A DNA stretch of 64,000 nt from the NCBI GenBank assembly GCA_008107755.1, contig VIRH01000124.1, positions 62,001 to 126,000 on the forward strand. The letters are read 5' to 3'. This stretch comes from Rhodobacterales bacterium. GTDB lineage: Bacteria; Pseudomonadota; Alphaproteobacteria; Rhizobiales; Stappiaceae. The notes beneath the pieces were generated by a model that saw only the letters and a program-made list of their open reading frames with translations, was not told the DNA's origin and did not search any database. The position numbers and the translations under genes were made by a program. This document shows, one piece after another, positions 1 to 64,000 of the stretch (position 1 is the stretch's first letter; every line of letters begins with the position of its first letter).

Positions 1-494
1 TATTCCTCAATCCACCGGCGGTAGGGATTGTCGGAAAGATCCGTCGCCTGTGACTTCAGCGTGGCACCAATTTCGGCGTAGCCGAGGATGCAGGGCGCCA
101 GCGCCGTCTGGAGGTCGAGGAGATCGCCAGACATGCCCGCATCCAGCACAAAGCGCGTATAGGCCATTGTTGATGTGTCTTCGCGCGCGGCCTCGATAGC
201 TTCGCGGGACATTCCCCAACCGCGGCACATCTCCAGATGAAGTTCCAGTTCGACATCCAGTATGGCCTTCACGCCTTCCAGGGCGTGACGCATGTCACCC
301 ATGGACGGGCTCTTGTAAACGGCCAACGCATATGCGCGCGCGAACTGGATGAGGAAAAGATAGTCCTGAACGAGATAGTGGCGGAAACACGCCTGCGGCA
401 AAGTCGCGCCACCGAGACGCAAGACAAATTCGTGGCGGGTGTAGGCATCCCATTGCTGAGCGGCATCCGCTTTCAGCTGTTCAAAGAGGCTCAT
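1..494 (-). CDS. tenA: TenA family protein (thiaminase II / aminopyrimidine aminohydrolase), 3' part missing
   Basis: The reading frame starts at ATG 494 and stays open to the window edge (164 codons seen), so the C-terminus lies outside. TenA proteins hydrolyse 4-amino-5-aminomethyl-2-methylpyrimidine or thiamin in thiamin salvage in the cytosol. The all-helical pattern fits: QDYLF near residue 44 carries the expected pyrimidine-binding Asp, and APCILGYAEIG near residue 137 carries the family's catalytic Cys. It begins 46 bp after the sufA stop with no terminator between, so it is probably the last visible gene of the suf transcript. A weak GCGAG precedes the start. The family call is firm; the exact substrate (salvage or full thiaminase) is not decided by sequence. 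Confidence 0.88.
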   Translation of the reverse strand, partial: MSLFEQLKADAAQQWDAYTRHEFVLRLGGATLPQACFRHYLVQDYLFLIQFARAYALAVYKSPSMGDMRHALEGVKAILDVELELHLEMCRGWGMSREAIEAAREDTSTMAYTRFVLDAGMSGDLLDLQTALAPCILGYAEIGATLKSQATDLSDNPYRRWIEE

Positions 495-540
495 GTTTCT
501 CGCTGAATTCGCATGGACGTCAGGACGACTGTGGGCAAGA

Positions 541-918
541 TCAGTGTGCGAAAGCGCTCAGATCAGCTTCCTGAAGGGAAACCGATTCACCGCAACCGCA
601 GGCCGACACCTCATTCGGATTCTTGAACACGAAACCGGAGCGGAACTTGGTCACCTCGAAGTCCATCTCGGTGCCCAGAAGAAACAGGACCGCGGACGGA
701 TCGACAAAAAGCTTGGCACCCTTTTCTTCAATCTGGTCGTCACCTACCTGAACCTCATCGACCAGGTCCATGGTGTATTCCATGCCGGCACAGCCGCCCT
801 TCTTGATGCCAATTCGCAAACCGAGTGCGTTCTTGTCGGAATTCTCGACAAGCTCCTTCACCCGATCCGCAGCTGCGTCCGTCAGTGTCATTACCTGGAA
901 TTTTCCGGCGGAAGCCAT
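541..918 (-). CDS. sufA: SufA/IscA-type Fe-S cluster carrier (HesB family)
   Basis: This is an A-type carrier that receives Fe-S clusters from the SufBCD scaffold and passes them to apo-proteins. The 125 aa product has the three invariant cysteines: Cys43 in GGCAGM, and Cys107 and Cys109 in the C-terminal ACGCG motif. I chose ATG 918 because a GAGG stands 5 bases upstream and homologues start here; the frame is open to a TTG at 945, but that would add nine non-conserved residues. It is the last suf gene of the operon, 84 bp after sufT. Whether it serves [2Fe-2S] or [4Fe-4S] targets cannot be read from the sequence. Confidence 0.93.
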   Translation of the reverse strand: MASAGKFQVMTLTDAAADRVKELVENSDKNALGLRIGIKKGGCAGMEYTMDLVDEVQVGDDQIEEKGAKLFVDPSAVLFLLGTEMDFEVTKFRSGFVFKNPNEVSACGCGESVSLQEADLSAFAH

Positions 919-1002
919 GTTTTCCTCGTTTCGTCCGTTGGACAAGTGATGTGTTCCAAAGCTGATATGGTGTCTCAGCTTATGAGATGAAAGGTGCCAG
1001 GT

Positions 1003-1398
1003 TCAATACCAGTTGAGTGCAACCTTTGCCTCGTCGGACATCCGGTCCGGCGACCAGGGAGGATCGAAGACCATGTCGACATTGACAGGCCCGACGCCGG
1101 CGACGGCCGAGACTGCATTCTCGACCCAGCCCGGCATCTCGCCGGCCACAGGACAGCCGGGAGCTGTCAGCGTCATGTCGATATTCACCGATCGATCGTC
1201 ATCGATGTCGACCTTGTAGATCAAGCCGAGCTCATAGATGTCACAGGGGATCTCGGGATCGTAGACGGTTTTCAGGGCGCCTACGATGTCCGTCGTCAGC
1301 CGATCGAGTTCCTCGACAGGTATGGCGCTTTTGGCAGACACTTCCGCCTGCAGTTCCTCGCCCGCGGCATTGGTGTCGATGGTGGTTACGTCTTCCAT
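1003..1398 (-). CDS. sufT: SUF-system Fe-S assembly protein SufT (DUF59/MIP18 family)
   Basis: The 131 aa protein has an MIP18/PaaD-like DUF59 domain covering roughly residues 30-128. Visible motifs are DPEIPCDIYELGLIY and TAPGCPVAGEMP, whose Cys is typical of this family. The N-terminal 30 residues are variable and acidic. DUF59 proteins in suf operons assist maturation of [4Fe-4S] proteins, probably as an auxiliary carrier. The gene begins 13 bp after the sufS stop and precedes sufA, so it is co-transcribed. The family assignment is strong; the biochemical role is inferred from context and from studied SufT homologues. Confidence 0.9.
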   Translation of the reverse strand: MEDVTTIDTNAAGEELQAEVSAKSAIPVEELDRLTTDIVGALKTVYDPEIPCDIYELGLIYKVDIDDDRSVNIDMTLTAPGCPVAGEMPGWVENAVSAVAGVGPVNVDMVFDPPWSPDRMSDEAKVALNWY

Positions 1399-1411
1399 GA
1401 TGGGTCCGTCC

Positions 1412-2668
1412 TTACCCGAAAAAGCTCTGTGCCCTCAGAAGGGCATCATGAAGGGCATCCACTTCAGCTCTCGTGTTGTAGAGCCCGAAACTTGCCCGAC
1501 ATGTAGAGGTCACGCCGTATTTTGCCAAGAGTGGCTGGGCACAGTGGGTACCGGCGCGAACGGCAACCCCTGCCCTGTCGATGATCGTCGCCACATCATG
1601 GGCGTGTGCGCCCTCTATTTCAAACGAAACGATGGCTCCCTTGCCCGGAGCGTTTCCAAAGATACGCAGCGAGTTGATTTCCCTGAGGCGCTGATGGGCA
1701 TAGTCCTTCAGATCGGCTTCGTGCCTTGAAATGTTCTCGCGGCCGAGCGAATCCATGTAGTCGAGCGCGGCTCCAAGGCCAATCGCCTGCACGATTGGCG
1801 GGGTGCCCGCTTCAAATCGATGCGGCGGCTCATTGTAGGTAACAACATCCTCCGTGACGTCGAGAATCATCTCTCCACCGCCATTGAAGGGACGCAACGC
1901 ATCGAGGCGCTCCGGCTTGGCCCACAGGACGCCGATGCCCGTCGGGCCGTAGACTTTATGTCCGGTGAAGACATAGTAGTCGCAATCAAGATCCCGCACA
2001 TCGACGGGCATGTGCACAGCGGCCTGACTTCCGTCGACCAGCACGGGAATTCCGCGGTCATGGGCGATGCGGCACACTTCCTTGATCGGTACCACGGTGC
2101 CGAGGACATTGGACATATGCGTCAGCGCCACAAGCCGCGTCTTGTCCGTCAGGGAATCGGCAAAAGCATCGAGATCGAACGACCCGTCCTCACGGACATA
2201 CAGCCAGACCAGCTTTGCGCCGTTCCGTTCGCGGTGGAAGTGCCAGGGAACGATGTTGGAGTGGTGCTCCATGATCGACAGAACGATCTCGCCGCCGTCC
2301 GAAAAATAGTCAGGTCCCAGACCGTAGGAAACGAGATTGATGGCCTCTGTCGTCGATTTGGTGAAGACCACCTCGTCCACGGAAGGCGCATTCAGGAAGC
2401 GGCGCACTTTTTCTCGAGCGGCTTCATAGGCGTCCGTCGCAGCGTTCGAGAGAAAATGCAGCCCGCGATGGACGTTGGCATATTCTTCCGTGTAGGCCTT
2501 CTCGATCACGTCGAGCACCTGTCGCGGTTTCTGCGCCGATGCGCCATTGTCGAGGTAAACCAAAGGCTTGCCGTAGACCTCGCGCGACAGGATCGGAAAA
2601 TCCCGGCGAACGGTCTCAACATCATATCCAGCTGCCTGAACGGTCTCTTGTGCGATTGCGCCCGTCAT
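1412..2668 (-). CDS. sufS: Cysteine desulfurase SufS (class II)
   Basis: This PLP enzyme takes sulfur from L-cysteine, giving alanine and a protein persulfide for Fe-S assembly. The 418 aa length is normal. Lys238 in FTGHKVYGPTGIG binds PLP, and Cys376 in RAGTHCAQPLL is the persulfide-carrying residue of class II enzymes. I start at ATG 2668, where AGGAG lies about 9 bases upstream; the frame is open further to 2776 but that stretch is Arg-rich and not conserved. A 257 bp gap separates it from sufD, long for this operon, with GC-rich inverted stretches but no clear terminator. The SufE or SufU partner is not in the window. Confidence 0.95.
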   Translation of the reverse strand: MTGAIAQETVQAAGYDVETVRRDFPILSREVYGKPLVYLDNGASAQKPRQVLDVIEKAYTEEYANVHRGLHFLSNAATDAYEAAREKVRRFLNAPSVDEVVFTKSTTEAINLVSYGLGPDYFSDGGEIVLSIMEHHSNIVPWHFHRERNGAKLVWLYVREDGSFDLDAFADSLTDKTRLVALTHMSNVLGTVVPIKEVCRIAHDRGIPVLVDGSQAAVHMPVDVRDLDCDYYVFTGHKVYGPTGIGVLWAKPERLDALRPFNGGGEMILDVTEDVVTYNEPPHRFEAGTPPIVQAIGLGAALDYMDSLGRENISRHEADLKDYAHQRLREINSLRIFGNAPGKGAIVSFEIEGAHAHDVATIIDRAGVAVRAGTHCAQPLLAKYGVTSTCRASFGLYNTRAEVDALHDALLRAQSFFG

Positions 2669-2925
2669 GCGGTGCTGCTCCTGTTGCGGTTTCCGCGGGC
2701 GTCCCTCCTGGAGGAGCCGCAGGGAAGGTCGCCGCGCCAGTCCTCTTGCGGACGAGGCGGCAACGGAGAATTTCAAGGCGAAAGCCGGACTATGGCCCGG
2801 CCTTCTTCGTGATATCCGGCCCGGCCGGTTCGGTGCGATCCGTCTGACGATGCCACCTGCATGCGCGCAAGTGGAGCTTCAGGGACGGCTGGAAACCATC
2901 CGCCCATCAGACTTGACCATTTGGC

Positions 2926-4245
2926 CTAGTGGCTTGCGAGCCAATCGCGAACGCGCTCTTCAAGGCCTTCGGTGACGTACTCCTCTCCGAATTCCTCAAT
3001 CGCTTCCGACAGGAAAGCCAGGACCAGCAGTGTCCTGGCTTCGGCTTCCGGAATGCCCCTGGCGCGGAGATAGAAAAGGAGGTCCTCATCAATCTCGCCA
3101 CTTGTGGCCCCATGCGCACATAGGACGTCGTCAGCGAAGATCTCAAGCTCCGGCTTGTTGGCCATCTCCGCTTCTTCGGAAAGAAGCAGCGCCTGCGTCA
3201 TCATTTCACCGTCGGTCTTTTGTGCATGTGGTGCAACGTTGATGCGGCCCTGATAGACCCCCTTTGCACGACCGTCGAGCACGGTTTTGAAGAATTCCCG
3301 GCTGTTGCAGTGGGGAACCGCGTGATCGACAATCAATGTCTGATCGGCAAGATCCTCCCCGCCCGCCATCGACACCCCGTAGATCTTCGCTTCGGAGTTT
3401 TCTCCGGTAAAATTCACGAACTGCTGATTCCGTGCGAAGCGTGTCCCGGCAATGAAACCGAGCGACTTGAAGGTCGCGTCGGCCCCCAGCGTTGCAATGG
3501 ACGTCAGGAGACGCGCGGATCTGGCGTTTCCGACCACCAGGCGCGTCGTCGCCAGAGTTGCTCCGTCAGCGACCTGATAATCGAAGACCGCATTCAGCTC
3601 GCCGTCCCCCGTATCGCCGATGAACGTTTCCAGAAGCCGAAGCTGCGCGCCCTTTGCCAGGTCAATCCGGCTACGGGTCACAGCAGCCCCTTCGGCGCTG
3701 GCAACATGCACGACCTCAACCGGTTTCGTCACGACCTTGCCTTCGCCTACACTCAGCGCGACGCCGCCCTGAATGAATGCTGTGTTCAAAGCGACGGTTC
3801 CATCCTGCGGGCCAGTCTTCGGAAAGGCGAGATTGGTCGCGCCGTCGGGTCCTGACAGAAGTTCGTTGAAGTCCGTCAGCGAGACTCCCTCTGCCGCCAG
3901 TGGCTCCACGTCGGACAATTCGGGCTGAAAGTCGCCGTTTGCAATCACGATCCGATATCTGTCGAGACCAGAGAAACAATCCGTCGCCTGCAACACGTCG
4001 CGTGCAGCTGCCACATCCGCCTTTGGCGCCAGAGGCGCAGCGGACTTCATGAAGGCGCGCAGATCGGAATACTTGTATTCCTCCACCCGGCGGTGCGGCA
4101 GACCCCGATCGCGGATCTGGCCGACGGCTGCCTCGCGCCGAGCGCTGACGTCTGCCGATCCTGCAAGTTGATCTCTGCCGGCATCGAACCTGGCAATCAG
4201 GTCGTCTTCCGCCTGGGTGTTTTTTATGGGTGCACTTGCGTTCAT
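2926..4245 (-). CDS. sufD: Fe-S cluster assembly protein SufD
   Basis: SufD is the SufB paralogue of the SufBC2D scaffold on which clusters are built. The 439 aa protein has the expected layout: a variable helical N-terminus (residues 1-100), a right-handed beta-helix core, and a C-terminal helical domain with CAHGATSGEIDEDLLFYLR near residue 380, which holds the conserved Cys-x-His used at the SufB-SufD interface. The HGA/AHG signature followed by a GIPEAEAR helix is diagnostic. It starts 14 bp after the sufC stop. Confidence 0.95.
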   Translation of the reverse strand: MNASAPIKNTQAEDDLIARFDAGRDQLAGSADVSARREAAVGQIRDRGLPHRRVEEYKYSDLRAFMKSAAPLAPKADVAAARDVLQATDCFSGLDRYRIVIANGDFQPELSDVEPLAAEGVSLTDFNELLSGPDGATNLAFPKTGPQDGTVALNTAFIQGGVALSVGEGKVVTKPVEVVHVASAEGAAVTRSRIDLAKGAQLRLLETFIGDTGDGELNAVFDYQVADGATLATTRLVVGNARSARLLTSIATLGADATFKSLGFIAGTRFARNQQFVNFTGENSEAKIYGVSMAGGEDLADQTLIVDHAVPHCNSREFFKTVLDGRAKGVYQGRINVAPHAQKTDGEMMTQALLLSEEAEMANKPELEIFADDVLCAHGATSGEIDEDLLFYLRARGIPEAEARTLLVLAFLSEAIEEFGEEYVTEGLEERVRDWLASH

Positions 4246-4259
4246 ATCGCTTCGCTCCC

Positions 4260-5015
4260 TCAGGCCGCCGCGTCGACGTAGTCGGCGTAACCGTTCTTTT
4301 CAAGTTCAAGCGCAAGGCTCTTGTCACCGGTCTTCACGATCCGGCCACGGGACAGCACATGGACCACGTCCGGCACAATGTGATCGAGCAGGCGCTGATA
4401 GTGTGTGATCACGACCATTGCACGCTCGGGCGAGCGAAGCTTGTTGACGCCGTCAGAAACAATACGCAGGGCGTCGATGTCCAGACCGGAGTCGGTTTCA
4501 TCAAGCACGCAAAGCTTCGGCTCAAGCAGCGACATCTGAAGGATTTCGGCACGCTTCTTCTCGCCACCCGAGAAACCGACGTTGAGCGGCCGCTTCAGCA
4601 TGTCCATGGAGACGTTCAGATGGGCAGCTGCATCCTTCACCCGCTTCATGAAGTCGGGAATGGAGAGCGTATCCTCGCCTCGCGCCTTGCGCTGTGCATT
4701 CATCGCGGTCTTGAGGAATTCCATGGTCGCCACACCCGGAATTTCGATCGGGTACTGGAACGCAAGGAACATGCCGGCCGCGGCGCGCTCGTCCGGCTCG
4801 AGTTCCAGAAGGTTCACGCCGTTGAACAGGATCTCCCCTTCAGTAACCTCATAGTCATCCTTGCCGGCAAGAATGTAGGACAGCGTGGACTTGCCGGAGC
4901 CGTTCGGACCCATGATGGCATGCACTTCCCCAGCCTTGACGGTGAGGTCGATGCCACGAAGGATTTCGGTTTCATCCTCGGCGATGCGAGCGTGAAGGTT
5001 TTTGATCTCAAGCAT
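4260..5015 (-). CDS. sufC: Fe-S cluster assembly ATPase SufC
   Basis: SufC is the ABC-type ATPase of the SufBCD scaffold. The 251 aa protein has Walker A GPNGSGKST (about residue 35), the SufC signature FSGGEKKRAEILQM, Walker B with DETDSGLD, and the H-loop VITHYQRLL. I chose ATG 5015 because the protein then starts MLEIKNLHA, as in homologues. The start lies inside the end of the preceding small membrane-protein gene (8 bp overlap), which suggests translational coupling. Soluble and cytosolic, without membrane segments. Confidence 0.96.
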   Translation of the reverse strand: MLEIKNLHARIAEDETEILRGIDLTVKAGEVHAIMGPNGSGKSTLSYILAGKDDYEVTEGEILFNGVNLLELEPDERAAAGMFLAFQYPIEIPGVATMEFLKTAMNAQRKARGEDTLSIPDFMKRVKDAAAHLNVSMDMLKRPLNVGFSGGEKKRAEILQMSLLEPKLCVLDETDSGLDIDALRIVSDGVNKLRSPERAMVVITHYQRLLDHIVPDVVHVLSRGRIVKTGDKSLALELEKNGYADYVDAAA

Positions 5016-5370
5016 TTTGTGCTTCCATCGTCTTGTTCGTCTTGTCTTTTTCCATCGCCAGCTGGCGAAGGTCATGTTCTCTTTTTTTGCGGATCGCCAT
5101 CGAACTGCGCACCTTGACGGTGACGAAGGCAAGCGCCGAGATCGCGGTCGCTGCTCCAGAGTAGATCGCCATTGGCGGGTCAATCACGGCCAGGAACAAC
5201 GTTGCGAACAGCAGAAAACCGAAAAGCGAACCGAGGAAAAGCTCGGCAAGGTAGACACGCATGTATCTGGACTGGTCCTGGAATCCGACCTTACCTGCCA
5301 TGCGTTTGCCGGCGGCCTGAATCTGAGCCTTGGCCATGCCTAGATCTAGATGTTCGGACCCGAGCCCCAT
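5008..5370 (-). CDS. Small membrane protein between sufB and sufC
   Basis: A 120 aa protein of unknown function. It has an amphipathic N-terminus (about residues 1-38), two predicted membrane helices with a short turn at DPPM (about residues 39-65 and 68-86, rich in L/F/A), and a highly charged C-terminal tail with KKREHDLRQ and EKDKTNKT. ATG 5370 has GGAAG about 6 bases upstream, and the stop overlaps the sufC start by 8 bp, so it is translated within the suf transcript. A gene of this sort sits at the same place in some related alphaproteobacteria, but I know no assigned role. A membrane anchor or partner for SufBC is possible and unproven. Confidence 0.8.
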   Translation of the reverse strand: MGLGSEHLDLGMAKAQIQAAGKRMAGKVGFQDQSRYMRVYLAELFLGSLFGFLLFATLFLAVIDPPMAIYSGAATAISALAFVTVKVRSSMAIRKKREHDLRQLAMEKDKTNKTMEAQNA

Positions 5371-5438
5371 CTTGTCTTCCTTTTATCCAATTCGGTCAGA
5401 GCTGCTCCGTCTGATCTTCTTCGTCGAATGGTCGCGGC

Positions 5439-6911
5439 TTAACCGACAGATCCTTCCAGACTGATCGAGATCAGCTTCTGCGCTTCGACGGCAAATTCCA
5501 TCGGCAGCTGCTGGATCACGTCCTTGACGAAGCCATTGACGATAAGCGCCACAGCTTCTTCTTCCGACAGACCGCGCTGCTGGCAATAGAACATCTGATC
5601 GTCGGAGATCTTGGATGTCGTCGCCTCGTGCTCGAACTGTGCGGATGCGTTCTTGCTCTCGATGTACGGCACTGTATGCGCGCCGCACTCCTGACCGATC
5701 AGCAGCGAGTCACACTGGGTGAAGTTTCTCGCGTGGGACGCCTTGCGATGGGCCGAAATCAATCCGCGATAGGTATTTTCCGACTTGCCGGCGGAGATGC
5801 CCTTCGAAATCACCCGGCTGGACGTGTTCTTGCCCAGATGGATCATCTTTGTACCGCTGTCGATCTGCTGGTGACCGTTGGAAACCGCGATCGAATAAAA
5901 CTCGCCGCGCGAGTTGTCGCCGCGCAGAATGCAGGAGGGGTACTTCCAGGTGATCGCCGATCCGGTCTCGACCTGCGTCCAGGAGATCTTGGAATTCTTG
6001 CCGCGGCAATCCCCACGCTTGGTAACGAAATTGTAGATGCCGCCCTTGCCGTCCTTGTCGCCCGGAAACCAGTTCTGAACCGTGGAATACTTGATTTCCG
6101 CATCGTCGAGCGCGATCAGTTCAACGACTGCGGCGTGCAGCTGATTTTCATCGCGCTGCGGAGCCGTGCACCCTTCGAGATAGGAAACATACGCCCCCTT
6201 CTCGGCAATGATCAGCGTGCGCTCGAACTGGCCTGTGTTCTGCTCGTTGATGCGGAAGTACGTAGACAGCTCCATCGGGCAACGGACGCCTTCCGGGACA
6301 TAGACGAACGAACCGTCAGAAAACACGGCAGAGTTCAGGGTGGCGTAGTAATTGTCCGTCACCGGAACAACGGACCCGAGGTATTTCTTGACCAGATCCG
6401 GATATTCGCGAAGAGCCTCGGAAATCGAGCAGAAGATGACGCCCGCTTTCTTCAGTTCATCCTTGAAGGTAGTCACGACCGAGACCGAGTCGAACACAGC
6501 ATCGACAGCAACACGGTTCTTCGGCTCAACGCCAGCCAGAATTTCCTGTTCGGAAAGCGGAATACCGAGCTTTGCATAGGTCGCAAGCAGCTCCGGATCG
6601 ACTTCATCCAGGCTTTTCGGTCCTTCGACGGATTTCGGTGAGGCCCAGTAGTAAAGCTCGTTGAAGTCAATCTTCGGATATGAAACCCGTGCCCAGGTCG
6701 GCTCTTCCATCTGCCGGAAGCGGCGCAGGGCATCAAGGCGCCATTCGGTCATCCAATCCGGTTCATTCTTCTTGGCGGACAGAAAACGGATCGTCTCTTC
6801 AGACAGGCCCTTGGCGCCCCGTTCGGATTCGATTTCCGTAACGAAGCCATATTTATACTGGTCAACATCGATGGCTTTCACACGATCGATTGTTTCCTGC
6901 ACAGCTGGCAT
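5439..6911 (-). CDS. sufB: Fe-S cluster assembly protein SufB
   Basis: SufB is the main scaffold subunit and acceptor of persulfide sulfur in SufBC2D. The 490 aa product is of usual length. Motifs include the N-terminal [25 protein letters not shown], the central [20 protein letters not shown] with the conserved Cys, and the C-terminal [18 protein letters not shown] and [22 protein letters not shown] 6911 is chosen for the GGAGG seven bases upstream; an in-frame extension to 6965 lacks conservation. It lies 107 bp after the class I desulfurase and 68 bp before the small membrane protein. Confidence 0.97.
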
Positions 6912-7018
6912 GCTTTGCCTCCATTCAGCGGGCCTCGTGCCCGCTTTCCTGCCTATTGGGTACACTCGGTCGGGACCGATTTCCCTGTTCTTCTCCGGCT
7001 TTCACCGAAATTTCCGGA

Positions 7019-8188
7019 TCAGGCCGCCTGATGGCGGGCCTGAGGATTAAGTCGTTCCACGATCTTGCACCAGACTTCGAGAAAGCGATCGACTTCAGCC
7101 TCCCCGTTCGCCCAGCCCAGACTTATTCTCAATGCACATCGGGCGAGATCATCCTCGACACCCATGGCCGTCAACACATGAGACACGGATACCTTGCCGG
7201 ACGAGCAAGCCGAACCGGAGGAAACGGAAACTCCCTCAAGATCGAAAGCGATCAGCGCTGTTTCCGCCAGCATGCCCGGCACTGCAAAACACACCGTGTT
7301 CGAAAGCCTTTCAACCGTTTCGCCGAAGATGACACACCCCGGACAGACGTCCCGCAGCCCTGTTTCCAGCTTTTCCTTCATATGAGCGAAATGGTCCGCA
7401 GTTGCACATTCTTCAAGTGCGGCAGTGGCAGCAGTGCCGAAACCGGCGATGGCAGCCACATTCTCGGTGCCGCCTCTGCGCCAGTTTTCCTGTCCGCCAC
7501 CGGTCAGAAGCGGGGACGGAACGCGCGCGGTCGATCGAACGACAACTGCGCCAATCCCCTGGGGTCCGCCAAACTTATGGGCGGACAACGTCAGGGCGTC
7601 GGCTTTCCAGCTCTCCATGTCGATCGGCATACGGCCTGCGGCCTGAACAGCATCGACATGGAAGAAATGGCCGTTTGCTTCTGCGATTTCCCCGATTGCA
7701 GCAAGCGGCTGCATGACACCGGTTTCGTTGTTCGCCGCCATGACGGAAACAAGGCCCGGCTCTCTTCCGACAACCAGTTCCTCCAACTCCGAAAGCTGAA
7801 CGACGCCGTTCCCGTCAACCGGCACAGGGATCTGATCGGCGACTGCAAATCGACCGCCGTTCAGGACCGAGGGATGCTCAACCGTGCTCTTGTAGAGTTT
7901 GTCGAGATAGACCGGCGCTCCCTGATCCTGCCAGACCGGAGTCAGCGCCGTCATATTGGCTTCAGTTCCGCCCGAAACGAAGGTCACCGCGCGGCTCCTG
8001 GCCCCGCAAAGCTTCGCCACGGCTTCGCGCGCCGCTTCTATCCTTGAGCGTGCCTGGCGACCGTGCGCATGAACCGACGACGCGTTTCCGGTGTCGTTCA
8101 GAACCTCGATCATCATGTCCCGCGCGCAAGGACGCAAAGGCGCACCTGCGTTGTTATCGAGATAAATCGGGTCTGAGCGACGCGGCAT
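7019..8188 (-). CDS. Cysteine desulfurase, class I (NifS/IscS type), first gene of the suf operon
   Basis: This PLP-dependent desulfurase is of the IscS/NifS class, distinct from the SufS encoded 5 kb downstream. In the 389 aa protein the N-terminus reads IYLDNNAGAPLRP, the PLP lysine is in LSAHKFGGPQGIG, the SxH-type segment TENVAAI follows, and the catalytic Cys sits in SVSSGSACSSGK, the flexible class I loop. ATG 8188 has GAGG at good spacing. It heads the operon below an Irr-like box. Having both desulfurase classes in one suf operon is common in Hyphomicrobiales. It may feed SufBCD, or supply sulfur for tRNA thiolation; the sequence alone does not decide. Confidence 0.92.
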   Translation of the reverse strand: MPRRSDPIYLDNNAGAPLRPCARDMMIEVLNDTGNASSVHAHGRQARSRIEAAREAVAKLCGARSRAVTFVSGGTEANMTALTPVWQDQGAPVYLDKLYKSTVEHPSVLNGGRFAVADQIPVPVDGNGVVQLSELEELVVGREPGLVSVMAANNETGVMQPLAAIGEIAEANGHFFHVDAVQAAGRMPIDMESWKADALTLSAHKFGGPQGIGAVVVRSTARVPSPLLTGGGQENWRRGGTENVAAIAGFGTAATAALEECATADHFAHMKEKLETGLRDVCPGCVIFGETVERLSNTVCFAVPGMLAETALIAFDLEGVSVSSGSACSSGKVSVSHVLTAMGVEDDLARCALRISLGWANGEAEVDRFLEVWCKIVERLNPQARHQAA

Positions 8189-8345
8189 GACACCTCGTTG
8201 GGTCGATACGGGTTCTCGGCGGAGCCGAAAATTCGCATAATCGCCAAGTACATGTTCGAAAAACTTGAAATTTTCCGCTGCTGTGACGATAACACCACCA
8301 ACCGGTCGAACAGCGTATTGCCTGCCGATGGATGGCGATGCGAAC

Positions 8346-8362
8346 TTTCGAATAATTCTAAA
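8346..8362. promoter_or_regulatory. Irr-box (iron control element)-like palindrome upstream of the suf operon
   Basis: The site reads TTTCGAA-TAA-TTCTAAA, an inverted repeat of 7-base arms with one mismatch and a 3-base spacer. It resembles the iron control element bound by the heme-dependent Fur-family regulator Irr in alphaproteobacteria. It lies about 160 bp upstream of the class I desulfurase start and 120 bp upstream of the divergent hydrolase. Nearby TTCTAAA and TTTAGAC half-sites could be a second copy. Iron control of suf operons by Irr and/or RirA is known in rhizobia; this assignment is by resemblance. Confidence 0.55.
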
Positions 8363-8481
8363 CAGGGTTCTAAAAACTTGGAGACTAAGAGTCAAGTTTA
8401 GACTTACGGGAAACCACGTAACAAGACCCTACATGACGCGCGGAGTTCCCTGCGCAAAAAATGACAAGGACATAGCACTTC

Positions 8482-9150
8482 ATGCCTGAGGTGATCTTCA
8501 ACGGTCCCGCCGGCCGGCTCGAGGGCCGGTTCCATCCCGCAAAGAAACGCAACGCTCCGATCGCACTTGTGCTGCATCTGCATCCGCAGTTCGGCGGCAC
8601 GATGAACAATCAGATCGTCTACCAGATGTACTACATGTTCGCGCGACGCGGATTTGCGGTGCTTCGGTTCAATTTCCGGGGTGTCGGTCGATCCCAGGGA
8701 TCGTTCGACCATGGCCAGGGCGAACTCTCCGATGCCGCGGCAGCGCTCGATTGGGTGCAGACCGTTCATCCCGATGCGCGCGCCTGCTGGATTGCCGGCT
8801 TCTCCTTCGGGGCCTGGATCGGCATGCAGCTTCTGATGCGCCGTCCGGAAGTCGAAGGGTTCATTTCCGTGGCGCCGCCAGCCAACCTGCACGACTTCTC
8901 GTTCCTGGCCCCCTGCCCGTCCTCTGGACTTATCATTCATGGCGACAACGACAAGGTCGTGCCGCAGAAGGACGTTCAGACGCTGGTCGACAAGCTGAAG
9001 ACGCAAAAAGGAATCGTCATCGACCATGACACGGTTCCCGGCGCCAATCACTTCTTCGAAAAGGACATGGATCTTCTGATCGACAGGTGCGGAAACTATG
9101 TCGACGGAAGGCTGGGCCTGACGCCGAGCGACTACGTCCAGATCGACTGA
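8482..9150 (+). CDS. Alpha/beta hydrolase
   Basis: A 222 aa compact alpha/beta hydrolase. The oxyanion region is HLHPQFGGTMNN, the nucleophile elbow GFSFGA puts Ser near residue 109, the acid is in HGDNDKVV and the catalytic His in GANHFF. No signal peptide is visible, so it is likely cytosolic. Homologues are named after dienelactone-hydrolase or acyl-CoA-like hydrolases, but the substrate is unknown. It is divergent from the suf operon across a 293 bp promoter region and ends in its own intrinsic terminator, so it is probably monocistronic. Confidence 0.88.
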   Translation: MPEVIFNGPAGRLEGRFHPAKKRNAPIALVLHLHPQFGGTMNNQIVYQMYYMFARRGFAVLRFNFRGVGRSQGSFDHGQGELSDAAAALDWVQTVHPDARACWIAGFSFGAWIGMQLLMRRPEVEGFISVAPPANLHDFSFLAPCPSSGLIIHGDNDKVVPQKDVQTLVDKLKTQKGIVIDHDTVPGANHFFEKDMDLLIDRCGNYVDGRLGLTPSDYVQID

Positions 9151-9175
9151 ATTCGCTGCTTCTTCAAGCGATCTG

Positions 9176-9205
9176 AAAGCCCGCCGCTACTGCGGGCTTT
9201 TTTTT
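9176..9205 (+). terminator. Intrinsic terminator of the hydrolase gene
   Basis: Stem AAAGCCCGC / GCGGGCTTT with a 7-base loop, followed by a run of eight T, 26 bp after the stop codon at 9150. Confidence 0.9.
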
Positions 9206-9214
9206 GGACCTGAA

Positions 9215-9247
9215 CAAAAAAAGCCGCCGGACACATGGACCGGCGGC
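9215..9247 (-). terminator. Intrinsic terminator of the DUF2155 gene
   Basis: On the minus strand the stem GCCGCCGG / CCGGCGGC (9-base loop) is followed by seven T. It lies 41 bp past the DUF2155 stop and ends the transcript facing the hydrolase. Confidence 0.88.
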
Positions 9248-9288
9248 ATATCGTCTTTTTCTCGGATTACCGCATTGCTGCGAAAGTC

Positions 9289-9834
9289 CTATTCTTGAAT
9301 CGGCTTCTTTTGCGGAATGCCGGGGCTTTCGACGCCATCGTCAGGCCCGGCAAGCGGATCTTCCCCGTCGGGCACGGTACCCTGAATCGGAGGGCCGGAA
9401 TAATCTTCGGGCGGCGGAACCCTCGAGGCAAGCCTGCAATCGGTCAACCAGATGTCATAAACCGCGTGCTCGACCGCGTGGAGCCCTGGGCTTGCCGCAT
9501 ACATCCAGCCGGAGAATATCCGGCGCACTTCGTTGTTCAGAGTGATTTCATCTACCTGAACGAACCCGGTCGTCAGCGGCGATTCCGTCTGAGGGCGTGT
9601 ATAGCAGACGCGCGGAGTGACCTGCAGCGCACCGAACTGGACCGTTTCGCCGATATAGACGTCGAACGAGATGATGCGCCCGGTAATCTTGTCCAGACCG
9701 GAAAACACCGCGACCGGATTCTCGATCTTTTCGGCATGTGCCGCCCCCGTTGGCAGTGCCGTGGTGGCAAGTGTCAGTCCGAACCAGGCAAAGGCACGCC
9801 CTGCCACTTTCATTGCGCTTTTCAAGTCAGCCAT
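9289..9834 (-). CDS. DUF2155 domain-containing exported protein
   Basis: The 181 aa product has a Sec signal peptide: basic start, hydrophobic stretch to about residue 30, and a cleavage site after GAAHA. The mature part contains the DUF2155 core, with VFSGLDKITGRI, IGETVQFGALQV, the CYTRPQ segment, IFSGWMYAASPGL and YDIWLTDC, where two Cys could form a disulfide. The tail is Pro/Gly-rich and low complexity. DUF2155 proteins are periplasmic or envelope proteins of alphaproteobacteria that often lie beside valS and aat-type genes; their biochemical role is not settled. It lies downstream of valS on the same strand. Confidence 0.86.
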   Translation of the reverse strand: MADLKSAMKVAGRAFAWFGLTLATTALPTGAAHAEKIENPVAVFSGLDKITGRIISFDVYIGETVQFGALQVTPRVCYTRPQTESPLTTGFVQVDEITLNNEVRRIFSGWMYAASPGLHAVEHAVYDIWLTDCRLASRVPPPEDYSGPPIQGTVPDGEDPLAGPDDGVESPGIPQKKPIQE

Positions 9835-9946
9835 CAGCTCTCAACAGATTCTCCGGCACCAGCATACTTAAGATCACGGCAATCGCGCTACACCCCAATT
9901 GCGGCCCGGAAAAGACAAATGTCCTCCACAGGCCGATTGCTGGGGA

Positions 9947-12877
9947 TTAGCCGATTTCCGCAAGCCTTTTCAGCGCGATATTGACCTTCTGCAGTTTCGC
10001 GCGGGATTCGGTTACCTTCTCGCGCTCCCCGTCGACAACCTCTTCCGGTGCCTTGGCCAGGAAGCCCGGATTGGAGAGTTTCTTCTCGATCTTCGAGATC
10101 TCTCCTTCCAGTTTGCCGGCGTCCTTCTGCAGTCGGGCCTTTTCAGCTGCGAGGTCGATGACACCAGCGAGCGGCAGACAGATCGAGGCTTCGCCGACGA
10201 TGATCTGCGCGGAGCCTGCCGGTGCAGCATCGGCATGAACAACGCTTTCAGCGCGCGCAAGCCGCTGGATTGCGGCCTCGTGCGTCGCGATCCGCTGGCG
10301 GGTTTGCTCGTTCGCGCCGGTGACGACAATCTCGACCTTTGCGCCGGCGGGAACATTCATTTCCGCACGGACAGAGCGTATTTCGGAGATCAATGAAACG
10401 AGCCAGTTGATTTCATCAGCGGCCGCTTCGTCCATCACTTTCGATTCAGGCCAGGCGGACAGCATCAAGAGACCGTCAGCCTTCGTGCCCTCGTCTCCAA
10501 GGCGCTCCCAGAGTTCCTCGGTCAGGAACGGCATGAACGGATGCAGAACCTTCAGGATCTCGTCAATCGCCCAGGCAGCCGTGGCCCGTGTTTCCGTCTT
10601 GGCGGCCTCGTCTTCTCCATTGAAGATCGGCTTGGCAAGCTCAAGGTACCAGTCACAGAACGTGTTCCAGGTGAAGCGGTAGACTGCGTTGGCCGCATCG
10701 TTGAAACGGTAGTCCTCGAGTGCAACCGTAACTTCCGCGATGCACCGGCCGGTCTCTGTCGCGATCCAGCGGTTCAAAGTGTGGGTCGTTGTCGCCGGGT
10801 CGAACCCTTCCACCCGCGCACAGCCGTTCATTTCCGCAAACCGGGCCGCGTTCCAGAGTTTCGTCGCGAAGCGCTGACCGCCTTCTGCAGCCTGATCGGA
10901 CATGCGCAGCGTCCGCCGGGACTGGACTTCCTGGCTGGCCAGCGCGAAGCGCGTGGCATCGGCGCCATAAGCATCGAAGAGTTCGAGCGGGTCGAGAACG
11001 TTGCCGAGCGATTTCGACATCTTCTTCCCGTTCTTGTCGACCACGATCGAGTTGATATAGACCGTGTGGAACGGCACCTCGTCCATGAAATGGAGGCCCT
11101 GCATCATCATTCGGGCGACCCAGAAGAAGATGATGTCGAAGCCGGTGATCAGGACATCGGTCTTGTAGTAGCGCTCCAGCTCGGGCGTCTTGTTTGGCCA
11201 GCCGAGCGTTGAGAACGGCCACAGGGCGGAGGAGAACCAGGTATCGAGGACATCCGGATCCCTTGTCAGCGCTTTCCCGCCAGCTTGTTCGATTGCCTCG
11301 TCTTCGGTACGCGCGCAATATTCATTGCCGTCTTCATCGTACCAGACCGGGATCTGGTGCCCCCACCAGAGCTGCCGGGAGATACACCAGGGCTGAATGT
11401 CATTCAGCCAGTTGTAATAGGTCTTGTCCCAGTTCTCCGGAACAAACCTGGTGCTGCCATCCTGAACGGCCTTAAGCGCCGGCTGTGCCAATGTCTTTGC
11501 GTCAACGAACCACTGGTCGGTGAGCATCGGCTCAATGACGACCTTCGATCGGTCGCCAAAGGGCTGCATGATCTTCTTGGATTCGACAAGCGGCAATTCA
11601 GACGCAGCTTCCGCGTCGTCCTCAAGCGGCTTGACGACGGCCTTCCCGAGCGGCGTCCATTCGGGCGCCTGCCCCTTCATCCAGGCAACGTCCGGATGAT
11701 CGGCCGGAACCGTGACCGCGAGTCCTTCCGCGGTAATCTGGTCGATGACGCGCTTGCGTGCCTCGTAGCGGTCAAGACCGCGCAGATCATCGGGAACGAT
11801 GTTGATCAGATCGACCTCGTTGATCGTCATCTCGGCGCCGTCGATGATCGCCTGCGCCTTCGCCGCTTCTTCATCATAAGGCGCCCCATCGGACCGCATG
11901 GCACCGCGCGCATCCATGAGGCGGTACATGGGGATCTTGTTGCGCTGAGCAACGCCGTTGTCGTTGAAGTCGTGCGCGCCGGTGATCTTGACCGCACCGG
12001 AACCGAAGTCCGGATCGGGATACTCGTCGGTAATGATCGGGATCAGCCGGCGATGTTCCTTCGGCCCGACCGGAATTTCGCAAAGCTTGCCGACGATCGG
12101 CTTGTAGCGCTCGTCGCCCGGGTGAACCGCAACGGCGCCGTCGCCCAGCATGGTTTCCGGGCGCGTCGTGGCGATGGAAATATACTCGCGGGTTTCACGG
12201 AGGGTGATGTTCCCCTCCTCGTCCTTCTCGACATATTCATATGTTTCGCCGCCGGCCAGCGGGTACTTGAAGTGCCACATGTGGCCGTCGGTCTCGACAT
12301 TCTCGACCTCGAGATCGGAAATGGCCGTCTCGAATTTCGGGTCCCAGTTGACCAGGCGCTTGGACTTGTAGATCAGGCCCTCGTTATAAAGATCGACAAA
12401 GACCTTGAGGACTGCGGCCGAAAGGTTCGGCGACATGGTGAACTCGGTCCGGCTCCAGTCGCAGGAGGCGCCGAGGCGCTTCAACTGTCCGAGGATCGTG
12501 CCTTCAGAATTGCGCTTCTGCTGCCAGACACGCTCGACGAAGGCTTCACGGCCCATTTCCCGACGGCCGGGCTGTTGCGTCTCCATGAGTTCGCGTTCCA
12601 CGACCATCTGGGTCGCGATGCCCGCGTGGTCGGTGCCCGGTTGCCAAAGAACATCGAAACCCTGCATGCGCTTCCAGCGGATGAGGATGTCCTGCAGCGT
12701 GTTGTTGAGGGCGTGACCCATATGCAGAGAGCCGGTCACATTGGGTGGCGGAATTACGATGGAAAAGGCAGACGCACCGTCTTTTGCGCCGGCGCCGGCC
12801 TTGAAGGCGCCCGCCTTTTCCCAGGTTTCGTAAATCCGCGGCTCAACGCTGGCCGCGTCGTAGGTCTTTTCCAGCAT
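9947..12877 (-). CDS. valS: Valine--tRNA ligase
   Basis: Class Ia synthetase that charges tRNA-Val and edits Thr-tRNA-Val. About 976 aa. The HIGH motif is in PPPNVTGSLHMGHAL (about residue 50), the CP1 editing domain carries TTRPETMLGDGAVAVHP, KMSKS is in KNGKKMSKSLGN, and a C-terminal coiled coil (AEKARLQKDAGKLEGEISK and following) contacts tRNA. I start at ATG 12877 (MLEKTYDAASVEP); a GTG nine bases upstream is an alternative, and neither has a strong ribosome site. The DUF2155 gene follows after 112 bp. Confidence 0.97.
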   Translation of the reverse strand: MLEKTYDAASVEPRIYETWEKAGAFKAGAGAKDGASAFSIVIPPPNVTGSLHMGHALNNTLQDILIRWKRMQGFDVLWQPGTDHAGIATQMVVERELMETQQPGRREMGREAFVERVWQQKRNSEGTILGQLKRLGASCDWSRTEFTMSPNLSAAVLKVFVDLYNEGLIYKSKRLVNWDPKFETAISDLEVENVETDGHMWHFKYPLAGGETYEYVEKDEEGNITLRETREYISIATTRPETMLGDGAVAVHPGDERYKPIVGKLCEIPVGPKEHRRLIPIITDEYPDPDFGSGAVKITGAHDFNDNGVAQRNKIPMYRLMDARGAMRSDGAPYDEEAAKAQAIIDGAEMTINEVDLINIVPDDLRGLDRYEARKRVIDQITAEGLAVTVPADHPDVAWMKGQAPEWTPLGKAVVKPLEDDAEAASELPLVESKKIMQPFGDRSKVVIEPMLTDQWFVDAKTLAQPALKAVQDGSTRFVPENWDKTYYNWLNDIQPWCISRQLWWGHQIPVWYDEDGNEYCARTEDEAIEQAGGKALTRDPDVLDTWFSSALWPFSTLGWPNKTPELERYYKTDVLITGFDIIFFWVARMMMQGLHFMDEVPFHTVYINSIVVDKNGKKMSKSLGNVLDPLELFDAYGADATRFALASQEVQSRRTLRMSDQAAEGGQRFATKLWNAARFAEMNGCARVEGFDPATTTHTLNRWIATETGRCIAEVTVALEDYRFNDAANAVYRFTWNTFCDWYLELAKPIFNGEDEAAKTETRATAAWAIDEILKVLHPFMPFLTEELWERLGDEGTKADGLLMLSAWPESKVMDEAAADEINWLVSLISEIRSVRAEMNVPAGAKVEIVVTGANEQTRQRIATHEAAIQRLARAESVVHADAAPAGSAQIIVGEASICLPLAGVIDLAAEKARLQKDAGKLEGEISKIEKKLSNPGFLAKAPEEVVDGEREKVTESRAKLQKVNIALKRLAEIG

Positions 12878-13068
12878 CAGGGTCACTCAATGGGAGATCA
12901 GGGTCGATTATCGTGAGCCCCGTGTAAATCGGAACAGTCCGCGCAAGTCAACTACCAAGGGCCGCAACATGGTGGGATCACCGGCTCCGTATGACTTCCG
13001 GTCCTGGGAAGCGTGTCACCAGCGCCCAAAGGCTTGGGTCCAGGCCGGTTTGATGTCATAAGCAGGCG

Positions 13069-13497
13069 ATGACCCTGTCTTTGCGCCCCCATCACCTTCT
13101 GTGCATGCTGACCTACCTCGGCAAGGGCTATACACCGGCTTTCGTTGCCAATTACGACCGGATCGTTGCAAGGGTCAATTCTGGCGAGGACATCGTGCTG
13201 ACGGACGGCCCGGACGCCATCTGCGGTCCCATGCTGAACGAGAGCATCTGCCACTGCCACGAAACCCGCATCCAGGCACGAGACCAGGCGGCAGCGCGGG
13301 ATATCTCGGCGACGCTCGGACAGACAGTCGAGACAGGTGCAACGCTGAGACTTGGCGCCCGCGACGTTGCCACGCTCCGCAATGCTTTCGCAAAAGACAA
13401 CATCCGGTCAGCGTGCAAGGACTGCCAGTGGGACACCCTGTGTTCGGCCATCGCCAAGAAGAATTTCAGGGGATGCCGATTGGCACCCCCTGCATGA
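13069..13497 (+). CDS. DUF1284 domain-containing protein, cysteine-rich
   Basis: A 142 aa cytosolic protein with the DUF1284 signature: RPHHLLCMLTYLGKGY at the N-terminus, NYDRIVARV, then ICGPM, ICHCHETR, ACKDC, WDTLC and GC near the end. Eight or more cysteines with CxC and CxxC spacing suggest a bound metal or Fe-S cluster, but no function is established. ATG 13069 follows the purine-rich AAGCAGG. It points away from valS and converges with the popZ-like gene. Confidence 0.85.
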   Translation: MTLSLRPHHLLCMLTYLGKGYTPAFVANYDRIVARVNSGEDIVLTDGPDAICGPMLNESICHCHETRIQARDQAAARDISATLGQTVETGATLRLGARDVATLRNAFAKDNIRSACKDCQWDTLCSAIAKKNFRGCRLAPPA

Positions 13498-13520
13498 ATT
13501 CCCGCCAAATATGACATACC

Positions 13521-14264
13521 TCAGCGCCGGCGCGTGACCCGCTGGATCTCCTTTTGCACCATCTGCTCGACCATGCCGGGAAGGTTCTGGTCAAGCCACG
13601 CCTTCAGCATCGGGCGTAGCATGTCCTTCACAAGTTCCTCGACCGTCTGAGCCTGGGATCCCACAAACATGTTGGACAGATTGTCAAAAGCAGCGTGGAC
13701 GGCTTCCCCGGTGTTCTCGGATGTGAGCGGGGAGTCCTCCGCGACGTCCGGATAGCTGTCCGGCACCGGCATCGAAGACTTCAACTCCTCGAAGACAGCC
13801 TCCGGCTCGAGACTGACGTCAAGTTCCGCCTCGGGTTCTTCCTGCTCGGGTTCCGCAAAGGAGATGTCGCCTTCCGGGCTTTCAAAGTCCTCCGCAAGGC
13901 CCTCGACCATATCCATGCTGTCATCTTCAGAAACTGCGAGTTCTTCCGTCAGTTCCAGAATGTCTTCGTCATCATCATCGGCAGAATCAGCTTCCATGGC
14001 CGCGGCCATGTCATCGACATCTTCTTCGACGACCTCATCGACATCGGTGTCCATATCGAACAGCTTGTCGAGATCGTCCTGGGACATTTCGGAGGCATCG
14101 CCCATATCGTTTGCAGCCTCTTCTGCTAATGGAGATTCTACTTCGTCGCTTTCGCTGGCCTCGCCAGCATCCGTACCCTGGGAGTCCTCATCGGAAATTA
14201 TGCGGCGGATCGATGCGAGGATTTCCTCCATCGACGGCTCTTCAGCCTTTTTCGCCTGTGCCAT
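13521..14264 (-). CDS. DUF2497 protein, PopZ-like polar organizing protein
   Basis: The 247 aa protein has the PopZ/DUF2497 plan: a short N-terminal helix (EPSMEEILASIRRIIS, residues 8-24), a long disordered linker extremely rich in Asp/Glu (about residues 25-180), and C-terminal helices with LVKDMLRPMLKAWLDQNLP and VEQMVQKEIQRV. In Caulobacter PopZ self-assembles at the cell pole, anchors ParB-parS and recruits cell-cycle proteins; the C-terminal helices oligomerise and the N-terminal helix binds clients. This is a longer form than Caulobacter PopZ (177 aa), the extra length being linker. It lies between valS and tolC, as in many Hyphomicrobiales. Confidence 0.82.
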   Translation of the reverse strand: MAQAKKAEEPSMEEILASIRRIISDEDSQGTDAGEASESDEVESPLAEEAANDMGDASEMSQDDLDKLFDMDTDVDEVVEEDVDDMAAAMEADSADDDDEDILELTEELAVSEDDSMDMVEGLAEDFESPEGDISFAEPEQEEPEAELDVSLEPEAVFEELKSSMPVPDSYPDVAEDSPLTSENTGEAVHAAFDNLSNMFVGSQAQTVEELVKDMLRPMLKAWLDQNLPGMVEQMVQKEIQRVTRRR

Positions 14265-14477
14265 GACTACCCCCGTACTTGTCGGTCACGCTTCGGATCA
14301 CTCAAACAGATGCGAATGATTCGATCAGGAAAAGTATGCGGGCCAACACGACACTGGCGCAAACCGGGCGCACCCACAACGATCGCCTTTTCCCCTTTTT
14401 ACTCTAGAATTAACGTACCAATAAGGGAATCGCAGATCCGTTTCTTGTTGTATTACGAAAATTTACCGAGATCGGGC

Positions 14478-14516
14478 AGAAAAGAAAAACGGTCGGAGAC
14501 TGCGCGTCCCGACCGT
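14478..14516 (-). terminator. Intrinsic terminator of tolC
   Basis: On the minus strand the stem ACGGTCGG / CCGACCGT with a 12-base loop precedes TTTTCTTTTC, about 30 bp after the tolC stop. It separates tolC from the popZ-like gene. Confidence 0.85.
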
Positions 14517-14544
14517 CTGCTACATTGTTTTCAAGCGGTTGCGC

Positions 14545-15957
14545 CTAGCGGCCGTCCGGTGTTCTCAGGCCGATCCACTTGTCGCGAACAGCTTTATAAT
14601 GCTGTTTTGGCTCGTAACGGGCAACGCTGAGGCCAAGGGAGCCGGCGTCCAGGCGACCGATAGAGGCAACCAGCTGGTACCCACCAACGATGCGATTACG
14701 CTGTGCGATCACCAGATTGGACTGCTGGTTCACGAGTTCGCGCTGCGCATCAAGAACATCAAGCGTTGTGCGCTGGCCGACGCGTTGCTCCTCGACCACG
14801 CCTTCCAGCGCCAACTGCTGCGCCTGAACAGCGGCCTGGGCGGCAACGATGGACGCTTCCGCGGCCTGATAGATACCCCACGCTGAAATGACGTTGGCGC
14901 GGACCTGATCAAGCGCAACGTCGAGCTGAAGCCGGGTCTGACCAAGCTCTTCCTTGGCCTGGCGCACACGAGAATAGACCGCACCGCCCTGGTAGAGCGG
15001 AATGCTGACATTCCCGAAAATCTGGGCATTGTCGCTGTAATCGACCGTTTCGGAAGGATTCCAGCTTCTCGAAATACTGCCGTCAACGGTCACGGTCGGA
15101 AGCAGTTCGCCCTCGATCGTCTTGACGTTGAAAACGGCCGCATCAACGAGGTGCTGGGCCTGACGGATCAGCGGCTGGTGGCTTTCGCTCAGGTTCAACG
15201 CTTCGTCGAGCGATTTGGGAACATACCGGCTGATCGAGGTGTCCGCTGACAGGTTGCGGGCCTCGGTGCCAACGACCTGCTGGTAGATGGCCCTGCTGGT
15301 GTTCAGATTTGCCATTGCGGTATTCAGGCTCGCGCGTGCCTCGGAGGAACGCGCCTCCGACTGGCTAACGTCTGTCCGCGTTCCTTCACCGACATCGAAC
15401 CTGTCGCGAGCGGCTCGCACCTGCTCCTGCAAGAATGCAAGGTCGCTGCGCCGCAGGGAGACGAGCGCGGTATCGCGGATGACATCCACGTAAGCCGTCG
15501 CGGCATCGAGAAGCGTATCCTGCTCCGTCGACATCAGACTTTCGCGCTGAGCGCGAACAACTGCCTCAGCCTGCCGCGTGGAATTGATCGTGCGGAAACC
15601 ACGGAAAATTGTCTGACTGATGGTCAGCGACATGGACGCGTTGTTGCGATAATTGACGCTTGAATCCACGCCATTTGCCAGCCGGCCAGCCGACGCGGCA
15701 GCGGAAACGGTCGGGCGCCATGCGGACAGGGCCTGTGGAACATTTTCATCGACGCCGCGCAGCTGAGCGCGCGCTGCATTCAACGTCGGATTGTTTGCGT
15801 AAGCCAGCGCGAGCGATTCCCGGATCGTCTCGGCATGTGCGCCAGACGACGCAAATGCGAGCACTCCGAAGGAAACACTGCCCCATAACCCCAGTGCAAC
15901 GGCGGCTGCTTTCAAGGATGAACGACCAGACACCCCACACTCCTTGCTGGATTTCAC
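14545..15957 (-). CDS. tolC: TolC-family outer membrane channel protein
   Basis: This is the outer-membrane trimeric channel of type I secretion systems and RND pumps. The 470 aa protein has a long signal peptide (hydrophobic residues 16-38, cleavage after GAHA), then two repeated OEP domains, each with long periplasmic helices and a beta-hairpin. Visible signs are LALAYANNPTLNAARAQLRG at the mature start, VRDTALVSLRRSDL, FDVGEGTRTDVSQSEA, and in the second half VGQRTTLDVLDAQRELV and NRIVGGYQLVASIG. No inner-membrane partner is adjacent; it follows pcm on the same strand, as in related genomes. Confidence 0.93.
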   Translation of the reverse strand: MKSSKECGVSGRSSLKAAAVALGLWGSVSFGVLAFASSGAHAETIRESLALAYANNPTLNAARAQLRGVDENVPQALSAWRPTVSAAASAGRLANGVDSSVNYRNNASMSLTISQTIFRGFRTINSTRQAEAVVRAQRESLMSTEQDTLLDAATAYVDVIRDTALVSLRRSDLAFLQEQVRAARDRFDVGEGTRTDVSQSEARSSEARASLNTAMANLNTSRAIYQQVVGTEARNLSADTSISRYVPKSLDEALNLSESHQPLIRQAQHLVDAAVFNVKTIEGELLPTVTVDGSISRSWNPSETVDYSDNAQIFGNVSIPLYQGGAVYSRVRQAKEELGQTRLQLDVALDQVRANVISAWGIYQAAEASIVAAQAAVQAQQLALEGVVEEQRVGQRTTLDVLDAQRELVNQQSNLVIAQRNRIVGGYQLVASIGRLDAGSLGLSVARYEPKQHYKAVRDKWIGLRTPDGR

Positions 15958-16081
15958 CTTAGTTCATCGTTTTGAGTAAACCGGTCAGTGTTACCGATCA
16001 ACCGTTTAGGCGCGCACCGTCATGAATTTATCGAAGTGAGGCTTTCGGGCAACAAGTCGCTCAGCGCCTTTGAAACGCTGC

Positions 16082-16118
16082 AAAAAAGCAAAACCCGGCG
16101 CTATTGGCACCGGGTTTT
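16082..16118 (-). terminator. Terminator between pcm and tolC
   Basis: Stem AAAACCCGG / CCGGGTTTT with an 11-base loop. On the minus strand it is followed by a T-rich run, just after the pcm stop at 16142. The A/T flanks could work in both directions. Confidence 0.8.
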
Positions 16119-16141
16119 CAAGGTCACCCTGCAGTCGAGGT

Positions 16142-16804
16142 TCAGAATTCGAACTCGTCCGCCTTCCGAAATTCCGGCAGCAGCGTGACCGACGCATTGA
16201 AGCCGAATCGCGCCGAAGCGGTCTCACCGGACTTCTGATAGAGCCGCGCGACACCCGCACCGCCCTGTCCCTCGATCACCGCCATGCGGCCATCAGGCTT
16301 GAGCTGGTTCTTGAGTGCGTCCGGCACAACCTCAACGGCGCCGTCTACCAGGACGACGTCATAAGGGCCCTCCGCCGGATAGCCTTTGACAAGCGGGCCG
16401 TCGACGACAACCGCGTTTTCGATACCGAGATCAATGAGGATTTCCGAGGCCGTCTTCGCGAGCTCCTCGTTCTCCTCGAGCGCCACCACGGATGCGGCAA
16501 GCTTGGAGATGACGGCGGCGCTGTAACCGGTGCCGGCACCGACGACGAGAACGATCTCGTCTTCGCGTATGGCTGCAAGCTGGACCAGCTTGCCGAAGAT
16601 GTGAGGCTTCATCAGCACCCTGCCGGATCCGGACGAGCCGATCGGCAGGTCCTCGTCGATATAGGCAACGGCCTTTTTCGATGCGGGCACGAATCGCTCC
16701 CGCGGCACCACTTCCATGGCATCGAGGATGCGGTGGTCGGTGACATCGTTGGTGCGCAGTTGGGTGTCTACCATCCTGCGGCGGGACTGGTTAAAGTCCG
16801 TCAT
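16142..16804 (-). CDS. Protein-L-isoaspartate O-methyltransferase family protein
   Basis: A 220 aa SAM-dependent methyltransferase of the PCMT family, which repairs isoaspartyl residues by methylating them. Motif I is VLVVGAGTGYSAAVI; earlier come RRRMVDTQLRTNDV and VPRERFVP, followed by AYIDEDLPIGSSGSGRVLMKP, a shortened form of the canonical substrate loop. ATG 16804 has GAGG upstream and MTDFNQSRRRMVD matches homologues; the open extension to 16858 is discarded. The rhizobial version next to tolC is somewhat divergent from E. coli Pcm, so repair activity is likely but not certain. Confidence 0.85.
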   Translation of the reverse strand: MTDFNQSRRRMVDTQLRTNDVTDHRILDAMEVVPRERFVPASKKAVAYIDEDLPIGSSGSGRVLMKPHIFGKLVQLAAIREDEIVLVVGAGTGYSAAVISKLAASVVALEENEELAKTASEILIDLGIENAVVVDGPLVKGYPAEGPYDVVLVDGAVEVVPDALKNQLKPDGRMAVIEGQGGAGVARLYQKSGETASARFGFNASVTLLPEFRKADEFEF

Positions 16805-17059
16805 ATCGGCCCTCACTTTGACTTGCCGAGTGTCCGGCGCCTCTTGAGAAACGTTCATTAGCGATGCGGAAGCGACCTGACAAGTCTCAACACAGGGGCG
16901 ATCCCCCGCGAAGTCCCCGATTTTTCATTCAAACCGGCGTTCATCTGAAGCCCCGTGTTCGCTCTCCACCCTCACGCAGGCGTGGAAATTTCGAAGGCGG
17001 CGAATTCAGGACTTGACCAAACCGTACAACTGTTTGATAAGCGCGACACACCACCGAGG

Positions 17060-17133
17060 GGCCCTGTGGCGGAGTGGTGACGCAGCGGATTGCAAATCCG
17101 TGTACACCGGTTCGATTCCGGTCGGGGCCTCCA
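17060..17133 (+). tRNA. tRNA-Cys (GCA)
   Basis: Acceptor arms GGCCCTG / CGGGGCC pair (one T-G), discriminator T, and CCA is encoded. The anticodon loop TTGCAAA (17090-17096) has GCA at 17092-17094, and the T-arm GGTTCGATTCC is standard. Confidence 0.97.
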
Positions 17134-17245
17134 CTTTCTCCCTTGCAGTGTCAAAGTTTGCGCCGAACAAGGCTCGGCGACGCGTGCCGGACTTATTGGT
17201 CCGTAAGCCTATCCTGCAGCTTGACTTGCGCTCAGTGCTCTGTCG

Positions 17246-18388
17246 ATGCTCTTTATCATGCAGGATCCAAGCTTCAGCATCGGTGTCGAGGAAGAATATC
17301 TGCTCGTGGATCGGCGGACCCGCAAATTGGCGAGTTCTCCGCCGCCAGAGCTTTTTTCTGACTGCGAGAAAGCACTTGAAGGCCGTATCAGTCCGGAATT
17401 CCTGCGCTGCCAGATAGAAGTCGGAACACCCGTCTGTTCGACGCTGGCGGAGGTTCGCGACGAATTATCTCATTGTCGGCGGACCATCGCCCGAGAAGCG
17501 GCATCTTATGGCTTGGCTCCGATCGCAGCCTCGACGCACCCCTTCGCCGAGTGGACCGACCAGCCGCATACCGACAAGGAGCGATACAACGAGATCGCGC
17601 GCAGCATGCAGGTGGTCGCCAAACGCATGGTGATCTGCGGCATGCACGTCCATATCGGGATCGAGGACGAAGCGCAGCGGATCGACCTGTTCAATCAGCT
17701 TGCATATTTCCTGCCACATCTTCTGGCGCTCAGCACATCTTCACCCTTCTGGCGGGGACACCGCAGTGGGTTGAGGTCCTACAGGCTCGCCGTCTTCAAC
17801 GAATTGCCGCGAACGGGCCTGCCTCCGAGTTTCGAAAGCTATCACGATTACAGACACACCGTAGATATCCTGTGCCGTGCAGGCGTTATAGAAGATGCGT
17901 CCAAGATCTGGTGGGACCTGAGGCCATCCGAGCGCTTTCCGACGCTTGAAATGCGGATAACCGACGTCTGTCCGAGACTTGATGATGCCATTGCCATCGC
18001 CGCATTGTTCCGCTGCCTTTGCCGAATGCTCTACCGTTTGCGCCGCTCCAACCAGAGCTGGCGTCAATACTCGCGCTTCCTGATCGCGGAAAACCGCTGG
18101 CAGGCGCAGCGGCATGGAACGACGGCACGTCTCATCGATTTCGGCAAAAACGAACCTTGTGCATTCAGCGATCTCACGGAAGAACTGATCGAACTCGTGC
18201 GCCCCGATGCAGAGTTCTTCGGATGCGAAGCGGATATTGAACATATCCGCGATATCGCGGCCAACGGCACATCCGCGGAAAAACAACTCTCTCTGGCGGA
18301 AGACGCGAGCGACGACAGTGAGCTGCCGCGGGAAACGCTCAACCGTATCGTCGACCACCTGATAGTAGAGACGCTGGCGGGCCTGTGA
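17246..18388 (+). CDS. Carboxylate-amine ligase, YbdK / GCS2 family
   Basis: The 380 aa protein belongs to the GCS2 family of glutamate-cysteine-ligase-like enzymes (YbdK in E. coli has weak gamma-glutamylcysteine synthetase activity). Motifs are FSIGVEEEYLLVD at the N-terminus (metal-binding Glu residues), GMHVHIGIED, and TLEMRITDVCPRLDDA with the second metal-binding Glu. ATG 17246 and ATG 17258 are both possible (homologues start nearer the second); neither has a clear ribosome site. It is monocistronic, downstream of tRNA-Cys. The natural substrate is unknown. Confidence 0.87.
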   Translation: MLFIMQDPSFSIGVEEEYLLVDRRTRKLASSPPPELFSDCEKALEGRISPEFLRCQIEVGTPVCSTLAEVRDELSHCRRTIAREAASYGLAPIAASTHPFAEWTDQPHTDKERYNEIARSMQVVAKRMVICGMHVHIGIEDEAQRIDLFNQLAYFLPHLLALSTSSPFWRGHRSGLRSYRLAVFNELPRTGLPPSFESYHDYRHTVDILCRAGVIEDASKIWWDLRPSERFPTLEMRITDVCPRLDDAIAIAALFRCLCRMLYRLRRSNQSWRQYSRFLIAENRWQAQRHGTTARLIDFGKNEPCAFSDLTEELIELVRPDAEFFGCEADIEHIRDIAANGTSAEKQLSLAEDASDDSELPRETLNRIVDHLIVETLAGL

Positions 18389-18435
18389 CACCCCCGCGAG
18401 GTCCTTGCAAATGGGACCCTGATCGTGTGCTACCT

Positions 18436-18687
18436 TTAAGAGCACCCATTGGGGTCTCTTGCGGGCGTGCCGTGTCCCTTGAGATGAAAATAATCGCTCA
18501 CGCCCGTCAGCACGAAGGCAAACTCGTCGATCTCGCTGATGACGGCATCCGCAGAACGGGCCAGGCCGGAGCGCGGCTTCATCGCTTTTTTCACCATGAC
18601 CAGGCATTTTCGGGCATCCCCCAGGGCAGACAAAACGTCTGCGCTATCCCTGTCCTTCAGGTTGTAACCTTTTTGTTCTGCTCTCAT
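18436..18687 (-). CDS. Small conserved-looking hypothetical protein
   Basis: An 83 aa protein I do not recognise. It is mainly helical and charged, with LKDRDSADVLSALGDARKC, VKKAMKPRSGLARSADAVISEIDEF and a C-terminal HLKGHGTPARD tail. No signal peptide or membrane segment. ATG 18687 has CAGGAT immediately upstream. It converges with the YbdK-like gene and is read away from cobD. Codon use is like its neighbours, which supports it being real. No function is proposed. Confidence 0.6.
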   Translation of the reverse strand: MRAEQKGYNLKDRDSADVLSALGDARKCLVMVKKAMKPRSGLARSADAVISEIDEFAFVLTGVSDYFHLKGHGTPARDPNGCS

Positions 18688-18888
18688 GATCCTGCGTCAC
18701 CAAATATGTTCTTCTTTTGTTCTTTTAGTAAAGTAGCGATTTTTCTGCAATCAGTCATTCTGACAAGGAAGGCTTGATTCCCACGGTGACCCTCGCGGTC
18801 AAATCGGATAGGCGTGAAGAGGAAGGCCAACGTACGGCATCAGAATCGCCGCACAGGCCGGACAAGACAGCGTGAGGATAAGGGCTCC

Positions 18889-19890
18889 ATGGAACACGGC
18901 GGCGACTTGACGCTTGCGATCGAACGCTTTGGCGGCACGAGAGCGGACTGGCTGGACCTTTCCACGGGGATAAACCCGCACCCCTACCCTGTCCCTCACG
19001 ACCTTCCCGAACATCTTTGGACCGCCCTGCCCTCACGAACAGCGTTCGAAAACCTGATATCGGCGGCCAGGCGAGCCTATGGCGTGCCCGACCATCTCGG
19101 CATTTCCGCATCGCCCGGCAGCCAGATGCTGATCTCCATGCTGCCGTCGCTTCTGCCTGACGGTCAGGTCGCCCTTGTTTCACCCTCCTATTCCAGTCAC
19201 CGCGCCGTCTGGACAAGAGAGTCACGCGTTCCTGTCGAAGTTTCGAGCATCCATGCGCTGCCAGCTGACAGCAAGATAGCGATTATCGTCAATCCGAACA
19301 ATCCGGACGGTCGTCTGACGAATGTGCGAAGCCTTCTTGAGATTGCGGCAACATTGACGAAACGCGGTGGCTTCGTGATCGTTGATGAAGCCTTTGCCGA
19401 TGTCGTGCCGGGCGGCAGCCTGCTATCCCGGATCAGCGACGAAAACATTGCGGTGCTGCGCTCGTTCGGAAAATTCTATGGTCTCGGCGGCCTGCGTCTC
19501 GGCTTTCTGGTGGGACCTGCCGAGTTGACCGACCGCGTCACCGCAAAGCTGGAAAGCTGGTCTCTCAGCGGACCGGCGCTGGAAATCGGAACTCGAGCGT
19601 TGCGTGACGGCGTTTGGCAGGAGCGCATGGTCCGGCAGTTGGCTGATGAAATGGCGGATCTGACCGGCCTGCTGTCACAACAGCAGCTCAGTGTCTTCGG
19701 CGGAACGGCGCTCTATGCGCTGGCAGGAACGCGCAAGGCTGCTGATCTGCATGCGGCACTCGCCAAACGGCGTATCTGGACGCGGATCTTCGATTATGCG
19801 CCGACCTGGATCCGTTTCGGACTTCCCGGCAGCCCTTCCAACCTCCAGCGGCTTTCAGAAGCACTTGCAGAAGCGCAAAAAGAGCTCTAA
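18889..19890 (+). CDS. cobD: Threonine-phosphate decarboxylase (CobD; CobC in Pseudomonas naming)
   Basis: This PLP enzyme makes (R)-1-amino-2-propanol phosphate, the linker of the cobalamin lower loop. The 333 aa protein starts MEHGGDLTLA with the family's LDLSTGINPHPYP segment, carries IVNPNNPDGR, and places PLP Lys195 in RSFGKFYGLGGLRLG. ATG 18889 follows GAGGATAAGGG; an in-frame upstream ATG at 18814 is less likely. The cbiB gene follows 8 bp after the stop, so the two steps that make and attach aminopropanol phosphate are coupled. Confidence 0.93.
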   Translation: MEHGGDLTLAIERFGGTRADWLDLSTGINPHPYPVPHDLPEHLWTALPSRTAFENLISAARRAYGVPDHLGISASPGSQMLISMLPSLLPDGQVALVSPSYSSHRAVWTRESRVPVEVSSIHALPADSKIAIIVNPNNPDGRLTNVRSLLEIAATLTKRGGFVIVDEAFADVVPGGSLLSRISDENIAVLRSFGKFYGLGGLRLGFLVGPAELTDRVTAKLESWSLSGPALEIGTRALRDGVWQERMVRQLADEMADLTGLLSQQQLSVFGGTALYALAGTRKAADLHAALAKRRIWTRIFDYAPTWIRFGLPGSPSNLQRLSEALAEAQKEL

Positions 19891-19898
19891 CGGCTAAT

Positions 19899-20870
19899 AT
19901 GTTGATTTACGACAACGCCTTGTGGCTGCTGCTCGCCGCGCTTCTTCTGGATGCAATCATTGGCGACCCGGACTGGGTGTGGGAGCGCGTGCCGCATCCG
20001 GTTGTCTGGATCGGCAAGGTTATCTCGTTCTTTGATCGGGCGTTCAACAAGACAGACCATGCTCCGCAGGTCAGGAAACTTGGCGGCGTGCTGACGTTGA
20101 TTGCGCTTGTCTCGGGAAGTGCGGTGGCGGGTCTTGCAATTCACGTCATCGCGTCGACCCTCCCGCTGGGCGAATTGATCACGATCGTGCTCGCGGCGAT
20201 CTTCATTGCCCAGAACAGTCTCTATCGACATGTCGCAGCGGTCAGGGATGGCCTGCAAAAGGAGGGGCTTGCCGGTGGGCGCAAGGCCGTTTCGCTGATC
20301 GTCGGCCGCGATCCGAAGCAACTCGATGAAGCCGGCGTTTCCAGGGCTGCAATCGAATCCTGCGCGGAGAATTTCTCCGACGGCGTTGTCGCACCGGTCT
20401 TCTGGTTTGCAGTCCTCGGCTTGCCCGGCCTCATTGCCTACAAGGCCGTGAACACCGCCGACAGCATGATCGGCCACAAGAACGAAGTCTATGGCGATTT
20501 CGGCTGGGCGGCGGCGCGCTTCGACGATCTGATCAATCTGCCAGCTTCTCGCCTCTCCGGCTTCTTCATCGCACTGTCGGCACCTCTGGCGCGCGGTTCG
20601 ATCCACGCCAGCATTTCATGCATCTTCCACGACGCAGGAAAGCACCGGTCACCGAACGCCGGCTGGCCGGAGGCTGCAATGGCGGGCGCGCTTGGCATAG
20701 CTCTTGCCGGTCCGCGCGTTTATGCGGATTACACGGTCAACGACCGTTTCCTGAACTCTTCCGCCAGAAAGACCGCAAATGCCCTCGACATTGGCCGTGC
20801 TCTGCGGGTGACCGTCGGGGCCTACGCGATTCAGACGGTTCTGGTCCTTGGGGCCGCCGCGGCGATTTGA
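19899..20870 (+). CDS. cbiB: Adenosylcobinamide-phosphate synthase CbiB (CobD in Pseudomonas naming)
   Basis: An integral membrane enzyme that attaches the aminopropanol (phosphate) arm to adenosylcobyric acid. The 323 aa protein has about five hydrophobic segments (e.g. residues 5-25, 60-100, 200-220, 300-323). Conserved stretches are GDPDWVWERVPHPVVWIG near the start, SLIVGRDPKQLDEAGVSRA, ESCAENFSDGVVAPVFWF and YKAVNTADSMIGHKNE. It is paired with cobD and converges on the minus-strand cob operon. Confidence 0.95.
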   Translation: MLIYDNALWLLLAALLLDAIIGDPDWVWERVPHPVVWIGKVISFFDRAFNKTDHAPQVRKLGGVLTLIALVSGSAVAGLAIHVIASTLPLGELITIVLAAIFIAQNSLYRHVAAVRDGLQKEGLAGGRKAVSLIVGRDPKQLDEAGVSRAAIESCAENFSDGVVAPVFWFAVLGLPGLIAYKAVNTADSMIGHKNEVYGDFGWAAARFDDLINLPASRLSGFFIALSAPLARGSIHASISCIFHDAGKHRSPNAGWPEAAMAGALGIALAGPRVYADYTVNDRFLNSSARKTANALDIGRALRVTVGAYAIQTVLVLGAAAAI

Positions 20871-20915
20871 GGCCAGCACCCGAAGCGCCGGCTTCTCTCG
20901 TCGTCGGCGCCGGTG

Positions 20916-21452
20916 TCAAAGCTTATCAGCGTCTTCGGGTGTGCGCGGCGACACCTGTCTTAGCCAGGTAAAAAGTCGAGAGATGGCGCCCGAACCGCTT
21001 ATCAAGAATGCGCCGGCGACGACATCGAAACCAGCTGAGACAATGTCCGGCATACGCTCCTGCAAATAAGTGCTCGAGCCGTAACCGCCGCTTACATTCT
21101 TCATCATGACCAGTCCCATCAGATCATTGACCAGGTAACTGAGGCCAGACAACAGGAACCACAGTCCGATAAGGGCGATACCGGCCGTCTGGAAAACGGC
21201 TGCTGTCGGAAAGTCTTCCTCTTTTGCAGACTGAATCGGAGCCAACCCGATCAGAACCACTCGAGGGAAACAGACCAGGATGACGCAAACAACGAGGTTC
21301 AGGACAGACGAAATGCTGAATGAAGAATAACCGGCACCAAAGGCCCCGCTGAAAAGGATCGTCATTACCTGATACAAATTGAATACGAAAAAATAGATCG
21401 CAAGAAGGCGTACGAGAACAAGAGATATCAAAATCAAATTGACGACCTCCAA
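20916..21452 (-). CDS. Membrane protein at the end of the cob operon
   Basis: The 178 aa protein has four predicted membrane helices (about residues 5-30, 45-72, 88-110 and 138-158), with a Ser/Gly/Tyr-rich loop GGYGSSTY between the third and fourth and a short soluble tail. I do not recognise the family. It starts 5 bp after the cobQ stop, so it is almost certainly in the cob transcript. A transporter accessory role is possible but nothing in the sequence shows it. Confidence 0.7.
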   Translation of the reverse strand: MEVVNLILISLVLVRLLAIYFFVFNLYQVMTILFSGAFGAGYSSFSISSVLNLVVCVILVCFPRVVLIGLAPIQSAKEEDFPTAAVFQTAGIALIGLWFLLSGLSYLVNDLMGLVMMKNVSGGYGSSTYLQERMPDIVSAGFDVVAGAFLISGSGAISRLFTWLRQVSPRTPEDADKL

Positions 21453-21457
21453 TTAGG

Positions 21458-22942
21458 TCAAGCGACGTCTCGGGAAGCAATCTCGAGTAGCGCCGCGACA
21501 TCAAGAACACTTTCAAGATGCATGGAAAAGTCGTTCAGGATCAAGTCTACATTTTGATCATAGGCAAGATCGGATGCCGCCCCGAAGGCCGCCAGATACG
21601 CCTTGCGGAAACTGTCGTCCGTGAAGAGCCCGTGAACATAGGTCCCGGAGACCAGACCATTTCTGGAAACGGAACCATCGGCGCGGTCACCATCGAGCAG
21701 GTTCATCGGGCGATTGCAGTCCTCACCTTCCGTGTACCCGATATGGATCTCGTAACCGGAGACGGGTGCGTTACAGGCGATGTTCCTGCCCTTGGCCGGC
21801 ACCGTCGACTTTTCCGAAGTCAGGACGGTTGCCACATCGAGATACCCAAGTCCTTCCACGGTTCCCGCCACGCCTTCAATGCCCTCCGGATCAGCTATCG
21901 TTCTTCCAAGCATCTGGTAACCGCCGCAGATACCGAGGATCTGGCCGCCGCGCCGGTAGTGCGCCTTAAGATCGACGTCCCACCCCTGCTGCCGGAAAAA
22001 CGCGAGATCGCCGACCGTCGACTTTGAGCCGGGCAGAAGAACGAGATCCGCATCGCCCGGCAAGGGCTTGCCCGGCTGCACCAGCTCCAGCGTCACATCC
22101 GCCTCCAGCCGAAGCGGATCCAGATCATCGAAGTTGGCGATTCTGGAAATCACAGGGACGGCAACCTTCAGCTTGCCCAAGCCGAACCCGTCCGCGAGAC
22201 CAAGCCCGTCTTCTGCGGGCAGCCTGGTGGCGTCCGGGAACCAGGGAACGACGCCAAGGCCGCGCCAGCCGGTTCGCTCGGAAATTTCGCGCATGCCGTC
22301 ATCAAAAAGGCTCGGATCGCCGCGAAACCGGTTGATGAGAAACCCATGGATACGTTCCCGTTCACTAGGCTCCAGCACCGCATGGGTTCCAACGACTGAC
22401 GCGATGACACCGCCGCGATCGATGTCTGCACACAGGACAACCGGCAGGTTCGCAGCCTCCGCAAATCCCATGTTCGCGATATCACCCGTTCTCAGATTGA
22501 TTTCCGCCGGACTTCCCGCTCCTTCGACAATCACAAGGTCCGCATCTGAGGAAGTAACTGAAAAACTCTCGACAACTTTCGGTAATAGCTCGTGTTTTCT
22601 GGACCCATATTCACGCGCGCGCATCGTGCCGAATTTTCTGCCCTGCACGATGACCTGCGCGCCCGTGTCCGTCTCCGGCTTGAGAAGGACCGGGTTCATA
22701 TGCACGGAGGACGGCACACGGCAGGCCATGGCCTGGAGCGCCTGGGCGCGGCCGATTTCGCCGCCGTCCTCTGTTACCGCGGCATTGTTGGACATGTTTT
22801 GAGGCTTGAACGGGCGGACAGACAAGCCGCGATTTGAGAAGAGCCTGCAGAGGCCGGCAACGATCAAGCTCTTACCGACATTCGACCCGGTCCCCTGAAC
22901 CATGATCGCCGGCTTTCTTCTGCTACCCGACGTCTTGTTCAT
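21458..22942 (-). CDS. cobQ: Cobyric acid synthase CobQ
   Basis: A glutamine-dependent enzyme that amidates adenosylcobyrinic acid a,c-diamide four times to adenosylcobyric acid. The 494 aa protein has an N-terminal P-loop-like [15 protein letters not shown] (residue 11 on), [22 protein letters not shown], and a C-terminal class I glutamine amidotransferase domain with the nucleophile in [12 protein letters not shown] and [11 protein letters not shown]. The start overlaps the YrhK-type gene by 4 bp (ATGA), indicating translational coupling. Confidence 0.96.
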
Positions 22943-23241
22943 GATCGTGGCACGTATTTATCCACGCCGTAGGGGCGAAACTCGTCCGGAACCGGGAGAT
23001 TCATGAGCCGCAGTTCAAGCAGGAGACGAATGGTCGGCCGGACCGCAAATAGAACCGACCCGATCAGGAAAAGCCAGGTGCCAGCCATCATCAGGCTGTC
23101 GTAAAAGAAGAACGCACTTCCAAGAATGAATGTGAACGCTGCGAAGAATTCAACCAGTGTGCGATAAAGCTCGTACTTGCGAACCACTTCGCGATGCTTT
23201 GCGGTTGCGGTTCGCAGGCTTTGATCGAAGAGTTTGCTCAT
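22939..23241 (-). CDS. YrhK-like small membrane protein
   Basis: A 100 aa protein with a basic, amphipathic N-terminus ([18 protein letters not shown]) followed by two membrane helices (about residues 32-50 and 52-70) around DSLMMAG, and a basic tail. The pattern matches the YrhK family (function unknown, also fused to other domains). It overlaps cobQ by 4 bp and lies 97 bp after cobO. Its place inside a vitamin B12 operon is unexplained. Confidence 0.75.
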
Positions 23242-23338
23242 GATCGCGACTCCTTTGGTAACGGCAGGAAACGGTCTTGGTGCTCATTGGCTCTGAAACT
23301 TGAAGCCGGCATGAAGCCGTCTCTTTCCGGCCTCCCCC

Positions 23339-23977
23339 CTAGAATTCAATACCTTCCTGGGGTTTTACGCCAGACCGGAACGGATGCTTGACCTGGGTCA
23401 TGTCGGTCACGAGATCCGCAATCTCGATCAGGTCGTCCTTGGCATTGCGGCCCGTGATCACGACATGAACATCGTCCGGTTTTTTGTTTTTCAGGAAGTC
23501 GACGACGTCAGCGATATCCAGATAGTCGTAGCGCAGCACAATATTGAGCTCGTCGCACAGGACCAGGCGGAAATCGCCGGACATGATCATTTCCTTGGCG
23601 GCGTCCCAGGCCTGCTGGGCGGCTGCAATGTCCCGCTGCCGATCCTGCGTCTCCCAGGTGAAGCCTTCGCCCATGCGCTTGACGGTGACGAGATCGGAAA
23701 ACCGTTCGAGGGCCATGCGCTCGCCGGTTTCGATTCGCCCCTTCACGAACTGCACGACGCCGACCTTGTGACCATGACCAAGGGAGCGAAACACCATGCC
23801 GAATCCGGCAGTGGATTTCCCCTTGCCCTTTCCGGTATGGACGATCACGAGGCCCTTCTCGATGGTCTTGGTCGACATGATCTTGTCGCGCGCCGCCTTT
23901 TTCTTGCGCATCTTCTCGGCGTGCCGTGCGTTCAGTTCGTCTTCGTTCAATTCCGGTTTTTCGCTATCGTCGCTCAC
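23339..23977 (-). CDS. cobO: Cob(I)yrinic acid a,c-diamide adenosyltransferase CobO
   Basis: This enzyme transfers the adenosyl group from ATP to the corrin cobalt. The 212 aa protein is a CobA/CobO type P-loop protein: VHTGKGKGKSTAGFG near residue 47, VGVVQFVKG, LVLCDELNIVLRYDYLD with the Walker B Asp-Glu, and VVITGRNAKDDLIEIADLVTDM. The acidic-basic N-terminus up to residue 40 is usual. It overlaps cobN by 4 bp. Confidence 0.96.
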   Translation of the reverse strand: MSDDSEKPELNEDELNARHAEKMRKKKAARDKIMSTKTIEKGLVIVHTGKGKGKSTAGFGMVFRSLGHGHKVGVVQFVKGRIETGERMALERFSDLVTVKRMGEGFTWETQDRQRDIAAAQQAWDAAKEMIMSGDFRLVLCDELNIVLRYDYLDIADVVDFLKNKKPDDVHVVITGRNAKDDLIEIADLVTDMTQVKHPFRSGVKPQEGIEF

Positions 23978-26900
23978 GATGTTCCCATCCCCTTCTCCAT
24001 CCCTGTTTCAGTCTCTTTGATGCGAACCGGTGCTTCAAGCGACCGCTTCAGCTCGTTCAGCGCAGCTTGCGTCGAATTGCGGCGCGGAGTCCACAAACCG
24101 CGCTCAAGCGCTTCGTCGAACCGTGCGACCATCTCGGCGAGACCAGCCGGATTTTCGTCCTTCAGAAACGCCAGAACTGCGGTGTTGTCGATGTAGGCTT
24201 CATAAAGCTGGTCGAAATGATGGTCACCGACTGCGTTCGTCGTCGCCGCAAAGGCGAAGAGATAGTCCAGCGTCGCGACCATCTCGAACGCGCCCTTGTA
24301 GCCGTGTCGCATGACGCCGGCGATCCATTTGGGATTGGCCGCGCGCGCCCGGACCACCCGGCCGATTTCCTCGGACAGGCTCCGGATGACAGGTCGCTCC
24401 GGACGGGAGTGATCGTTGTGATAGACCTTGGGCGCTTCACCGCTCAGCGTCTCGATCGTCGCAGCCAGACCACCTTCGAACTGATAGTAGTCGTCGCTGT
24501 CGAGGAGATCGTGTTCCCTGTTGTCCTGATTTTGGAGGACTGCGTCTGTTCTCTCCAGACGGCTTTCGAGAGCTTTGCGGGCGCCTTCGCCGGCTGCACC
24601 GCCGCCATAGGCATATCCGCCCCAGGCAAGAAAAGTATCCGCAAAATCCTTGCGATCCGACCAGATCCCCTCATCGATCAGGGCTTGCAGACCCGCGCCA
24701 TATGCACCGGGCTTCGAACCGAAAACCCGAAAGCCCGCCTTACGTCTGGCTTCTGCCTCGTCCACGCCCGCGGCCACCAGATTCGCTGCTTCCGTACGCA
24801 TGCGCGCTGCAACCGGATTGGCCTCTTCCGGTTCTTCCAGTTCGCCGATTGCACGGACTGCGCTGTCGAATAGATCCATCTGATGGGGGAAAGCATCCCG
24901 GAAAAAGCCGGAGACGCGCAACGTGACGTCGATACGCGGGCGGCCGAGCTCAGAAAGTTTCAGAATTTCAAACCCGGTGACGCGGCCAGACCCGGGCTCC
25001 CACACCGGTTTTGCACCGATAAGCGCAAGCGCCTGTGCGACATCATCGCCGCCGGTGCGCATGTTGGCCGTGCCCCAGCAGGTCAGGACGAGTGAGGACG
25101 GCCATTCACCTTCTTCCTGGAAGTAGCGCTCGGCGACAAGATCGGCGGACTGGCGCCCGAGCCGCCAGGCGGTTTCGGTCGGCACGGCCCTGACATCGAC
25201 GGAATAGAAGTTCCGTCCTGTCGGAAGTACATCCGGTCGTCCGCGCGACGGTGCACCAGATGGCCCGGGTTCGACGAATTCACCGCCAAGCGCACTTAAG
25301 ACAGCGCCGAGCTCGGCATCCCCGGAGGTCGTGACGGAGGGGCGAATCCGCTCCTCGATTTCGGTCAGGACACCCCTCACCCGCGACCAGTCCTGCGGCA
25401 CGATCCTGTCGCCCGCGATCAAATCGCGACACATAAGCTCGATCCGTTCGACCGTATCGCCATTCGAGCGCCAGGGAGATGCGCTCAAGGACACCAGACA
25501 ATCCGTTTTTTCGCCGGACCAACCGGCGGAAAAATCGCAGTCGAGCGGATCAAAGCCGGAAAACCCGAGATCGGCGGCAAGCGCGCGCTGCAAGCTTTCC
25601 GCACCGGGTGCCGATCCCCTGGGAACGCGCGCAAGTGCGGCCAGGAGGTCCGTCAGTTGCTCCTTCTCGGGGCTGAACCCCAGGATATGCAGGCCATCCC
25701 TGATCTGGAGTTCCTTCAAGTCACAAAGATGTGCATCCAGCCGGGCAAGGCGGGTTTCCTCGTCCATGTCCTCATCGAGGCCGATGTCCTTGTCGAGGCC
25801 ATGGCGGACAGCTGCATCCAGAATGTCGCGCGTCAGGGCCTTCAGTCGTCGCGGATCGACACCGCTTGCCAGATAGTATTCGTCCAGCAGCGTCTCAAGT
25901 TCCTCCGCAGCACCGTGACTTTCCGCACGGGTCAGCGGCGGCGTCAGGTGATCGACGATGACCGCGCTTGTCCGTCGCTTCGCCTGGGCGCCTTCGCCGG
26001 GATCATTGACGATGAAAGGATAGATGTTGGGCGTCGGCCCGAGGACAGCTTCCGGAAAACAGCTTTCGGACAGGGCCAGTGCCTTGCCGGGCAACCATTC
26101 CAGATTGCCGTGCTTGCCGAGGTGAATGACCGCGTGAACACCGAAGTGATGCCGGATCCAGAAATAGAAGGCGAAATAGTTATGAGGCGGCACGAGATCC
26201 GGATCGTGATACGTCTCCTTCGGATCGATATTGTAGCCGCGGGCCGGCTGGATGCCGACGACCTGATTTCCAAACCGGTGCAGAGCCAGCCTGAAGCCGC
26301 TCCCGGCGACGAATGGATCCTCTTCCGGCGCTCCCCAGCGATCCGCGACAGCGCTGCGAACGTCCTCCGGCAAGTCCGAAAAAGACCGGTGATAGACATC
26401 GAGCGGCAGGAATTCGCAGTCGTCCCGGTCTGATCTGCCTTCAAGCGCGTTGGTGACACCTGCCGTCAGCCGCTTCATCAGGTCAGACGACGAGGACGGG
26501 ACCTCGCCGGTCTCGAACCCTGCGGCCCCCATCGCCTGGAGCAGAGCCACGCAGGAGGCTGGCGTATCCAGTCCGACACCGTTGGCAAGGCGACCATCGC
26601 GGTTCGGGTAGTTCGCAAGAATGAGGGCGGTCTTCTTGCAATCTGACGGCGTATGCGCAAGGCGAGCCCAGGCCGCAGCAAGATTTGCGACAAACGCGAT
26701 GCGATCGGGCAAGGATTCGAAACGGATCGGGGTCGACTGCGACGCCGGGTCATAGATCCCTTCTTCCTTGAACGAAACAGCCCGTGTCAGAATTCTGCCG
26801 TCAATTTCCGGCAGCACGACATGCATCGAGAGGTCGCGGATCGAAAGGCCCTGATCGCTCTCTGCCCAGCCCTCTCGGGAGGACGAAGAGAACACGACCT

Positions 26901-27774
26901 GGAGAACCGGCCTTCCCGGCCGATCAAGGGGCGTTGGTTCATGCCGGGCGCCGGCTTTCGAAACGGCAAAGGCGGTCCCGTTCAGAACCACATCCGGCGG
27001 CACTTGATCGAAAAGGCTCGCCAGAATGGCGGTCGACTCTGCTTCCTTCAGGCTGGAAACGAAGACGGGCAGAGCGTTGACGCCGGCCCTCTCCAATGCC
27101 GCCACCAGGGCATCGACAGGGGCCGTCTGCGCCCCTTGCACGAGCGCCCGGTAGAAGGTGATGGCCGCGACTGGCCGGTCCTGCGCGCACCAGGTCGCGC
27201 GGAGGTCGGCGAGCGACGGACTGCTTTTGCCCGGCAGATAAATTCCGGCACGCGGCAATGGCACGGGATGCGCAGGCTCGTCAGCCTTGCCGATCAGACT
27301 GGCCGCGAAGCGCAGCGCATTGGCGTAGTTCTCCGCGCCCCCTTCCACACAATACCGCCAGAAACGATGCACTTCCTCTGTCGTGCGGGTCGAACGGGAG
27401 GTCAGCTCCTCGTCCCACTTGTCGTCCCCTGGCACCACGATGAGATCGAGACCGTTTGCCCGAACTTCTTCCTCGAAGCGCTCCAGACCATAGCGCCAGT
27501 ACTCGACACCACCCAGAATTCGGAGGACCACCAGCCGCGATCCTCGAACAGTGCTGTCCGCGTAAAGGTCTGCCGAATAAGGATGGCTCAGGGCCATCAG
27601 GTTCGCGAGCCGCAGACTGCAGATGTCCGCTCCGACGTCAGCATGGGCCGCCGCGAAACTGCCGAGTTCGGTGTCCGCGGCAGACAGAAACAGGACGTCT
27701 GCGGGCGCCTGCCCGAGATCGACGGCATCGCCGCCGTCATCGATGCGACGTGTCTGGCTTGCGAGGATGTGCAT
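23974..27774 (-). CDS. cobN: Cobaltochelatase subunit CobN
   Basis: The large subunit of the ATP-dependent aerobic cobaltochelatase CobNST, which inserts cobalt into hydrogenobyrinic acid a,c-diamide. 1266 aa, the normal size. Recognisable segments are HRFGNQVVGIQPARGYNID, HNYFAFYFWIRHHFGVHAVIHLGKHGNLEWLPGK (read in parts), VIVDHLTPPLTRAESHG, LTCWGTANMRTGGDDVAQAL and HGYKGAFEMVATLDYLFAF. The CobS and CobT subunits are not in the window. It starts 15 bp after cobW and overlaps cobO. Confidence 0.97.
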   Translation of the reverse strand: MHILASQTRRIDDGGDAVDLGQAPADVLFLSAADTELGSFAAAHADVGADICSLRLANLMALSHPYSADLYADSTVRGSRLVVLRILGGVEYWRYGLERFEEEVRANGLDLIVVPGDDKWDEELTSRSTRTTEEVHRFWRYCVEGGAENYANALRFAASLIGKADEPAHPVPLPRAGIYLPGKSSPSLADLRATWCAQDRPVAAITFYRALVQGAQTAPVDALVAALERAGVNALPVFVSSLKEAESTAILASLFDQVPPDVVLNGTAFAVSKAGARHEPTPLDRPGRPVLQVVFSSSSREGWAESDQGLSIRDLSMHVVLPEIDGRILTRAVSFKEEGIYDPASQSTPIRFESLPDRIAFVANLAAAWARLAHTPSDCKKTALILANYPNRDGRLANGVGLDTPASCVALLQAMGAAGFETGEVPSSSSDLMKRLTAGVTNALEGRSDRDDCEFLPLDVYHRSFSDLPEDVRSAVADRWGAPEEDPFVAGSGFRLALHRFGNQVVGIQPARGYNIDPKETYHDPDLVPPHNYFAFYFWIRHHFGVHAVIHLGKHGNLEWLPGKALALSESCFPEAVLGPTPNIYPFIVNDPGEGAQAKRRTSAVIVDHLTPPLTRAESHGAAEELETLLDEYYLASGVDPRRLKALTRDILDAAVRHGLDKDIGLDEDMDEETRLARLDAHLCDLKELQIRDGLHILGFSPEKEQLTDLLAALARVPRGSAPGAESLQRALAADLGFSGFDPLDCDFSAGWSGEKTDCLVSLSASPWRSNGDTVERIELMCRDLIAGDRIVPQDWSRVRGVLTEIEERIRPSVTTSGDAELGAVLSALGGEFVEPGPSGAPSRGRPDVLPTGRNFYSVDVRAVPTETAWRLGRQSADLVAERYFQEEGEWPSSLVLTCWGTANMRTGGDDVAQALALIGAKPVWEPGSGRVTGFEILKLSELGRPRIDVTLRVSGFFRDAFPHQMDLFDSAVRAIGELEEPEEANPVAARMRTEAANLVAAGVDEAEARRKAGFRVFGSKPGAYGAGLQALIDEGIWSDRKDFADTFLAWGGYAYGGGAAGEGARKALESRLERTDAVLQNQDNREHDLLDSDDYYQFEGGLAATIETLSGEAPKVYHNDHSRPERPVIRSLSEEIGRVVRARAANPKWIAGVMRHGYKGAFEMVATLDYLFAFAATTNAVGDHHFDQLYEAYIDNTAVLAFLKDENPAGLAEMVARFDEALERGLWTPRRNSTQAALNELKRSLEAPVRIKETETGMEKGMGTS

Positions 27775-27789
27775 CTTGTTCCCTTGATG

Positions 27790-28904
<1,115 letters not shown>

Positions 28905-28908
<4 letters not shown>

Positions 28909-29456
28909 AATATGATGTCCGGTTGAGAGTTCGGTTTAAGGACCATCGGCAAACCCGCCGCAACGAAAACGACGGTGTCGCAAATCCTGGCGATATCCTG
29001 ATTCAATCGACCCTGGGCATCGCGGAATGTGCGAGACAGTCGGTGTTCGGGCACTATTCCCATCCCCGTTTCGTTCGAAACGAAAATGCAAGGCCCTTCA
29101 AGGCTCGGGAGAGTTTCCTGCAACGACTGCGCCGCAGCTGCCATGTCCTGTTCGCGAAAAAGCAGATTGGAGAGCCAGAGCGTCAGGCAATCCACAAGCA
29201 CAACGCAATCCGGACGGCACTCTGCCTTCAGAACAGATGGCAGATCCATTTGTTCCTCGACGGTCTTCCATGCCGTTCCACGCTGCACCTTGTGCAAGCG
29301 GATCCGTTCGGCCATTTCGTCATCGAATGCAGCCCCGGTGGCAACATATGTCTTGCTTAGGCCGGATCGATCCGCAAGAGCTTCCGCATAGCGGCTCTTG
29401 CCGGAGCGGGCACCACCCAGAACAAGGATGGTGCGCGGTGATTGTGACGACGCCAA
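28905..29456 (-). CDS. cobU: Bifunctional adenosylcobinamide kinase / guanylyltransferase CobU (CobP)
   Basis: This enzyme phosphorylates adenosylcobinamide and transfers GMP to it, before lower-ligand attachment. About 183 aa. The P-loop is LVLGGARSGKSRYAE, with the kinase/GMP-accepting region YVATGAAFDDEMAERIRLHK, then LVDCLTLWLSN and FVSNETGMGIVPEH. Start choice: no ATG precedes the P-loop in a sensible place. TTG 29456 has GGGAG six bases upstream and is preferred; GTG 29477 (no ribosome site) is the alternative. The frame stays open to 29639, but that stretch is the riboswitch. First gene of the cob operon; overlaps cobW by 4 bp. Confidence 0.9.
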
Positions 29457-29499
29457 TGTTTGCTCCCGGCCGTCCACCCGACAGCGGTAAGGGTTACGA

Positions 29500-29705
29500 A
29501 TTATGACGGCCGGTCTCCTGGCTCGCGGCTCGCCGCGTCCCACACCCCTTCCCGGCCGCCTGAGCCAGTGGTTAACGTGAGGACGCTCGCCGCTTACAGT
29601 TGCGGGGGCAGCTCCGGCCTCCGGACCTTTTCGGCCCACACCGGATTCCCGTTTAGTCCGGATGAGGAAGCCTCCCGATCCGGAACCGTCACGTTCTTTC
29701 CTAAA
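29500..29705 (-). promoter_or_regulatory. Cobalamin riboswitch upstream of cobU
   Basis: Read on the minus strand, the conserved blocks appear in order: GGGAATCCGGTG, GCTGCCCCCGCAACTGTAAGC, CCACTGG, GGGAAGG, and the B12 box GAGCCAGGAGACCGGCC near 29508-29524. The end lies about 45-50 bases before the chosen cobU start, so ligand binding could mask the ribosome site. It should repress the cobU-W-N-O-Q operon when adenosylcobalamin is plentiful. The outer boundaries are approximate. The 300 bases between it and tRNA-Asn hold nothing else I can identify apart from the expected promoter. Confidence 0.93.
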
Positions 29706-30002
29706 CGGATATCAATGACGAAACAAGCATCGCCACCAAAGGAAGCCGTTTCGTAATCTGCCTGCTACATGGCAGGAACAGCCGACCATAAACAGAAGTG
29801 GTTTCTTTGACGAAACAGCCCGGTAGGTGCCGGCTGTCGCATTGATGGTCATCCCACTGAAAATTATCGAGTTTTCCCCAGACCGGACAAAAAACTGTCT
29901 GACACGGGAAAAAAACTTCCGAGGGGGCTTGGCAAATGGATCAAGCCTTTGATATACGCATCTCCATCGACGGGGCGGCAACGTCAGCCCCGAGCGTGGT
30001 GA

Positions 30003-30078
30003 TCCCCAGTAGCTCAGTTGGTAGAGCAAGCGACTGTTAATCGCTGGGTCGCTGGTTCGAGTCCGGCCTGGGGAGCCA
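30003..30078 (+). tRNA. tRNA-Asn (GTT)
   Basis: Acceptor TCCCCAG / CTGGGGA pairs fully, discriminator G, CCA encoded. The anticodon loop CTGTTAA at 30034-30040 has GTT at 30036-30038. D-arm AGCTCAGTTGGTAGAGCA and T-arm are standard. Confidence 0.97.
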
Positions 30079-30489
30079 TCACCACCCACTTAACTTCCCG
30101 CAAAAGCTTTTCCTCATATGTCGGCTCTGCCGATGCCGTTCTGATTCGAGTTTCAGAGCGGATGCCTCGTTGCTATTTGACATCATTTGGCGATTCAGAA
30201 AACCGACGAAAGATAAACCATGTTTTCTTCGGACATGGAAATAAGTCAAAACTGTCAAAGCGGCGCGCAATTGCCGAGTTTTTTCAATATTTTGAAGATC
30301 CTTGCGTTGAGGCTGGCCATCAAACGCAACCGGAGACTGTAACTTTTAACAGGATTGATTGTCTGGAAGACGCAGGCTTGAGTTTCTTTAGGCATAACAA
30401 AAGACGAGTTTCAAAGCCTCAAGACAACAGCAACAAGACGATTCTCACGCGAAATTCATAAAGTTAGGCACATCCGAACGGACTTGCCC
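30079..30489. other. Gene-poor, AT-richer stretch after tRNA-Asn
   Basis: I see no convincing gene here. An open frame that begins inside tRNA-Asn and runs to 30461 has poor codon use, no ribosome site and no recognisable motif. Base composition is visibly richer in A/T than the coding neighbours. It could be a remnant of inserted DNA next to the tRNA, but no integrase or repeated tRNA end was found. Confidence 0.5.
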
Positions 30490-30652
30490 AGCGGTCACAT
30501 GACGTGAACATCCCATTCGACGCTTGAGTGGAGCGAGGTAGTTCGCGCACGAATGTGACGACGAGCAACAGACACCGCGTGCAGCCCCATCGACCACACC
30601 TTTGTGACGCAAGGCTCCATCGTCCCACCGGACGCGGAGCCTTCTTTTTTGT
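30490..30652 (+). ncRNA. Probable structured small RNA with intrinsic terminator
   Basis: An outer stem GTCACAT (30494-30500) / ATGTGAC (30553-30559) encloses two hairpins: CCATTC / GAGTGG (30513-30531) and GCGA / TCGC (30533-30546). About 50 bases later a strong terminator follows: AAGGCTCC (30611-30618) / GGAGCCTT (30636-30643), then a T-run. No open frame fits. Start and promoter are not defined, and I cannot match it to a known RNA family. The rest up to 31085 contains only AT-rich promoter-like sequence for the next gene. Confidence 0.45.
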
Positions 30653-31085
30653 CGAAAGGGGACTGGTAGTAAGTGACCGGCAAAGGGCCTTTCTCCTACC
30701 CACAGCTCCGCATGCAGGCGCGCGGCTGAGACGATGTCATATTTCCCACCCCCGCCTTCCGCAGAGAAAGGCAAAATTTCGGGAACTTTTTTGAGATTCG
30801 CGCGTTTAATAAGAAGTTTTCACGAGGGCAGAGTAATCACTTCGGGGTGAATGACCTTGATCCAAGGGCAGAAAAGCACACGTACTAACCAAAAGTTACG
30901 CAAATCACCAAAATTTGTGATCTGCATTACACCCAATCGGGAGATTGTGATGCGATAATGGCAAAATAGTGACCGTGCGGTCGGGGCATTCTTGAAAAGC
31001 TGAGATAGAGAAGTCCAAACAGGACTCAAAAACCAAAGCTCCAGGTACGGTGAATGATGGTTGTATAAAGCCTTGGGAGGCGTAC

Positions 31086-31682
31086 ATGCAACGGAATACC
31101 AGAGCTGGAACTATTGCGCTTGGTCTCATCCTCGCCCTTGCTGGGAGCGCAGCCGCGGAGTCGCTACCGCGTGAGACCATTAATCTTCCAGAGGATCGTC
31201 TGGCAGTGACAGTTGCTTCTGCGACTGCCGAGCAGGCAGACCCGCTTGAGAGTGAACTCACAATCTGGGTCGGAGAGATCGAAGTTGAAGGTCGAAAGAC
31301 CATCTGGGTCGAACTCATCGATTCCTACGGTGAAGTCATCTACGATTCGGAAGTGAATTCCAATGAAACCCATCTGCTGCCGGACGGGCGCGCAGTGGTC
31401 GTGCGCGCGATGGACCAGAATACCGTCGTCGCCGGCAAGGATGACTCCCGTCTTGTAACGGAAGGCGCCCTCACCGTGACCCGCCGCGTTGTCAATGACG
31501 GCGACGAAGCGGCAACTGTCGAACTGATTGAGACGACCTCGGAGCCCGTCAAGCGCGGAACCATGCTTCATGTCGCTGATTTCGGCCAGATGGTGTGGGA
31601 AAAGATGGTTGCCTTTTTTGATGCTGCTTCAGGACGCTTCAGGGTTGCCTGGAATTGGCTGGTCGACACCCTTCAGGCTTGA
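31086..31682 (+). CDS. Exported protein of unknown function
   Basis: A 198 aa protein with a clear Sec signal peptide (MQRNTRAGTIALGLILALAG, cleavage after SAAA). The mature part begins ESLPRETINLPEDRLAV and is mostly predicted beta-strand (IWVGEIEVEGRKTIWVELI, GEVIYDSEVNSNETHLLP), then helical near the end with two Trp-rich segments. GGGAGG lies six bases before ATG 31086, so this start is firm. I do not recognise the family. It stands alone between the small-RNA region and the fatty-acid operon. Confidence 0.72.
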   Translation: MQRNTRAGTIALGLILALAGSAAAESLPRETINLPEDRLAVTVASATAEQADPLESELTIWVGEIEVEGRKTIWVELIDSYGEVIYDSEVNSNETHLLPDGRAVVVRAMDQNTVVAGKDDSRLVTEGALTVTRRVVNDGDEAATVELIETTSEPVKRGTMLHVADFGQMVWEKMVAFFDAASGRFRVAWNWLVDTLQA

Positions 31683-31777
31683 TCGATCGCAGATCGAAGC
31701 CAGCGTCGATAACGCGCCTTCGCGGAATGGTTCCTCGGGCGCCGAGGCGTATCTGTGCGAGCTAACTCGGCCCCGGG

Positions 31778-31808
31778 TCAGCCAATCTCATATGCCGAGA
31801 TTGGCTGA
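31778..31808. repeat. Perfect 12-bp inverted repeat
   Basis: TCAGCCAATCTC and its exact complement, separated by 7 bases (ATATGCC). There is no following T-run. It lies 95 bp after the exported-protein stop and 60 bp before the ECF-type promoter, so it could be a 3'-end hairpin or an operator. Confidence 0.8.
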
Positions 31809-31868
31809 AAGCCCGTTTCCATTGCTTCCGGTCAGAACGGAATTATTTCGAGAAATCATTGCACTGCG

Positions 31869-31897
31869 TGATCCAAGCCTCTTCTCAGGCCGTATTC
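31869..31897 (+). promoter_or_regulatory. ECF-sigma (RpoE/ChrR-type) promoter of the fatty-acid operon
   Basis: TGATCC at 31869-31874, 18 bases, then TATTC at 31893-31897, about 80 bp before the oxidoreductase start. TGATCC is the -35 element recognised by Rhodobacter sphaeroides sigma-E. The same TGATCC-N18-TATTC occurs before the chrR-like gene in this window. Confidence 0.65.
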
Positions 31898-31976
31898 TTT
31901 CAACAACGCAAACCAAAAAACGTTTCGTCGATTGTCCTCCCACGGGTGCTCGGCGAGAGCGAGCGAAGGATAGAAT

Positions 31977-33275
31977 ATGCGGATTGCTGTCATCGGATCC
32001 GGAATTTCCGGGAACAGCGCAGCTTGGGCATTGAGTGAAAGTCACGAGGTCGTTCTTTATGAAAAGCGGACACGACCCGGAGGGCACAGTGCAACTGCCG
32101 ACATCGATTATGACGGCAGAAAGCTAAGTGTTGATACCGGGTTCATTGTCTACAACGAATTGAACTACCCGAACTTCACAAGACTGCTGGACCACCTTTC
32201 CGTTCCAAACGAGGCAAGCAACATGAGCTTCGCCGTGTCGGCAAACAACGGCACGCTGGAATGGTCCGGTCAAAACCTCAACACGCTCTTCGCACAGCGG
32301 AGCAATCTTCTCTCTCCCCGCTTCCTGCGCATGTTGCGCGACATTTTCCGCTTCAATGCCAAATCGGTGGCGGACCTCGAAGCCGGAACACTCCGCGGAG
32401 AGACCTTGGGCGACTATCTGGATCGCGAAGGTTATTCCAATGCGTTCGTGAACGACTATCTGCTCGCGATGGGAGCGGCCATATGGTCGACCCCGATCAA
32501 TGAGATGCGAGCGTATCCCGTCGAAAGTTTTGTCGCCTTCTTCAAGAACCACCGACTGCTTTCGTTCGACCGCCCCCGTTGGCGGACTGTCAGCGGCGGA
32601 AGTCGATCCTATGTACAACGCCTCATCGCACCGGTGCGCCGCCAGATGCGTCTCGGCACGCAGGTGACGCGGATTACACGTGAAGACGGCAAGGTGTATG
32701 TTGCGGATCTGAGTGGAAACATGGACTGTTTCGACCATGTGATCCTGGCAAGCCACACCGATCAGACCCTGGCCATGCTTGGCGACGCAACGGCGGATGA
32801 ACGCCAGATACTGGGCGCAATCCGCTACCGACCGAATGACGTTTATCTGCATCGGGACGAAGCGCTCATGCCGCGGCGCAAGAATGTTTGGGCCTCGTGG
32901 AACTACATGTCCGACCAGGACGCGGGTGCGACGCGCGATGTGACGGTGAGCTACTGGATGAACCGGCTTCAGAATCTCGATCCTGACAGGCCTGTCTTTG
33001 TCACGCTCAACCCGTACAAAGCCCCGCTTGAGAGCAAGACCTTCGCGCGATACACCTACGACCATCCGCAATTCGACGAATCGGCGCTCAGGGCCAAAGA
33101 GCGGCTTGCCGACATCCAGGGGCGGAACGGCACCTGGTTTTGTGGCGCATGGACCGGGAACGGGTTCCATGAAGACGGATTGTCTTCCGGGCTGGCCGTT
33201 GCAAAGGCCCTTGGAGCAAGGATTCCTTGGGAAAACGCGGCGGACCGGCCAGCATTCCTGGATGCCGCGGAATGA
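31977..33275 (+). CDS. FAD-dependent oxidoreductase (amine-oxidase-like) of the fatty-acid modification operon
   Basis: A 432 aa flavoprotein. The dinucleotide-binding motif is IAVIGSGISGNSAAW at the N-terminus, followed by EKRTRPGGHSATADI and VDTGFIVYNELNYPN; the C-terminal FAD segment is GTWFCGAWTGNGFHEDGLSSG. Proteins of this type (COG2907) sit beside DUF1365 and cyclopropane-synthase-like genes; relatives in the R. sphaeroides sigma-E regulon take part in making unusual (furan-containing) fatty acids. First gene of a three-gene operon; its stop overlaps the next start by 4 bp. Exact reaction, probably a fatty-acyl desaturation or oxidation, is inferred. Confidence 0.88.
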   Translation: MRIAVIGSGISGNSAAWALSESHEVVLYEKRTRPGGHSATADIDYDGRKLSVDTGFIVYNELNYPNFTRLLDHLSVPNEASNMSFAVSANNGTLEWSGQNLNTLFAQRSNLLSPRFLRMLRDIFRFNAKSVADLEAGTLRGETLGDYLDREGYSNAFVNDYLLAMGAAIWSTPINEMRAYPVESFVAFFKNHRLLSFDRPRWRTVSGGSRSYVQRLIAPVRRQMRLGTQVTRITREDGKVYVADLSGNMDCFDHVILASHTDQTLAMLGDATADERQILGAIRYRPNDVYLHRDEALMPRRKNVWASWNYMSDQDAGATRDVTVSYWMNRLQNLDPDRPVFVTLNPYKAPLESKTFARYTYDHPQFDESALRAKERLADIQGRNGTWFCGAWTGNGFHEDGLSSGLAVAKALGARIPWENAADRPAFLDAAE

Positions 33276-34120
33276 TCGCACGCCCGACCAACCGTCTCAG
33301 CGACAACGGGTCACCGCCGGACGCCCCGGTGTCGCTCTACCTGGGCACCGTCATGCATCAGCGCATGAAGCCGGCGGAACACCGGTTTGCATATGAGGTC
33401 TTTTCCGTTCTCCTTGATCTCGACAGGTTGTCCGAGGCGTCAAGGACGAGCCGGCTGTTTTCCGTGAACCGGTTCAACCTTGTCTCCTTTCATGAAAAGG
33501 ATCACGGCCCCCGTGACGGCACCAGCCTGCGCTCTCATATCGATCGACTTCTGGATGGGGCTGGGCTTCAACCACCCGCACGGGTCAAGCTGCTCGCCTA
33601 TCCGCGTGTCCTGGGCTACGCGTTCAATCCACTCAGCGTCTATTACTGCTATGGAGCCGACGAGCGCGTGACGGCGCTCGTCTACGAAGTCCGGAATACC
33701 TTCGGCGGCATACATACCTACGTCGCGCCGGTGGCCGCCGGAGAGCTTAGCGACAGCGGAATCCGGCAGCATGCGCGAAAGGAATTCTACGTCTCGCCCT
33801 TCGTGGACATGGAGCAACACTACCATTTCCGCATGATGCCGCCGGGCAGAACCGTTCGCGTTCGCATTCTGGAAAAGGACGAAAGCGGCCCGCTGCTCTC
33901 GGCGACGTTCTCGGGCTCCGGCGCTGCGATGACGAACCGCAGCATACTTCGCGCGTGCGCGCGGGTGCCGCTGCTCGGACTGAAAGTCATCGGCGCGATT
34001 CACTGGCAAGCCTTTAAAATCTGGCGGAAGCGTGTACCATTTCATGCACGTCCGGGAAAAGCATCTTCCGACGGAGCGCAGGGCCAGTTTATGCGCCGTG
34101 TGCAAACGACATCCAGATAA
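33272..34120 (+). CDS. DUF1365 domain-containing protein
   Basis: A 282 aa protein with the DUF1365 pattern: LYLGTVMHQRMKPAEHRFAY, LDLDRLSEASR, LAYPRVLGYAFNPLSVYYCY, VYEVRNTFGGIHTYV and KEFYVSPFVDMEQHYHF. No membrane segment is evident. Chemical function is unknown, but the family is almost always found between an FAD oxidoreductase and a CFA-type methyltransferase, as here. The start at 33272 is set by the ATGA overlap with the upstream stop; an in-frame ATG at 33227 is less likely. Confidence 0.9.
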   Translation: MIARPTNRLSDNGSPPDAPVSLYLGTVMHQRMKPAEHRFAYEVFSVLLDLDRLSEASRTSRLFSVNRFNLVSFHEKDHGPRDGTSLRSHIDRLLDGAGLQPPARVKLLAYPRVLGYAFNPLSVYYCYGADERVTALVYEVRNTFGGIHTYVAPVAAGELSDSGIRQHARKEFYVSPFVDMEQHYHFRMMPPGRTVRVRILEKDESGPLLSATFSGSGAAMTNRSILRACARVPLLGLKVIGAIHWQAFKIWRKRVPFHARPGKASSDGAQGQFMRRVQTTSR

Positions 34121-34144
34121 TTGATTTTTTGCAGGGAATTTGGG

Positions 34145-35374
34145 ATGAGTGAGCCTATTGTTCTGACCCGTGACAATCTGCGTGCCGAATTGAAGGGATT
34201 GCCGCGGCTAACCAAAATGGCGGCGAGGCTCGCCGTGAACATTCGATACGGCACCCTGGAGATCACGTTTCCGGACAATCGCGCATTCCGCATCAACGGG
34301 TCGGAAAGTGGGCCTTATGGCGTCCTCGACATCCACGACTGGCGTTTCTTCAAGATGGTCGTGCAGGCAGGCGATGTCGGCGTGGGCGAAGCCTATATGG
34401 CTGGATACTGGTCGTCCCCCGATGTGACGACCTTCCTGGAGCTTTTCTGCATCAACCAGGAAAGCACCCTGCAGGCCATCCAGGGAAGTGGCATCACCCG
34501 GATCCTTCTTTCCCTTCGGCATTGGCTCAACACGAACACAAAACGGGGATCCAAGCGCAACATCTCTGCGCATTATGATCTCGGCAACGCCTTTTACGAC
34601 AAGTGGCTCGACCCGTCGATGACCTATTCCTCGGCCATCTACAGCAATGAAACCAACAATCTGGAGCAGGCGCAGGCCGAAAAATATGCAGCGCTGGCCC
34701 GCACCACCGGCATCGAACCGGACCATCACGTTCTGGAGATCGGCTGCGGCTGGGGCGGTTTTGCCGAGCACGTCGCCAAGACCATCGGCGCACATGTTCG
34801 CGCGCTGACAATCTCGCAGGAACAGTACGACTACGCCCGCGAACGCATTTTCAATGCTGGCCTGAACGACAAGGTCAATGTGGTCTTCCAGGACTACCGG
34901 GATGAAAAGGGACAGTACGACCGGATTGCTTCGATCGAGATGTTCGAGGCCGTCGGAGAAAAATACTGGCCGACCTATTTCGGCCAATTGTCCAAATGTC
35001 TGAAGCCTGGCGGAAAGGCCGGACTTCAGATCATCACGATTCAGGACAGGATGTTCGAGGACTACAAGCGCGGAACGGACTTCATCCAGCGCTATGTCTT
35101 TCCCGGAGGAATGCTTCCGCCTCCGAGCCGGCTGGTTGAACTTGGAAAATCACTTGGGCTCGATCTTGCCGAGCAACGTATCTTCGGCCAGGACTACGCG
35201 CGCACGCTCGCCGAGTGGCGCGAACGGTTCCGGCAGGCTTGGCCGCAGATCCGACCGCTCGGCTTCGATGACCAGTTCAAGCGACTGTGGGAATTCTATC
35301 TGCACTATTGCGAGGCCGGCTTTCGGTCCGGAAATATCGACGTCAGGCAAATAGTCTACGTCAAACCTGCCTGA
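34145..35374 (+). CDS. Cyclopropane-fatty-acyl-phospholipid synthase family methyltransferase
   Basis: A 409 aa SAM-dependent enzyme that methylates or cyclopropanates the double bond of phospholipid acyl chains at the membrane surface. The N-terminal part has GEAYMAGYWSSPD; the catalytic domain begins with NISAHYDLGNAFYDKWLD and MTYSSAIY, SAM motif LEIGCGWGGFAEH, EMFEAVGEKYWPTYF and FIQRYVFPGGMLP. It is the last gene of the operon. It may be a CFA synthase or a UfaM-like methylase; the context with a flavin oxidoreductase favours the second slightly. Confidence 0.9.
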   Translation: MSEPIVLTRDNLRAELKGLPRLTKMAARLAVNIRYGTLEITFPDNRAFRINGSESGPYGVLDIHDWRFFKMVVQAGDVGVGEAYMAGYWSSPDVTTFLELFCINQESTLQAIQGSGITRILLSLRHWLNTNTKRGSKRNISAHYDLGNAFYDKWLDPSMTYSSAIYSNETNNLEQAQAEKYAALARTTGIEPDHHVLEIGCGWGGFAEHVAKTIGAHVRALTISQEQYDYARERIFNAGLNDKVNVVFQDYRDEKGQYDRIASIEMFEAVGEKYWPTYFGQLSKCLKPGGKAGLQIITIQDRMFEDYKRGTDFIQRYVFPGGMLPPPSRLVELGKSLGLDLAEQRIFGQDYARTLAEWRERFRQAWPQIRPLGFDDQFKRLWEFYLHYCEAGFRSGNIDVRQIVYVKPA

Positions 35375-35419
35375 CGAACGGCCCCCGGGGTCCACTGCAA
35401 GAAACAGGGATCGCCGGCA

Positions 35420-36220
35420 TCAGCCGGCTTTCCTGGAGGTCCAGCCAGTCGCCTTTGCGACGATGCGGAAATAGAGGCCATAGGGGAGCATTCTCAGAAC
35501 CTTGAGCTGCCGAACGAAGCCCTTCGGAAAGGTGATTTCGAACTTGTCCGGATGCCGTAGTCCTTTGAGGATCTCGTTCGCTGCCGTCTCCACGGAAACG
35601 AGGTGAGGCATTGGAAACGGATTGTCTTTTGTGGCCGGCGTATCGACGAATCCCGGGCATATGATCTGGATATGAATGCCTGCCAGATCGAGATCGAATT
35701 TGAGTGACTCGGCAAGGTTTATGAGGCCGGCCTTGGTCGCGCCATACGCGGCAGACGTCGGCAGCCCGCTATATCCGGCAACCGAGGACACGATCGCAAT
35801 GTGCCCACTGCCCTTCCCCTTCATCTGCTCGATCACGGGAAGAAGAACATTCACGACGCCCATCAGATTGACGTCGAAGCTCTTTCGGAAGGCATTGGCC
35901 TCGGCGTTGAGGCCGTCCTGCGGAAGAAAGACACCCGCGTTTGCGATCAGAAGGGCCGGCGTTCCAAGTGTCGCCTCTATCGACTTGCACACCTGTTGCA
36001 TCTCATCCGTATGCGTCACGTCGCCGGGAAACGCCCGGATTTCCCCACGCAGCTCCTGCGCCTGCGTTTCAAGTTCCCGCAAGCTGTCTTCCGACCGGGC
36101 TGTCACTGCGACGGTCCAGCCGCTCGCAGCAAGCCTGATCGCAAGCTCCCTGCCGATCCCGGAACTTCCGCCGGTAATCCAGACAGGACCGTCGCCCGCT
36201 TCCAGTTCGTTCGTTTTCAT
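35420..36220 (-). CDS. Short-chain dehydrogenase/reductase
   Basis: The 266 aa classical SDR has the cofactor motif TGGSSGIGR near residue 15, NAG at IANAGVFLP, catalytic Ser in VSSVAGYSG and Tyr/Lys in AAYGATKAG. The C-terminal region ends in a hydrophobic/basic segment (KVLRMLPYGLYFRIVAKATG), which may attach to the membrane. ATG 36220 with AAGGTG upstream. It follows the chrR-like gene by 154 bp on the same strand and faces the fatty-acid operon; an SDR is also found in the comparable sigma-E operon of R. sphaeroides. Substrate unknown. Confidence 0.88.
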   Translation of the reverse strand: MKTNELEAGDGPVWITGGSSGIGRELAIRLAASGWTVAVTARSEDSLRELETQAQELRGEIRAFPGDVTHTDEMQQVCKSIEATLGTPALLIANAGVFLPQDGLNAEANAFRKSFDVNLMGVVNVLLPVIEQMKGKGSGHIAIVSSVAGYSGLPTSAAYGATKAGLINLAESLKFDLDLAGIHIQIICPGFVDTPATKDNPFPMPHLVSVETAANEILKGLRHPDKFEITFPKGFVRQLKVLRMLPYGLYFRIVAKATGWTSRKAG

Positions 36221-36374
36221 CAACACACCTTGTCTATCCGGAGGTCTTCGCCCGACCGGCGCGCTCTGACAGCGGACAGCGTTTGATCGCAATCACCTCG
36301 CCCCAACGAGGAACGAGAACCCACACGGTCAGAATGGCGGTAGATAAAGAGACTACGGATCGCGAATTCGGCGC

Positions 36375-37040
36375 TCAGCGCAGGAAAGGGTCGAACCACC
36401 GCCCGACAGGGCCCGTCAGTTGCAGTCGACCTGCGGTGACTGCAAAACAGATGCAGTCCTCACCTTCGTCTGCCACCGGTTTGTGATCGACATCGCTGTC
36501 CGCATATGACACGTCTCCGGCAACAAAATGACCATCCTCGTCGCGGAAGCCACCTTTGAGGACAAGAGTGAGCTCAGTGCCATGATGCGTATGAGACGGC
36601 ATCGCACGACCGGCGCGCACCCACAAAAGACTGCTCGCGCAGCCGTCAATCTCGCCGAATTTGCATTCCTTCACGCCGGGCAAAAGCGAACGCCAGGGCA
36701 GGCTTTCCATCGACGTACCGACGATGGCACGGAGGGACTGGGGCACGTTGTCTGTGCCCTCGGACACCTGATCGGCCGAAGACCTGTTGTCGTTCATCGG
36801 CAGCTCTGATGAAAGGATTGCGTCGAGCACACCGTCTCGATCGCTCAGAGCTACCGGCGCAGAGTCTGCAAGACCCGTGGCTGCAAGTGCCTCAAGTGAG
36901 GAAACATAGGTCCGGTTCCGCCCGCTCAGTTCCAGATGCGCCCCCACAAGCGCTTGCGCCGGGTAGGACAATGTTCCAGCCGCATATCCGGCCAGCAACT
37001 CATCCATGCCAGTCACATTCTTTTCCATCACCGCTCTCAT
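36375..37040 (-). CDS. ChrR-like cupin anti-sigma factor lacking most zinc ligands of the anti-sigma domain
   Basis: A 221 aa protein homologous to ChrR, the zinc anti-sigma factor that releases RpoE on singlet oxygen. The anti-sigma domain (about residues 10-90) has LLAGYAAGTLS and AHLELSGRNR; in ChrR the latter is HxxxCxxC, so both Cys are replaced (Ser, Asn), and the first His also appears absent. The C-terminal cupin is intact: HTHHGTELTLVLKGGF, the later DHKPV His, and DCICFAV. AAGGAG gives a firm start at ATG 37040. No sigma factor gene is adjacent. The gene has its own TGATCC-N18-TATTC promoter. It may be a divergent regulator of an rpoE encoded elsewhere. Confidence 0.87.
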   Translation of the reverse strand: MRAVMEKNVTGMDELLAGYAAGTLSYPAQALVGAHLELSGRNRTYVSSLEALAATGLADSAPVALSDRDGVLDAILSSELPMNDNRSSADQVSEGTDNVPQSLRAIVGTSMESLPWRSLLPGVKECKFGEIDGCASSLLWVRAGRAMPSHTHHGTELTLVLKGGFRDEDGHFVAGDVSYADSDVDHKPVADEGEDCICFAVTAGRLQLTGPVGRWFDPFLR

Positions 37041-37073
37041 CAAACTCCTTGCGCATCGGTTGCATTTTAGCTC

Positions 37074-37102
37074 GAATACGCAAGGCAACAGTCGTCGGAT
37101 CA
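37074..37102 (-). promoter_or_regulatory. ECF-sigma-type promoter of the chrR-like gene
   Basis: On the minus strand TGATCC (37102-37097), 18 bases, then TATTC (37078-37074), about 34 bases before the start codon. It matches the element at 31869-31897 in both boxes and in spacing. Confidence 0.65.
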
Positions 37103-37337
37103 CCTCATACACCAATATGAATGAAACGAAAAACCGCAAGCGCACCGGCTCGGGCAAGATCAAGGGACGCTTCTGACAGCTGGCCGGGTTCTCAGGAGAT
37201 ATGGACGGTGGCAATCCGGATCTGAAGACCTACATTGCTAACTTGATCCATCACGCACGGACCGTTAGCGTCCGAACTTACAAGTTACTAACCGGCAACA
37301 CGTTTCAGTCGGGCCGGGTCAATCAGGAATTCTCGAA

Positions 37338-38372
37338 ATGCCAGTTTCCGGAACTGTTGTCGACGCTATCGGCAACACACCACTCATCCGCCTGAATGCC
37401 CTTTCCGAAGAAACCGGATGCGAAATTCTCGGAAAGGCGGAATTCATGAACCCAGGGCAGTCCGTCAAGGACCGCCCGGCCCGCCAGATGATCCTGGAAG
37501 CCGAAGAGCGCGGAGATCTCAAGCCGGGCGGCGTCATCGTTGAAGGAACGGCCGGCAACACCGGCATCGGCCTCGCGCTGGTTGCCGGAGCTCGCGGGTA
37601 TCGAACGGTCATCGTGATCCCGGAAACGCAGAGCCAGGAAAAGAAGGACATGCTACGCCTGTGCGGTGCGGAACTGGTGGAGGTCCCCGCCAAACCGTTC
37701 AAGGATCCGAACAACTATCAGCACGTTGCACGGCGCCTTGCGGAACAGCTCGCGGAGAACGAGCCGAACGGCGTGATCTTCGCCGATCAATGGAACAATC
37801 TGGACAATCCCAAAGCCCACTATCTGACGACAGGTCCCGAAATCCTGCAGCAGACCGACGGCAAGGTAGACGCCTTCATCTGCGCTGTCGGTTCGGGCGG
37901 AACCCTTGCAGGCGTTTCGCGATATCTTCAGGAAAACAGGCCCGGCGTCATCATCGGTTGCGCTGATCCGGAAGGTGCGGCGATGCAATCTCTGTTCACG
38001 ACCGGCGAAGCTGTCGCCTCGCCCGGCGGATCGATCTCGGAAGGTATCGGCCTTGGACGCAGCACCCCGATCGTCAAGGACGTGAAGGTGGATTACGCCT
38101 ATACCATACCGGACGAGGAAGCGATGCCACTGGTCTTCGATCTGGCGGAACAGGAAGGACTGCTTCTGGGCGGTTCTACGGCGATCAATCTGGCTGGTGC
38201 GAGGCGGCTCGTGAAAGAGATTGGTCCGGGCAAAACCATCGTCACAATTCTCTGCGATCACGGCACCCGCTCGCAGTCCAAGCTGTATAATCCTGAATTC
38301 ATGAAAGCAAAGAACCTTCCGGTTCCCGGCTGGCTCGAGCGCAAGTCACGCATCGAGGCACCTTATGTCTGA
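37338..38372 (+). CDS. cysK: Cysteine synthase A (O-acetylserine sulfhydrylase family)
   Basis: A PLP enzyme making cysteine from O-acetylserine and sulfide. 344 aa, about 20-30 longer than E. coli CysK because of a C-terminal extension. It has IGNTPLIRLN, PLP Lys44 in NPGQSVKDRPA, the substrate loop EGTAGNTGIGLAL, the phosphate-binding GSGGTLAG, and GGSTAINLAGA. The AGNTGIG loop (Thr/Ala instead of TSGNTG) is seen in a subgroup of the family, so a cystathionine- or phosphoserine-type donor cannot be ruled out. The cls gene follows 11 bp after the stop. Confidence 0.88.
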   Translation: MPVSGTVVDAIGNTPLIRLNALSEETGCEILGKAEFMNPGQSVKDRPARQMILEAEERGDLKPGGVIVEGTAGNTGIGLALVAGARGYRTVIVIPETQSQEKKDMLRLCGAELVEVPAKPFKDPNNYQHVARRLAEQLAENEPNGVIFADQWNNLDNPKAHYLTTGPEILQQTDGKVDAFICAVGSGGTLAGVSRYLQENRPGVIIGCADPEGAAMQSLFTTGEAVASPGGSISEGIGLGRSTPIVKDVKVDYAYTIPDEEAMPLVFDLAEQEGLLLGGSTAINLAGARRLVKEIGPGKTIVTILCDHGTRSQSKLYNPEFMKAKNLPVPGWLERKSRIEAPYV

Positions 38373-38383
38373 CCGGCGATATC

Positions 38384-39898
38384 ATGGTGTCAGTTAATTC
38401 AGCAGTCGCGCAGGACGGTTCAGGCGCAGAAACCGTTCTCAAGGATGTTGTGACCGATGCAACGGTGGTCGACGTCGTTGCAAACAACCTCGGCCTGGTC
38501 GCGGCCTTCGTCGCCCTCATGTATGCAACGGCTATGGTCTGTGCGGTTCGCGAAGTCATGAACTCGCGCACGTCACAAGGATCGATCGCCTGGTTGCTGT
38601 CGCTGTTTTTCCTGCCCTATATCACCGTCCCTCTGTATTTCGTTTTCGGTTGGCGGTCCTTTTCGGATTACGCCCGTATCCAGTCGACACTCGGCCGGCA
38701 GGAACGCGCGCGACGGGCGGACGAACTCGGGCTCACGGATCATGTGGAGACCCGAGACTGGCCGGTTCTCTCGCGTGTTTCAGGCATTCCCTTTCTTGCA
38801 GGAAACACGGTGGACGTGCTGATCGACGGTGACGCGACCTTCGCCGCCATCAAGGAGGCCATCGCGCGTGCGCAGCATGTGATCTTCTTCCAGTTCTTCA
38901 CGGTGCATGATGACAGTCTCGGCCGGGAAATGGCCGACGCCCTGATCGCCAGGGCTCGCGAGGACGTGCGCGTCTATTTTCTATACGACGATGTCGGCAG
39001 TCACGGCCTTCCGCACAGCTACCGCAACCGTCTCAAGGAAGCAGGTGTCGAAGTCTGTGGCTTCAATGAAAAGCATAAGTTTCTGCGCCTGCTTGGTCCG
39101 ATGCGTCTGAACTACCGCAACCATCGCAAGCTCGTCGTCATCGACTACCGTGAAGCTTTTGTCGGCGGGCACAACGTTGCCGACCAGTATGTCGGTCGCG
39201 ACAAGTGGTTTGGTCACTGGCGCGATACCCACGCGCGTGTCGATGGCCCGGCCTCTGTTCCCTGCGCGCTTTCTTTCGTCGAGGACTGGCTGTGGGCCAG
39301 CGGTGAACAGATCGACATTCCGCAGGTCAACGAAATCCCGATGCCGGGAGACGAATCCGTTCTGGTCATGCCGACCGGTCCGGCGGACAAGTTGGAAGAG
39401 TGCGCAATCGCCTTTGTCGAGGCGGCGGCACGTGCGACACGCCGCCTGTGGCTGACAACGCCATACCTCGTGCCTTCCCTCGACGTGCAAACCGCGCTGT
39501 GTGCGGCTGCAATGCGCGGCGTTGACGTTCGCATATTGCTTCCGGAAAAACGGGATCACTGGGCCGTCTGGCTCGCAAGCCACGCGTATGAGAATATCCT
39601 CGTGCAGCGTGGGGTGAAGGTCTATCGCTACACCGACGGGTTTCTGCATCAGAAGGTGTTGTTGATGGACGACGACCTCGTGTCGATCGGCACCGTCAAC
39701 CTGGACAACCGGTCCCTCCAGATCAACTTCGAGCTCACGTTGTGGTTCACGCACGCACGCACGATCGGCAAGGTCGAAAAGATGCTTGAAGCCGACTTTG
39801 AAAAAGCAAAGCTCACCTGGCCAGAAGATTTTTCCTCGCGCAGTTACGTGTTCCAGGTCTTCGCTCAGGGCGCACGGCTCCTGTCACCGATCCTTTAG
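38384..39898 (+). CDS. cls: Cardiolipin synthase (phospholipase D superfamily)
   Basis: A membrane enzyme that joins two phosphatidylglycerols into cardiolipin. 504 aa. Two N-terminal membrane helices (about residues 33-55 and 66-85), then two HKD motifs: HRKLVVID with His247 and HQKVLLMD with His422, each followed by the GGxN/GTxN type segments (FVGGHN, IGTVNLDNRS). Start ATG 38384 lies 11 bp after cysK, suggesting co-transcription. A GC-rich stem without T-run (GCCCG/CGGGC) follows the stop. Confidence 0.93.
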   Translation: MVSVNSAVAQDGSGAETVLKDVVTDATVVDVVANNLGLVAAFVALMYATAMVCAVREVMNSRTSQGSIAWLLSLFFLPYITVPLYFVFGWRSFSDYARIQSTLGRQERARRADELGLTDHVETRDWPVLSRVSGIPFLAGNTVDVLIDGDATFAAIKEAIARAQHVIFFQFFTVHDDSLGREMADALIARAREDVRVYFLYDDVGSHGLPHSYRNRLKEAGVEVCGFNEKHKFLRLLGPMRLNYRNHRKLVVIDYREAFVGGHNVADQYVGRDKWFGHWRDTHARVDGPASVPCALSFVEDWLWASGEQIDIPQVNEIPMPGDESVLVMPTGPADKLEECAIAFVEAAARATRRLWLTTPYLVPSLDVQTALCAAAMRGVDVRILLPEKRDHWAVWLASHAYENILVQRGVKVYRYTDGFLHQKVLLMDDDLVSIGTVNLDNRSLQINFELTLWFTHARTIGKVEKMLEADFEKAKLTWPEDFSSRSYVFQVFAQGARLLSPIL

Positions 39899-40034
39899 GG
39901 CCCGTCTTTCCAGGCGGGCACGTGCCAAGACGTCCGCCGATGCCGCTGATACTGCGCGCTCCAAAGTATCGCGTCTGAAACGTCGTGTACCGTGAACCAC
40001 TGTTTGTTGTGATCAAAGGTCCTCAGGAGAAGAA

Positions 40035-40751
40035 ATGACCACGCCATTGTTTCGCGAAGATGCCTATCTCCGGACGTGCGAGGCGCAAGTGACTGACGTG
40101 ACCGACCGCGGCGGTATCATACTGGACCGGTCGGTCTTCTACGCGACCGGAGGTGGGCAGCCTGGCGATACCGGCCACCTTGAGCTTGACGACGGCAGCA
40201 GGATCGAGATCGCCGCCACAGTCTACGGTGACGACAAGACCTCGATCGTACATGTCCCAACCGAAGGGCAGACGCTGCCGGCACCTGGCGCGTCCCTGAC
40301 TGCCCATATCGATTGGGCGCGCCGATATCGTCTGATGCGCGTGCACACAGGGCTGCACCTGCTTTCCGTCGCCTTGCCGTATTCGGTAACAGGTGGCCAG
40401 ATTTCAGAAGCAGAGGGCAGACTGGACTTCGACATGGGCGAAGAAACGATCGAAAAGGACGCCCTTTTGCAAAGGCTGAACGAGTTGGTCGCCGGGGACC
40501 ACGAAGTCACGACTGAATGGATTACGTATAAGGAGCTGGACGCTAATCCGGGTCTCGTCAAGACAATGTCCGTAAAACCGCCGCGGGGAGCGGGCAAGGT
40601 GCGGCTTGTCCGCATCGGTGAAAACGTCGACCTTCAACCTTGCGGCGGCACCCATGTCACGAGAACGTCCGAGATCGGTCGGCTTGAGCTCGGCAAGACC
40701 GAGAAAAAAGGCAAGCAGAATAGACGCTTTCGCATCCGGTTGGTCGATTGA
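40035..40751 (+). CDS. alaX: Alanyl-tRNA editing protein AlaX (Ser/Gly-tRNA(Ala) deacylase)
   Basis: A free-standing editing domain that hydrolyses mischarged Ser-tRNA(Ala). 238 aa, AlaX-M size. The zinc-site motifs are present: HTGLH (His104, His108) and CGGTH (Cys203, His207), plus YATGGGQPGDTG at the N-terminus. AGGAG stands before ATG 40035. The GFA-family gene follows 20 bp downstream, then the sulfurtransferase, so the three probably form one transcript. Confidence 0.93.
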   Translation: MTTPLFREDAYLRTCEAQVTDVTDRGGIILDRSVFYATGGGQPGDTGHLELDDGSRIEIAATVYGDDKTSIVHVPTEGQTLPAPGASLTAHIDWARRYRLMRVHTGLHLLSVALPYSVTGGQISEAEGRLDFDMGEETIEKDALLQRLNELVAGDHEVTTEWITYKELDANPGLVKTMSVKPPRGAGKVRLVRIGENVDLQPCGGTHVTRTSEIGRLELGKTEKKGKQNRRFRIRLVD

Positions 40752-40771
40752 ATTTTCGCAAGGAGATCAAG

Positions 40772-41257
40772 ATGAAGCTTTCGGGAAGTTGCCAATGCAA
40801 ATCCGTTTCCTTTGCCCTGGAATGTCGGACGCCCTACCCGTTCATGCGCTGCTATTGCTCCGTCTGCCGCAAGATTGGCGGAAGCGGCGGGTATGCGATC
40901 AACCTGATGTGCGATCACGGAAGTCTTCAGGTTACGGGCAAGGATGCGATCAGGATCCATCATGCGGTCATCGACGGTGAAACGAGCTCGGCAGAACGCC
41001 ACTTCTGCGGAAACTGTGGCAGCCATCTCTGGCTCTGGGATTCCCGCTGGCCGGAATTCGTCCACCCGCATGCCGGCAGCATCGACACCCCCTTGCCTTC
41101 TCCGCCCGAGGTCGTCCATATCATGCTGGACTTCAAGCCCGACTGGGTAGATGTTCCCGTCGGGCCAGGCCATGTGCATTTCGCGCGCTACCCGGAACTC
41201 TCCATCGAAGACTGGCACAAGTCCAAGGGACTTTATGAAACCGAGGCACCTTCATGA
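40772..41257 (+). CDS. GFA family (CENP-V/GFA domain) zinc protein
   Basis: The 161 aa protein has the fold of glutathione-dependent formaldehyde-activating enzyme: GSCQCKSV, CYCSVCRKIGG and FCGNCGSHLW, the three cysteine groups that hold two zinc ions. AAGGAGAT six bases before ATG 40772 fixes the start (an ATT/upstream in-frame extension is not used). It overlaps the sulfurtransferase gene by 4 bp. Most GFA-fold proteins do not act on formaldehyde, so the substrate is open; glutathione-linked chemistry is a guess. Confidence 0.9.
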   Translation: MKLSGSCQCKSVSFALECRTPYPFMRCYCSVCRKIGGSGGYAINLMCDHGSLQVTGKDAIRIHHAVIDGETSSAERHFCGNCGSHLWLWDSRWPEFVHPHAGSIDTPLPSPPEVVHIMLDFKPDWVDVPVGPGHVHFARYPELSIEDWHKSKGLYETEAPS

Positions 41258-42099
41258 CTGATCATCCGCTCGTGTCCACCCAATGGCTGGCCGATCACCT
41301 CTCATCTCCGGACCTTGTGGTCGTGAATGCCTGGATGCCGCCGGTAACTCATCCGGATGCGCCTCCGGTTTATCCGAATGCGCACATTCCGGGCGCCGTC
41401 TTTTTCGACGTCAACGAGATTTGCGAGAAGAACAGCGACCTCCCGCACATGTTGCCGGCTCCGCACGTCTTTTCCTCAGCGATGCGCAAACTCGGCATTG
41501 GCGACGGACAGACCATCGTTGTCTACGATGATTTCGGTTTCTACTCGGCACCGCGCGTATGGTGGACGCTCAAGGCCATGGGGGCGGAACGCGTTCATGT
41601 GCTTGATGGCGGTTTTCCGAAGTGGCGCGCAGAAGGCCGCCCATTCGACGATCAGGAACCGCTGCGGACGCAAAGTCACTTCTCTTCCCGCCTCAATCAC
41701 GGTGCCGTCGCCGACCTGGACGACATCAAATCCGCGATCACGTCGGAAAACCGTCAGATTCTCGACGCGAGATCTCATGAGCGCTTCACCGGTGAAGCTT
41801 CTGAACCGAGGCCCGGCCTGAGACCCGGGCACATGCCGTCGGCTCTCAATTTGCCGTTCACGAAACTCATCTCCGAGGATGGGACTTTCCGCTCCCGGAA
41901 CGACCTTGTGGAGATTTTCGAGGAAGCAGGGCTCAATCTGGATCAACCCGTCACGACCTCCTGCGGATCGGGCGTCACGGCTGCCATCCTGACCCTCGGC
42001 CTGACAATCGCGGGCGCTCGGGATCTCGCGCTTTATGACGGCTCCTGGGCGGAGTGGGGCGGACGCGACGACACTGAAATCGTGACCGGCACGGCTTGA
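41254..42099 (+). CDS. sseA: 3-Mercaptopyruvate / thiosulfate sulfurtransferase (tandem rhodanese)
   Basis: A 281 aa protein with two rhodanese domains. The N-terminal inactive domain has HIPGAVFFDVNEI and VYDDFGFYSAPRVWW; the C-terminal domain has DARSHERFTGE, GHMPSALNLPF and the catalytic Cys237 in SCGSGVTA, the loop typical of mercaptopyruvate sulfurtransferases. It moves sulfur from 3-mercaptopyruvate to a thiol or cyanide. Last gene of the alaX-GFA-sseA group, followed by a strong terminator. Confidence 0.93.
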   Translation: MTDHPLVSTQWLADHLSSPDLVVVNAWMPPVTHPDAPPVYPNAHIPGAVFFDVNEICEKNSDLPHMLPAPHVFSSAMRKLGIGDGQTIVVYDDFGFYSAPRVWWTLKAMGAERVHVLDGGFPKWRAEGRPFDDQEPLRTQSHFSSRLNHGAVADLDDIKSAITSENRQILDARSHERFTGEASEPRPGLRPGHMPSALNLPFTKLISEDGTFRSRNDLVEIFEEAGLNLDQPVTTSCGSGVTAAILTLGLTIAGARDLALYDGSWAEWGGRDDTEIVTGTA

Positions 42100-42157
42100 T
42101 CGTGTCTCCCCAACAAGTCGGAGCTCTCACATGGTGTGAGCTTTCTGGCCGAACAGA

Positions 42158-42185
42158 AAAAGGCGGGCCAATCGGCCCGCCTTTT
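42158..42185. terminator. Bidirectional terminator between sseA and the chemoreceptor gene
   Basis: Perfect stem AAAAGGCGGGCC / GGCCCGCCTTTT with a 4-base loop; T-runs on both strands serve the two converging genes. Confidence 0.92.
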
Positions 42186-42209
42186 CAGCATCATACATCC
42201 TTGATGGGC

Positions 42210-43550
42210 TCAGCTCGCCGCCTTCAGGTGATCGAAGAACACCCGGATTTCCGTTGAGATCGTGTTCGAGCTTTCGTTCATCTTCCCGGCAGCTCCCTGA
42301 AATGCAGAAGCTGCCCTGTCACTCGCTTCGATGGCGGTGCCGACGCTGTCGATGTTTCCATCAAGCTGCTGGGCACCGGAGGCAACCTTCTGAATGCTTT
42401 CGGAAATCTCATGCGTTGCCGCACCCTGCTCCTCAACAGCGGCAGCGATCGACGCCGTCATCTCATCGAGCTGCTTCACGACTTCGGAAATCGTCTGAAT
42501 GGATCCGACTGCCTTGTCCGTCGATTCCTGAATTTCCGTGACCTGCTGGCTGATTTCTTCCGTCGCCTTCGCAGTTTGCTCTGCCAGAGTCTTTACTTCG
42601 CTTGCAACGACAGCAAAGCCCTTGCCCGCCTCGCCAGCGCGAGCAGCTTCGATCGTGGCATTGAGAGCGAGCAAGTTGGTCTGCTCTGCAATTGCCTGGA
42701 TGAGACCGATGACATCGCCGATCTTCTGCGCAGCGCCCGCCAGGCTTGCCACCTGTCGAGTGGATTTCTCCGTGCCTCCTGCCGCTTCACTGGCGATCCG
42801 CGAAGCTCCCGTGATCTGCTTGGAGATTTCCTGAATTGAACTCAGGAGTTCCTCCGTGGCCGAAGCAACCGTCTGGACATTCAGATTGGAGTCCTTCGAC
42901 ACCGTACCGGCATGCGAGACCTGACTGAGCGCTTCATTCGAAATTGACATTAGTTCGCTTGCCTCGCGTTCCACGAGACGTGCGCCTTCATCAACATCGA
43001 GCAGAGGCTGTTCCACGTTTTTCTGAAAGGCTGCGATTGCCTCGTTCAGGCGCTCTGCCTGTGCCGCGCGTTCCTCAAGCAGTTTTTCTTCATAGGTTGA
43101 GATCGCAAGGTCCATATCCAGCATTACGGCGCCGGTCACGGCTTCGAGATACATGCTGAGATCCTGAAAAGACCTGCGGTATTTCTTGATGAGAAGAGCG
43201 TGGAGACGCGACAGAACGAATTTGTAACCGGCTATGTACCAACGCGGTTCAAGGCCGATATTGCAGTGGACATGTCCGATGCGGTTGATGCTTGCCTTGT
43301 AGTCCTGGTCAAATCCACTGTTGAACAGCTTATCCCAGTGTGACTTTTGAGCTGATACCAGCTGCGGCTGCATCTCGCCCACAAGAGCGGACAATTTCGG
43401 GCTCGTCTTCAAGTGCTCGTAGAAGTCCTGAAGGACGTCGTCGAGCGCTGGCTTTATGATTGGCCAGAGCTTTTTGAGTGTAGAAATTGTTTTTTCATCG
43501 ACCTCGGCGAAAGCGAGTCGGGCTTGGAAGTCTGTTTCAGCGTCGTGCAT
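42210..43550 (-). CDS. Globin-coupled methyl-accepting chemotaxis protein (HemAT-like)
   Basis: A 446 aa soluble chemoreceptor without membrane helices. Residues 1-160 form a protoglobin sensor domain; [22 protein letters not shown] (read in parts) carries the proximal heme His, probably His95. A coiled linker follows, then the MCP signalling domain with the hairpin tip [19 protein letters not shown] and [17 protein letters not shown]. HemAT-type proteins bind O2 through heme and steer aerotaxis through CheA/CheW. No che genes are nearby; the gene is monocistronic. Confidence 0.93.
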
Positions 43551-43882
43551 AGCTGCTCATCCGGTTATTCTGGCTACACCTGACCTGAAATTGCTAAACA
43601 AACAATAAACTAATGAATCCATTGATAGTTATCACGTAAAGCAACTACCAATATCGGATTTTTCCCATGTCATACTCAACAATCGCGTGACTTTTTCCCG
43701 ATTATTTCATCAGTTATAAATATTCTTTTCTATGGATTTCGAGCCCCACTCCCTAATATAAAAGAATATCTGCAATACTACTCTTCGTAATATTGCTAAA
43801 TTTATCGTGACAATTGCATTGCGCTCAGCTCTCTCGATCAAGGAATTATTCAAAGACTCTACACAATTGACGCTGGAGCGGA
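43551..43882. other. AT-rich intergenic region upstream of the chemoreceptor gene
   Basis: 332 bases, much richer in A/T than the surroundings, without a believable gene on either strand. It should contain the chemoreceptor promoter. I see no clear repeat or terminator for the TIGR02117 gene that ends here. Confidence 0.6.
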
Positions 43883-44623
43883 TCAATCCTCTCCGTAAAG
43901 TTCCAGAGACAAATCGAGTGTCACAGGGAGCGGTGTCCAGAGACCGGTCTGCACGCCGGCCGACCTTAGCATCCGTGCAGTCCAGGTGTTGCAGCCCATG
44001 AGGGCGTTGAAGCTTCCGGTGGCCGGGAAAAAGATGTCGTGCGCATCATAGGCAGCTCCCGGGATCTCCTGCGGTGCATCGGCGTTCACGGTCTCAAAAC
44101 TCTGCTCGATCTCGCCCAGCAATCTGTCGAAATTTACCGCAGTCAGGTCCAGCGAGCGCACGTTGGCCAAGTCTGACGGAATGTCCCCTGCCCGCCGGAC
44201 ATGCATCACCGAGGTGTCCCAGGTCAACGCCTTCAGAACCGGCAAGGGTTTGAGATCGCCCCATGTCGGCGTTTCAATATAGAACGCCCGGCTCCCCCAG
44301 CCGAAAACCACCCATCGAACACCGGGGAAATCTAGGTCGAGGCCGGCATCGGACACGAAAGAGAACCGCTTGAGAACATCGGGATCGGCCGGCAGAGCGA
44401 TATCGGTGTGGATCGGATTGGAAAGCACCAGGATCTGCCGTCTGGCAGAGGCATCTTTCGTCAGAGCTTGCGGAGAGTGCGTCGCAACGTCGCGTGAAGG
44501 GACGTCCGGGATGAAAAAGGGCCTCGGAATGAGTATTCCAAGGCCCACCAGGACAATCGCGACGCTAATTGTCAGGCAGCCTCCCACGAGAATTTTCCGG
44601 GTGATGCCTGCCAAGAGTCTCAT
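43883..44623 (-). CDS. TIGR02117 / DUF2459 family protein
   Basis: A 246 aa protein with an N-terminal membrane anchor (residues 12-32: ILVGGCLTISVAIVLVGLGI) and an extracytoplasmic domain. Conserved pieces are VLSNPIHTDIALP, WVVFGWGSRAFYIETPTW, LTWDTSVMHV and FNALMGCNTWTARML, with a Cys/His/Asn arrangement that recalls papain-like amidases. The family is often called urease-associated from genome context, but its activity is unknown. It starts 10 bp after the aapP stop, so it rides on the aap transcript; ATG 44623 follows GAAAGG. Confidence 0.87.
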   Translation of the reverse strand: MRLLAGITRKILVGGCLTISVAIVLVGLGILIPRPFFIPDVPSRDVATHSPQALTKDASARRQILVLSNPIHTDIALPADPDVLKRFSFVSDAGLDLDFPGVRWVVFGWGSRAFYIETPTWGDLKPLPVLKALTWDTSVMHVRRAGDIPSDLANVRSLDLTAVNFDRLLGEIEQSFETVNADAPQEIPGAAYDAHDIFFPATGSFNALMGCNTWTARMLRSAGVQTGLWTPLPVTLDLSLELYGED

Positions 44624-44633
44624 ATGCCTTTCG

Positions 44634-45434
44634 TCAGTGATGCAGAATCTGGCTGAGGAAGAGTTGCGTCCGCTCATGCTGCGGGTTTGTGAAGAACTGT
44701 TCCGGTTCGTTCTGCTCAACGATCTGCCCGGCATCCATGAAGATGACCCTGTTGGCAACCTTGCGGGCAAACCCCATTTCGTGGGTGACGCAAAGCATGG
44801 TCATGCCCTCTTCGGCCAGCCCCACCATCACGTCAAGCACTTCCTTGATCATTTCCGGATCGAGCGCCGAGGTTGGCTCATCGAACAACATGATCTTGGG
44901 GTTCATGCAGAGCGAACGGGCGATCGCCACGCGTTGCTGCTGTCCACCGGACAACTGCCCCGGGTACTTGCTGGCCTGTTCCGGGATCTTGACGCGCTCC
45001 AGATAATGCATCGCGACTTCCTCGGCCTGCCTTTTCGGCATCTTGCGCACCCAGATCGGCGCCAGCGTGCAATTTTCCAGGATCGTCAGATGCGGAAACA
45101 GGTTGAAGTGCTGGAAGCACATGCCAACTTCGCGACGGATCTCGTCGATCTTTTTCAGGTCGTTTGTCAGCTCGTTGCCATCGACAATGATCTGCCCGGC
45201 CTGATGTTCCTCAAGCCGGTTGATGCAGCGGATCATCGTTGATTTACCGGACCCTGACGGTCCACAGATGACAATGCGTTCTCCGCGCATCACCTTGAGA
45301 TTGATGTCACGCAGAACGTGGAACTCACCGTACCACTTGTTCATGTTCTTGATTTCGACGGCCACCTCGGTTTCGGAAATCTTCATTTTTGGACGTTCGG
45401 TGGCGATGTCGTCCTGAACAGCGTTCTCGGTCAT
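44634..45434 (-). CDS. aapP: General L-amino acid ABC transporter ATP-binding protein AapP
   Basis: The 266 aa ATPase of a polar amino acid importer. Walker [15 protein letters not shown]-loop [11 protein letters not shown], signature [13 protein letters not shown], Walker [14 protein letters not shown], and the H-loop VTHEMGFA. I prefer ATG 45434 because GGAG lies eight bases upstream; ATG 45440 is too close to it. The frame also continues far upstream across aapM, which is not real coding. Last of the four aap genes. Confidence 0.95.
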
Positions 45435-45502
45435 GGTCATTTCTCCAGAATTCGGGAAGGCCGGGGCGCAGCGGTTGCTACGCGCGCCCCGGGTGGTTGT
45501 TC

Positions 45503-46825
45503 CTACCGTTTGTGTCCGGTGTTTAATTTGTTCTCGATGAAGATGGAATAGCGCGACATGCCGAAACAGAAGCACCAGTAGACGATTGCGGCGAAGAGAT
45601 AGCCGGTGTGCCCCTGGGTCGGCGTCGACCATGTCGGATCCGAGAAGGACGACTGAATCTGGCCGAGCAAGTCGAACATGCCGACGATCAGCACCAGGGT
45701 CGTGTCCTTGAACAGACCGATGAAGGTGTTGACGATTCCCGGAATCACGAGCTTCAGCGCCTGAGGCAGAATGATGAGGTACATCATCGGCCAGAACCGC
45801 AACCCGAGCGCCATTGCTCCTTCGTACTGGCCTTTCGGGATCGCCTGCAGACCACCACGAACCACCTCGGCCATATAGGCTGCCGAGAAGAGTGTGACAC
45901 CGATCAGGACGCGGAGGAGCTTGTCGAAGGTTACCCCTTCCGGCAGAAACAGCGGAAGCACGACAGACGACATGAACAGCACGGTGATCAGCGGCACGCC
46001 ACGCCAGAACTCGATGAAGATCACCGATAGCAATCTGACGATCGGCATCTGGGAGCGACGTCCCAGCGCCAGAACAATGCCGAGCGGCAGCGACGCGACG
46101 ATGCCGGTGACCGCAATCACCAACGTCATGAGCAAGCCGCCCCACACCGCTGTTTCGACGACGGGAAGACCGAAATCGATCGATGCCAGAGTGAAGATCG
46201 CCCCGATGACCACCGCAGTTCCCACGAATGCCAGAAGGACGGGTTTAACACCGGCAAAGTCTTGTCCACCGGCAAACATCTGGACTGCAGCAATAACAAC
46301 GCCGATCAGGGCAAGGACTACGACAAAACCCCATCCCCAAAAGCCGATGTCGAAATCGCCGCCCGTCAGAAGCACGAGTGAAACAAACGGAAACACGCCG
46401 AGAAAGAGGATCGCGTTGATCGCCTTGAACGGCACCTTGGGTATCGCCAGCGGGATCAGAAGGGCTGCGAAGAGGAAATAGACGATGTTCACACGCCAGA
46501 TTTCCTCGGTCGGATACCGCCCATAGATGAACTGCGGCAGATATGCTTTCACATAGGCCCAGCAAGCGCCGACGTGCTCGCCGGCCTCCTGCGGCAGGCA
46601 GGCATCGCGATTTTCGCCCGTCCAGACCGCATCGATCAGAGCGAACTGGATCAGTGGCGCGAACAGGGAATACGCGATCAGGATACCAATGATGGTCAGA
46701 ATGGTGTTTCCGACGGACGAAAACAGATTCTGCCGCATCCAGCCGATGGCGCCGCTTGTCGAGGCTGGCGCCGCGAGACTCGGCGCCTCCTCGGTTCTGA
46801 TGTGGAACACTTCAGAATTAGTCAT
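45503..46825 (-). CDS. aapM: General L-amino acid ABC transporter permease AapM
   Basis: The 440 aa inner-membrane permease has about eight hydrophobic segments. The BPD permease signature is in [27 protein letters not shown] (read in parts), the EAA loop that contacts AapP. An extra N-terminal hydrophobic block with a periplasmic loop ([17 protein letters not shown]) is typical of AapM/BztC, which are longer than the usual 220 aa His/Glu permeases. It lies 12 bp after aapQ. Confidence 0.94.
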
Positions 46826-46837
46826 GTGACGCTCTCC

Positions 46838-48055
46838 TTACCGTTCCACAAGAGCCATGCGCTGGTTGTACCAGTTCATGAACGCCGAAGTGATGAGACT
46901 GAGCGAGAGATAGATGGCCAGCCAGATTGCGATGATCTCGATTGCCTGCCCGGTCTGGTTGAGCTCGGTTCCGCCGATGGAGACCAAATCCGGATAGGCG
47001 ATCGCGACCGCGAGAGACGAGTTCTTTGTCAGGTTCAGATACTGGCTTGTCAGCGGCGGGATGATCACACGCATCGCCTGGGGTATGACCACCAGACGCA
47101 GCGTATGGCCATTGCGCAGCCCGAGCGCATGCGACGCCTCAGTTTGTCCGTGACTGACAGCCTGGATTCCCGCTCGTACGATTTCGGCAATGAACGACGC
47201 CGTGTAGATGGAAAGTGCGAGCAGGAGTGCCAGGAATTCCGGGATCAGATTGAAGCCGACATTCAGCTCAAACCCTTGAAGGAGGATCGGACCGGTCTCG
47301 ACAAAGTTCGGATATTCGAGATGCATTGGCATTCCGGCGACCAGATAGGCCAGCACCGGCAACGCAATGATCAGTCCGAAGGATGTCCAGAAGGTGGGAA
47401 ACTGCTGTCCGGTGGCTTCCTGCCGCTTGCGCGCCCATCTAGCGATGAAGAAGCACAGGGCAATTGCGACCAGAAAAGCGATGCCAATCCATTCGGCTCC
47501 CGGTCCCCAGATCGGCTTTGGACCGCGAAGCCCTGCAATGTTCAGGTGAAACGAGTTGAAGAGGAAAGACCACTTTTCACGCTTGCCCGGCACCGCACGC
47601 AGGACGGCGAAATACCAGAAGAAGATCTGCAGGAGCAAGGGAATGTTTCGGACCAGCTCGACGTAGCAATACGCAATCTTCGAGATGACCCAGTTGTTCG
47701 ATAGCCGGGCGATCCCGACGATAAAACCAATGATGGTCGCCAGGATAACTCCGACGGCAGCGACCAGCAGCGTGTTCAGGAAACCTACGTAAAGCAGCCA
47801 GCCGTAGGTGGACGTTTCCGAGGATTCGACCAGCGACTGACTTGTGGCGAACCCGGCTGTGTTTCCAAGAAACCCCCAACCGGATGCAATATTCTGCCTT
47901 TCAAGATTGGCAAGCGTGTTCGTGACGATGAACCATCCCAGTATTACGACGCCCAGCACAAGAATGAACTGGAAAAAATAGCCGCGGACCACGGGATCAT
48001 TCGCCAGCGAAGCACGCGCCGGCGCCCCCGCCGAATCCTGCTCCATTACAGACAT
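46838..48055 (-). CDS. aapQ: General L-amino acid ABC transporter permease AapQ
   Basis: The 405 aa inner-membrane permease partner of AapM. The membrane-spanning pattern is similar, with the EAA loop in EIVRAGIQAVSHGQTEASHALGL followed by VVIPQAMRVIIPPLTSQ. The long N-terminal half, with the periplasmic TLANLERQNIASGWGFLGN segment, marks the AapQ/BztB subgroup. ATG 48055 follows GCGAGG. It is separated from aapJ by 228 bp with stem-loops. Confidence 0.94.
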   Translation of the reverse strand: MSVMEQDSAGAPARASLANDPVVRGYFFQFILVLGVVILGWFIVTNTLANLERQNIASGWGFLGNTAGFATSQSLVESSETSTYGWLLYVGFLNTLLVAAVGVILATIIGFIVGIARLSNNWVISKIAYCYVELVRNIPLLLQIFFWYFAVLRAVPGKREKWSFLFNSFHLNIAGLRGPKPIWGPGAEWIGIAFLVAIALCFFIARWARKRQEATGQQFPTFWTSFGLIIALPVLAYLVAGMPMHLEYPNFVETGPILLQGFELNVGFNLIPEFLALLLALSIYTASFIAEIVRAGIQAVSHGQTEASHALGLRNGHTLRLVVIPQAMRVIIPPLTSQYLNLTKNSSLAVAIAYPDLVSIGGTELNQTGQAIEIIAIWLAIYLSLSLITSAFMNWYNQRMALVER

Positions 48056-48235
48056 AAAACCTCGCCCAAATTTTTACGGAAAGGGACTGGCCCAGGCTTG
48101 TCCACTTTCTCGTCACCAACTGCTCGCAGCTCGCGCGCGCTTTTGCGCATCCCCTGTCGGCCAACGAAGCAGTTTGTTCCCCCCACGCGTGGCCGGTATC
48201 GTCCGGCTTTTGATGCGTGGAATTTATAAAGGGCC

Positions 48236-48282
48236 CCGGCAGGCAGCCCGCCGGAACCCAAAAAACCTCAAAATGAGAGAGG
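48236..48282 (-). terminator. Stem-loops between aapJ and aapQ (possible attenuator)
   Basis: Right after the aapJ stop, on the minus strand, a small CCTC/GAGG hairpin is followed by six T, and then a stronger CCGGCGGG-type hairpin (48236-48254). Such structures commonly let the binding protein be made in excess of the permeases. The first stem is weak, so partial rather than full termination is expected. Confidence 0.4.
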
Positions 48283-48283
48283 C

Positions 48284-49303
48284 TTAGCGCACCGGCGGAG
48301 CGTACATGAAGCCGCCTTTGTTCCACAGCGCGTTTACGCCGCGAGAGATACCGAGCGGAGTATCCGGACCGACGTTCGCATCGAAGCTTTCGGAGTAGTT
48401 ACCGACGGACTTGATGATGTTGTAAGCCCAGTCATTCGGGATGCCGATCGCTTCGCCGAACGAACCTTCAACACCCAGAAGGCGCTTGACGGACGGGTTG
48501 TCGGAAGACTTCATCTCATCGACGTTCTCGGACGTGACGCCAAGCTCTTCAGCGTTGATCATTGCGTTGAGCGTCCACTTTGCAATGTTGAACCACTCGT
48601 CGTCACCCTGACGGACGACCGGGCCGAGCGGCTCCTTGGAGATGATTTCCGGCAGGACCATGTGGTCGCCCGGATTGGCCAGCTTCAGACGCTGAGCGTA
48701 GAGACCGGAAGCATCTGTGGTGTAGACGTCGCAACGGCCGGCATCATATGCGCCCACGACTTCGTCGGCCTTTTCGAAGGCGACGATTTCATACGGCATG
48801 TTGTTGGCACGGAAGTAGTCGGCAACGTTCAGCTCGGTGGTCGTGCCGGTGTTGGTGCAAACGGATGCGCCAGACAGCTCCAGAGCGGAGGTCACGCCAA
48901 GATCCTTGCGAACCATGAAGCCCTGACCATCGTAGTAGTTCACGCCGGCAAAGTTCAGACCAAGCTGGGTGTCGCGGGACATCGTCCAGGTGGTGTTGCG
49001 CGACAAAACGTCAACTTCGCCGGACTGCAGGGCAGTGAAGCGTTCTTTTGCGGAGAGCGGAGTGAATTTCACTGCGGACGCATCGCCGAACACTGCAGCT
49101 GCCATTGCACGGCAGTAGTCAACATCGAGGCCAGTCCAGTTCCCCTGAGAATCCGGATTGGAAAAACCCGGCAGACCCTGGCTCACGCCACACTGGATGA
49201 AACCTTTTGCTTTGACGTCTTCCAGCGTCGTTGCACCGGCAGCCGTCGTCGCGACGACACCCAAAGCAGCGCCGAGTACGAGCGGAAGGATTTTTTTTGA
49301 CAT
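48284..49303 (-). CDS. aapJ: General L-amino acid ABC transporter substrate-binding protein AapJ
   Basis: The 339 aa periplasmic binding protein has a signal peptide MSKKILPLVLGAALGVVATT with cleavage after AAGA. The mature domain has the bacterial solute-binding family 3 pattern: VKAKGFIQCGVSQGLPGFS, NWTGLDVDYCRAMAAAVFG, FTPLSAKERFTALQSGEVD and the hinge segment GASVCTNTGTTTELN. Aap systems import a broad range of L-amino acids. First gene of aapJQMP. Confidence 0.95.
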   Translation of the reverse strand: MSKKILPLVLGAALGVVATTAAGATTLEDVKAKGFIQCGVSQGLPGFSNPDSQGNWTGLDVDYCRAMAAAVFGDASAVKFTPLSAKERFTALQSGEVDVLSRNTTWTMSRDTQLGLNFAGVNYYDGQGFMVRKDLGVTSALELSGASVCTNTGTTTELNVADYFRANNMPYEIVAFEKADEVVGAYDAGRCDVYTTDASGLYAQRLKLANPGDHMVLPEIISKEPLGPVVRQGDDEWFNIAKWTLNAMINAEELGVTSENVDEMKSSDNPSVKRLLGVEGSFGEAIGIPNDWAYNIIKSVGNYSESFDANVGPDTPLGISRGVNALWNKGGFMYAPPVR

Positions 49304-49888
49304 GGATATGCAGCCTTTATTTGTTACCCATATTTATTACGTCGGGCTTCCACGGATATGATCTTCTTCGTCTCTCTCTACGGACGAAAGTCAGCCTTGG
49401 CAGCTGGTTCCTCCAGACCATATCCGGCCCACCCGACGCGACCATACGATTGCATTTAGCTGTTCGGGTCAAGTACTTGCTGAAGAGATCTCGTCAAATT
49501 TCTCTAGGTTCGAGCGGTTCGTGAGTTGCTGTGACGCACAAATAGTGAACATGGCTAAAACGAAATCAACCAATGCCTAAAAAGAGTTCACACTGGTTAC
49601 TACCGTAGAGATGCGCGCCACTTCGCCAGCAGAATTCCTCCTCCTGCATGTCCTCACAATTCCGAGAGACGAATTATTTCAGGCGAACAAGATTAAACTA
49701 AAGTGTAATCGGTCAAGGCAGGTGCCAGGCGCATACCACACGTCCACTGCCGTCCTTCACTGATCCGGAATCAAAACTGGAAAAGAGTGCCCGCTCTCTT
49801 GTAAGCGTGTGGAAGCGTCCCGTGTCGCGGCGCACAGTCGAGTGCCCCGAACGATATACCCCCAACCCTACAGAACTTCCGAGAAGAG
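49304..49888. other. Divergent promoter region between aapJ and metC
   Basis: 585 bases with no gene I can support. It holds the start regions of aapJ (minus) and metC (plus). A short AAGAG/CTCTT stem lies about 90 bases before metC. I looked for a SAM-II riboswitch before metC and did not find its conserved blocks. Confidence 0.6.
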
Positions 49889-51070
49889 ATGTCAAAACCA
49901 GATACCGAAAAATCGCTCAAGCCTGACACGGTGCTCACGCACGCCGGACTGGACCCACGAGGTTTTCATGGCTTCGTCAACCCGCCAGTCGTTCATGCCT
50001 CGACCGTCCTTTATCCCGATATCGAAACCATGCTGACGGGCGGACAGACATATTCCTATGGCCGACGCGGGACACCGACGAGCAAATCTCTGGAAGCTGC
50101 GATCCGTGAACTGGAAGGTGCCGCAGGCGTGCATCTCGCCAATTCCGGTCTCAATGCGATTGCCCTTGCGCTTCTGTCATGCGTTTCCGCAGGCGATCAC
50201 CTTCTGATCGCAGATACCGCATACGGGCCGACCCGCCACTTCGCGGACACCGTCCTGCCCGGCTTTGGCGTTTCGGTGGAATATTACGACCCTGCCCTTG
50301 GCAGCGACATCAGGTCCCTGTTCCGGGAGGAAACCAAGGCAATCTTCACGGAAAGCCCGGGATCTCTGACGTTTGAAATGCAGGACATTCCCGCCATCGC
50401 CAAGGCTGCGGCGGAAATTGGGGCTCTTGTGCTCGTCGACAACACCTGGGCAAGCCCGCTTTACTGCCAGCCGCTGGCCCTCGGCGCGGATCTGTCCATT
50501 CAGGCGGGGACCAAATATCTGGTCGGCCACTCGGATGCAATGCTGGGGACGATTGCCGCGAACGAGCGCGCCTGGCCGAAACTCGATGCCTTGCATGGGG
50601 CAATCGGCACCCATGTCGCGCCCGACGACGTCTATCTGGGAATGCGCGGACTGCGGACGCTGTCCGTGCGACTGGAGCGCCACGCGAAGAACTGCCTCCA
50701 GGTGATCGACTGGCTGAAGGACCAGCCTCAGATTGGCAATATCCGCTATCCTGCGCTCGAAAGTGACCCCGGCCATGCATTGTGGAAGCGCGACTTTTCC
50801 GGAAGCTCCGGCCTGTTCTCGTTCGATTTCATCGAGGGAACCAGCCAGGAGCAGCAGCATGCGTTTCTCGATGCGCTGACCCTTTTCGGCCTCGGTTATT
50901 CCTGGGGTGGTTTCGAGAGCCTGGCAATCCCTGTGTCCCTGGATGGAATGCGCACAGTTACGCCGTTGGACAAGAACAGAATGTCCGTGCGCCTGCACAT
51001 TGGCCTCGAGGATCCGGAAGATCTCGTCAACGACATCGCCGTAGCACTCAAAAAGGCTTTCGGCGCCTGA
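49889..51070 (+). CDS. metC: Cystathionine beta-lyase
   Basis: A PLP enzyme that cleaves cystathionine to homocysteine, pyruvate and ammonia in methionine synthesis. 393 aa. N-terminal VHASTVLYPDIETM, the YGRRGTPTSKSLEAAI segment of the tetramer active site, FTESPGSLTFEMQDIP, PLP Lys in IQAGTKYLVGHSDAM, and the C-terminal SLGYSWGG-like segment FGLGYSWGGFESL with the carboxylate-binding Arg in KNRMSVRLHIGLE. GAGAAGAG precedes ATG 49889. Monocistronic, with its own terminator. Confidence 0.94.
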   Translation: MSKPDTEKSLKPDTVLTHAGLDPRGFHGFVNPPVVHASTVLYPDIETMLTGGQTYSYGRRGTPTSKSLEAAIRELEGAAGVHLANSGLNAIALALLSCVSAGDHLLIADTAYGPTRHFADTVLPGFGVSVEYYDPALGSDIRSLFREETKAIFTESPGSLTFEMQDIPAIAKAAAEIGALVLVDNTWASPLYCQPLALGADLSIQAGTKYLVGHSDAMLGTIAANERAWPKLDALHGAIGTHVAPDDVYLGMRGLRTLSVRLERHAKNCLQVIDWLKDQPQIGNIRYPALESDPGHALWKRDFSGSSGLFSFDFIEGTSQEQQHAFLDALTLFGLGYSWGGFESLAIPVSLDGMRTVTPLDKNRMSVRLHIGLEDPEDLVNDIAVALKKAFGA

Positions 51071-51131
51071 TATTCCGTCGCGCGGAGCCATGACAAGCAA
51101 CGTCTGGTTCCGCACACTGACACCTGAGAAC

Positions 51132-51169
51132 AAAAGCGCCCCGGCTGTTTCCAACCGGGGCGCTTTTTT
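51132..51169 (+). terminator. Intrinsic terminator of metC
   Basis: Stem AAAAGCGCCCCGG / CCGGGGCGCTTTT with a 10-base loop and seven T, 62 bp after the stop. The following 247 bases up to the GT2 gene show no gene. Confidence 0.93.
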
Positions 51170-51416
51170 ATTTCACGTCTGCTGGCTCAGCCTCTTTTCG
51201 GAAGATTGAATAATCGTGCCTTTCCTTGAAGATTAGACGATCTTAGCGAATTAGATCGGCAGCAAGCTCCCCCGACCGAAAGGAACGAGAAGGCCACCGG
51301 CGTGCTGGAGCTCCCTACCCGCTCTTAAGTCGAGCACTGGATGACAAAAGCCATCCGCGAGGCCTATCCAATAGAAGCTGGAAGCGGTCAGCAGCCGCCC
51401 GCCCCATCAGGCGCAG

Positions 51417-52178
51417 TCAGGTCAACGGCCGGACGGCTGGAATGTTCTTGCGGCGCCTGCGCAGCCACCACACACCGAAAAGATCGAGGACGCCGACGAG
51501 GGCCCGATCGAAGATCCCGTATTTCGAAGAGCCGTGCCGACGCTGGCGGTCCTGAACGTCGATATGGACGACGCCGTACCCTTCCCGAATGACAAGTGCA
51601 GGCAGGAAACGGTGCCAGCTGTCAAAATAGGGTATCTGAAGAAAGACGTCCCTGCGGAGTGCCTTCAGGCCACAGCCGCTGTCACGCGTATTATCCTTCA
51701 GAATTGCACCACGCAGCTTGTTGGCAAACTTCGAAGCATAGCGCTTTGCGAGACTCGCCTTTCGTCCAAGGCGCTGCCCTGCTGCAAGGGCGACGGATGG
51801 CCCTGCGCTTTCCAGCGCGTCCAGCATCTGGGGAATATAGGCAGGATTGTTCTCACCGTCCCCATCGATCGTGGCAACGATATCTCCGCGTGCATTGAGC
51901 ACCCCAGTCCGAACGGCACAGCTTTGCCCGCATGGCTTTTCGTGCCGGATGGGCCGCAGCCAATCATGGGTGGCGGCATAGTCCTGCAGAACGATGTCGG
52001 TCCCGTCGCTGGAGCCGTCATCCACAACGATGACTTCGAAAGTCCGCCCGACCAGCGCCGTCTCGATCTCGTCGAGAAGAATCGGCAGATTCTGAGCCTC
52101 GTCCTTGGCCGGTACCACCACGGTCACGGCAGTCGAGCCCCGGTCGGAAGCTACCGTTTCCAGAAAACTCTGTGTCAT
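51417..52178 (-). CDS. Glycosyltransferase family 2 (polyprenyl-phosphate sugar synthase type)
   Basis: A 253 aa GT-A enzyme. VTVVVPAKDEAQNLPILL at the N-terminus, EVIVVDDGSSDGT with the nucleotide-binding Asp residues, VATIDGDGENNP (DxD-type metal site), and RHGSSKYG near the C-terminus, which is characteristic of dolichol/undecaprenyl-phosphate sugar synthases (DPM1, ArnC, rhizobial RgtE). It has no long C-terminal membrane helices. It should load a sugar from a nucleotide sugar onto a polyprenyl phosphate for the GT39 enzyme encoded upstream. Overlaps the PAP2 gene by 4 bp. Confidence 0.88.
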   Translation of the reverse strand: MTQSFLETVASDRGSTAVTVVVPAKDEAQNLPILLDEIETALVGRTFEVIVVDDGSSDGTDIVLQDYAATHDWLRPIRHEKPCGQSCAVRTGVLNARGDIVATIDGDGENNPAYIPQMLDALESAGPSVALAAGQRLGRKASLAKRYASKFANKLRGAILKDNTRDSGCGLKALRRDVFLQIPYFDSWHRFLPALVIREGYGVVHIDVQDRQRRHGSSKYGIFDRALVGVLDLFGVWWLRRRRKNIPAVRPLT

Positions 52179-53086
52179 GCGCCTGTCCGTTCTGTCTTGT
52201 CGCCCGCTGAGCCTTCCGGCAGGACACGCTTGGTGCCGCGTTGTCCGCATAGGACCTGCCAGACGGTGCGAACGCACGCGCGGGCAGACCGAGAATTCAT
52301 GTTCGGCCTGATTTTGCCCGAAGACGAGATGTGAAAGCCGATCCTCCGATGCGCCAGAGCCCTGATAGTAAAGAAGGTGAAGGTGATGCCGAGCAGCGTG
52401 CCGGCAACCACATCGCTCGGATAATGAGCGCCAACCATGACGCGGCTGAATGCTGTCCAGAAACCGGCAACGATGATCAGCCAGCGGTAGGAGGGGAAAA
52501 TGAAGGCAAGCGCCGTTGCGAGCGCCGCAACCGTCGTGGAATGCCCGGACGGAAAGCTCGTGTATGTGCCGTCGAACGCGAAGAAATCGAACCGCACCGG
52601 CCCCACTTCCTCATAAAGCTTCGGGCGCGCCCGCCCCAGCGTCCACTTGAAAGCGATCGCAAGAAGCCCGGTGGCAGCAACACTGTAGAAGATGAAGGCG
52701 CAATAGGTGAACACTGCGCCGATGGTCATGCGCAACCGGAAGGCATACCGACTGGCATCAAGCGCCAGCAGGAACAGGCAGACCACCCCCGTGGACACAA
52801 GTATCCAGTCGGCCTTGCCGAAATCAGTGAACGTGGAAAAGGCCCGGCGGTATTCGTTCGGCAGTGAGCGCAGCCACGGATAGGTCGGAATGTCGAAAAC
52901 GACTACGGCGATCCCGACCGTCAGCAGCAGAACGGCAAGGATATCCTGCGGCCGCTGGCCCGGCGGAAGCGGGTCGACATTGTGCCGTGTACGGTCCTTG
53001 CGGCCAGCGAATAGCATCATGGCCCGCCGCACATTCCCGCGCATGCGCGCGAGTATCCGCCAGACAGATTTATTGCTGTTCGTCAT
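52175..53086 (-). CDS. PAP2-family lipid phosphatase
   Basis: A 303 aa membrane phosphatase with six predicted helices. The three PAP2 motifs are present: KWTLGRARPK (KX6RP), SFPSGHSTT (PSGH) and RVMVGAHYPSDVVAG (SRX5HX3D with the catalytic His). Candidates are an undecaprenyl-pyrophosphate phosphatase or an LpxE/LpxF-like lipid A phosphatase; being between GT2 and GT39 genes favours a role in envelope lipid carrier or lipid A remodelling. I start at ATG 53086, so the gene overlaps the end of the GT39 gene by 17 bp. Confidence 0.88.
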   Translation of the reverse strand: MTNSNKSVWRILARMRGNVRRAMMLFAGRKDRTRHNVDPLPPGQRPQDILAVLLLTVGIAVVVFDIPTYPWLRSLPNEYRRAFSTFTDFGKADWILVSTGVVCLFLLALDASRYAFRLRMTIGAVFTYCAFIFYSVAATGLLAIAFKWTLGRARPKLYEEVGPVRFDFFAFDGTYTSFPSGHSTTVAALATALAFIFPSYRWLIIVAGFWTAFSRVMVGAHYPSDVVAGTLLGITFTFFTIRALAHRRIGFHISSSGKIRPNMNSRSARACVRTVWQVLCGQRGTKRVLPEGSAGDKTERTGA

Positions 53087-54923
53087 TGCCGTTATCTGTA
53101 CCCGAACCGATTTCAGCGCGCTGATATAGGGCGATGTCGATGTCGTCACCACCATTGATATTGAGGCCGTCTACCCTCTTTCGAACCTCTGGCACAAGTC
53201 CCAACTCCTTCGCTGCGGCCAAAAACGCGGGTTCTTCCCTGCTTTCCACCAAGGCGACCCTGCAGTCACTGGCACTTTCGCCCTCCGGAGCCGACAGAAA
53301 TTCGGCTGCGCCCTTCGGCGAAACGATGCGCGTGCCCGTTCCTTCCAGAAAAATGAAGCTCGGCTCGTGGAAGCCCGCGGTGACGACGTGGCGATTGTCG
53401 TGATCAGCGCAACCTGGAACGGTATCCAGGGCTGCCACAAGCCGAGGACTGACCCAGATCGGTTTCAGGGAAGGACCAACGAAGCCCCAGAAACCGATTG
53501 CGACGCAGATGGCAGTGGCAATTGTGCCCGCAAAGGCGTTGATCGACGGGCCACGGAGCAGCTTTCCCGCCGCAAAAACGGAAAGTACCGCCCCGATCAC
53601 CATGATGACCGCGCCCGGAGGCGACGGCCAGATCCCAAGTGCGACCGGACCCACAAAGGATGCGAACGCGAGGCCAACAGGTGGCGCCGCCAGCAGAAGC
53701 GCGCCGATCCTACGCAACCATTTGTCCGTATCCAGCCCTGCGCCCTCGACCATTGCAGCCGAAACGGCAAGCGCCAGGGCAGGAAGAACCGGCAGCGTGT
53801 AGTGCGGAAGTTTGGTCGCCACGAGTTCAAAGACGATCCAGCTCGGAAAGAACCATGCCGCGGCAAAGAGCATCAGGGGGCTCTTGCGCTCGCGGTAGAT
53901 CAATGGGACCGCAATCAGGAAAAAGGCGGGCAAAGGCCAGAAGGTTCCAAGCATGGCGCCCAGGTGCGTCAGCGGCGGAGCGCCGTGCCCCTCCTGCCCC
54001 TGCCCGACCTTTCCAAGGAGATCACGTCCGATTGCCTCGGTGAAGAAGGTTCCGTCTGTCGCTACCCAGATCGCGATGAACCAGGGCGAGATCAGCAAGA
54101 TCAGCCAGACAAAGCCAAGGATCGGAGACGCCGCCTTGAACCAGGCGGCCTTTCGACCGAACAGCATCAGCCCCGCTACGGTAAAGCCGACGACCATGAG
54201 TGAGACAGGCCCCTTGATCAGCACGCCGGCAGCGAGCGATGTCCAGAAGAGGAAAGAGAGCCCCCAGAGCCGTTCCCGCCTGTCCTTGAGCCAGATTCGC
54301 GCCAATGCCCCTTGTGCCATCACGATCGTCGCGAACAGCATGGCATCGGTCTTCGCCAGACGCGCCTCCACCCCGACAATGATAGCCATCGCCACGAACC
54401 CGCCCACCAGCAAGGCCCCGGCCGGGCCCATGAAAGCGCGCGCCATCCAGAAGCTGGCAAGAGCGCTGAGGATTGCCCCGACGATTGACGGCAGGCGATA
54501 TGTCCACAGTGGCGCATCGGCGCCGTGCCCCGTAAGCTTTACCGCGGCGGCCTGCAGCCAGTAGATGCCGACCGGCTTCTTGTAGCGCGGCTCATCCTGG
54601 AAGCGAATGTCTACATAGTTGTCGGTCTCGAGCATCTGCTTCGTCGCCTGGGTGAACCTGGGCTCGTCGCGGTCGAGCGGCGGCACTGTCCACTGCCCTG
54701 GAACAAACAAGGCAAGGCTCAGGAAAAGCAGGACGAATGGCGCTGTCAGATCATGGCCGAACATGCGAAGCCATATCGGCTTTCGGAACTCGGTTGCACG
54801 GTGGTTGCCGGTTTCTCCAGCTTTCCCGGCACCGTCTTTGGATTTGGCGGCAGCCTGGCCGAGAGCGGTCTCATCATTCACGTCGCCGCTCTTATCCGGA
54901 TGAGGTTCGTTTCTTTCTGCCAT
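53070..54923 (-). CDS. Glycosyltransferase family 39 / ArnT-like membrane protein
   Basis: A 617 aa integral membrane glycosyltransferase with about 11-12 helices and a periplasmic C-terminal domain. After a 50-residue charged cytosolic start comes PPLDRDEPRFTQATKQML, the acidic first-loop motif of GT39/ArnT enzymes that accepts the polyprenyl-phosphate sugar, and DEPRYKKPVGIYWLQAAAV. Relatives transfer aminoarabinose or galacturonic acid to lipid A. First gene of the GT39-PAP2-GT2 operon. Confidence 0.9.
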   Translation of the reverse strand: MAERNEPHPDKSGDVNDETALGQAAAKSKDGAGKAGETGNHRATEFRKPIWLRMFGHDLTAPFVLLFLSLALFVPGQWTVPPLDRDEPRFTQATKQMLETDNYVDIRFQDEPRYKKPVGIYWLQAAAVKLTGHGADAPLWTYRLPSIVGAILSALASFWMARAFMGPAGALLVGGFVAMAIIVGVEARLAKTDAMLFATIVMAQGALARIWLKDRRERLWGLSFLFWTSLAAGVLIKGPVSLMVVGFTVAGLMLFGRKAAWFKAASPILGFVWLILLISPWFIAIWVATDGTFFTEAIGRDLLGKVGQGQEGHGAPPLTHLGAMLGTFWPLPAFFLIAVPLIYRERKSPLMLFAAAWFFPSWIVFELVATKLPHYTLPVLPALALAVSAAMVEGAGLDTDKWLRRIGALLLAAPPVGLAFASFVGPVALGIWPSPPGAVIMVIGAVLSVFAAGKLLRGPSINAFAGTIATAICVAIGFWGFVGPSLKPIWVSPRLVAALDTVPGCADHDNRHVVTAGFHEPSFIFLEGTGTRIVSPKGAAEFLSAPEGESASDCRVALVESREEPAFLAAAKELGLVPEVRKRVDGLNINGGDDIDIALYQRAEIGSGTDNGNDEQQ

Positions 54924-55124
54924 GAATTACCGCTTTCGCCGCCTTCCGTTGCCGCGCGTCCGCCTGACACGATCTGGAGCAGCTGAAGACCCTGAGCCTG
55001 TACGCGCTGCCCTGGCGCTTTTCCTACATGAGCTTTTCAAAAAGGGAAACCAGTGCTTGCTCTGTCATCATGCTCGGCTATCGTCGCCCCACTTGATCAT
55101 GAACCTGAGTCTTCGAGAATTCCA

Positions 55125-55961
55125 ATGGCACTGATTGCGCATCTGACCGATCTTCATCTTCGCCCGAAAGGGCTTGCCTGCTACCGCGTGTCGGATACGA
55201 ACATGCTAGCAGAGCGCGCCATCATGTCTTTGCGCGCACAACCCCACAAGATCGACGCAGTGGTGCTGACGGGTGATCTGACGGACGGTAATGATCCACG
55301 GGAATATGCTCTTGCGCGACAGCTCCTCGCGCGCCTCGATGCGCCCGTCTATCTGATCCCGGGCAACCACGACGGCAGCGACGCCATGCGCCGGGAGATG
55401 TCAGGCTTTCCCGGTCTCGCAGATCGGGCCGAGGGCAAGATCTTCTATACCTCGGATATCGGCACCTTGCGCCTGATTGCGCTCGACACCCACATTCCCG
55501 GACAACCACACGGAAAACTCGGACAGGAACAGCTCGCCTGGCTGGACGACGCCTTGAGAGCGTCCAACAAACCGACCATCATCGCGCTCCATCACCCACC
55601 TACACTTTCCGGCATAGCGCATATGGACAAGATAGGGTTGCTGGATGCAGCGGCTTTCGGCGAAGTCATTGCTCCGCACGCCCATATTGAGCGCCTTCTG
55701 TGCGGTCATGTCCACCGGCCGATCGTTGCCAGCTTCGCGGGCAAGATCATGACACTTTCCCCAAGCACGGCGCATCAGGTGCAGCTCGACCTCAACGAGG
55801 ATGGTCCGGCGATGTTCAATTTCGAACCTGCAGCCTATTTCCTTCACCACCACACGCCGGAAACAGGCCTTCTTACCCACATGGCGTATGTCGAGACATA
55901 TCCCGGCCCCTACCACTTCTACTCCGACGAAGGCGTCGTCTGGCCAGGAGACGAGAATTGA
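55125..55961 (+). CDS. Metallophosphoesterase (CpdA-like class III)
   Basis: A 278 aa dinuclear-metal phosphoesterase. All motifs are visible: HLTDLHL, LTGDLTDGND, IPGNHDGSD, ALHHPPT and CGHVHRPI. The order and length match the CpdA (3',5'-cAMP phosphodiesterase) branch, but many relatives have other substrates. I start at ATG 55125 (MALIAHLTDLHL); an in-frame ATG at 55053 gives a non-conserved extension. Its stop overlaps the next start by one base, so the two are coupled. Confidence 0.88.
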   Translation: MALIAHLTDLHLRPKGLACYRVSDTNMLAERAIMSLRAQPHKIDAVVLTGDLTDGNDPREYALARQLLARLDAPVYLIPGNHDGSDAMRREMSGFPGLADRAEGKIFYTSDIGTLRLIALDTHIPGQPHGKLGQEQLAWLDDALRASNKPTIIALHHPPTLSGIAHMDKIGLLDAAAFGEVIAPHAHIERLLCGHVHRPIVASFAGKIMTLSPSTAHQVQLDLNEDGPAMFNFEPAAYFLHHHTPETGLLTHMAYVETYPGPYHFYSDEGVVWPGDEN

Positions 55962-56503
55962 TGCAAAGACTTTCCACGACGAGACGCGCCTTCGGAGCCC
56001 TGATGCTCCTGTCACTCGGGCTGGCCAACTGCGGAGCGCTTCCAGGAGGTGGCGAGCTTGAGGAAAAGACGGTTCTCACTGATCAGCCGGTTGACAAGAG
56101 CCAGATGCTGTCGCTCATCAACTCCTACCGAGAACAGAATGGCCTCCCCCCGCTGAAACATGATCCGGCGCTTGATGCCGTTTCCCAGAAAATGGCCCGC
56201 CACATTGCCCAGAGGGACAGCATGGACACCTGGGCGCACAGTGCTTTCGGCTTGTCCCAGCGGCTCGACAAGGCACGATATGCGAACTATGCAGGCGCGG
56301 AAAATCTCGGTGCGGGTTATGCAGACCTGACCGCTGCGTTCAGTGGCTGGCAGGGCTCTGCCGGCCACAACAAGAACCTCCTGAACCCGTATGTGACCCG
56401 TGTTGGCATTGCACGCACCAACAGAAATACGGGAAAATGGCGAATCTTCTGGGTCATGACGCTCTCCCGCCCGCGAGAAGACGGCCGACCGACACCCCGC
56501 TGA
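55961..56503 (+). CDS. CAP/SCP-domain lipoprotein
   Basis: A 180 aa protein with a lipoprotein signal: basic MQRLSTTRRAFG, hydrophobic stretch and lipobox LANC with Cys near residue 28. The CAP domain follows: LINSYREQNGLPPLKHDP, KMARHIAQRDSM with the next His in TWAHS, YAGAENLGAGY and HNKNLLNPYVTRVGIA. CAP proteins in bacteria are exported proteins of largely unknown activity. It is co-translated with the phosphoesterase gene (TGATG junction). Confidence 0.9.
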   Translation: MQRLSTTRRAFGALMLLSLGLANCGALPGGGELEEKTVLTDQPVDKSQMLSLINSYREQNGLPPLKHDPALDAVSQKMARHIAQRDSMDTWAHSAFGLSQRLDKARYANYAGAENLGAGYADLTAAFSGWQGSAGHNKNLLNPYVTRVGIARTNRNTGKWRIFWVMTLSRPREDGRPTPR

Positions 56504-56505
56504 AG

Positions 56506-56530
56506 AAAAAAGGCGGGGATCCCCCCGCCT
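56506..56530 (-). terminator. Terminator facing the ycaO gene
   Basis: Stem AGGCGGGG / CCCCGCCT with a 4-base loop; on the minus strand it is followed by six T. It ends the ycaO transcript about 115 bp after the stop and could also form a hairpin at the end of the CAP gene. Confidence 0.82.
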
Positions 56531-56645
56531 GAAAGTTTATTCCAGAGATAGAACAGCCCAGTCGCCGTCCGGACCCTCGCACCCATAATACCTGAATACG
56601 ATAGTCATATTTTTGATACCGCGGCCGAATTGCGCTGTCAAACAT

Positions 56646-58052
56646 TCAGAACGGGAACGGCCGTGTCGCAAACTCCGGCTCCATCGCGGGAGTGTTGCGC
56701 AGGCCTCGCTCAACGACACCGGTGAAGAGACGTGATTTGCCGAATTTCGGTTCCCAGCTGCACAAATCCGGCGAAAGCAACTTGATGCAGGGGACACGAA
56801 GATCGTGCCGTGTCGCATCGAACTCCCAAATCTCGATCCCACGTGTCTCGAACGCGTCCAGAAGGTTGCCGAAGGAATGGGAAGTCCGCTCGACTTGACT
56901 GCTTGTGTCGATGGAAGTGACCGACGACAAGGGGAGATCTTCCAGGATCGATTGCGTGCGGGCGTAGCGCAATTGACGCGGCAACTGATCGCCGCCTTTG
57001 TCCCGTCTCTCATGCCGAGGATATGCCTTGTCCATGAGGTCGAGAGCGTTTTCGGACTGAAGCAACTCCTGAATCGCGCTTTCGCAGGCTTTCGCGAGCG
57101 TCCAGTCGGCTGCTGAACCAAAGGCTGCGTTGAAACCATGCCCGTCATGGGAGATGGCGCACGCGACATGCACCGGCAGATCGGTATCGACGATGTAAAA
57201 GCCTCTTTTCCGCGGGGAAACGTCGAGATAGGCCAGCATTTCGGTGGGGAGCAAGTCCGCGAGCAGGCCGTCCCCGATCTCCGTTATCCCCAGGCGGTTG
57301 TACCAAAACTGCGCGACAGCATCGCGTTCGACCAATTCGAGCGCGGCCCGCTCCCGGGCGCCTTCAAGCGTCCTCCACACCGCACAGCCGACAGTCGAGG
57401 CCACAGGGGGCACATTTTCGCCGCCCGGGGTATCGCAATCAAAGAGCACGCAGTAAGCGGGCAACTGTGCTACCTCCCTCGTAGTGACATTCGTGATGGA
57501 AACGCGCGGCAAGTGGGTAGCGCTCCAGATATCCTGCGTTCCCACCCTCTGATCACCGTCTTTCGCAGGCCTGCCAGAAAGCAAGTTTTCCTGCGAGACG
57601 CTGTACCCAAGAAGCGGACCAGCCCCAACCTGTGATTGCCGAGGATCATAAGTAGAGATACGAAGATCTCGGTCAGGTTGCGGAAAAAGACTCATTCTTT
57701 CCGTTAGCTCGCCGACACAACCAAGAGCTGCGTCCGCAGCCGTTCGCCCCTGCCCGCCAGCTGGAACCTTGGAGGGCACCGTGTCGTTTCCACCTTTTCG
57801 TTTCCGGTGATGCGTCAGAAGTGCCGTACAGAACGCGACGGGACATGTATCCCGTCGCTCATAGGGAACGAGCCTGACATCAAAGGCTGCGAGCATCGGC
57901 AAGAAAAGTCCGAGTGATTCGTTACAGCGCATACGCAGCTGCTCCCCACTGCTATCTCGCTCCTCCACAACCAATCCAACACGTATCAAGTCCGCGCAGA
58001 TCGACGAACGTAACGTGTCCCGGGCAACTAAATCACTCGACGCCTGCGACAT
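56646..58052 (-). CDS. YcaO-domain protein, azoline-forming (TOMM/SagD) type
   Basis: ATP-dependent YcaO enzymes activate backbone amides; in TOMM pathways they cyclise Cys/Ser/Thr to azolines. With ATG 58052 the protein is 468 aa (ATG 58067 also possible). ATP/metal-site blocks are in order: AGGQGRTAADAALGCVGELTER (residues about 98-119, read in parts), ERAALELVERDAVAQFWYN (235-253) and FGSAADWTLAKACESAIQELLQ (about 311-332). The C-terminal ends RPFPF, like the PxPxP tail of TOMM cyclodehydratases but one Pro short. No E1-like partner, dehydrogenase or TfuA gene is nearby. Divergent from two NHLP-like peptide genes, its likely substrates. Confidence 0.88.
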   Translation of the reverse strand: MSQASSDLVARDTLRSSICADLIRVGLVVEERDSSGEQLRMRCNESLGLFLPMLAAFDVRLVPYERRDTCPVAFCTALLTHHRKRKGGNDTVPSKVPAGGQGRTAADAALGCVGELTERMSLFPQPDRDLRISTYDPRQSQVGAGPLLGYSVSQENLLSGRPAKDGDQRVGTQDIWSATHLPRVSITNVTTREVAQLPAYCVLFDCDTPGGENVPPVASTVGCAVWRTLEGARERAALELVERDAVAQFWYNRLGITEIGDGLLADLLPTEMLAYLDVSPRKRGFYIVDTDLPVHVACAISHDGHGFNAAFGSAADWTLAKACESAIQELLQSENALDLMDKAYPRHERRDKGGDQLPRQLRYARTQSILEDLPLSSVTSIDTSSQVERTSHSFGNLLDAFETRGIEIWEFDATRHDLRVPCIKLLSPDLCSWEPKFGKSRLFTGVVERGLRNTPAMEPEFATRPFPF

Positions 58053-58183
58053 CCCCACCACTTTCATGCAACCGGACACCACCTGCCCACACCCATGAAT
58101 TGCACATCCTGCATAAAGCAACGTAGCACATTGAAATAATTTCTGAGCCCGAATTAATGTTCTCATGAAAGCGGTCAAGAACA

Positions 58184-58214
58184 AGTAAATGAAAAGAAAA
58201 TGACTTCATTTACT
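58184..58214. promoter_or_regulatory. 10-bp inverted repeat in the ycaO/peptide divergent promoter region
   Basis: AGTAAATGAA (58184-58193) and its exact complement TTCATTTACT (58205-58214), with an 11-base spacer. Placed between ycaO (start 58052) and peptide gene 1 (start 58298), it is suited to be an operator acting on both. AT-rich arms without a T-run make a terminator unlikely. Confidence 0.5.
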
Positions 58215-58297
58215 CAACTTGCCTCTTTTCAGAAACGCCGAGTGCCATCCCATCACGAGGCAGATTATCGACAATCATTATCTTATGGAGGCTCGAA

Positions 58298-58588
58298 ATG
58301 AACATCAAATCGACTTTGAATGCGGAACATGAGATCGGGGTACAGCTTGGTGCGATCATTCAGGACGAGCGCAGCCGTGCGAAGCTGATCGAAAATCCGG
58401 CGGAAGTGCTGTCGGAAATCGGCCTCAGCGCAGACGTGACCCTGCTCGCCGACAAGGCTGACCTGGTTCACCTCCTCATTCCTGCCGAGATCGATGCCGC
58501 ACGCGTTGCTGCCGATGACGAAGCTTATTTCGAAGACCTCGGCAAGGCCGCCCTGGGCACCTGCTACTACGACGATCTGCCTGAATAA
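58298..58588 (+). CDS. NHLP-like RiPP precursor candidate 1
   Basis: A 96 aa acidic protein. Residues about 15-65 resemble the nitrile-hydratase-type leader (NHLP): LGAIIQDERSRAKLIENPAEVLSEIGL, then VHLLIPAEI (read as separate blocks). The C-terminal part reads YFEDLGKAALG followed by TCYYDDLPE; Cys89 is the only cysteine and follows Thr88, both possible heterocyclisation sites. GGAGG stands before ATG 58298, so expression is expected to be strong. It is followed by a hairpin and candidate 2. Precursor status is inferred from similarity to NHLP and from the adjacent ycaO; an independent stress or nitrile-hydratase-like role cannot be excluded. Confidence 0.72.
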   Translation: MNIKSTLNAEHEIGVQLGAIIQDERSRAKLIENPAEVLSEIGLSADVTLLADKADLVHLLIPAEIDAARVAADDEAYFEDLGKAALGTCYYDDLPE

Positions 58589-58620
58589 TTCTGCCGTTTG
58601 CGGCCCCCAAAAGGGCTCGG

Positions 58621-58658
58621 GCACCCGTCTCCCGTTCGCGAAAACCGGGGACGGGTGC
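58621..58658 (+). promoter_or_regulatory. Strong hairpin between the two peptide genes
   Basis: GCACCCGT / ACGGGTGC (8 bp) encloses CCCG / CGGG with a small internal loop. No T-run follows. It could stop decay or set the ratio of the two peptide messages. Confidence 0.6.
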
Positions 58659-58677
58659 GTCGCAGAGAGAGGATCAC

Positions 58678-58959
58678 ATGGCACGCTTTCCGTACTATCC
58701 CAAGAATGTAGCCGCTCTCGGACGCCTGATTGCGCGTGCGCGCCTGGATGAGGCGTTCGCACAGCAATTGCGCAATGATCCGAAGAAGGTTCTCAAGGCT
58801 GCGGGTCTGCCGGATCAAACCATCGAACTTATCGATTTCAGGATCGTGGATGCCAGGCTCGCTCCCGACGCACGCGTACTCCCCTATCGCCTGAATTCCA
58901 GGAAGCTAAGTGAGGGCGATGCGGATTATGTTTCAGGCGTCGCCAGGCTGCTGTGTTGA
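58678..58959 (+). CDS. NHLP-like RiPP precursor candidate 2
   Basis: A 93 aa basic protein with the NHLP pattern: LDEAFAQQLRNDPKKVLKAAGL (residues 23-44), IVDARLAPDARVLPY, like the end of nitrile hydratase alpha subunit, then KLSEGDADYVSGVARLLC. The last residue, Cys93, is the only cysteine. In NHLP precursors an LSDEELxxVxGG-like element marks the leader end; here LSEGDADYVSG may be its remnant, leaving a very short core. AGAGAGG lies before ATG 58678. The stop is 9 bp from the stop of the converging regulator gene. Confidence 0.7.
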   Translation: MARFPYYPKNVAALGRLIARARLDEAFAQQLRNDPKKVLKAAGLPDQTIELIDFRIVDARLAPDARVLPYRLNSRKLSEGDADYVSGVARLLC

Positions 58960-58968
58960 GTTGCGCTC

Positions 58969-60957
58969 TCAGCCGGCCCGATTGAAGAGCATCTGCTGCA
59001 CCAGCTGTGCCCCCCTGTCAAAATTCGCGCGCACGCGGCGGTCCTGAAAGAAGTTGATCTTCTGCCGCCACTGCTCCGGTTCCATCTCAAGCACCTGATG
59101 CGAATTGACAAGCTGGTTGCGCTTTTCGCCGAAGTTTCTGAGTGTCGCGGCCGCTTCCTTCTCGCGGCCGGAACAGACCAGCGCTGCGACGCGGGTCGTC
59201 AGACAACCAAGACTGACTCCTGTACCGCGTTCGATCTGCACGATTGCGTTTTCATAGTCGCCAGCGGCGAAGTAGATGTTTGCCAGGTACTCATAGAATA
59301 CGCGCGGCACGAATGCGAACAGACGAAACGCGCGCGACGCCGTCTCACGCGCCTCATGCACATCCCCTGACAGCGCAAGCCCCTCGGCCACGGACATCAG
59401 GTTTGCCGGGTCGGCTGAACTCAGCCTGCCCGCATTCTGAAACGCGCGCCTTGCCTCTTCCGGCATGCTGGAGAGGATCAGTGACCAGCCGTAGACGCGC
59501 TGGTTCACCGCCTGCCATGGGTCGAGAACGATTGCCCGCTCGGCAACATTCAAAAGGCCGTTGATGCCGTTCGACGGCGATTTGTCATGATCCAGGAAGT
59601 GCAGCTCCCGCTTCATGATGATTGACGCCTTGCCGGCATAGGTCATGGAAAAAGACGGGTGCGTCCGTTCCAGCTCGTCGAGGATCTGCATCGCCTTTCT
59701 GTCCGACTGGGGCGTGAAATCCCAAAGCAACGCGTCCGCCTGACACCAGCGCGCAAACACCGCCGTCTTGGCCGGGTTTCTAAGCCGATCGGTTGCGAAC
59801 ACATGAATGCGGCTGACAATCTGGCTTGCGGCCGTTTCGACGTCATCCCAAAGTCTCAGATCGACGATTTCATTAAAAACGATCTGACCGTTGGTCCTGT
59901 CCTCGAACTGGACCACGATTTTTCCCGATCGCTCATCATGACGGAAGCGCAGCATATAGCTTCCGAGTTCATGCCCCTCGAGGAGCGTCGCCCTCGGCAT
60001 GTTTTCATCGCCGAAATACTCGGCCTCGTAAAGGTCGAAGGACCGGAAGGACGACAGGCCCGACACGATCTCCTCGCGCAGCTGAACAGCATCCTGCAGC
60101 CCCTGCCGGAAGAGAGAAGACGAAACGATTGAAATTTCGGGCAGCCGGATCACATCGTCCTGAAGCGTTGCCAGAAAACCGGTCGGCGTCAGATCCCCTT
60201 GCGTGCGAGCGGTAAAGGACTCCCGCCCCTGCGTTTCGTCCGTTTCCAAAAGCTTCCGGGTTTCCGCATCCGGCTCCGCATCCAGATGAAGGCGCATCTC
60301 GCGTTCACAGGTCTTGTATTGCTGGAGCGCTCGATCTCCTTGTCCGAGCCTCATGTAAAGGCGGATCAGCAACCTGTGCGCCGTTTCGTGCGCTGGATCT
60401 ATCTTCAGAAGAAACCTTGCGCCTGCCTCTATCTGAACACCGCCGTCGTCGGTCTGGATCTGGTTGAGGTGTCGGAGCGCAGCTGTGGTTACCTCGGACC
60501 GCACGCGCTCTCTTTCCACCATCAGCCAGTCGGAGAGTTCCGAATCGAGGTCCTCGTAACCAGCCATGAAATCGCCGCGCCATAGCTCCTCTGCTTCGGC
60601 GAAGTCTTCCGCGAAGCCGCGCTCCAGAAGCGACAGAATATGGAAAAGATCCGATGTAAAAACGGCAGGATCGAGCTGTGCGTGACCGCTCGACGTCAGT
60701 GTCACGTCGAAACCGGCCTCCTGCTCGGCCGTTTTCAGCTGCCTCAGCGCCTGGCGCAGCGACTGCATTGCCTTTTGTCGTTCGGCGCCGCTCCACAGGA
60801 GATCGGCAAGAGCTTCACGTGGCGCGCTCATGCCTGGCATGCGGCACAGATAGCCCATGATCGCCAGGGCTTTCCGGGTTTTAACGGACACGGGGTCGCG
60901 ATCATTGCCCAGAAGCAATGGTCTGCCGACACAAGCAAAGCAGGATGCGTTTGCCAT
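58969..60957 (-). CDS. SARP-like regulator: winged helix, BTAD and C-terminal TPR-like region
   Basis: A 662 aa regulator. Residues 1-90 form an OmpR-like winged helix (VKTRKALAIMGYLC, REALADLLWSGAERQKAMQSLRQAL). Residues about 95-240 are the bacterial transcriptional activator domain (ELWRGDFMAGYEDLDSELSDWL, then HETAHRLLIRLYMRLGQGDRALQQY). A middle domain of about 150 residues follows (FRSFDLYEAEYFG, LRFRHDERSGKIVVQFEDR), then helical repeats of TPR type up to the C-terminus. In actinomycetes SARPs switch on natural-product clusters; here it is the only regulator at the locus. GGGGAATTG precedes ATG 60957. Target genes are inferred. Confidence 0.85.
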   Translation of the reverse strand: MANASCFACVGRPLLLGNDRDPVSVKTRKALAIMGYLCRMPGMSAPREALADLLWSGAERQKAMQSLRQALRQLKTAEQEAGFDVTLTSSGHAQLDPAVFTSDLFHILSLLERGFAEDFAEAEELWRGDFMAGYEDLDSELSDWLMVERERVRSEVTTAALRHLNQIQTDDGGVQIEAGARFLLKIDPAHETAHRLLIRLYMRLGQGDRALQQYKTCEREMRLHLDAEPDAETRKLLETDETQGRESFTARTQGDLTPTGFLATLQDDVIRLPEISIVSSSLFRQGLQDAVQLREEIVSGLSSFRSFDLYEAEYFGDENMPRATLLEGHELGSYMLRFRHDERSGKIVVQFEDRTNGQIVFNEIVDLRLWDDVETAASQIVSRIHVFATDRLRNPAKTAVFARWCQADALLWDFTPQSDRKAMQILDELERTHPSFSMTYAGKASIIMKRELHFLDHDKSPSNGINGLLNVAERAIVLDPWQAVNQRVYGWSLILSSMPEEARRAFQNAGRLSSADPANLMSVAEGLALSGDVHEARETASRAFRLFAFVPRVFYEYLANIYFAAGDYENAIVQIERGTGVSLGCLTTRVAALVCSGREKEAAATLRNFGEKRNQLVNSHQVLEMEPEQWRQKINFFQDRRVRANFDRGAQLVQQMLFNRAG

Positions 60958-61038
60958 CAATTCCCCGTATTTCAGTCGCAACCTTGATGACGTGCGGGTT
61001 GCGGGCAAGAATTCCAAGTTCAGACGTTAAACATAGTT

Positions 61039-61057
61039 TATCACGCTCGTATCACGC
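61039..61057. promoter_or_regulatory. Direct repeat with 11-bp period upstream of the SARP-like gene
   Basis: TATCACGC occurs at 61039-61046 and again at 61050-61057. SARP proteins bind heptamer direct repeats with 11-bp (or 22-bp) period. A TATAGT that could be a -10 box for the 85 aa gene is at 61073-61078. The region lies between the divergent regulator and the 85 aa gene. Confidence 0.42.
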
Positions 61058-61135
61058 CGCAACAGCATGCTTTATAGTGGATGGTCACAGCAGCCAGGCT
61101 GCATTCGGCGAAACTAATACCGGTGGGTGAGTATT

Positions 61136-61393
61136 ATGTCTAAAAACGTTGACAAACCGGACCTTGCGGACAGCGATCGGGAGCCGGCCGTGGAAGCGAT
61201 CAAACGTATGATCCGCTACACGAAAAAGGAAGCGGACAAGGACGGTCGCACGTTCTGTTCCTACTGCCTCGACATGGCTCTACAATCTCTCGATGACGGA
61301 TCGGAAGATCTGGATACGCTGCTTAAAACCAAGATCACACCGCTGATGGTCGGCCAGCAGAAATCGGGTTCGGGCAAAAACGACACGTTCTGA
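61136..61393 (+). CDS. Small CxxC protein of unknown function at the RiPP locus
   Basis: An 85 aa highly charged protein, unrecognised. Main features: an acidic N-terminus (KPDLADSDREPAVE), a helix IKRMIRYTKKEADKDG, then TFCSYCLDMALQSL with a CxxC pair, and a Lys/Ser/Gly tail. No signal or membrane segment. ATG 61136 has GTGAG upstream; a GTG at 61127 is in frame too. It is divergent from the SARP-like gene. It might be an accessory protein or a third peptide substrate, but nothing proves it belongs to the locus. Confidence 0.6.
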   Translation: MSKNVDKPDLADSDREPAVEAIKRMIRYTKKEADKDGRTFCSYCLDMALQSLDDGSEDLDTLLKTKITPLMVGQQKSGSGKNDTF

Positions 61394-61772
61394 AAAGCGG
61401 ACGCAAACCTGTCAATATCGGGCTGACAGGCCGTCCCATTCAGTCGTGCTGCGAAGCACGAAGTTATCTTCTGTGGAAACCTCAAGGGGGTGGATACTCA
61501 TCGCAGCGTCCGCCCCTTGTCGTTTTCCTGCTGCGGTTGGGAACGAGGCTGAAGTCAATTTTCGCCCCACGCACCTGGGCAGGCAGGGAGCCGTGGCGTC
61601 AGGCGAAATTCCGCCTTAACTACCAAACGCCCTCCACTCGGGCCAAGACGCCAACCTGCCTTGACAGAAAGCCGATTTCTCAGCCGACATGAGAACAGAC
61701 AGACGCGCCGACGACACTTCTTCACGGATCGTGCAGGAAGGTGCGTATTTCAAAACAAGGCTTGAAGGAAAA
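61394..61772. other. Non-coding stretch with two hairpins before tRNA-Arg
   Basis: 379 bases without a supported gene. Two hairpins follow the 85 aa gene: CCTGTCA / TGACAGG (61408-61430) and TCGTGCT-gcga-AGCACGA (61444-61461). Neither is followed by a T-run. They may be the 3' end of that transcript. Confidence 0.55.
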
Positions 61773-61849
61773 TGGCGACCCCGACAGGATTCGAACCTGT
61801 GACCATTCGCTTAGAAGGCGAGTGCTCTATCCAGCTGAGCTACGGGGCC
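61773..61849 (-). tRNA. tRNA-Arg (TCT)
   Basis: On the minus strand acceptor GGCCCCG / CGGGGTC pairs (one G-T), discriminator G, CCA encoded. The anticodon loop CTTCTAA contains TCT (complement of 61813-61815). T-arm GGTTCGAATCC is standard. Confidence 0.97.
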
Positions 61850-61981
61850 TTTGCCGAAGAACCGACTAAATCCGGTATCCACGTCTTAATGCGTCACACA
61901 CCGCCCGGCTGTCGATGATGTAAAGGCGGTTTCAACAGACAATTGCCGACGGACGACCAGGTCGACCACCTGAAATCAGCC

Positions 61982-62287
61982 TCAGTGCGTCCAGGGAGCA
62001 ACCCGGTTGAAGCGAAAGTTGTCGGCATAGGCGGAACCGCGCACGACACGGTCCCTCGATTTTTCGATACGATGCGGAATACTGTGCCGCTTGGCGTAGG
62101 CGACAGCTTCTTCCTGCGTGTCGAAATAAAGCCTCACCTGCTGCTTCATGTCCGAAGAAGAGGTGTAGCCCATCAAGGGTTCCACAGATTTGGCCACCTC
62201 AGGCTCGAAATCGAGAACCCAGCGATGGGTTTTTGCCTTGCCCGATTGCATGGCGGTCTTTGCCGGACGGTATATGCGCGCAACCAT
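61982..62287 (-). CDS. NADH dehydrogenase accessory subunit, NDUFS4-like (ETC complex I subunit)
   Basis: A 101 aa homologue of the mitochondrial complex I subunit NDUFS4. It has MVARIYRPAKTAMQSGKAKT, WVLDFEPEVAKSVEPLMGY, RLYFDTQEEAVAYAKRH and DNFRFNRVAPWTH, all typical of the family. ATG 62287 is chosen; the frame extends ten residues further without conservation. It stabilises the NADH-binding arm of alphaproteobacterial complex I. It lies directly beyond tRNA-Arg, an arrangement common in Hyphomicrobiales. Confidence 0.92.
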   Translation of the reverse strand: MVARIYRPAKTAMQSGKAKTHRWVLDFEPEVAKSVEPLMGYTSSSDMKQQVRLYFDTQEEAVAYAKRHSIPHRIEKSRDRVVRGSAYADNFRFNRVAPWTH

Positions 62288-62650
62288 GTGCCTATGATCC
62301 TCAGATCGGTTCTGCAAGTGTGTGATCGGTTACCCAGCTTTTTCCCGCCTTTTCGGACGAAGTCAACAGCCATCTTGGCAAATAGCCTTCGAACCCGCTG
62401 CAATCCGCGACCGTAAAGCATTCGCCAACCCTTTATCAGAGGCGCGCTAAAGTATGCGTTAACAGTGATCGGCGAATCTCGTGCTCAGCACGCCAAGAAC
62501 ACATGACACGACTTTGCAACCTGTGCTAAAAATATCGTCAAAATTACCGGGCAAGTGCGTCTAGTCGGACGCATTTCGTCACGGCAATGAGAAAGCCTGT
62601 TCGACGGAATTCATGCTCCGACGAAAGGCAAGAACAGTCAGGCGAAGTGA
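62288..62650. other. Intergenic region between the NDUFS4-like gene and the 81 aa gene
   Basis: 363 bases, no supported gene. It contains the two divergent promoters and one hairpin (AAGTGCGTC / GACGCATTT, 62553-62576) about 75 bases before the 81 aa gene. Confidence 0.55.
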
Positions 62651-62896
62651 ATGCAGCAGTTTTTTCACAGAGGTCCGAGCACCTACGTTCCTGAACATGT
62701 GCAGCCGAGCGCAAGCGAGAGCGGACCGAACCGTATCAAGCTGAAGGCATCGATCGATGCGGCGAACCTGACTGACATGTGGGACATGATCCTCACGCTC
62801 GACTACGGGGTCTCTGATGTCAAAGACCTCTCGTTCGAAAAACGCGATGAATTTCTCAATGTCATGTCTCTGCTTCTGAAAGCGTTCGATAAGTAA
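62651..62896 (+). CDS. Small hypothetical protein
   Basis: An 81 aa soluble protein that I do not recognise. The N-terminal 30 residues look disordered (YVPEHVQPSASESGPN); the rest is likely structured: IKLKASIDAANLTDMWDMIL and EKRDEFLNVMSLLLKAFDK. The start ATG 62651 follows GGCGAAG. The next gene begins 23 bp downstream, so the two may be expressed together. Confidence 0.6.
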   Translation: MQQFFHRGPSTYVPEHVQPSASESGPNRIKLKASIDAANLTDMWDMILTLDYGVSDVKDLSFEKRDEFLNVMSLLLKAFDK

Positions 62897-62919
62897 TCTC
62901 CGAGATTGGGCAATCCGAC

Positions 62920-63429
62920 GTGCTAAACCGTCCTGATACAGTATTCAGCGAAATCGGTACGCAGGCCATCGAACAGGGCCTCGCGGACCCGAAGCTTTCC
63001 GCGTTCTACGACCACGTCATGTCGATTGACTGCGATGACAACCCGCAGCAGCACCTGAAACCCTTTCTGCCGCACCTGAGCCTGTGTTCCGACCGCATGT
63101 TCAACACCGCCCCTCCCCCGATTTTCTATGTCGGTCAGGACAGCTGTCAGAGGTACCTCTTCGGCGACGACTGGGCGTCTCCGGAGCAGCCGTCTTCAGC
63201 GTTGCGGACACCGGATCCCGAACTTGAGCTCGCGTCTGCCGAGGGCTACCGCAATGCGCTCAACGGCCAGCCCTATTACGGCTATGCCAGGGCAAGCGTC
63301 TCGGTGAACGGGATCTCCTACGAAGTCGCATTCGAGCGGCTGATCATGGCGGTGCGGCCGACCCTGCAGTCCCAGAAGCGCTTTTGCGCCTTCTTCGGCG
63401 TCATTCAGGATCTTCATCGCAAGTTCTGA
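62920..63429 (+). CDS. PAS-like protein of unknown function
   Basis: A 169 aa protein. The middle part, with FLPHLSLCSDRMFNTAPPPIFYVG, QDSCQRYLFGDDW and later YEVAFERLIMAVRP (read in parts), resembles alphaproteobacterial PAS-like sensory domains in its strand pattern and the xGxDSxxxxxFGxDW block. No output domain follows. It begins with GTG 62920 (weak ribosome site); ATG 63019 is an alternative but would cut the N-terminal helix. Its 3' end overlaps the converging gene by 29 bp. Confidence 0.6.
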   Translation: MLNRPDTVFSEIGTQAIEQGLADPKLSAFYDHVMSIDCDDNPQQHLKPFLPHLSLCSDRMFNTAPPPIFYVGQDSCQRYLFGDDWASPEQPSSALRTPDPELELASAEGYRNALNGQPYYGYARASVSVNGISYEVAFERLIMAVRPTLQSQKRFCAFFGVIQDLHRKF

Positions 63430-64000
63430 GAATGGACGTAGCCAGCGTGTAGAGATCACTGCGCGTCGAATAGACCAGCCAGTCATCCGCCCTGATATTT
63501 CCCGGCGCGACGTTCCAGTGCGTTCCCCTTGGCACGAACCGGCGAAACCCGATTCGAATTCCAAAGCCCCTTTGGGCGCTTTTGGAAGACATGAGTCCGT
63601 AGTGATAGTCGGGTGACCACTTCAGAAGTGACAGCAAGAACCCTAGCTGCGTCAACGGTACGGCAACTCCCTTGCCACGCATGTCCCGCCTTAGCCACAG
63701 GTTTCCGTGATAAACGATCCGTCCCCGCATATGGTAGGCATCATGCGCGTGCTCCGTCCCAAGTCGCGCCTGCGGGTTCGGGTCGACGAAAATCCGGCGC
63801 TGCTGCTGCTGCCAGTGGTCGGCGAGACTGCGATCACGCAGGTCGTCCAGCTTGCAGGCCTGGACCGAAACGACGTGACCCAGATGATCATATGCTCCGA
63901 CCCAGAACGCGGACGATCCGTGCAGATCGAAGAACCTGGGAGAAAAATCTTCCATGAGGTACTTGTCGGCGGTCGCGCGCACTGTCTTCTCGAACAGGGC
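63401..64000 (-). CDS. GNAT-like acetyltransferase candidate, 5' end outside the window
   Basis: The frame is open from 64000 (no start codon required inside the window; a GTG at 63982 is probably internal) to the stop at 63401, about 199 codons. The segment LWLRRDMRGKGVAVPLTQLG looks like GNAT motif A (RxxGxG/A for acetyl-CoA pyrophosphate), with FWVGAYDHLGHVVSVQACKL as the preceding strands. The C-terminal half has FGIRIGFRRFVPRGTHWNV. Substrate unknown. It converges with the PAS-like gene. Confidence 0.6.
   Translation of the reverse strand, partial: ALFEKTVRATADKYLMEDFSPRFFDLHGSSAFWVGAYDHLGHVVSVQACKLDDLRDRSLADHWQQQQRRIFVDPNPQARLGTEHAHDAYHMRGRIVYHGNLWLRRDMRGKGVAVPLTQLGFLLSLLKWSPDYHYGLMSSKSAQRGFGIRIGFRRFVPRGTHWNVAPGNIRADDWLVYSTRSDLYTLATSILRTCDEDPE

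Follow-up and report, generated by a model that had tools for sequence, protein, structure and literature searches.

The window, a 64,000-nucleotide stretch (positions 62001-126000 of contig C60) of a 6.1 Mb source genome (G000), harbors a standalone TOMM-type YcaO gene, two genes encoding NHLP-like peptides and a gene for a SARP/BTAD-TPR regulator (Table 1), confirming the observation made in an earlier note on this DNA. The YcaO gene is the single PF02624 match in the source genome.

Table 1. Coordinates of the YcaO locus and adjoining features in the window
Feature	Coordinates	Strand	Details
Standalone YcaO, cyanobactin/NHLP (LynD/TruD) type	56646..58067	-	473 aa from ATG 58067; C-terminus RPFPF
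Conserved two-hairpin/inverted-repeat element	58160..58277	+	between divergent ycaO and peptide 1
Peptide 1, NHLP-like precursor	58298..58588	+	96 aa; tail T-C-Y-Y-D-D-L-P-E; Cys89
Peptide 2, peptide-1 paralogue lacking the Cys tail	58678..58959	+	93 aa
SARP-type regulator, BTAD and TPRs	58969..60957	-	probable start ATG 60957; listed ORF opens at TTG 61017
Small 'CxxC' gene	61127-61393		independent neighbour of the module
tRNA gene	61776-61849	-	between the CxxC-type gene and the next genes

As listed, the YcaO frame (56646-58184, minus strand) opens at TTG 58184, an unlikely start; ATG 58067 or 58052 fits better and is the more likely choice. The protein exceeds the PF02624 cut-off (E 4e-37) and reaches 93 bits against TIGR03604, below that model's 219-bit cut-off, and all 33 YcaO rows match TIGR03604. 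The Glu, Arg, Asp and Gln site positions are invariant in the 33 rows, and LynD and TruD are by far the best solved relatives in profile and fold comparison, supporting the earlier identification of an azoline-type YcaO with ATP-site blocks. The window YcaO resembles the cyclodehydratase half of LynD/TruD without their N-terminal ~300 residues, and the part of LynD that is missing here is presumably the RRE and most of the E1-like domain. The ribosomal-S12 YcaO model NF040716 was not matched by the window YcaO at E<=1, and E. coli YcaO reached only 0.006 in a profile search with it; an S12/RimO-associated identity, the grouping that the earlier note had named as contrary to its reading, is thus rejected in that note's favor. 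No E1-like partner (TIGR03882) was detected at the locus or in any of the six genomes searched, in agreement with the stated lack of an E1-like/ocin-ThiF protein, although TIGR03882 is a weak detector whose controls score only below the cut-off, and therefore a diverged partner could be missed.

Conservation of the locus across genomes

A YcaO search of 121 genomes returned some match in 62. Within the genus (Roseibium/Labrenzia by named hits, the source genome counted), YcaO occurs in 42 of 45 genomes, at 36-52% identity in the others, and ycaO, peptide 1, peptide 2 and SARP are all present in 42 of 45. Among the 36 enlarged loci (L032-L067, from other genomes, 30 of the genus and 6 of the family), every one carries ycaO, peptide 1, peptide 2, SARP and the small CxxC-type gene in the window's order beside a glycosyltransferase-like flank, with other flanking genes in some; the SARP reading frame is split in L035. 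For the remaining 11 genus genomes, the four-gene check used 4.3 kb loci in 10 and, for G001, locus L090, which was equated with it from its contig number and coordinates. Averaged across the 30 genus loci, identity to the window is 44% for YcaO, 56% for peptide 1, 46% for peptide 2, 57% for SARP and 69% for the glycosyltransferase-like flank, and the chromosomal position of the locus is fixed within the genus. The conserved block of the 36 enlarged loci contains no transporter, peptidase or immunity gene, as had been noted from the window alone. These data indicate that the YcaO/two-peptide/SARP locus first described from the window is genuine and conserved, and that it forms a RiPP-type module of unusually small size.

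Three genus genomes (G015, G016 and G038) lack YcaO. G015 and G016 have none of the four genes but retain the flanks and the CxxC-type gene, and G038 (locus L146) retains SARP alone beside the usual flanks and the CxxC-type gene, with YcaO and both peptides missing. Because G015 and G016 keep the CxxC-type gene without the other four, the unit consists of those four, with the CxxC-type gene as a neighbour. The second Cys of the CxxC protein is found in only 8 of 37 relatives (the remainder have F or L there), and the protein matches no Pfam or NCBIfam model. Its membership in the system, which the earlier note had proposed, is therefore rejected.

A peptide-1 alignment scan, from which records of the source genome were possibly omitted, yielded 32 named loci, mostly of Roseibium/Labrenzia, with two of Pannonibacter, one of Stappia sp. 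and one of an 'Alphaproteobacteria bacterium'. In locus L068, from another family of the same order, the genes for SARP, a single Cys-terminal NHLP-like peptide and YcaO are arranged and oriented as in the window. In a 46-row YcaO tree, in which the root and long branches are uncertain, the 16 peptide-1-type YcaOs, among them that of L068, group together with 99/98 support and do so in 100% of 200 bootstrap trees.

The two peptides and the intergenic element

The tail of peptide 1 contains a Cys in 38 of 38 relatives, at the eighth position from the end in 35, and a Tyr at Cys+2 in 36. Its assignment to a known family is weaker: the window peptide matches TIGR03793 at E 0.003, and its scores of 17 and 14 bits against TIGR03793 and NF038399 lie below the curated cut-offs of 50.9 and 40. 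Among the 27 of 38 relatives scanned, 13 match TIGR03793 at E<=0.05, 6 match the competing model IniB_NTERM (best 6e-5, versus 2e-4 for TIGR03793) and only 2 match PF02979; the peptide-1 profile picks up a genuine nitrile hydratase alpha chain (1e-5). A GG-type leader cleavage site is not found in peptide 1, which has AL(G/A)xC at that place, and its predicted structure is weak (pLDDT 71, pTM 0.44).

Peptide 2 aligns with peptide 1 in hhalign (98.4%, E 1e-14), and the alignment stops at the Cys of peptide 1, so that peptide 2 ends at the point where the conserved tail starts. It matches NF038399 (7e-7) and TIGR03793 (1e-6), at 28-29 bits against the same curated cut-offs; TIGR03793 is matched at E<=0.05 by 12 of the 14 relatives scanned (of 37), and IniB_NTERM by 5 of the 14. 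Peptide 2 likewise has no GG-type leader cleavage site, and a Cys lies within the last 12 residues in just 4 of 37 relatives, so peptide 2 is rejected as a Cys substrate. The initial description of one Cys in each peptide thus holds as a conserved trait for peptide 1 only, and its proposal that both peptides are YcaO substrates is not supported for peptide 2; we infer that peptide 1 is the substrate. As for the NHLP-like character, the TIGR03793 and NF038399 matches agree with it, while every score is below its curated cut-off and IniB_NTERM competes. On whether the peptides belong to unrelated families and fail to co-occur with ycaO, co-occurrence is clear, and the family side is only partly favorable because all NHLP scores are sub-cut-off.

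A second, distal pair of peptide 1 and peptide 2 genes, with the Cys kept, occurs at L097:8001-8770 and L098:7962-8668; the fetched stretches contain no YcaO, and these genomes have YcaO elsewhere. L112 and L114, from another alphaproteobacterial genus, contain tandem NHLP/nitrile-hydratase-alpha-like ORFs, and YcaO and SARP were not detected in the fetched 20 kb.

The region between ycaO and peptide 1 also contains a conserved element. RNAalifold returned an empty consensus on the first MAFFT alignment, so the structure was taken from the own fold of L042. Covariation was tested against 500 shuffles, with 17 loci aligned by MAFFT without use of structure; L042 is one of the 17 sequences, which favours the tested structure, and 78.6% of cells pair, versus 75.3 in shuffled and 28-43% in slid controls. 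Two-sided changes occur in 11 of 29 pairs (shuffled 6.0, as high in 1 of 500; slid versions 5-8), and the covariation score is 0.146 versus 0.106 (reached by 0 of 500 shuffles). The further pair types, 26 versus 23.3, are the unstriking one of five measures, being reached by 39 of 500 shuffles. Over 38 loci, the peptide strand has a mean folding z of -2.86, with 25 loci below -2, and the opposite strand a mean of -1.73, with 17 below -2. A covariance model scores 77 bits at the window element, its sole place in the source genome, and recovers, on the peptide strand, 26 of the 53 sources (9 of the 26 from outside the training set), missing the distal pairs and the remainder, mostly more diverged loci. 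Across 12 whole genomes, with 150 candidates per genome scored, it matches in 8, solely at the ycaO-peptide 1 place, and gives no match in G015 and G016 (module absent) or in G003 and G007 (diverged). Rfam holds no relevant match at E<=5, and a perfect 8-bp inverted repeat lies upstream of peptide 1 in only some of the 38 loci. Judged from these patterns, the element may be either an RNA leader or a DNA operator.

SARP-linked YcaO genes in other alphaproteobacteria

The regulator contains a BTAD domain (7e-11, above cut-off) and TPRs; for the N-terminal winged helix expected of a SARP, the Trans_reg_C match is only 0.045. It accompanies the YcaO and peptide genes in the 42 genus genomes, in agreement with the earlier note. 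A full-length relative is absent in G015 and G016, which have no YcaO, and stands alone in G038. The protein had been considered unusual for an alphaproteobacterium, but it is not isolated, as relatives adjoin standalone YcaO genes in other alphaproteobacteria.

The YcaO alignment was searched against 385 and 398 genomes, and all 35 loci besides the window's own were examined. A SARP is found in the 1.5 kb flanks of 9 of the 17 standalone (short) YcaO frames versus 0 of 18 long ones, under our own division at 560/690 aa, with two short frames running off a contig end and the upstream flanks of long frames being largely the YcaO protein itself. YcaO and SARP without peptide 1 occur in 25 of 32 larger loci, each from another genome, three of the 25 SARP matches being weak (5e-13 to 6e-25). 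A relative of a haem-peroxidase-like protein is encoded in 18 of these 25 loci, six of the 18 having been among the profile's seven seeds, and a neighbour protein with a penultimate Cys (19/19), typically DYT[IV]xxC[ATSG], in 19, three of which were seeds; 15 of the 18 peroxidase-linked loci have such a neighbour. The peroxidase-linked loci are L069-L071, L115, L117, L119, L124, L125, L149, L190-L192 and L195-L200. PF03098 matches two of four peroxidase-like proteins above its cut-off and one below, and one (L070) not at all. The penultimate-Cys family shows no detectable relation to peptide 1 (hhalign 0.2%) and a weak relation, if any, to peptide 2 (30%), and no NCBIfam model matches either of its two scanned members. 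In the 46-row tree, 7 changes are required for the 13 peroxidase-linked YcaOs and 3 for the 9 fused ones, so neither set forms one clade, and the peroxidase-linked L190 and L191 are placed beside fused YcaOs. These loci are possibly a RiPP class of their own.

L147 and L148 carry SARP relatives, and their fetched stretches contain no YcaO; in L147 a peroxidase-like gene adjoins the SARP. PF03098 has no match in 3 of 11 genomes searched, and its sole match in the source genome lies on another contig (C142), so a haem peroxidase is rejected as a partner of the window locus.

Proposed product and relation to known systems

On the basis of sequence comparison, the product is most likely a peptide that bears a single azoline, is made under SARP control and has an endogenous role; peptide 2 would be a core-less accessory. 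The explanation to which we lean, with modest confidence, is a four-gene RiPP locus in which YcaO would form a thiazoline at Cys89 of peptide 1 under SARP control and the product would remain inside its maker. The NHLP part of peptide 1 would serve as the leader, and YcaO with ATP would cyclize Cys89 onto the preceding backbone carbonyl, yielding one thiazoline in a nine-residue tail. Since no E1-like/RRE partner was found, YcaO may bind the leader by itself, perhaps via an extra N-terminal mini-domain, or with the help of peptide 2. The SARP would activate the divergent ycaO/peptide promoter region, and the product may serve as a signal, as a cofactor (redox or metal) or as a small protein in modified form. 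An internal product is more likely than an antibiotic because the tail is conserved over the family and the block has no transporter, peptidase or immunity gene; the strong conservation of the locus likewise hints that the product serves its maker and is not an antibiotic of the usual sort. Co-occurrence in 42 of 45 genus genomes, the joint loss of the four genes from G015 and G016 with their flanks retained, LynD/TruD kinship, the fixed Cys and Tyr, the L068 arrangement, the single YcaO group (99/98), the Cys kept in the distal L097/L098 pairs and the SARP association (9/17 vs 0/18) count for this explanation, against the sub-cut-off NHLP and TIGR03604 scores, the IniB_NTERM rivalry, the SARP-only G038, the lack of a block protease or transporter, the L097/L098 peptides lying away from YcaO and the weakness of TIGR03882.

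A more tentative proposal is a RiPP type in which the standalone YcaO receives its substrate from core-less peptide 2 in place of an E1-like/RRE protein, giving a conserved single-heterocycle peptide with an endogenous function; the locus may then belong, as one branch, to a broader YcaO-SARP class of alphaproteobacteria whose other branches are coupled to an animal-haem-peroxidase-like enzyme and penultimate-Cys precursors. It is unlikely that YcaO makes another bond on peptide 1, a backbone thioamide or amidine with no azoline. Some YcaOs without an E1-like partner form thioamides or amidines, the YcaO here is standalone, and TIGR03266 (McrA thioamidation) matches 20 of the 33 YcaO rows, though at 18 bits in the window; TfuA is encoded in three of six genomes searched, far from the locus in each, but is absent from the source genome and the two others, the closest solved relatives by far are the azoline makers LynD and TruD, and the fixed Cys is an azoline requirement. 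Quite improbable is a YcaO acting on an unlinked protein, with peptides 1 and 2 as regulatory or structural NHLP-fold proteins: the core-less peptide 2, the weak NHLP scores and the SARP-only G038 would fit, but the Cys of peptide 1 holds its tail position in 38 of 38 relatives, L068 repeats the arrangement with one Cys-terminal peptide, and Cys-terminal proteins adjoin other YcaO-SARP pairs. Least probable is an ordinary antimicrobial TOMM, exported to kill competitors, even though secondary metabolism accounts for most characterized NHLP/TOMM products and SARP-controlled clusters. Against it stand the fixed chromosomal place in the genus, the block without transporter, peptidase or immunity gene, and a tail near-invariant over the family, versus the hypervariable NHLP and Nif11 cores reported in PMC4603692.

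A search of titles and abstracts found no published description of the locus. Two papers mention, for Labrenzia PHM005, one bacteriocin/RiPP cluster called by antiSMASH and not specified further (PMC6855096) and, for two strains of Roseibium album, multiple clusters labelled RiPP-like (PMC9860996); the locus may therefore already carry a generic automatic label. YcaO action without a leader-binding partner is poorly understood, and the locus provides a very small natural test bed, with one YcaO, one conserved Cys and one accessory peptide, in a genus of marine bacteria with cultured members. The conserved core would indicate a physiological YcaO product, and the YcaO-SARP association offers a mining hook for more clusters, the haem-peroxidase ones included.

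PQQ and mycofactocin also derive from a short conserved core in a small precursor and have an endogenous role, but the likeness is an analogy only, with radical-SAM chemistry there and YcaO here. Relative to LynD and TruD (4v1t-v, 4bs9), the window YcaO begins at about LynD residue 301, and the proteases of cyanobactin systems are not in the Roseibium locus. Proteusin precursors (DprE2, 9cjx) give a match, which is no proof of membership, and proteusin enzymes are not in the locus. In PMC4603692, TOMMs with a stand-alone D protein are described, and NHLP-type D proteins group with cyanobactin ones. The same paper describes a YcaO system that, like the Roseibium locus, lacks a C protein, but it has two YcaO genes, methyltransferases and radical-SAM proteins, none of which is in the Roseibium block, and its precursors are unrelated to the Roseibium peptides. 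NHLP-type TOMM clusters including NHLP-Burk (Haft 2010; Cox 2015, PMC4603692) share NHLP-like precursors with the locus, and NHLP-Burk also has tandem precursor genes; those clusters have hypervariable cores, whereas the Roseibium locus has a conserved single-Cys tail, one tail-less peptide and no C (E1-like) protein found. The locus thus stands apart among NHLP/TOMM systems in that its YcaO is standalone, its second peptide has no core, its single-Cys tail is conserved and a SARP is present.
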